Shown here one piece after another: positions 1 through 34,469 of a DNA stretch of 34,469 nt. The DNA is from Ichthyophthirius multifiliis (Eukaryota > Ciliophora > Oligohymenophorea > Hymenostomatida), in contig NW_004087590.1 of the NCBI RefSeq assembly GCF_000220395.1, forward strand, positions 1 to 34,469. Direction: 5' to 3'. The notes under the pieces were generated by a model that did no database searches, was not told where the DNA came from, and was given only the letters and a program-made list of their open reading frames with translations. How positions within the stretch are numbered: the first letter of the stretch is position 1; each line of letters opens with the position of its first letter. A program made the translations under genes and the position numbers.

Positions 1-1044
1 TTTTTTTATTTTATTATAATATTTATTTTATTATATAAATTATTTATTTTTTTTTTAAAAAAAAAAAAATCTGTTTATTGTTTCATTTATAAGATTTTCT
101 TTCAAATTCTATTAATAAAAAAATTAATTAAGTGTATTTTATTAACTATAAAATAAATATATACTATTTATATAATAATATAATTTAATGAACTAAAGAC
201 ATAATAATATATGATTTTTTATAAATAAAATGATTACATGTATTGAAAAATTAATATGTGTATATTTCATGCTGAAAAACATATTTATATATATATATAT
301 GTATAATTAATTATATAATATATATATATATTATTTTTAATATATATTTATTATATATGAGAAATAACATAATAATATCACAAAAATAATATATTAAGAT
401 GGAGTTAATACTTTATAATAATATTTTTTAATATAAATTTTTTAAAGATTTTATATATTTTATTCAGCAACATATATAAAGTTAATTTTTATTAAATAAT
501 TAAATATCTAACAAATATTCATTTTATAGTTAAAAATTTATATTAGATGAGTATATATATATAAAAAATATGATATAAATCTAAAATTATTATATTAATA
601 TTGAATTTTTTAAATAGTTTTATAAAAAAAATATATGTGATTTGAGTGTGTTAAAATAAAAGTAATTAAAAATAAAAAAATGGATTTAAAATAAAAAAAT
701 TACAAAAGACTTTCTCGGTATAAAATAATGACATAATTTATATAAAAAAAAAAGAAAAAGTGAATATATATATATATTTATTGTATAAAAATATAATATA
801 TATAAAAATATATATATATTTATATTTATATTAAATAAATATATATATAATATTAATATATTTTTTATTTTATTTTTTATTTATTTATATATCTTTATAA
901 TTATTTTATATACTTTTATTTTTAATTAATTAATAATTATATAATTTTTACTTCATAAAAATAAAAAAAATACATAAAATATTTATTTTTAAATAAAAAA
1001 ATTAAATTTTTTTTTTTTTATTTTCAATTTTTTTTATTAATTTC
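1..1044. other. AT-only spacer
   Basis: I see nothing coding in this stretch. It is almost pure A/T with short (TA)n tracts near 286-360 and 760-850 and no G/C-rich islands of the kind that mark exons elsewhere in the window. It lies downstream of the selenoprotein W-like gene on the minus strand and ends at that gene's SECIS element. Confidence 0.6.
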
Positions 1045-1122
1045 ATTCTTTTTATTTTTTATCTAAAAATTCCTCATTTTTGTTATTTTTTTAAAAGGAA
1101 TTTCTATCATATAAAAAAGAAT
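1045..1122 (-). promoter_or_regulatory. SECIS element in the 3' UTR of the selenoprotein W-like gene
   Basis: On the minus strand, about 52 nt after the terminal TGA, the sequence folds as a eukaryotic SECIS. Helix I pairs 1111-1122 with 1045-1055 (one bulged base), followed by an internal loop. The quartet is ATGA at 1107-1110 opposite AGAT at 1061-1064, giving U.U, G.A and A.G pairs. Helix II is 11 continuous pairs, TAGAAATTCCT (1096-1106) with AGGAATTTTTA (1064-1074). The 21-nt apical loop is A-rich and supplies the unpaired A residues. The spacing from ATGA to the first loop AA is 14 nt, slightly longer than usual. SECIS elements recruit SBP2 and eEFSec so that UGA is read as selenocysteine; that role is family knowledge, the fold is read from the bases. 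Confidence 0.78.
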
Positions 1123-1174
1123 GAAAAAAATTAAAAAAAAAAAAAGAAATATAAAATAAATAAAATTTATATAA

Positions 1175-1462
1175 TCAATTAGTTTTTTATTAGTTAATCA
1201 TTTCTCTTATTTTGTCAATTACTTTTATACATCCTTATCCATCACAATGGCCTTATCCTCCTAATTTAGACCAAAGTAATACCCTTTCTTTTCCAGGCAT
1301 AGTAATATAAACTTCAAAACATCCTGTATTTCCAGCAATAGCTTTACCTTCAATAACTATCTAAGAGAACGAGTTCTTTATAGAATTAGATAAATTATTG
1401 AACGAAGGTTTATATCCTCAACTACCACAATATTCAACCATTACTTTAATTTAGTTATCCAT
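1175..1462 (-). CDS. Selenoprotein W-like (Rdx family) with in-frame UGA = selenocysteine
   Basis: Single-exon 95-residue protein: ATG at 1460-1462, final TGA at 1175-1177. Codon 15 is also TGA (1418-1420) and falls exactly at U of the redox motif CxxU: residues 11-20 read YCGSUGYKPS, the SelW/Rdx signature. The rest follows the thioredoxin-like Rdx fold, with GCFEVYI near residue 47, LLWSK near 62 and a C-terminal helix VIDKIREMI. Length matches the family (85-100 aa). Internal TAA/TAG codons are glutamine. A SECIS element lies in the 3' UTR. Family members are cytosolic thiol-selenol redox proteins, possibly linked to glutathione and 14-3-3 proteins. The alternative reading, a stop at codon 15, would cut the protein inside its active site while the conserved frame continues for 80 codons. 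Confidence 0.88.
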
Positions 1463-1621
1463 ATTTTAAGTTTTTTTTTAGTTTTTTAATTAAAATTAAT
1501 TATTATAATTTATTTATAAATTATATAAAAAAAAGACTATATATATATATACAAAATAATTAATCTTTATTTAAAATAGAAAGATAATATTAAATTATAT
1601 ATATTTATATAAAGAATATTT

Positions 1622-2087
1622 TCAATTATTAGATAATCCAGTCATATCTTTAAGTCTTTTCATCATTTAAGGATCTGAATCTGAATCCCATTAAACAAGA
1701 TCTATTCTTTCTTGCATTTTAGTAAGTGTATCCTAATTTATAAAAAATTTAATGAATAAATTATTATTTTAGATTATTTTACTTTTAACATTTTCGCGAA
1801 TTCGGCAGACATTTCGTCTATTTTTTTTTTAATTCTTCAATTGCATTTTATCTATTAATTAATTCAAGCTCATAATTTTTTGTAATATCAATTATTTCTT
1901 AATCTTTTTTTTCTATAAATAAAAAAAAAAAATAAAAAAAGTTATATTTTTAAAAAATAATAAACTAATTTCTTCTTCTTTTTCGGATTATAAAATTTAT
2001 AAATGAGTAACTTGATTTAATAATTCATCTTACATTTATTTATATTATCTAGTCATATCAGAACTTTGTTATATATATATATATATA

Positions 2088-2123
<36 letters not shown>

Positions 2124-2504
2124 TATATATTAATATATTTATATATATATGTATATTTATTTATATATATATTTTATACGTAATTGAATATAAGTCGCTT
2201 TTTTTATTTTTTAAATCTTTTTCTAATTAAAATATTCTTGCACGAACTTCATTTTCTGCTGCTTTTGCATTATCTGCTCTTTATTATTCTTAACCTGTTT
2301 TTATTAATATTTTTTCTTAATTTTGTCCTATATTAATATTACCTAATTTTTACATTAAAGCCTCTACTTTACTTTTTAATACTGACTCTTTTTCTACTGC
2401 TTCATCTTCATTATCATCATTTTTTCCTTTTTTTTTATTTATAAGTTTAATTTTTAATTATTTTTTATTAAAAAACCTTTTTTCTTTCCTCCTTTTTTTG
2501 ACAT
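1622..2504 (-). CDS. Coiled-coil protein, DRC12/CCDC153-like (nexin-dynein regulatory complex)
   Basis: ATG at 2502-2504, TGA at 1622-1624. Four GT-AG introns fit the frame: 2427-2476, 2064-2179, 1913-1965 and 1733-1782. The product is about 200 residues: a lysine-rich start (MSKKGGKKKG), an acidic patch, then almost continuous coiled coil. It contains SITSDMTRQYKQMQDELLN and, towards the end, DEMSAEFAKMLK followed by TLTKMQERIDLVQWDSDSD. These blocks resemble CCDC153/DRC12, a small subunit of the ciliary nexin-dynein regulatory complex; that assignment is from memory of the family. In the fourth exon the frame breaks at a run of ten T on the plus strand (1821-1830): upstream reads IEELKKK, downstream IDEMSAEF, and one more base would join them. 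I take this as a homopolymer indel. Confidence 0.7.
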
Positions 2505-3756
2505 TTTTTTTATATATATATATGTTATTATAATTTTATAATTTTTTTTAATTTAATTATCATGTTTTTAAATATTATTTTTAAATAATAATGAAGGAAT
2601 TTAATTATATACAAAAAATAAATAATTTGGATTTTTTTTTTATTTTTATAAAACTTAATAAAATACATTATGTAGAATGTAATTAAAAAAAATAAATATT
2701 GATAACATATAAGTATTTAAAAACTAAAAAATTTAATATATAATATTTATTAATTTTATATTAATAAACAATAGTTTTAATACAAATATTAATTTTTTTA
2801 TAATTGAATTGATTTTTTAAAAAATTAAATTAAAAAATAAAAAATAAATATATATAAAATATTATATGATAATATAAAAAAAAAAAATTAAATTTTATAT
2901 TAATAGTTTTTTAAATATAAAATGAAATTATATATAAAAAAATAAATTTATTTATATAAAATTTCTTATAAAAATATAATAAAAACTAAAAATATAATAT
3001 AATATATATATTTATATATATATATAATTTATATATATATATATATATATTATAATAAATAATATTTTTTAATTTATTTATTTATATATATAAATTTTTT
3101 TAACAATAAAAATTAAACTTTATTTAGTTAAAAATATAACTTTTTATATTTAAGTTTTAAGTGAAATATTTATATATAAATTTTTGACAATAATCGAATT
3201 TTATCTAGCATTTAACTATTTTGTACTTTTGCAAAAAATTTGTTATATATAAAGTATATAATTGACATAAAAATATATAGAAATTACAAATATTTAAAAT
3301 ATGTTTAATATTTTTATAAAAACATTGCTTTTATAAATCGATTTGTCTTAATTAAATAAAGACTACATACTAATATTTAAGAAAAAGCAAGAATAATAAT
3401 ACTAAAATAAGATATAAATAGTATAGAAATAAAAAAATGATACGTATTGTATTATAAAAAATATATATAATCATATATATTCTTAAAAATTAAAAAATAG
3501 AAAAGTAGAAAATTTGTTATTAAATTATTAAAGATGTATTTAAAAAAAATTTTAAATTTTAAAATATTTATATAAAAAAAAATAACAATATAATTATAGT
3601 ATATACATTTTTTTTAAATATTTTTTTTAATAGGATTATATAAATTAATATGAAATTTTAAAGAAAAATTAATTAATGAAAATTTTATTTAATAAATATT
3701 ATTTATATTATATAAATATATATATATATATATATTTATATTATTATTTATTATAT
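2505..3756. other. AT-rich spacer
   Basis: This lies between the 5' end of the DRC12-like gene and the 3' end of the Rab gene. It is nearly all A/T with (TA)n near 3001-3048. The Rab reading frame stays formally open to a TGA at 3471-3473, but the residues encoded are low-complexity Ile/Tyr/Phe/Lys and look non-coding. No RNA gene or conserved motif was recognised. Confidence 0.5.
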
Positions 3757-4525
3757 TCAATTTTTTTTCTTTTTATATATTCTTGTACTATATCATTAAA
3801 TATATTATCAATACCTTCTCCTGTTTTTGCAGAACACTCAAAAAATAAGAAGTTTTTATCCTTTGCAAATTACTCTGCTTTTATTGAGGGGACTTTTATT
3901 TATTCGATGGGGTAATCTATTTTATTTCCTACTAAACATATAATTATTCCTTCTGTTTTTGCTTTATCTTCTAATTCGTTTATCCAAACTTACAAATTAT
4001 TAAAGCTTTCTGCATCTGTTACATCATAAACTAAAATTGCGGCTTATGAATCTCTATAATATCTTATTTATTTTTATAAAAAAAAAAAAATCATTATTTT
4101 TACAATGAAAGAATAGATCCTATAATTTTTTAGATAAAATTCTTTTATATATATTAAAATAATATATATTTAATACTATATCTTTCGTCCCCTGCTGTAT
4201 CCCATATATGTAAAGAAAGTACAGAATTATCTTTTAATTATATATTTTTTTCAAAATACGCTGCACCTAATGTTGCGAAATGACTTGGATCGAAAATTCC
4301 TTATTTAAATCTTTATGCTATTGCTGTTTTACCTTTTTTTTTATTTTATTTTTTTGTTTCCTTATTTTATGTTTTATTCTGGTTTTATTATTTACCAACA
4401 GCTATATTACCTAATAATACTATTTTTGCTTGCTATTATTGCTTTTTGTTATCTTTTAAATTTAATTTTCCGGGTTGTTTTTATGAATTATTTTAAGATT
4501 GGTTATTTGAACAACATTAGGACAT
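3757..4525 (-). CDS. Rab5-like small GTPase with an Asp at the catalytic Gln position
   Basis: ATG at 4523-4525. Introns 4333-4395, 4120-4176 and 4063-4103 restore a continuous Rab of about 203 residues. G1 is GNIAVGKT, G2 lies in HFATLGAAYF, G3 is WDTAGDERY, G4 NKID, G5 CSAK. The GAAYF switch-I/interswitch block and YYRDSQAAILVYD resemble the Rab5/21/22 group, regulators of endosomal traffic. Two oddities: G3 carries D where nearly all Rabs have the catalytic Q, and the N-terminus begins MSQCCSNN. No C-terminal CC prenylation motif is visible; after EYIKRKKIE the frame runs on into A/T sequence. One extra A in the run at 3761-3768 would place a stop at 3757-3759, the end used here. The formal stop without correction is 3471. 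The 3' end is therefore uncertain. Confidence 0.82.
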
Positions 4526-5561
4526 TTTTTATGATATTTTTGTTTTATTTATATATATTTTATAATTTATTTAATATTTTTTTTTTTTTTTCTTGTTTTA
4601 TAAAATTTTCTATATTTATAAAATTTATTCTTTTATTCATTTTAGTATTATATTATTAGATTCATTTTTTTTATATAATATTTCGATATTTTTATTAATA
4701 ATATAACATTATTATTATATTTAAATTATATATAAGGTTCGTTTTTGTTATAAACTAAAATTAATTATAAATATATATAAATATATATAAATATATATAT
4801 ATTTTTATTTATATTATTATTTATATATATATTAGTTTTTTTGCTATATAATTTATTATTAAATTTCTATATTCTTATATTAATTATTATAATTATACTA
4901 ACAATATCCGATTTTTATATTAAATATTAAAAATTTCATTTGTATTAATAAGTATATTTATCATATTAAAACATTTATTAAAAGATAGATAGAGAATACG
5001 AACTTTTTAAATTGGCAAATTTTTATAATTAAAATACTAATTTTTTTTCTTTCTAATAATTAACTAAATAAATTTAATAAAATAAGATATAAAAAAAAAC
5101 TTCCAAGAAAATAAAAAAGATATAGTATTTTTTATTTATTAAAAGAAGAGTAATTTAAAATTAAAAATATTGATTTAGTTTTTATTAATATATAAGTATA
5201 TATATATAAATATATGTATAATAAATATTTATTTAAATAATAATATATATATATTTATATATTTTTATATATATACATTATTTTTAAATATTCATATTAT
5301 AACCTATAATAACTATTATTTTTCAAATATATTTATAAATTAATTATGTTTGAGATTTAAGAAAATTTATTATTTAGTACAATCTTTGATTCAAAAATAT
5401 GAAATTAATTTGAATTATTTTTTTTTTAAAAAATAAAATATTTATAATTTTTTTTTATTAAAAAAAAAATTATAATTTTTTTAAAAAAAAATTATAATTT
5501 TTTTCTTTTTATAATATAAAAAATTTAATTTTTTAAATTATATTTTTTATATTATATTATA

Positions 5562-5623
<62 letters not shown>

Positions 5624-5813
5624 TATATATAATTAATTTAATAAATAAAAAGGAGAAAAAATTAATAAAAATTAAATAAAAATTATAATTTCTTTTATAT
5701 TTTTTAAATAATAATAGAAAAAAAAAAAATTAAAAATACTTTATTTATAAAATAAAAAATAAAATAACAATTATTAATAAATATACATTAAAAATAAAAT
5801 AAAGGCAATATAA
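4526..5813. other. AT-rich divergent spacer between the Rab and PWWP genes
   Basis: Both flanking genes start here and run outward, so both promoters should lie in this interval, but no motif stands out. It includes (TA)n at about 5568-5630 and alternating A and T runs near 5420-5500 that could form simple hairpins. Nothing coding was seen. Confidence 0.5.
5568..5630. repeat. (TA)n microsatellite
   Basis: About 30 nearly perfect TA dinucleotides, interrupted once, lie in the promoter spacer about 180 bp upstream of the PWWP gene start. Similar tracts recur in spacers and introns across the window. Confidence 0.85.
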
Positions 5814-6977
5814 ATGAATTAAAAAAAATACGATTTAAATGAATTAGTTTATGGGAAAATATATGGATATCCTTGGTGGCCAGGAATAGTAATAATAAAA
5901 AAAGTAAATATATTAAAAAATAATTAAGGTTACTTAAATATAATTGGATAACGAGAATAATTATATATATCAGATAAACTTCATTGGGCATAATTCTTAG
6001 TAAATCAATTAAAATTTCTTAATTAAATTAAAAACTAAATATATAAAAAAAGTGCATTTTTAAAAGAAGATAAATTATAAATATATAGTAAAAAGCCAAT
6101 AGACTAGAAATATAAAAAGAATAAAACATATATAAAATCTTTACAAATTGCAAATGAAATTTCGGAAGGGAAATATACATATGAAGAAAGTAAAAATAAA
6201 ATAATTAAATATATATTAAATAACTAAATAATAAATTAAAATAAGATTAAAAATTTAATTTATTAAATAATGATAATTATTAAGAAATTTAAGAAAATAT
6301 TCATAATAATAGCTTTACTACATAATCTAATAATATAAAAAATACCTTAAATTCATCTACTAGTATGATTACGCGTATAATGGACAGTTTTGAGCATTTA
6401 TCACACCATGAGGAAATTTTAGAAGAGCAAATAATTGAAGAAAAGAAGGGAAATTTATAAAAGAAAAAACTTATATAGAAAAAAAGTTTTAAATAAAAAA
6501 AATTATTTTACTTTATTTTTATTTTTTTCATTTTTAGAATTAAAAATCAAATCAAATTAAGAAAAAAACTAAAAATTTCAGTATATTGTCACCTCCTTCG
6601 AATTTTATTTAATATAATTAAAAATAAAATATTGAAATGGATTAAATAAAAATTAATTTAGAATAATAATCAATTAATATTGATTTAGAATAAGACTTTA
6701 ATTTACTTTTTTCGGCTTTAATTAATTAAAATAGTAATTTAAATACTATTAATGCAATCGAAAAGATTATTAACAAAATCAATTAATTTTAAATAAATGA
6801 AAATAATATTCTCGATGCACTTAGTTAAGATAATGGAAAGTTATTAATGTGTGCTTTATAATTATTAAAAGAAAATTAAAATGTTAATAATGTAAAAATT
6901 AATGAATTGGCATATTAATTAGAAATGATTATAAAAAGAATGTAGAAATAACTTTATAAAAAAGTAAATTAATATAT

Positions 6978-7037
<60 letters not shown>

Positions 7038-7821
7038 TTAAATTAATATAAATCTCTATTTATATTTTTATTTTATTTATATATATATATTAGTTTTTTA
7101 ATACGGATGATAAATTAAATAATATTAAAGATATAATGAAATTTTAATAAAGGAAAAGTTAAAAAAAAAAAACAATGCTATTTTAAATGACTCTATTATT
7201 TATGAAGAAAAGAATTTGGAATTATAAAAAAATACTGATATATAAAAAAACATACAATTATTAAATACTTAAGAATTTTAAATAAATAAAGAAATAGAAA
7301 TATAAAAGAATTAAGATGAAAATTTTAAAAATATATATTTAAATGATTAATAAAAGTTAATTAGAAGAAAAATTTGCTTGAAAATTATTTAATTTATTAA
7401 AAGTTCATTAAATGATTAATAATTGGCAAATGATTTGTCAGTTTTAATAGAAAAAAAAATAAGGAATTAATATCCTTTAATGTGTGAAAATTATAAATAA
7501 GTTTGTCGAAAACTTATATATTTTATTGGTTAATAAGTATAAAAATTATACTTTTTTATTGTTTCTAATATATATATTTATAAAAAAAAGAACTTTATTA
7601 CTTCTAAAGAAAATATAGAATAATACTTAAACTAAAATAATATAGAAAATGTATAAATACTTCGTAAAATTTATAAATAAATATATATGAAAATATATTA
7701 AAATATTTTTATTAAAAAAAAAAAAGTTTGTGATAAAGATTAATAATATATATATAAATCTACTACTTTATAATAAAATATATAAGAAACTATTACTTGT
7801 GAAAATAAAAATTATGTTTGA
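5814..7821 (+). CDS. PWWP-domain protein with TFIIS-type LW and central-domain-like regions
   Basis: ATG at 5814-5816, TGA at 7819-7821. Residues 1-70 form a PWWP domain (VYGKIYGYPWWPGIV, PWWP at 20-23), a reader of methylated histone and DNA. After a low-complexity, charged middle, about 6700-6963 encodes a helical block (AIEKIINKINQFQ, GKLLMCALQLLKEN, INELAYQLEMI) resembling the TFIIS N-terminal/LW or LEDGF IBD fold. About 7360-7530 encodes RRKICLKIIQFIK, LANDLSVLIEKKIRNQ and ENYKQVCRKLIYF, reminiscent of the TFIIS central domain. A chromatin-linked elongation role is inferred. Introns: 6190-6245 (clear), 6486-6537, 6964-7093 and possibly one near 7527-7588. The frame needs single-base changes near 6481-6565 and in the A12 run at 7161-7172, so the 3' half is provisional. 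Confidence 0.62.
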
Positions 7822-8254
7822 ATAAATAATAAATGAAAAAATTATTTTAAATAACTTTTTATAGATTTTAAAAAAATATATAACAAAAAATAAATTATTA
7901 AAAAATAAATAAAAATGTATAGTATTACAGATTTATTAATATATATTTTAAAAATAAATATATATATATATATATATATACATATATATATTTATGATTT
8001 TTTAATTTATATTTTTTTATATTTTATTTATATATATTTATTTTTCTTCATTTTTTTTTTTTTTTAATTTTTATTCACATCTTTATTGAGTTTTATTTTA
8101 AAAATTTTTTATTGTAAAATATAAAAAATACAAGATGAAAAAAAGTATTATATTTATATATATATATTGATAAATTAATAATTTCTTAATATAAATAAAT
8201 AGTTTAAAAAATATAATATATTCAACAGTTTTTTTAAATTTATAAAAAAATAAT
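7822..8254. other. AT-rich spacer
   Basis: This separates the PWWP gene from the next plus-strand gene. It holds a (TA)n tract at about 7957-7990 and T-runs near 8052-8066. Nothing coding or structured was recognised. Confidence 0.5.
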
Positions 8255-8467
8255 ATGAATAAACTTTAAAAAAATGGTCAAAACGTACTTTTAGATTTAA
8301 ACAAAATAATTACAAATAAACATGAATATGGAGAAATTTTAAGATAATAAATCGAATTAAAAAAGGTTTTATAAAATTAAGAAAATAAATAAGAAAAATA
8401 AATCCAAATTCAAAAAATCGAATAATAAAATATAGATTTCCGTAAAAAATATATAAAGGAAAAATAA

Positions 8468-8498
<31 letters not shown>

Positions 8499-9719
8499 TA
8501 ATATTTATATATATACATATATATATTATAATATAATTTACTAGCTCATATTTTATATAATGAACTTTAATATCATGAAAAACCTTATATATGGAGAATA
8601 TGTGACAAAGAAAAGTTCTAATTTGAAAAAATTAAATTCGAGAAAGAAAAAATGCATGAAAAAATATTTTAAAATAGGATTTAGTTAAAAAACGAATAAA
8701 TTAAAAGTGAAAAACAAAGAAACGAAAAATTAAATGAATTGAAAATTTTGAGATATAAAGTTGAAAAAAGCGATTTCGGAAAAAAAACTTAATAAATTGA
8801 AGATTAATTTTTTTATAATTAAAGTTTTTATTAAAAAAATGAAATTCTTTTGCCTAGTTAGAGCAGTTTTTGGCCATAAAAAGAAGCCTTTTATCATTTT
8901 TAAAATTAATAATAATTAATATAGCCTGCCTTTTTTTAATATGATGAAGATAATAATAACTTTTAAGAAGAAGATTATTTAAAAAAAGAAGAAAAAATAG
9001 ATTGTAATTAAGAGTTTTTTTATGAAAAAAAAGATTAAAATTAATTATAAAAATAAAATCTTGAATAACCAACTTCTTACCATGAAGATCAAAATAAAGA
9101 TAACTATTAATAAAATAATAATTAAAATTAATAAGAAAATGAAGTTATAATACATTAAAATGAATAATTAAATGAACAAATCGATATAAATTAAGAAATA
9201 AATTAAAAATTAGAAATAAATTAATAAAACTATGATTAAAATTTATAAAAAACTAATTAAAATGATTAAAATTAAGAAAATAATGAATAAATTTAAAAAA
9301 AAAGCTAAATTTAAATAGAAAACATGAAATAAAATAGTGAAAAAAACATTTAAATTAATAAATAAAAAAGTTAAAATGAAATAAAAAATAATGATGATTT
9401 TTTTAAAAATTAAAGTAAAATTTTTATTGATGATTAAAGTGTATTTTTAGAGAAAAAAAAGGAAGAAAAAATATCAAAAATAGATGAGAAATTCGAAAAA
9501 ACTATAAATGAAATTGAATATATTCTTAAATAATAACAAGGAAATATTGAATATATAAATTATTAAGAAAAAATCGAATTATTAAAATAAAGAAATAAAT
9601 ACTTATCTAATAAAAGAATAGAAAGCTTTTAATAATAATAATAGTATTAAGATAATTATTTTAAACCTGAAAATTTGGATGAACTTTTAGATAATTTTAT
9701 TACTTAAAAAAAATGTTGA
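8255..9719 (+). CDS. Q/N-rich coiled-coil protein, unrecognised
   Basis: ATG at 8255-8257, TGA at 9717-9719. One intron (8442-8544, 103 nt, phase 1) gives an uninterrupted 453-residue frame. The first 60 residues are helical and Q/K-r ich (KVLQNQENKQEKQIQIQK). Residues about 63-150 contain HILYNELQYHEKPYIWRI and then a strongly charged coiled coil (FEKIKFEKEKMHEK). The middle is Gln/Asn-rich and almost entirely disordered, with many glutamines written TAA. The C-terminal 110 residues are coiled coil again (KISKIDEKFEKTINEIEYIL) ending in FITQKKC. I do not recognise a family; a ciliary or cytoskeletal scaffold would be typical for such a protein in a ciliate but is only a guess. The single intron with matching phases makes the gene model itself secure. 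Confidence 0.72.
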
Positions 9720-10047
9720 TTTTATAACTAACTAAAATAAATATATTAAAATTATAAAAATAGAATTTTTGATTAATTTATAATAAAAAAATAGTTGTTT
9801 TATATAAATAATTAATTATAATATATAATAAAACAAATTTTTTTATTAGATATATAGTGAAATAAGTAAAAAAAATAATAATAAAAATAAAAGACTATTT
9901 TTTTTTATTTATTTATTTTTTTTTTTAAAAAAAAAAAACAAAATAAACAAAATAAACAAAATAAACAAACAAATAATAAAATAATATTTTATATTATTAT
10001 TATTATTTATATTTATTTTTTTTAAAAAAAAAATAAAAAATAAATAA
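9720..10047. other. Spacer with a short AAAATAAAC tandem repeat
   Basis: This lies between the coiled-coil gene and the Polo-like kinase. At about 9939-9975 there are roughly four copies of an AAAATAAAC-like unit, followed by ATT repeats at about 9985-10012. Nothing coding was seen. Promoter elements of the kinase gene must be here but are not recognisable. Confidence 0.5.
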
Positions 10048-12036
<1,989 letters not shown>

Positions 12037-12452
12037 AAGAGGGATTAAAAAATAGTATAATTGATGGGGGATTTGTTGAATTTGAAAAAGAAATAATTGA
12101 AAAATATATTAATACTATAGAAAATATATATAATATTTTATATAATTCTTTTTATTTTTTAATAAATTCTTATTTATATTTTTCTTTTTTTAGTAATAAA
12201 AATATATGTATATAAGGTTTTATAAAAAAATATGTTATTATTAATATTTTTTTAAAATTGTTATTGTTATTATAATAATTTAAATATTTTAATAAATTAA
12301 TATTTATATATATATTATAAAAAAATGTTTTTAATTACATAAATATTATTAGTTAATAAATACAAAGTATAAATAAAATTATTATATATATATATATATA
12401 TTTATTAATTAATTTAATAATTTAATTATAATTTTTATTTATATATTATATT
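12037..12452. other. Convergent 3' spacer
   Basis: This lies between the 3' ends of the Polo-like kinase (plus) and a small hypothetical gene (minus). If the kinase frame is shifted near 11971, its C-terminus may extend into the first part (residues ending near FVEFEKEIIEKY, about 12115). The remainder is A/T-rich and non-coding. Confidence 0.45.
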
Positions 12453-12821
12453 TCAAATATTTTATGTCAAAGATATATCGATTAATTATCCCATAGTAGC
12501 ATTTTTATTATTTAAAACAATTTTAAGACAATTATTGAAATTCTTATTAACTAAAGATGATAGTTTTTAAGCTTTTTCTATTAATGATTTATCTATTAAG
12601 TCTTTTTATTTAGTATTTTCTTAAGATTTTTAATGCATATATATATTATTATTTTATATGTTTTAGATTTTTTATTTTTTTATCTTCTTATATTCTTAAA
12701 AATTATTACTATTTTCTATTATTAATTCATCTTCCAAGTTATTTTTATCTTTAGAAGAACAAATTTCAAGTTAATAATCTATAGGTATTTCTTCTATTAG
12801 TACTTCTTGATCTATTTTCAT
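12453..12821 (-). CDS. Small hypothetical protein (122 aa)
   Basis: Open frame under the ciliate code from ATG (12819-12821) to TGA (12453-12455), exactly 123 codons with no intron needed. The protein starts MKIDQEVLIEEIPIDY, is acidic in the first 40 residues, Gln/Asn/Lys-rich in the middle, and ends in a more ordered stretch, EKAQKLSSLVNKNFNN then NATMGQLIDISL. Base composition (GAT, GAA, CTT, TGT codons) is richer in G/C than the flanks, which supports coding. It is not recognised. It converges with the Polo-like kinase gene. Confidence 0.55.
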
Positions 12822-13854
12822 TGTATTGTTTTTTTATATTTTATAATATGTTATTTTGTATTTTTTTTTTATTTTAATTTTAATATGTTATTGTTATTTT
12901 TTATTAATTTTTTTTTTTTTATATATTATTTATTATATGTATTTTATAGAAAATTTCTTTTTTCCTTGGAAATTAGATTTTTTCTATTTTTCTGTTTTAT
13001 AAAATTAGAATATTAATTATAATTATTTATTTTACAAAATTTAATTAATAGGAAAAATATTAATAATAAATTAATTATAAATATATATATAAATATATTT
13101 ATATATATTTATATATATTTAGTAATAATTAAAATTAAGAACTTTTCTATTTATATTTTTTTTTTAATTTAAATATTATTAATATTATTTTACATAATTT
13201 GAAAAAATTTATTTATATTCACATTTTTTTTTATTTAATTATTTATTTTCATTTTTTTTAATTTTAATTAAAAATTAAATTTTAAATAAATATTCCATCA
13301 TTTATTTAATATTATTTTTTTTTTTTATTTTGATAAATCAATAAATATAACTTATAAATAAAATAATAAAAATATTATATAATAATTTATGAAATTTTTA
13401 TAACATATAAATAAAATAATAAGAAAATTTTATTAATTTTTTTTTATATTTATTTTATAAATAAAATATATATTTTTTTTAGAGAAAATATAATAAATGC
13501 ATTAAGCTTTAAAATATTTGCTACATCTCATAAACTTTAAATATTTTTTAAATAATATAATATTGACATAACATTATTAAAATGAAAAGACCATTATAAA
13601 ATGCTACAAAATTTAATAATCTTACATTATATAATGTTAAACATTAATTAACTTTAAATTTAAATAAAGATAAATAAAAAATCTTTAAATAAAAATATTT
13701 ATATATAAAACTTAGATATAATAATTATTTTAAATTTTTACATAAAATAAATTATTAAATTAATATATATATATTTAATAAAAACTAAATTTTTAAAATA
13801 ATAAACACATTATATATACATTTTATAAAATAAATACGACAAGTAGTTAATAAA
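12822..13854. other. AT-rich divergent spacer upstream of the P-type ATPase
   Basis: This is the 5' side of both the small minus-strand gene and the ATPase. A frame opening near 13498 stays free of TGA, but composition and residues do not look like a protein. T-runs occur near 12860-12925 and 13215-13330. No promoter motif or RNA gene was recognised. Confidence 0.5.
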
Positions 13855-16800
13855 ATGTCCTAATAAATAATACATCCTCTATAAAAGCATTTCCAAACAT
13901 CATTTGAGGAAATAAAGTAAGAAATTTATATATAAACAACCATTACAGACCTAAATAACACTACATAAAATTCCCGTCATTAATTCCGTTAAGAAATAGC
14001 CTAATAAATACTATAATAAGACGACCATTTAATACCTTTAAAAGACCTTTCTTTAAAATATAATACACATATAGAAACTGGCTTAAATGAACAATAAGCG
14101 GAGATTAATATATAAATATATGGGGACAATAAATTAACTGAAAAGCCTAAAAAATCTAAAATTTTGATATTTTTATTAGAACTAACTAACGGTTTTTCAA
14201 TTTTATTATGGGCGGGTTCTTTTTTATGTTTTTTAGCTTTTTTTATAGACTCCTCAGACTTATCTAACTTATATTTAGGTTCAATAATAGTGTTCGTTGT
14301 TTTATTAACTGGAATAATTACTTACCATTAAAATGCGACAAGTGAGGCAATCATCGAGTCTTTTAAAAATATACTGCCGAATAATTCCCTAGTAACCCGA
14401 GAAGGTAAAACATACCAAATAAACTCATCTAGACTAGTCCCTGGAGATCTTTTGACTATAAAATCAGGTGAAAAAATACCCGCAGATATCAGAATAATAT
14501 CATCTATAGAGATGAAAGTGGATAATTCACCTTTAACAGGAGAATCGGAGCCATTATTAAGGCAAGATGATGCTTTAAATGTCTAAAATCCACTAGAAGC
14601 GCCCAATATGGTGTTTTCAGGGACTTTATGTAAATAAGGAATCGGGAAAGGGATAGTATTGAAAACTGGAGATAGGACAATTATGGGAAATATAGCGCAT
14701 TTATCATAGTAGGAAAAATAAGTAAAAAGCCCGCTGAGGGAAGAGCTAGATAGGTTTGTAGTTTATGTACTTATTATAGCGGTTTTTTTAGGGGTTTTGT
14801 TCTTTTTTTTAGGTTTTTTCGTTATTTAGTATGATATTACTTCTTGTGTACTTTTTGGTATAGGAATTCTAGTTTCAAATGTACCTGAAGGACTTTTGGG
14901 CTGTGTGACTATTTCTTTGGCTATTACTGCTAAAAATCTAGCATAAAAGTCCGTTTTGGTCAAGAATTTGGAGACTGTAGAAGCTTTAGGAAGTACTTCG
15001 TGTATATGCACAGATAAAACAGGGACTTTAACGTAGAATTAAATGACTGTGAGTGCTTTTTGGGCTTGCTTGGATTTTTAAGAGGGAGCTTTAGAAAATA
15101 ATTAGGTTTTTTAAGATTTACATTTATGTTCAGTTTTATGTAATGAGGCGTAGTTTGATGAAAAAAGCGGGGAAGTATAAGGGAGTGCGACTGAATGTGG
15201 ACTATTGAGATATTTCTAGGAAATTGAAGATGTTAAATAGACTAGAAAGAGGTTTAAAATAGCGAAAAACATTCAAGGAAATGAGGCTAAATATCCTTTT
15301 AATTCTAAAGATAAATTTTCTTTAATTATTATTGAAAAAGAAGATGAAAATAATAATTTTTGTGTTTACTTAAAAGGGGCTCCTGAAAAAATATGGAATT
15401 TTTGTTCTCACATATAAAATAATAATGAAAAAATAGATGAAATAAACTAAGAAGCATAAAAACTTTATGAAAATGCGAATAATATTTTTGGAAAAAAAGG
15501 ATAAAGAGTAAAAAAAAAAATATATAAATATATTGATATATATATTTTATATATTATAAATATATTAAAATAAATATATTTAATTTATAAATATAAGTAC
15601 TTTTTATATTTAATTAAAAAATTATATATGTAAAAAATTATATATATTTATATCTTATTTTATTAAAATTTTTATAAAGATATAAAAATATACGTATATA
15701 TATAAAAAATGTAATATAAGTAAAATGACACTATATATTTAATTATAAAAATACTATATATATTAAAAATTAGAATATTAATATTCAATAATATTACTAA
15801 TATTCTATATATATATATATATTTATTAAGATACTATATATAATAATATAGAATAATATTAATATATAAAAAATAATTTTTTAAATCTTACTATTTATTT
15901 ATTATTAATATATATTTTTTTTAAGGTTTTAGCATTTGCAAAATTATTTTTAAAAAAAGAAGATTATCCTATAAATTATAGATTTTAGTTATAAAATATA
16001 GATAATTTTCCTTTTTAAGTAAATCAATTTATATTTTGTGGATTAATATCATTTATAGATCCTCCTAAATTAAGAGTTCCTTCTGCTATATTATAATGTA
16101 GAAGTGCAGGAATAAAAGTAATAATGATCACTGGAGATTAGCCTTCCACAGCTTTAGAAATCGCTCGTTAATGTAACATAATTCCTCGAAAAAAAAGGAC
16201 TAATTATGATGATTAAGAGGGTGATTTCTACTAGAAAATCGACTAAAACGACGCTATAATAATAAGAGGTGATGAAATCGAGAAATCCTTTGAAAAGGAA
16301 AAAAGCGAAGGTTTCCCTTCTGAATATTTCCTTTAAAAATGGATAAAAAAGCCCTATTGTGTATTCGCGCGTACAACCCCAGCTCAAAAACTATAAATAG
16401 TATAAGCTTGCCAATCTTAAGGTTACATATGTGCTGTAACAGGAGATGGAGTAAATGACTCACCTGCCATAAAATAAGCCGATATTGGCATTTCAATGAA
16501 TATATCAGGATCTGATGTCACTAAAGATGCTTCCGATATGGTATTATTGGACGATGATTTTGCCAGTATAGTTTAAGGGGTAGAAGAAGGGAGAAAGATA
16601 TTCGATAATTTAAAGAAGTCAATCGTTTATGTATTAGTAAGTAATGTACCGGAAATTATTCCGTTTATTGCATTTATTATTTTTTAAATACCGCTACCTA
16701 TTACTAGTATTTATATGATTTGTATAGATGTAGGGACTGATATTATTCCGTCAATTTCGTTTTCTTATGAAGACGCAGAGATCGATATTATGACGAGAAA

Positions 16801-17614
16801 ACCCAGGAAAAAAAATGAACATATGGTTAGTCTAAAATTACTTTTTCATGCGTATTTTTTGATGGGGGTTTTGGCAATAGGAGGTGGATTTTTGGCTTAT
16901 TTTACAGTCTTTAATTAATTGGGATTTCCAATAAAAAGCCTTTTTGGATTAGCAATTGAAAAGGGAGTGCTTAGACCACCAAAAGGGGATTTTTAGGAAG
17001 GTTTTGGATGTAAAAATTGCTTAAATGATGATTGTGCGTACTTCAATGGGAATTTCATGTAGAAAAAAGCATATAATTGCATGCAAGATTTAGATCTTTT
17101 AAAAGGGTAAAAAGAATGGGATTTTAAATGGCTTAGTAATGAATTCGGTGATTATGATTTGAGAAAAAGCCTTATTTTTTGTGATGAAAAAAGCGGAAAA
17201 TGGACACCGAAAATTAAATGGGGAAAATGCAATACTAGTATGTTTATTTCGCCTGTTTCAGGAAATACAGCATGCTTTACAACTGAAGCGCTTAAATATG
17301 CATAAACTGCTTGGTTTTGTTCTGTTGTATTATTCTAGTTTAGTAATGTTATATGTCTAAAGGGTAGAAAAACATCTTTTTCATATACCTAAATGAATAA
17401 ATTTATGATTTTTGGAATTATCTTTGAATTGGGATTTTGCTTATTTTTACTTTATGTACCATATGTGTAGAATATTTTTGGGTCAAGACCTTTAAATTTC
17501 GAAATGGTGTTGATGCCTTCGTTACCATTTTCGATATTAATTATGGTTTGGGAAGAATTAAGGAAATATCTAGTTAGAAATTATTGGTGGTTTGAGAAAT
17601 ATTCTTATTATTGA
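13855..17614 (+). CDS. P-type ATPase alpha subunit, P2C (Na+/K+-ATPase type)
   Basis: ATG at 13855-13857, TGA at 17612-17614. One 418-nt intron (15508-15925, phase 0) gives 1,113 residues, close to the family length with an extended N-terminus. Hallmarks in order: TGE loop (LTGESEP), M4 VPEGL, phosphorylation site CTDKTGTLT with Asp387, KGAPEK in the nucleotide domain, [15 protein letters not shown] hinge, M5 VLVSNVPEI and M6 [11 protein letters not shown]. These M4 Glu, M5 Ser and M6 Asp/Asp positions are the Na+/K+-ATPase ion ligands. The C-terminus WWFEKYSYY matches the conserved C-terminal Tyr-Tyr of Na+/K+ pumps. It should sit in the plasma or a vacuolar membrane and exchange Na+ for K+ (or a related cation). 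No beta-subunit gene is in the window. The intron is by far the longest here and is nearly pure A/T. Confidence 0.95.
15508..15925 (+). other. 418-nt intron of the P-type ATPase gene
   Basis: GTAAAA donor after GGATAAAGA and TTTTAAG acceptor before GTTTTAGCATTTGC. Removal joins GKKGQR to VLAFAKLFL, the expected sequence of the nucleotide-binding domain. It is unusually long; all other introns here are under 160 nt. The inside is (TA)-rich with several imperfect repeats of ATACTATATATA-like units. No ORF or RNA was recognised. Confidence 0.88.
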
Positions 17615-17875
17615 ACATTCATATTAGTAAATATAAGTATAATTGCATACTGATATATAGATATGCTGCTTTATTAAAAAATTAAAAAGAAAAAATAACT
17701 TAAAATATTATATAAATATATAATAATGCATATACATATATATATATATATATATATTAATTATTAAAAAAATAAAAACATATATATTTTTTTTTTATGT
17801 TTTATATATTAATATATTTTTATTAGTTTTTGTTAATTATATTATTATTTTTTTGGTGTCTAAATAATAAAAAAA

Positions 17876-20180
17876 ATGGATAATGTTGATACAGTTATAA
17901 TGAAACCTCCTAAAGTTAAAAATAAGGGAGCAAATCCAATATAAATTACAGCTGAATAATTATTATAAAGAGCTTTCTTGGATCGAAAAAAGCCATTTGT
18001 TTAATAAGATTATAAAATAAGAGATGAAGATGATTTAGATTAAATAAAATAATAAAAAAGACGAGATTTTGAATAAAAAATACGCACATAAAGATTCCAT
18101 ATAGGACATTGGTTAAAGTAAAATAAGCATTATATTTATTTTTATATATGTAAAAATAATAAGATATGCTTTATTTGAAGAAAGCCTTTAAGAATTTAGA
18201 AGAGCTCGAAGTGTATATGAAAGAACTTTAGAAGTTGACTATAAAAATATATCTATATGGCTAAAATATATAGAAATGGAAATGAGACATAAATTTATTA
18301 ATCATGCCAGGAATTTATTTGAAAGAGCTATAGAATTTTTACCAAGAGTTGATTAATTTTGGTATAAATATGCTTATATGGAAGAACTTGTTGGTAATTA
18401 TATATAGGCAAGAAACATATATTAAAGATGGATGAATTGGAGACCAGAAGAAAAAGCATGGCTTTCATTTGTAGCTTTTGAATAGAGAGTAGGTGAAATA
18501 TAAAATGCTAGATAAGTTATGTATAAGTAAGTTTTTTTTTAAAAAAAAATAAAATAAAATAATAATAATATATATGCATAGTTATATGGATGCTTTTCCA
18601 AGATTAAAAACATATTTAAAAGTAGCGAAATTCGAAGTAAAATTAGGGTTTAAAAAAGAGGCTAGGAAATTATTGGAAAATACAATAGAAGAATTGGGAG
18701 AAGAAAGCTTAAAAGAAGAATATTTTATTACTTTTGGGAAATTCGAGATAAGGGAGAAAGAATTTGATAGAGCAAGGGAAATATTTAAATTTGGTTTAGA
18801 GAATATTACAAAGGAGAAATCTAAGAAGTTATATGAAGAATATTTACAATTCGAGAAATAATTCGGTTCTAAAGATGAAATCGATAACTTAATATTTAAT
18901 GAAAGAAGACTTTAATATAAAAAATTAATTTCTTAAAATTAAAACAATTACGATGCCTGGTTCGATCTGGTTAATTTAGAAATAGAAACTAAAAATATAA
19001 ACCGGATAAGGGATACTTTTGAAAATGCCATAAAAAATGTTCCCAAAAATAATAATGAAAAAAGACTGTGGAGAAGATATATTTATTTATGGTATTCCTA
19101 TGCCACCTTCGAAGAACTAGAATAGGGAGATATTTTAAGGGCAAATCAGATATACGAGAGGGCTTTAAAATTAGTTCCTCATAAAAATTTTACATTTTCA
19201 AAATTATGGGTTATGTATGCTTAGTTTTAATTAAGGTGCTAGGATTTAGATAAGGCCAGGAAGATTTTCGGTATTGCCTTAGGGAAATGTCCTAATGATA
19301 AGATCTTTCAGGAATATATCGATTTAGAGTATAAGTTAACTAATTTAGTTAGGGTAAGGTAAATTTATGAAAAATATATTGAGGTTTTTCCAGATAATCC
19401 TTTACCGTTTGTCTAATGGGCCAAATTGGAAAAAAGTCTGGATGAATTGGATAGATATAGAGCTATTTTCGAAATTGCAATAGCTCATTAAAGTATGAAT
19501 ATGCCAGAGACGGTATGGAAATCATATATTGAAAGTGAAATTGAATTAAAAGAATATGAAAATGTAAGAAGATTATATGAAAAGCTATTAGGAAAGTCGA
19601 AAAATGTGAAAATATGGATTAGTTATGCCTAGTTTGAGGCTTCTATTTAGGAAAAAGGAAAATGTAGAGAAGTTTTTAAAAGGGCAGAAGAATATTTTAA
19701 AGGAGAAAAAGAAATGAAAGAGGTTTTTTATTTTATTTTTATTTTATTTTTTTATTTTTTTATTTTATAAGTAAAGAGCTATGGTTATAGAATAATGGAA
19801 AGAATAAGAAATTAAATTTGGAGATTAAGAATTTATTTAATAATTATAAGAAAAAATGCCAAAAAGAGTAAAGAAATAAAGAAAAATTAAAATTGTGGAA
19901 GGAGATTTAGAAGAAGATGCAGGTAGTTTATTTTTTAAATAAATATTAAAAACGATTTATTTAAATAATATTTATTAATATATATATTTTTTAAATAATT
20001 TCAATAAATATTTTTATATAATTATTAAAAGGTTATGAAGAATATTATGATTATATTTTCCCAGGTGAAGAGGAGGATTCCAAATATTTAAAAATTTTAT
20101 GGAAAGCTTAATAAAGGAAAAAAATATAAGAATAAAAATAAAAAGAAGTTTAAGAATAATAAAAAGAAATTATAAATTGA
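17876..20180 (+). CDS. Crooked neck-like pre-mRNA splicing factor (CRNKL1/Clf1/Syf3)
   Basis: ATG at 17876-17878, TGA at 20178-20180. Introns 18118-18163, 18527-18581, 19723-19771 and 19923-20031 all fit phase and give 681 residues, the usual size. Family blocks are clear: an N-terminal ITAEQLLQRAF, then about a dozen HAT repeats ([64 protein letters not shown]), and the conserved C-terminal [13 protein letters not shown] and [10 protein letters not shown]. Clf1/CRNKL1 is a scaffold of the Prp19-associated (NTC) complex and is needed to assemble the catalytic spliceosome in the nucleus. The gene itself has four introns. Start choice follows the alignment of [17 protein letters not shown] with the family N-terminus. 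Confidence 0.96.
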
Positions 20181-20793
20181 AAAAAATAATTAAATATATT
20201 TAAATGCAAAAAAAAAATTATGTTGAATTATATTAAATAGATATTCAAATTCTTACAAAAATTAAAATAAAAAAATATATTTAAAAATTTTAAAAAAATA
20301 TAACAACTTAAAAAATAATTAATAAAATAAAATATATATATTTAAATATTTATATATATATATATAATTTGTTTTTATATATTATATTATATATTTAAAT
20401 AATAATATATATTTATGTCTATATATATTTTTAATTTTTTACTTAAATATTTTCTGTTTTTTATTTTTTATTGTTATCATATTATATTTTGTATTTTTGA
20501 TACTATTAATAAATATAATTTTTATTTAATTAATAAATCTAAATAGTAATTTATTTAATTTTTTTATATTATAATTAATATAAGTTAAAATTTTTCTAAT
20601 TTTTTTTTTTTTTTAAAAAACATACTTAATAGATATTTTCTAAATAAAATTAATATTGTTAATTATTATCAAAATATATTTTTTTTATAAAAATTTTTTT
20701 ATATAATATTTAAATTTTTATATTATATTTTTTCCTTTTTTTAAAAAATTTTTATTATATTTTTTATCTAATAAATTTATTTATTTAATTTAT
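20181..20793. other. Convergent AT-rich spacer
   Basis: This lies between the 3' ends of the CRNKL1 gene and the minus-strand gene that follows. It is A/T-only in large part, with T-runs near 20601-20614 and 20727-20736. Nothing coding or structured was recognised. Confidence 0.5.
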
Positions 20794-21462
20794 TCATAAA
20801 TTTATTTTTATAAGTTCTTAAAACTTTTAAAAAGATATAAATTCAAGTAAAGTTAATAAAATAAGTAATTTATCATCATTATTATATTGAATTTCATTTT
20901 ATATAAATATAAGTTCTCTATTATTTCCTTCGCAATCTAAAGAAGTTAAATTAGCAACTTCTTTACCTTAATTATTATAAATATAATTAGTTTTTAAACA
21001 ACATTTAAGCACATATATTAAAATAAATCTTAAAAAAGGTATCATAAAATATTTTTCACATTTAGAAGTTTTCATTAAGAAGCTGTTTTGATTTTAGTCT
21101 TTTATAGTTATTTATTGACTATTATAAAATAAATCTCTTTTAGTAATACCTATTTATATTTTTTAATTTTGATTATCATATTTACAGACAAATCCATTCT
21201 ATATAGTAATCACGTCTACTGGTCGTGTGGAAAATATTTATAATTTGTTTTCATTTAAACTCATATAAGAAAATAAAAATGATGGTTATGTATTATTATC
21301 GATAGTAATACGGTATTTATTATAATCAAATTGTATATATATTCTTGTAGCCGCTTAAACTTTTTATAAAAGTTAATTTATTTATGGATTATCAATATTA
21401 TTATTAGAGTTATTACTATTCATTATATTAATATTATTTAATTATATATTTGCTGTTTTCAT
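20794..21462 (-). CDS. Hypothetical protein (222 aa), possibly a LURP/scramblase-like barrel
   Basis: A single uninterrupted frame from ATG (21460-21462) to TGA (20794-20796), 223 codons. The N-terminal 30 residues are Asn-rich and disordered. The body is predicted to be beta-rich (RIYIQFDYNKYRITI, LQIFSTRPVDVITIQNG, KEVANLTSLDCEG) and ends with a hydrophobic helix, DDKLLILLTLLEFI. An N-terminal linker, antiparallel strands and a closing hydrophobic helix are features of the Tubby-like/LURP-one/scramblase barrel, but I see no diagnostic motif, so the fold is only a suggestion. It neighbours the phosphatase-like gene on the same strand but is separated from it by about 1 kb. Confidence 0.62.
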
Positions 21463-21927
21463 TGTTAATATTGTTATTATTTTTATTTATTTATTTTTTT
21501 TTTGGAAAAAAATAAATAAATATTATTTATTTATTAATTTTAATAATTATTAATTATTAATATATATAAGAAAATATTTAAAATTAAAGCTATAATATAT
21601 GAGTTTACCAAATCTAGATATACTTTGAAAAAAGAAAAGAAAATTAAAAATTTAAGAAAAAATAAAAAAACCTATTTTATTCCCAAAAAACTTCAAATAT
21701 TCCTAAGACTTTTAATATTCAGTTTACATTGAGCATTAAAAGTTAATGGAGGGGGGGGTTATATAAGAATTCACGTTTATAATATATTTAAAGACTAAAT
21801 GGCCAGTATAATTTAAATATTAGGGGCAAATTAATAAACTCTATGTAAATATTACATAAGTCATTCAAAATAATTCATAGTATATTAAAAGAATTTACAT
21901 TTGATTTCTAGTTTCTTTATATATTCG

Positions 21928-21930
<3 letters not shown>

Positions 21931-22004
<74 letters not shown>
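21931..22004. repeat. (TA)n microsatellite
   Basis: About 36 TA dinucleotides without interruption, in the spacer upstream of the 222-aa minus-strand gene. Confidence 0.9.
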
Positions 22005-22010
<6 letters not shown>

Positions 22011-22128
22011 GTTAAGTTCTTAAATTATCTCATTTATAGTTCGAAATTTTCTAAACTAATAATGGTTTTCATTAAAATAAAGTAAATCTATTATTTTTAG
22101 TATATATAATTGAAAAAAAAAAAAGATG

Positions 22129-22135
<7 letters not shown>

Positions 22136-22210
<75 letters not shown>
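22136..22210. repeat. (TA)n microsatellite
   Basis: About 37 TA dinucleotides broken by a single G near 22174, on the 3' side of the phosphatase-like gene. Confidence 0.88.
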
Positions 22211-22211
<1 letters not shown>

Positions 22212-22471
22212 CTTATTTTATTTTATAAAATTAACATAAATATATATGAATTTTATATATATATAAAAAAAAAAAAAATATCTTTTATATTATTGTTTTA
22301 TTTAAAATAAAATAAAACATAAATCTTATTTTGTTTATATATATATATAAATCAAAATTATAATTATTTTTTTTTTTTTAATTAATACACTAATTTATAA
22401 ATTACGTGAAATTTTATTAAATAAATAAAAAAATATTTATATATAAATATGTATTTTATACACATATTTTA

Positions 22472-23651
22472 TCATTTCTTAATCTTAGTAATATCGCATT
22501 TTTACTTTAAATTTTTAACTATCCTTGTTTTTAATAAAATCTTAAATTCTTTATAACTACACCATTTTTTTTCCCTACAAACCAGTATTTCTAAAGGTTT
22601 ATCACCATATTTAATTTATACAAATAACTCTTTATTCTTATTTTCCTTAAACTCGATAACAAAAGTAGCCGAAAGTGGTGCAATTTTATAATCTTTTAAT
22701 TAAATAATTTACTATTTTTTTAAAAGAGAAGAAATAAATATAACAATATTAGTTTTAGTGCCCGAATAAACATATAATTTTTCTTTAATACTATTATTTT
22801 TAAGGCCTTCCATAATTTCCAAAACCTCACTAAAAAACTGACTAGAGGAAATCAATCTAGCCTATCTAAAGCAATAATATTTATAGAAAAAATTTTCATA
22901 AAGTTAATGTAAAAAGCCTATTTCAGTCGAGTTCCATTTAGGAACTTTTTTTTTCGCGAATTTATTAAATAAAAAGGAATCATAAATTTCCTTTATATGA
23001 AACATACTCTTAAACTCAAAAAACTCAGTCGAATTTCTATAAAAAAGTAGTTTTTCCTTAATTGAATTCATTAAAGGATGTTCTACAAAATATTAGTACA
23101 TTTTATAAAATTTTTAAGTATTTTCCCTTTTTTATAATATTTTTCCAATTAAATTACAATTTGTTTCTGAGTTTGCACGAAAAATTAAGTCTTTTTCATT
23201 ATAATCCGAATCCTTTATTGAAAAACTTAATTTCTCTTTGTTTATTTACATTAGCTTATCAGAAGATAATTATCTGTTATCTTCACTGTTGTATAAATCC
23301 GGGAATATACCATTTAGAAAAGATAGTAAAGATAAAACTGTCCTTTATAAATTTAAAGCAAAACGGGCCTTTATAAAATTTTTATTATATTCTTTGGGAA
23401 GGAAATCGCCGTATTTTTATCTTATTAATCTACCTACATTATATAATTGGTCTATTCCAGATTAGGTTAAGTCTCCTTTGTTATATTCAGGCCATTCTTC
23501 TGGATAATAATCTTCTATGGCAGGTGTACGTGCTCCATGGCGGATGAAAATTACAAGACCTTTTATTTTTTCGGGTTAATTATCATAGGGTTAGAAATAA
23601 TAGGCTTTTTAATAAAGGAGAAATATATAAAAAAAAAATATTATATTACAT
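22472..23651 (-). CDS. Histidine acid phosphatase-like protein lacking the HD motif
   Basis: TGA at 22472-22474; best start ATG at 23649-23651. The product of about 392 residues has the branch-2 histidine phosphatase signature VIFIRHGARTP (nucleophile His) near residue 35, then the secondary arginine in ARFALNLQRTVLSLLSFLNG and IFPDLY. Where the family has HD (usually YSxHDTN), this protein reads YVYSGTKTNIV, so the proton-donor Asp and its His partner are replaced by K and T. The C-terminal PLSATFVIEF block is conserved. The N-terminus (MQYNIFFLYIFLLYQKA) would be a signal peptide, fitting a secreted or lysosomal family, but reaching it needs one base fewer in the A10 run at 23629-23638. Without that change the frame lacks an ATG. 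Probably catalytically weak or inactive. Confidence 0.85.
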
Positions 23652-23701
23652 TTTATTTTTTAAATTTTAAAATAATTGGTAAAAATATTATTTTATTAAA
23701 G

Positions 23702-23783
<82 letters not shown>

Positions 23784-24011
23784 TTAATAAAAATGATATT
23801 ATTTTCTATGTATTTACTTATTTTTTTCGTTATAAAGTAAATAAAATAAGCTCAATTTTATTAAATTTTATCATAAAAATTATAATGAAAAGCATAAACA
23901 AAAAATCTTTTAAAAAATAAAAAAAAATTAATTAAATTTATTTACTTTTTATAATTATAAAAATAATATATGAATTAAAATTTAAACTATATTTAATTAA
24001 TAAAAAATGAC
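23652..24011. other. Divergent 360-bp promoter spacer with a (TA)n tract
   Basis: This short interval separates the divergently transcribed phosphatase-like (minus) and XPF (plus) genes, so it should hold both promoters. About a fifth of it is a (TA)n tract at 23703-23779. No other motif was recognised. Confidence 0.55.
23703..23779. repeat. (TA)n microsatellite
   Basis: About 37 uninterrupted TA dinucleotides in the divergent spacer; likely polymorphic in length. Confidence 0.9.
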
Positions 24012-24452
24012 ATGAAATAAGCCTAAAATGGTGGTATTTTAATAATGTCTGAGGGAACTGGTTTATATAATGTAATAGCAGAATATTTAGATACATTTGA
24101 TAAAGGTCCATTGACTTAAATATTTGTATTAAATTTTGATAATGATGAGGTTTTAGAAATAAACTAAAATTTAAAAAAACATTAAATAATAGATGTTTCA
24201 CCACTTTTAGCAACTAAAAGAAGTGATTTATATTTATAAGGAGGTATATTTAGTATTTCTACAAACATATTAATATTTGATTTATTAAGTAAATAAATAA
24301 TTCTACCTAGTCAATTAATAAATGGAATTATGATAAACTAAATAGAAAAAGTAACCCATAAAAAAGAAAATTTATGTTGGTTATGTACTATACTAAAGTT
24401 TAATAATCCTTTTGCATTTATTTTTGGGATATCAGAAAAAGAAACATAAATA

Positions 24453-24513
<61 letters not shown>

Positions 24514-26680
24514 TTATATATTTTTTATTATAAATAATAAGCTTAGAAAGGATTAGAAAATATAATGAGTTGGTTTTATGTAAACAAATGCTTTTTATGG
24601 AATTTATAAAGATAAGAAATATAATACGAAGTATTATTAAATATATATAAAATAAAAATTAATATATTTTATTCTAATGTATAATTATAAATTAATATAT
24701 AGTATTATATATTTTTTAATATAAAAAAGATTTATTCTAAAAAAAACTAATGTAAAACATTTGATTAACTAGTTAATATTAGTAAAAGAATGAAAAGAAT
24801 AATTTAAAGTATAAAATTAATAATAGTTTTTATACTTAAGGAACTTAAAGTTTTTAACTAAGAAGAAAACAAAACATTTGAAATTTTCAATTAAGAAGAG
24901 TTTTTCAATAACACTTCCTATGAATTGAAATAAAAAATAGTTTCTAATTAACTTTTTAGTAAATTTTGTAATAATAATTAATATGTTTTAGACGCTTTTA
25001 TTTTTAAAAGACTACTTTATGATGTTTTTAATCTAGACTGTGTAAGATTTTATTAAAGACTTATTAATATAAATGATTAAATGAATGAATAAAGTTACAT
25101 TAAAAATACAAATAATAAAGACGTTTTAAATGCATTGGAATAACTTTATGAAGAAAGTAAAAAAAGAATATATGAAATTAATAAAACTGAAGAAAAAATA
25201 AATATTGATATATAAACTTTATAATAATTAGATAAAATTGATGATTTAGAAAATATAATAGAACTCGAAAAAATTATATAGGAATAATAATTATTCGAAT
25301 AAATATAATAATCAAAAAAATAATCATTGAATTAACGATAATAATAATCATTAAATTAACTATAATAATCTTAAATATAATCATAATAATCATTAAATTA
25401 ACTATAATAATCTTAAATATAATCATAATAATCGTTAAATTAACCCTAATAATCATTAAATTAACTCTAATAATCATTAAATTAACCCTAATAATCGTTA
25501 AATTAACCCTAATAATCGTTAAATTAAGCCTAATAATCTTAAATATAAGGAGATAAATTTTAAATATAATATGATCAATCTTAAATGTAAAAAAGAATCC
25601 AAAACTTCTAAATAAATCACAAAATAAAAATAAATTTCGACATAGACCCAAAACATTAATATATAAATTTAATTATAAAAGATATATTCGAAAGATACGA
25701 GAAATTCAATCCAATAAACGGCGAAAGATACATAATATGGATAAATACAAACGACTATAGAAAAGTAAAAGAAATCCAAGAGTACATAACGTCTTTTTTT
25801 TTAAAAAAAGATGAAAAAAGCCATCTTTATTATATTAGATAATTGCGAAATTTATTAAGAATTTCTTAAAATTATCGTTTTAGGAAAATTTAATAATTAT
25901 AAAATAAAAATAACTTAAAAGAATAACATGAAATCGAAAGTGTTCTTTTAGAATCGATTTTTTAAGAATTAGAGCTTTTTTAGTAATTAATTGAGTATGA
26001 CTAATTATAATTAAGTTAGAATTTAAACGAAGATGAAGATAAAAAACTGAAAAAAAGACAGTTCAAAATTTCATAAGAAAATCTTAATAAATTTAAACTT
26101 TTAACTAATAATATATAAGACTTAAATGTTTTTTTAATAGATGATATTAATTAGGATGGCGATAAATTCTTCTTTGCAGATTAAATACACTCGAAATTCA
26201 CTATTATTGTTAATTCAATAAATAAATCAGTTCAAAGATAGTAATTCATTAAAAAATATAGACCTAATTTTGTATAAATATTATATAAATATTAATTATC
26301 AATCGTAATTAATATAAAAAGGTTATTTTAGTAGAACCTAATATATGTGTTTTAAGAGAAATTTCAGTTTTTTAACATATGATTTCAGAAAATGGAGTAA
26401 ATCCAATATATGAATTAAGAATGATAATATATAATGAAAAATTAGAGAATGAAAAAATAATAAATTAAGTCAAAAAAGAAAATCTGGCAACAGAAAAAAT
26501 AGTTAAAATCAAAAATTAAATACCAGACAGTATAGATGATTATAATAATCGAGTAAAAATAATATAAAAAAAAACTAATACAAGATAAGGAGGAGTATAA
26601 TAATAACCAACGTAGATATATATAAATATAAAATATATAAAAGTTAAATATAATAAAATATATATAAATAACAATTAGTG

Positions 26681-26711
<31 letters not shown>

Positions 26712-27390
26712 ATATATTTATTTATATATCTATATATTTATCTTATTATTTTGTTGTTAATATAGTATTATAGTAGATAAAAGAGAATTTAGAAGTGATT
26801 TACCTTCAATTTTATACCATGAAGGTTTTAATGTTGTTCCTGTTTAGTTAGAAGTAGGTGACTATATTTTAAGTAAAGAAATTGCTATAGAAAGAAAGTC
26901 TGTATAAACACATGATCTTATTTCTAGCTTTAAAAGCGGAAGATTAGATAAATAATTATTAGAAATGTAAAAGAAATATAAAAAATGTTATTTATTAATT
27001 GAATTTGCGGATGAAATTAATTTTAATTTAGAATCTATAAATTATAATATATATGGATTTGATAATAATAATAATAATAATAATAGTATAAATAGTAATG
27101 AACCTCAGAAAAAAAATAGATTTGCAATTCTTACTTAATATTTATCAGCACTTATTATATTATACCCAAATGTTAATATTATATGGTCTAGAGGTCCTGA
27201 ATTTACAGCCAGAATTTTCCAAAACCTTAAATAGAATGTAGTAGAGCCTTATTTATAAGAATATATAAATTTACAAAAAAAGAACGAGAAAAACGATGAA
27301 GATATATTTGTAGTAGAACAATAATATTTTGAAAATATAGAAAATAATTTAAAGGAAAACAATTTTTTTAATTAATTAGAAGAATAATGA
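24012..27390 (+). CDS. XPF/Rad1/ERCC4 DNA repair endonuclease subunit, lacking HhH2
   Basis: ATG at 24012-24014, TGA at 27388-27390. Introns 24454-24546, 24702-24729 (28 nt, tentative), 26272-26321 and 26612-26765 fit phase exactly and give 1,017 residues. The N-terminal half is the degenerate XPF helicase-like region (ILIMSEGTGLYNVIAEYL, LYLQGGIFSISTNILIFDLL). The middle carries a 7-residue repeat array. VILVEPNICVLREISVF leads into the ERCC4 nuclease domain: IIVDKREFRSDLPSIL, VGDYILSKEIAIERKS, and LLIEF. XPF pairs with ERCC1 to cut 5' of bulky lesions and crosslinks. The motif reads ERK-SVQTH-D, two residues longer than the usual ERK-x3-D. The protein stops about 60 residues after the nuclease core with no helix-hairpin-helix domain, normally the ERCC1-binding element. 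Confidence 0.93.
25321..25552 (+). repeat. 21-bp minisatellite inside XPF encoding heptapeptides QQSLNQ(P/L) and QQSQIQS
   Basis: About 11 consecutive 21-bp units in frame. Type A is TAATAATCATTAAATTAACC-like and type B TAATAATCTTAAATATAATC-like. Types A and B alternate early, then type A runs with CCC/CTC endings. Under the ciliate code they encode QQSLNQP/L and QQSQIQS. The opposite strand shows a long Ile/Asn/Leu frame, a shadow of the array. Confidence 0.9.
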
Positions 27391-28354
27391 AATTTTATTA
27401 AACAGTATTAAATTAAATACTTTAAATTATAATATATATATATTTTTTAATTTAAATACGTGTTTTAAATAAAAATCTAATTATAATAAATATAATATTA
27501 TAAATATATATTTATAAATATATATTTATATATATATTATTATATATTAATATATTATAATATATTTTTAATTATTAATTTTGTTTAATTTATTTAATAA
27601 TATCTATAATTTTTATTATTATATTCATTTAATAAAAAAATATTTTAAATATATATATTTTATTTTTGTCATTATATTAAAAATATTTAAATATATGTTT
27701 TATCTTTTTAGAATGTTAAACAACTTAAATTTTATATATAAAAATTTACAAATATTTAATATTAAAATTAAATTGTTAAATTTAAAAAAAAATTATTTAT
27801 TTTTCAAAATAATTTAATATTATATATTATATATTAAAATAAAATTTTTAATAAACAATTAGATATTTTATTTCCCTCTATTTCAAAAATTGAGAATAAA
27901 ATAAGTTAAAAAATATAAACATATATAAATAAAGTAATGTCTTAAAAATTATATATATATAAATTAAAATAATGTAATATTATTTGTATTTTTATAATTA
28001 ATAATATAAATGTATATATTATATTTATATTTTAAAAAAAAGATTTTTTATAAAAAATTGTAGCATAAAAATTTTGCAATCATATATAAGATATAAATAC
28101 TAAATAATAAATTTAAAAATACTATAATTAAAATCAAAATTATATATAAAAAATATTCTAACAAATAAAAAAAATAATATTTAATATTAAAATCATATTT
28201 AAAACTAGATAAATAAATATTATTAATTATACAAAATAAAAAAAAATAATAATAAATAATAATGAAAAATATAATTATATAAGATTTTTAAAAGTTTAAA
28301 AAAATGATAATAAGATAAAAAATATATATAATATATTAAAATTAGTTATGTATA

Positions 28355-28385
<31 letters not shown>

Positions 28386-28823
28386 GTTTATTTATATTTT
28401 ATATATATAAATTTTTTTATAATTAATTTTTCATTAATGTTAATAATTATTTTATATATTTTTTATTTATTTTATTTTAAATAACAATTTAAATATCTAA
28501 AAATTTTTAAATATTTATTCATTTGTTCTTTATTTTTTTTTATTTTTTTTCTTAATTTATTATATGAAAATTTATTTTAATTTTTTTAGAAAAATATGAT
28601 ATTTGCAAAATTAATTTATAAAATATTATAAATAATTTTTTATTGTTTTATTTTTATTAATTAAATATAAAAATTGTTATCTTTTTTTTTTTTTTTAATT
28701 TATAAATTTTTAAATAAATAACATTAAAAACATAACTATTTATTAAATAAAAAATAAAAAAAAAATATTATTTATATTAAAATAAATATAAATATAATAA
28801 AAAATTATAAATTATATTTAAAA
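27391..28823. other. 1.4-kb AT-rich spacer
   Basis: This lies between the XPF and polytopic membrane protein genes, both on the plus strand. It is the most A/T-biased long stretch of the window apart from the left end, with T-runs at 28520-28550 and 28681-28696 and TA tracts near 28356-28375. A frame near 27581 is Ile/Phe/Tyr/Lys low complexity and is not supported as a gene. Confidence 0.5.
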
Positions 28824-31800
28824 ATGTTGACAAAACAATAAATAAACATGAACCGATAACATTCTATAAATGACTGGACTTTAAATGAAAAAAGTCGTTT
28901 AATATAAATGCAAAAAATCAATTCTATTTTATAATTATTATTTGCTGTTGGTTTATTTATAACAGGGTATTTTTTTGAAAGTTTCTATCCTTGTTTACCG
29001 AATATAATATTAGTAATTATCGGATTTATATTAATGGTATATGCATTATTGACTATAAATTGGATTTTTACTTAATCTTAAGAAACAATTGAAAAATAAA
29101 ATATTATAATGGCTTCCCCTTTAAAATCTTTAAAAGCAGATATTTAAATAAATGAAGATGGAATAGAAATATCAGATAAAAAGATACATAGATTCATACT
29201 ATTTATATCTATAATTATGCTCATCGCAGTTATTGTAGATTCTGTTTCAATTCTTATATACAAAGATACTGTTTATTATTATTTTTAGGCTAACTAATAG
29301 ATTGCAAACAAATGTAATTATATATATTATTATTTTTTTTTTAAAAAAAAAAATATTATAAAGAAATGCTTTTAGATATAAATTAAGAATATAAAAAAAT
29401 AATAATATGTTTAAAAGTATTTTCTGTATTAAATATTATTTCTATATCTTTTACAATTTTTGTTGCTTTTATTTTCTGTAAAAGCTTTAAAGCTATTAGA
29501 TTTTTACTTATATTTTTTTGCTTTATTACTGTAAATATATATATATCTATATGTATTATTTTTTATTTAAAAAGCTTTTTTTTGTGGGGGGTTATTGTAT
29601 ATGTGTAATTCGGCCAATTATTTTAAAGATATAAATGCTTTGACTTATATTGCTAACTTTTAATTGACTTTAAGTTTATTTTATTTATCGATTATATTTA
29701 TTATTTTGATTTTTTGTATATTAATCATAAATGGTATTTAAAATAAATTCGCTTTCTTCTCGTTTGGGTCAGCACTTCTAGTTCTTACTTTAATTTTAAT
29801 AACATACGACGGATAATTATATAGAAATGCTCAAGAAATAAATATTTAAATAAGTAAAAACTGCCAAAATGGAATGTAGCTTTTACATGAAGAAAATTTA
29901 ATAAATTCAGGCTGTCACGAAAAGTATCTTTTTAAAAATTAAAATCAAATATATCCAGATTGTGATAAAACTTAATAAGCTATACAATGGGAAAAAGATT
30001 CAAATTAATACAATACAAAAAAATCAAATGAAATAGCTTGCTTAAATTTTAAATGTTGTGGTATAGCAGGAAAGGTATACGCTGATTATTTTTATTTGAT
30101 AGGATTAATAGGTAAATATATATATTTATATTATTATATATTGATATATACATATATATATATAAATATATTTTATATATTTATATTTATGTTTATTTAT
30201 TTATATAATTATTTATTAGGACTTTTTATAGTATTTTTATCTTTTATAATAATTGGGTGTTCATATTATTTATCAGAAAGTAAAAGTGAGAATCATATTT
30301 TTGATAATAATTTTAAGACTGAAATAATAATATTATTAATTGGTTTATGTATTATATTATTTTGGGTTTTTTTGACTATTTTTAAAATGTAGACTCCTGT
30401 TAAATAAAACCCTAATGTTAGTACTAAAATCATTCCTTTACCTTAAAATATTTAACCGGAAATTAATTATACACTAGAAGATGTCGTTTCTTAGGTTAAA
30501 TGTAATAAATAATTCGATTAATATTATGAAATTGTAAATAATAAAAAACTAAGTGATTTACCTGAATTTTAGTCTGAAAATAATATCAGAATGTCTATTA
30601 AAGTTACTTATTTTACTATTTAAATTAACTAAACTTACAATAAAAACATAAAAATCTTCGATGAGAGATATATAGACGCTTTTGGCGAAAAAATAAGTGA
30701 AGATCAACATTTTTTGGCTGTAGAAGGGCAGTCTACATAATTGCTTTTATTTTTTAATAAATATGTATGTATAAACCCTTATAATGAGAATTAAAAACGT
30801 AATTTTTTTTTTTTTTGTTATATATAGTTTTTTATTTATTTAAAAGATGATTTATAAGTAAAAATCGAAAAAATAAATCAAACTTCAAAAAAACAAGTTT
30901 TTTACAAAAAATAAACCAATAATAATGAAACATGGGAAAGTAATTAAAAAGAACTCTAATTATAAATATAATTCCAGACAATATAAATAACAGTCCTAGA
31001 TTACGAAACAAATCTTCCTTTAAACCAAAAAATAAAACTAGAACTATATGAAGATCAAAGATAGTGTTTAATGTAAACTTAAGAGCCTTATTTGTCATTA
31101 AGTGGTATATAAAAAGTGTTCTAGTTAAATAATATATACCTAAAAACATACACTCTATTCGTTCATGCGGAAGGATATAATTATTCGTGTTTAGAAATAA
31201 ATGAAGGGGATGATTCTAGGGATATTTTTATGTATAAATAGACCTAAAATAAGGAAGAAATGAGAATTGTTTTAGTTTGGAATGAAAAAAGAGTCTCTGA
31301 TCTAGATCTTTTTGTAGTTTTTAAACAAAATGATAAAAATGAGTGTATTGTAAGCTTTTTAAATAGATAGTGCTAAGGTATTTTATTCGAGGAGTCTTTT
31401 ATGAAAAAAAATAGTCAGAGTATTAAAATAAATAAATATGGAATTAATAATTACCTTGTTTTTGTAAAATAAAATATTTCTTAGTAAAAATATGTCGATT
31501 ATTTAAATATTGGAAAAAAAGATATTAATAATTTATTAATATAATCGGGCGCTAAAGTACTAGTATATATATACGATTTCTAATTTCCGGCTTTCTAAAG
31601 TAATATATTGTCTATAAATGATGAAGAGGTGTAAGATGAAATCAATCTGGCATGGTTAGTAGGCTGTTTTAGTGGATCTTTGGGGAATAAAATGTTTGAA
31701 TTGAATAAATTCTGGACTATTTATTCAGAATACTAGTATATTTATAAGAAAGAAAATTAATATATGCCTACAGCAGAAATATGTACCAAATTTTGGAAAT

Positions 31801-31832
31801 ATTTAAAGACTAATAATGGTAAAATATAATGA
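28824..31832 (+). CDS. Polytopic membrane protein with tetraspanin-like CCG segment and Cna-B/DUF2135-like C-terminal region
   Basis: ATG at 28824-28826, TGA at 31830-31832. Introns 29314-29363, 30112-30219 and 30765-30827 fit. The product is about 928 residues. The first half has about eight hydrophobic segments (for example LLFAVGLFITGYFF, FILFISIIMLIAVIVDS, LLVLTLILITYD, FIVFLSFIIIGCSYYL, IIILLIGLCIILFWVF). A cysteine-rich loop between them ends FKCCGIAG, like the large loop of tetraspanins. The soluble tail contains ITVLDYETNLPLNQKIKLEL (Cna-B/prealbumin-like) and MRIVLVWNEKRVSDLDLFV, which resembles the DUF2135-type pattern RIVLxWgxxPxDLDlHl. Function is unknown; a surface or ciliary membrane protein is a guess. 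One base is in excess near 29576-29591 (T8 or G6 run), unless a 22-nt intron at 29553-29574 is real. Confidence 0.72.
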
Positions 31833-31865
31833 TTTATATATATATATATATATATTATTTTATTT

Positions 31866-32476
31866 TCATTGTTTTATAATGATATTAAAATTTGACTTTT
31901 ATTTTGGGAATAATTTCCTTCTAATTTGCATTTTAAAAGCCAAAAAATTATTAAAATCAAAGCTTTGTTTTTAAATGGAGAAATTCGTAGATTTTTCTTA
32001 AAAAAAACTATTTTTCATATTTCTTTAATCTTTAAAATAAAATTTTTGTTGGTCTTTTTTTTAAATTTAAAAGTCGAATAGTTACAAATTAAGTGTATTT
32101 TTAAAATTTCGTTATATTTAAACTGACATTGAATGCTTTTTTAATGTTTACTAATGTTAAAATTATTTATTAATAAATTAATCTTTATCGAAATTAGAAC
32201 AAGAATTTTAAAGATTTTTTTACTTAGTGTTTGTAGATAAATGTATTATTGGTTTTAAAATATCACTTTTTATAGAATCATTAAAAGATTTCATCTTAAA
32301 TTTTTATTCTATTAATTATTTTTATATTTTTCCTGATTATAAGAAATTAAATTTATCATCATATTTTATATATATGTCATTATTTGATGTCTTAAATTTC
32401 TGTAAAATATTGGAACTATAGAACGATTCATTTATATGTTTCTTAAAAATTAAATATTTATATATATAAAATGATA

Positions 32477-32509
<33 letters not shown>

Positions 32510-32674
32510 TTATATCTATATTTATATGTATTTTTATATATTTATATATTTATATATTTATACTTAAGATAAATTTTTATTTTTTAAAATTTATTCTTAA
32601 TAATAGTTATTTTCATTATAAAAATTATTAATTAAAAATGATTTTTTTTATACTCTAGTGCTAATTTTTAATTG

Positions 32675-32707
<33 letters not shown>

Positions 32708-32950
32708 ATTATTATTATTATTATCTTAATTGTTCTAATAATTATCATTTATTTCATTATATACATAATTTTTATTATTTACTTCATTTTTTTTTTTTTA
32801 ATTATTATCACATTTTTCATATTTTTAATTATTTATATTATTATTATCAATAATATATTCATTTTTTTAATCATTATCATTATTTTATTCATCTTTTTTA
32901 TTATTTTAATTAATATTTGTATTATTTTTTATAAAATTATTATTTATCAT
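31866..32950 (-). CDS. Asn/Gln-rich hypothetical protein (320 aa)
   Basis: ATG at 32948-32950, TGA at 31866-31868, with one phase-0 intron (32442-32563, 122 nt). Exons of 387 and 576 nt are both whole codons. The first 100 residues are very Asn-rich with short Asn and Gln runs made by (AAT)n and (TAA)n. Then come QLKISTRVQKKSFLINNF and, after the intron, KHINESFYSSNILQKF, a Q/K-rich middle and the C-terminal FNNFLAFKMQIRRKLF. No known domain was recognised; it looks largely disordered and basic. The stop lies 33 bp past the 3' end of the convergent membrane-protein gene, so the two 3' UTRs must overlap or be very short. The plus strand over exon 1 shows an Ile/Leu frame that is only its complement. 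Confidence 0.65.
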
Positions 32951-33039
32951 AAGTTATTATATTATTAATTCTTCACTAGTTTAATTTTAATTTTAATTTA
33001 ATTAGTGTGTATTATTAGTTTATATTAATTTTTTAAAAA

Positions 33040-34244
33040 TCATATCTCTATATTTAATTATAATATATATATATATTTTTTATATTAATACCTTTGTTTA
33101 TTTTTTATAAAGATTTTTTATTATAAATTTAATATAACTTCTTAAGGAAATTTATTAATCAAAATATTTTTATGTATATATATAAATTTACATACTTAGC
33201 TTTCTATTTTTATAGTATATTTATATACTTTATTTAATTATCCATTTACTTTTTCCAATAACTCATCTCCAAAAAAACATATTTAATTTAATTCACAAAT
33301 CTAAACATATTAACTTTTATTCGAGTCAACGAATCTATCAACAGAACATTTTCCTTCCAATAAAACATAAATAAACTACCCTTCATTACCTTCTTATGTT
33401 AATCTTACTCCTTTAACTCCTGTGGTAACTTTAAAATTAAATAATAAAGCATTTTTAGTATTAGTAGATTTAATATTATTTAGAAATGGTATCAAAAAAA
33501 ATAAAGCATTTTCTTTTTTTTTATTTTCTTAACAAATAATTTATTATATATTCTAAAATTCATTTCTATAAATAATTATACAACAAGTTTTTTCTAAAGC
33601 AATAATACTTGTATTTTTATTACTTTCCTATATATAAAATATAATAATATATATATTTATATAATATTTTATATAAAACTTATATATCTTAATGACAGAA
33701 ACCATTTCCTATATTAAGTTCATTTTTAAAATTCCCATATTGTTTTATTAAACTTATTTTATTATCATTTGATTAATATGCACTTGATTAATATTATTTT
33801 TTAAATGTATTAGTAATTTTTTTGACCATAATAGCGCATTTTCCATATATTATTAAATATAATTTATTATTAAAATCTTCTTTTTAATTAATTATTTGTT
33901 AATATGGTTCAAAATATTCTAATGTCATAGATTTACATAACTTTTATATTATAAAATTAATAGTTTTTAGTTTTTTTAATATATTTATTACATATAAATA
34001 TGTACTTATAATAAAATATTTTGATCTTCAGCATTTTCAGAAAATAAATTTTTTATATATTCAAAGTCTTTAATGTAATTAAAAATAAACTTTTTTATTA
34101 CTAAATAAATTAAATAATATATATATTTTACTTTGGCATCTTTATTTGATTTTTATTTGAATGCTAAAATATTATAAAGTATTTTTATATTTTTGTTATG
34201 CTTTTTGATTAATATATTAGATATAAATATATGATTATAATAAA

Positions 34245-34291
<47 letters not shown>

Positions 34292-34410
34292 CTATATAAT
34301 TATATATATAAATATATATATACATTACTACATTTTTTTATAAAATTAGACTTTAAATATTTTCTATTATCAATTTACTTGATATTTTTTTTTTTTANAG
34401 GATTTATCAT
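33040..34410 (-). CDS. Tandem cyclic nucleotide-binding-domain-like protein with degenerate binding cassettes
   Basis: ATG at 34408-34410, TGA at 33040-33042. Introns 34201-34323, 34090-34131, 33941-34005 and 33628-33679 are all phase 0 and give 362 residues. The N-terminus is lysine-rich. FIFNYIKDFEYIKNL precedes the first beta-roll (LYLIIYGKCAIMV, SIIALEKTCCIIIYRNEF). A second beta-roll follows (FIYVLLEGKCSVDRF, ICFFGDELL, YKYTIKI). These match the large ciliate family of CNB-domain proteins. In neither domain do I see the intact phosphate-binding cassette: the first lacks FGE, and the second has FGDELL but no Arg before the following strand. cAMP/cGMP binding is therefore doubtful. An undetermined base (N, 34398) falls in codon 5. 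Confidence 0.72.
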
Positions 34411-34469
34411 TTATTTATTATTAAAATTTTAAAATTTTTTATTATTTTTTTTTTTAAAAAAAAATAATA

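Follow-up and report, generated by a model that had tools for sequence, protein, structure and literature searches.

A candidate selenoprotein W gene of Ichthyophthirius multifiliis with UGA as the probable codon for selenocysteine at one position and as the stop at another

A locus on contig NW_004087590.1 of Ichthyophthirius multifiliis probably represents a selenoprotein W gene (here called SelW1) of a Tetrahymena-like ciliate, in which UGA codon 15 would specify selenocysteine (Sec) through a SECIS element in the 3'UTR and UGA codon 96 would act as stop; we assign this reading a probability of about 0.93. The same codon is thus most likely read in two ways within one short mRNA. At the level of sequence, the evidence comprises the gene and its redox motif, the anatomy of the SECIS element, a paralogue that also bears the UGA, genes for tRNA-Sec and SepSecS, a domain of eEFSec, an SPS2 gene that itself contains UGA, and the use of UAA and UAG (UAR) as sense codons. 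From these features we infer Sec insertion itself at codon 15. The window, i.e., the whole stretch of 34,469 nucleotides that was analysed, has a G+C content of 16.7% and belongs to a genome assembly of 44.96 Mb in 937 contigs.

The SelW1 coding frame lies on the minus strand of the window (1175..1462). It runs from an ATG at 1462-1460 to the UGA stop at codon 96 (1177-1175) and encodes 95 residues under the ciliate code, in which UAA and UAG specify Gln. The redox motif CGSU occupies codons 12-15 (1418..1429, minus strand), and in alignments with mouse SelW (2npb) and with the paralogue SelW2 its presumed Sec codon 15 (TGA at 1420-1418) takes the second redox position of the CxxC/CxxU motif, opposite a cysteine in 2npb. 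With C in place of U, the predicted protein matches the Rdx family PF10262 (49.4 bits, cut-off 22.6) and the CXXU_selWTH model TIGR02174 for SelT, SelW and SelH (62.4 bits, cut-off 34.2), and both 2npb (E 1.1e-5) and C17orf37 (2ljk; E 3e-6) align on either side of the UGA. An earlier note on this DNA had placed the TGA at 1418-1420, as codon 15, at the U of a CGSU motif and had let the frame run on to a second TGA at 1175; the frame, the motif and the family matches agree with this description, the second TGA being codon 96. If the gene were decayed or the sequence in error, UGA 15 would be a true stop or a misread Cys codon. Such an explanation would be in line with the searches of a protein collection, in which neither SelW1 nor an alignment of SelW1 and SelW2 found a homologue among 1 and 4 candidates, respectively. 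However, the frame is open to codon 95 and the TIGR02174 match reaches residue 83, the CGS-UGA motif is kept at the same codon in SelW2 (contig C757), which shares 40% identity with SelW1, and a high-scoring SECIS element follows in the 3'UTR. We regard decay or error as extremely improbable.

The SECIS element of SelW1 was placed at 1041..1126 on the minus strand, as were all its parts, by folding, a strict scan and shuffling, and is the top window match, at a modest score, of a covariance model from which it was left out. In the predicted fold, a helix I of 13 bp pairs 1114..1126 (5' strand) with 1041..1053 (3' strand) and is followed by an internal loop, which separates it from the quartet and helix II. 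The strict scan placed the 5' half of the quartet, ATGA, at 1107..1110 (within ATGAT, 1110-1106) and the 3' half, AGAT, at 1061..1064. Helix II, on which fold and strict scan concur, has 12 bp formed by 1095..1106 and 1064..1075, the last base of its 3' strand being also the first base of AGAT, and is capped in the scan by an A-rich apical loop of 19 nt (1076..1094). The element hence shows the AUGA/NGAN quartet, the helices, the internal loop and the unpaired apical adenines by which eukaryotic SECIS elements are recognised. The earlier note had drawn the same structure about 52 nt beyond the stop, with 11 bp in helix II and 21 nt in the loop; helix I begins at 48 nt, and the scan gives 12 bp and 19 nt. 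It had also called the apical loop and a spacing of 14 nt slightly atypical. This spacing, for which the first AA that follows the TGA at a distance of 7 nt or more was used, ranges from 8 to 14 nt among the seven genes with a strict hit, and the 14 nt of SelW1, at the long end of the range rather than odd, recur in the element of the thioredoxin reductase (TrxR) gene on C720. An unusual loop or spacing was dropped as an objection to the SelW1 element.

Folding of the 96 nt at 1130-1035 yielded -21.8 kcal/mol (z = -4.6), and none of 200 shuffled sequences was equally stable. The strict scan, which was written for this analysis and scores the quartet, helix II, the adenines and the energy of helix I, assigned SelW1 -23.3. 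When the first 400 nt of the 3'UTR were put through 2000 dinucleotide shuffles, no score was better than -10.8. The background of the strict scan consisted of 588 segments of 500 nt from both strands of the window and of further loci, with overlapping loci counted repeatedly, and the best four reached -18.3, -10.1, -8.8 and -8.0. Judged by place and score, the top segment holds the SECIS element of the selenoprotein T (SelT) gene, and the one at -8.0 belongs to the glutathione peroxidase (GPx) gene; both genes are discussed below. The strict rules, in two versions, recovered three of six published Tetrahymena SECIS elements, and the strict scan therefore misses real ones. Looser rules recovered all six and added decoys, some of which outscored SelW1: four of 577 background segments scored better than its -13.3, namely one at -20.2 in a cation-ATPase coding region (window 14401-14900, plus strand), two at -16.4 that are one place in two loci, and one at -16.2 that is SelT's own element. 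By Pfam matches, the plus strand of the window encodes a polo-like kinase (9376-12033), this cation ATPase in two frames, with introns or a frame junction (13582-17611), and a CRNKL1-like HAT-repeat protein (18505-20223). A covariance model built without SelW1 put SelW1 at the top of its 40 window matches, with 19.5 bits (E 1.2) against 17.5 bits for the runner-up, and ranked it ninth of 11 over 25 sources, behind six loci of training elements, one repeat of a training element in an overlapping locus, and a match of 25.1 bits in locus L026. The latter was taken as a decoy, as no adjoining selenoprotein frame was seen. This ranking is agreement of a modest kind, not proof. The SECIS models of Rfam matched neither SelW1 nor any of six loci with other selenoprotein genes, and because those loci are silent as well, the silence at SelW1 says little. 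In the 3'UTR of SelW2, which is a paralogue and not an orthologue, a similar element scored -11.0 in the strict scan, and one of 2000 shuffles was equally good.

In nine genes of the genome, UGA stands where a known family has Sec: SelW1, SelW2, SelT, GPx, SPS2, and four TrxR genes. A strict score of -8 was reached within 900 nt past the stop by six of the nine. In the background, four of the 588 segments did so, and two of these four belong to selenoprotein genes themselves. The SelT gene (C679; L011, positions 1228 and about 1747-1810) was found blind as the top strict background segment, with its SECIS core at +118 past the stop. Before this hit only an Rdx exon lacking a Sec motif was known from it; the upstream frame then gave CIG-UGA-SYKG, which is taken as the Sec motif of a predicted SelT. 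A SelT-like paralogue in locus L015 (C242:9559-9840) apparently has YCKSHQ in place of CxxU, and its matched stretch contains no TGA. The GPx gene (C438, L033; NVACK-U-GLT) scored -8.0; its exon, of the Sec type, is the single match of the GPx family search in this genome, and 12 GPx isoforms are listed for Tetrahymena thermophila in PMC7409322. SPS2 (C838; LKG-U-GCK) was recognised from three exon matches (86.1, 49.9 and 33.1 bits), none of which reached the cut-off of 125 set for the whole protein. The names of the TrxR genes are based on exons that match the TGR profile, again below the whole-protein cut-off in every case, and on the C-terminal motif, which lies beyond the matched stretches. 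This motif reads GC-U-G-stop on C720 (strict SECIS -8.5) and C921 (-10.7), and C-U-A-stop on C906 (-4.9, weak) and C584. Strict and looser scans found nothing convincing as a SECIS element in SPS2 and in the TrxR gene on C584. All four TrxR genes (L021, L023, L027 and L030) end in TGC TGA GGT/GCT TGA, which places the Sec and stop UGAs 6 nt apart. In L030, the TrxR coding sequence has an apparent frame junction (C921:108168-108195), after which family matches resume in another frame, and which may be an assembly error or real. A search for MsrA found two exon matches at one place, without TGA.

Reassignment of UGA offers a further explanation for codon 15, as UGA specifies Cys or Trp in some ciliates (PMC6879139): another tRNA, or near-cognate readthrough, might insert one of these residues, and the stem-loop would be incidental. 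A tRNA that reads UGA generally as sense would put UGA elsewhere too, and the scarcity of UGA therefore counts against this explanation. Nine family searches gave 41 exon matches, which by a hand-made sum contain 193 TAA and 26 TAG codons in frame, i.e., 219 UAR, but only 6 TGA. Four of the latter are the Sec sites of SelW1, SelW2, SPS2 and GPx, and the remaining two, codon 3 of 200 in the TrxR match on C906 and codon 2 of 91 in that on C921, sit at the upstream edge of the match, where reading exits the exon or shifts frame. Moreover, the SECIS element is accompanied by tRNA-Sec, SepSecS and eEFSec. We thus consider Cys or Trp at codon 15 very unlikely. In this genome UAR is sense and UGA is stop (table 6), and tRNAs with a TTA anticodon are present in two of the loci (L003 and L004). 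That UGA serves both as sole stop and as Sec, leaving all 64 codons sense, had been proposed in the earlier note and is supported by the SECIS element, tRNA-Sec and the UGA in SelW2. The statement must be read as each codon being sense in some mRNA; UGA remains a stop.

Returning to selenocysteine as the preferred meaning of codon 15, most of the machinery sought was found. The earlier note had named the lack of both a SECIS element and a tRNA-Sec as one case against its claim; this case did not arise, the SECIS-like element being joined by a tRNA-Sec on C401 (62.9 bits). None of the other 12 of 13 matches exceeded the Rfam cut-off of 47. The anticodon of this tRNA-Sec, read off the alignment, is UCA; the tRNA was absent from the output of ARAGORN, for which the bacterial code was set. 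SepSecS is present (359.6 bits), its closest named relative among the best 120 of 2553 matches, most of them unnamed, being SepSecS of T. thermophila with 55% identity. The further components listed in the note gave a mixed outcome: domain III of eEFSec was found (84.8 bits, cut-off 27), and none of the seven L7Ae matches in the genome was convincing as SBP2. We take these seven to resemble Snu13/NHP2-type proteins and the ribosomal proteins L7a, S12 and L30. PSTK was likewise not identified, the sole KTI12/PSTK-type gene in the genome looking like KTI12.

In the proposed mechanism, the SECIS element in the 3'UTR would deliver Sec-tRNA(UCA) with eEFSec to codon 15, where the element, its binding protein, eEFSec and the tRNA would outcompete the release factor and the ribosome would insert Sec. 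At codon 96 the release factor would act and end SelW1, and the product would be a small CGSU protein with a presumed thioredoxin fold and redox role. What distinguishes the two UGAs is less obvious. Codon 15 lies 307 nt from the SECIS core, above the minimum of 51 nt between Sec codon and SECIS element given in PMC3737529. The choice between Sec and stop cannot be attributed to spacing alone, however, because the distance from the stop to the core, 64 nt (A of ATGA at +65), also exceeds this minimum, and because the Sec and stop UGAs of the four TrxR genes are so close to each other. In addition, the Sec codons of TrxR in Condylostoma and Parduczia violate the 51-nt minimum (PMC4967479). Most likely, the UGAs would be told apart by a positional window for Sec, set by the SECIS element, in combination with termination promoted near the 3' end. 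A discriminator that has not been described so far might set the choice instead, with codon 96 sometimes serving as a second Sec codon. The resulting extension of 43 residues would run through and disrupt the SECIS element and end at a third in-frame UGA, codon 140 (1043..1045, minus strand), which matters only upon readthrough of codon 96. As codon 140 lies within helix I, one may conjecture that any second Sec insertion would send the ribosome through the SECIS element, and the extension would be a self-limiting switch. We consider this scenario very unlikely. Because UGA is the only stop, each mRNA of these selenoprotein genes would use one codon as both Sec and terminator, and the TrxR genes, with their two UGAs six bases apart, provide a compact natural test of Sec insertion versus stopping.

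For Tetrahymena and Ichthyophthirius, the use of UGA as stop and Sec, and with it a code of 64 sense codons, has been described before; SelW1 is a further example. The Ichthyophthirius genome paper reports a tRNA-Sec and all 64 codons as potentially translated, "like T. thermophila" (PMC3341644). In its text the word "selenoprotein" does not occur, and apparently no Sec gene or SECIS element is named there. Beyond the tRNA of the genome paper, predicted selenoprotein genes, including two SelW and one SelT, can now be named in a ciliate with UGA as stop. Among the listed open-access papers, judged by title, start of the abstract or selected passages and including a survey that covers ciliates (PMC4561486), we recognised none that describes SelW or SelT as a selenoprotein of Ichthyophthirius or of another UAR ciliate. 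SelW is widespread among Sec-using eukaryotes (PMC2375036). The set listed for T. thermophila in PMC2612030 comprises six selenoprotein genes (two GPx, three TrxR, and SPS2) and no SelW, and a later survey gives one Sec-GPx only, with no SECIS element reported for it in that account (PMC7409322). I. multifiliis resembles T. thermophila in having UGA as sole stop and Sec codon, SECIS elements in the 3'UTR, and GPx, TrxR and SPS2 in common, but has two SelW genes and a SelT gene in addition, and its TrxR genes number four. A close counterpart of the gene itself is SelW3 of Euplotes crassus, also a ciliate SelW with an N-terminal UGA-Sec and a C-terminal in-frame UGA: its Sec codon is UGA 9, a second in-frame UGA stands at 85, and in HEK cells Sec insertion was better at UGA 85 than at the natural position 9 (PMC3737529). 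In Euplotes, however, UGA means Cys or Sec and never stop, whereas UGA 96 of SelW1, in a similar region to UGA 85 of SelW3, must stop. Finally, as in Condylostoma magnum and Parduczia, UGA would act as sense, stop and Sec codon within a single genome (PMC4967479). In those two ciliates UGA also specifies Trp and no dedicated stop exists, whereas in I. multifiliis UGA seems to be a normal stop in mRNAs that lack a SECIS element.
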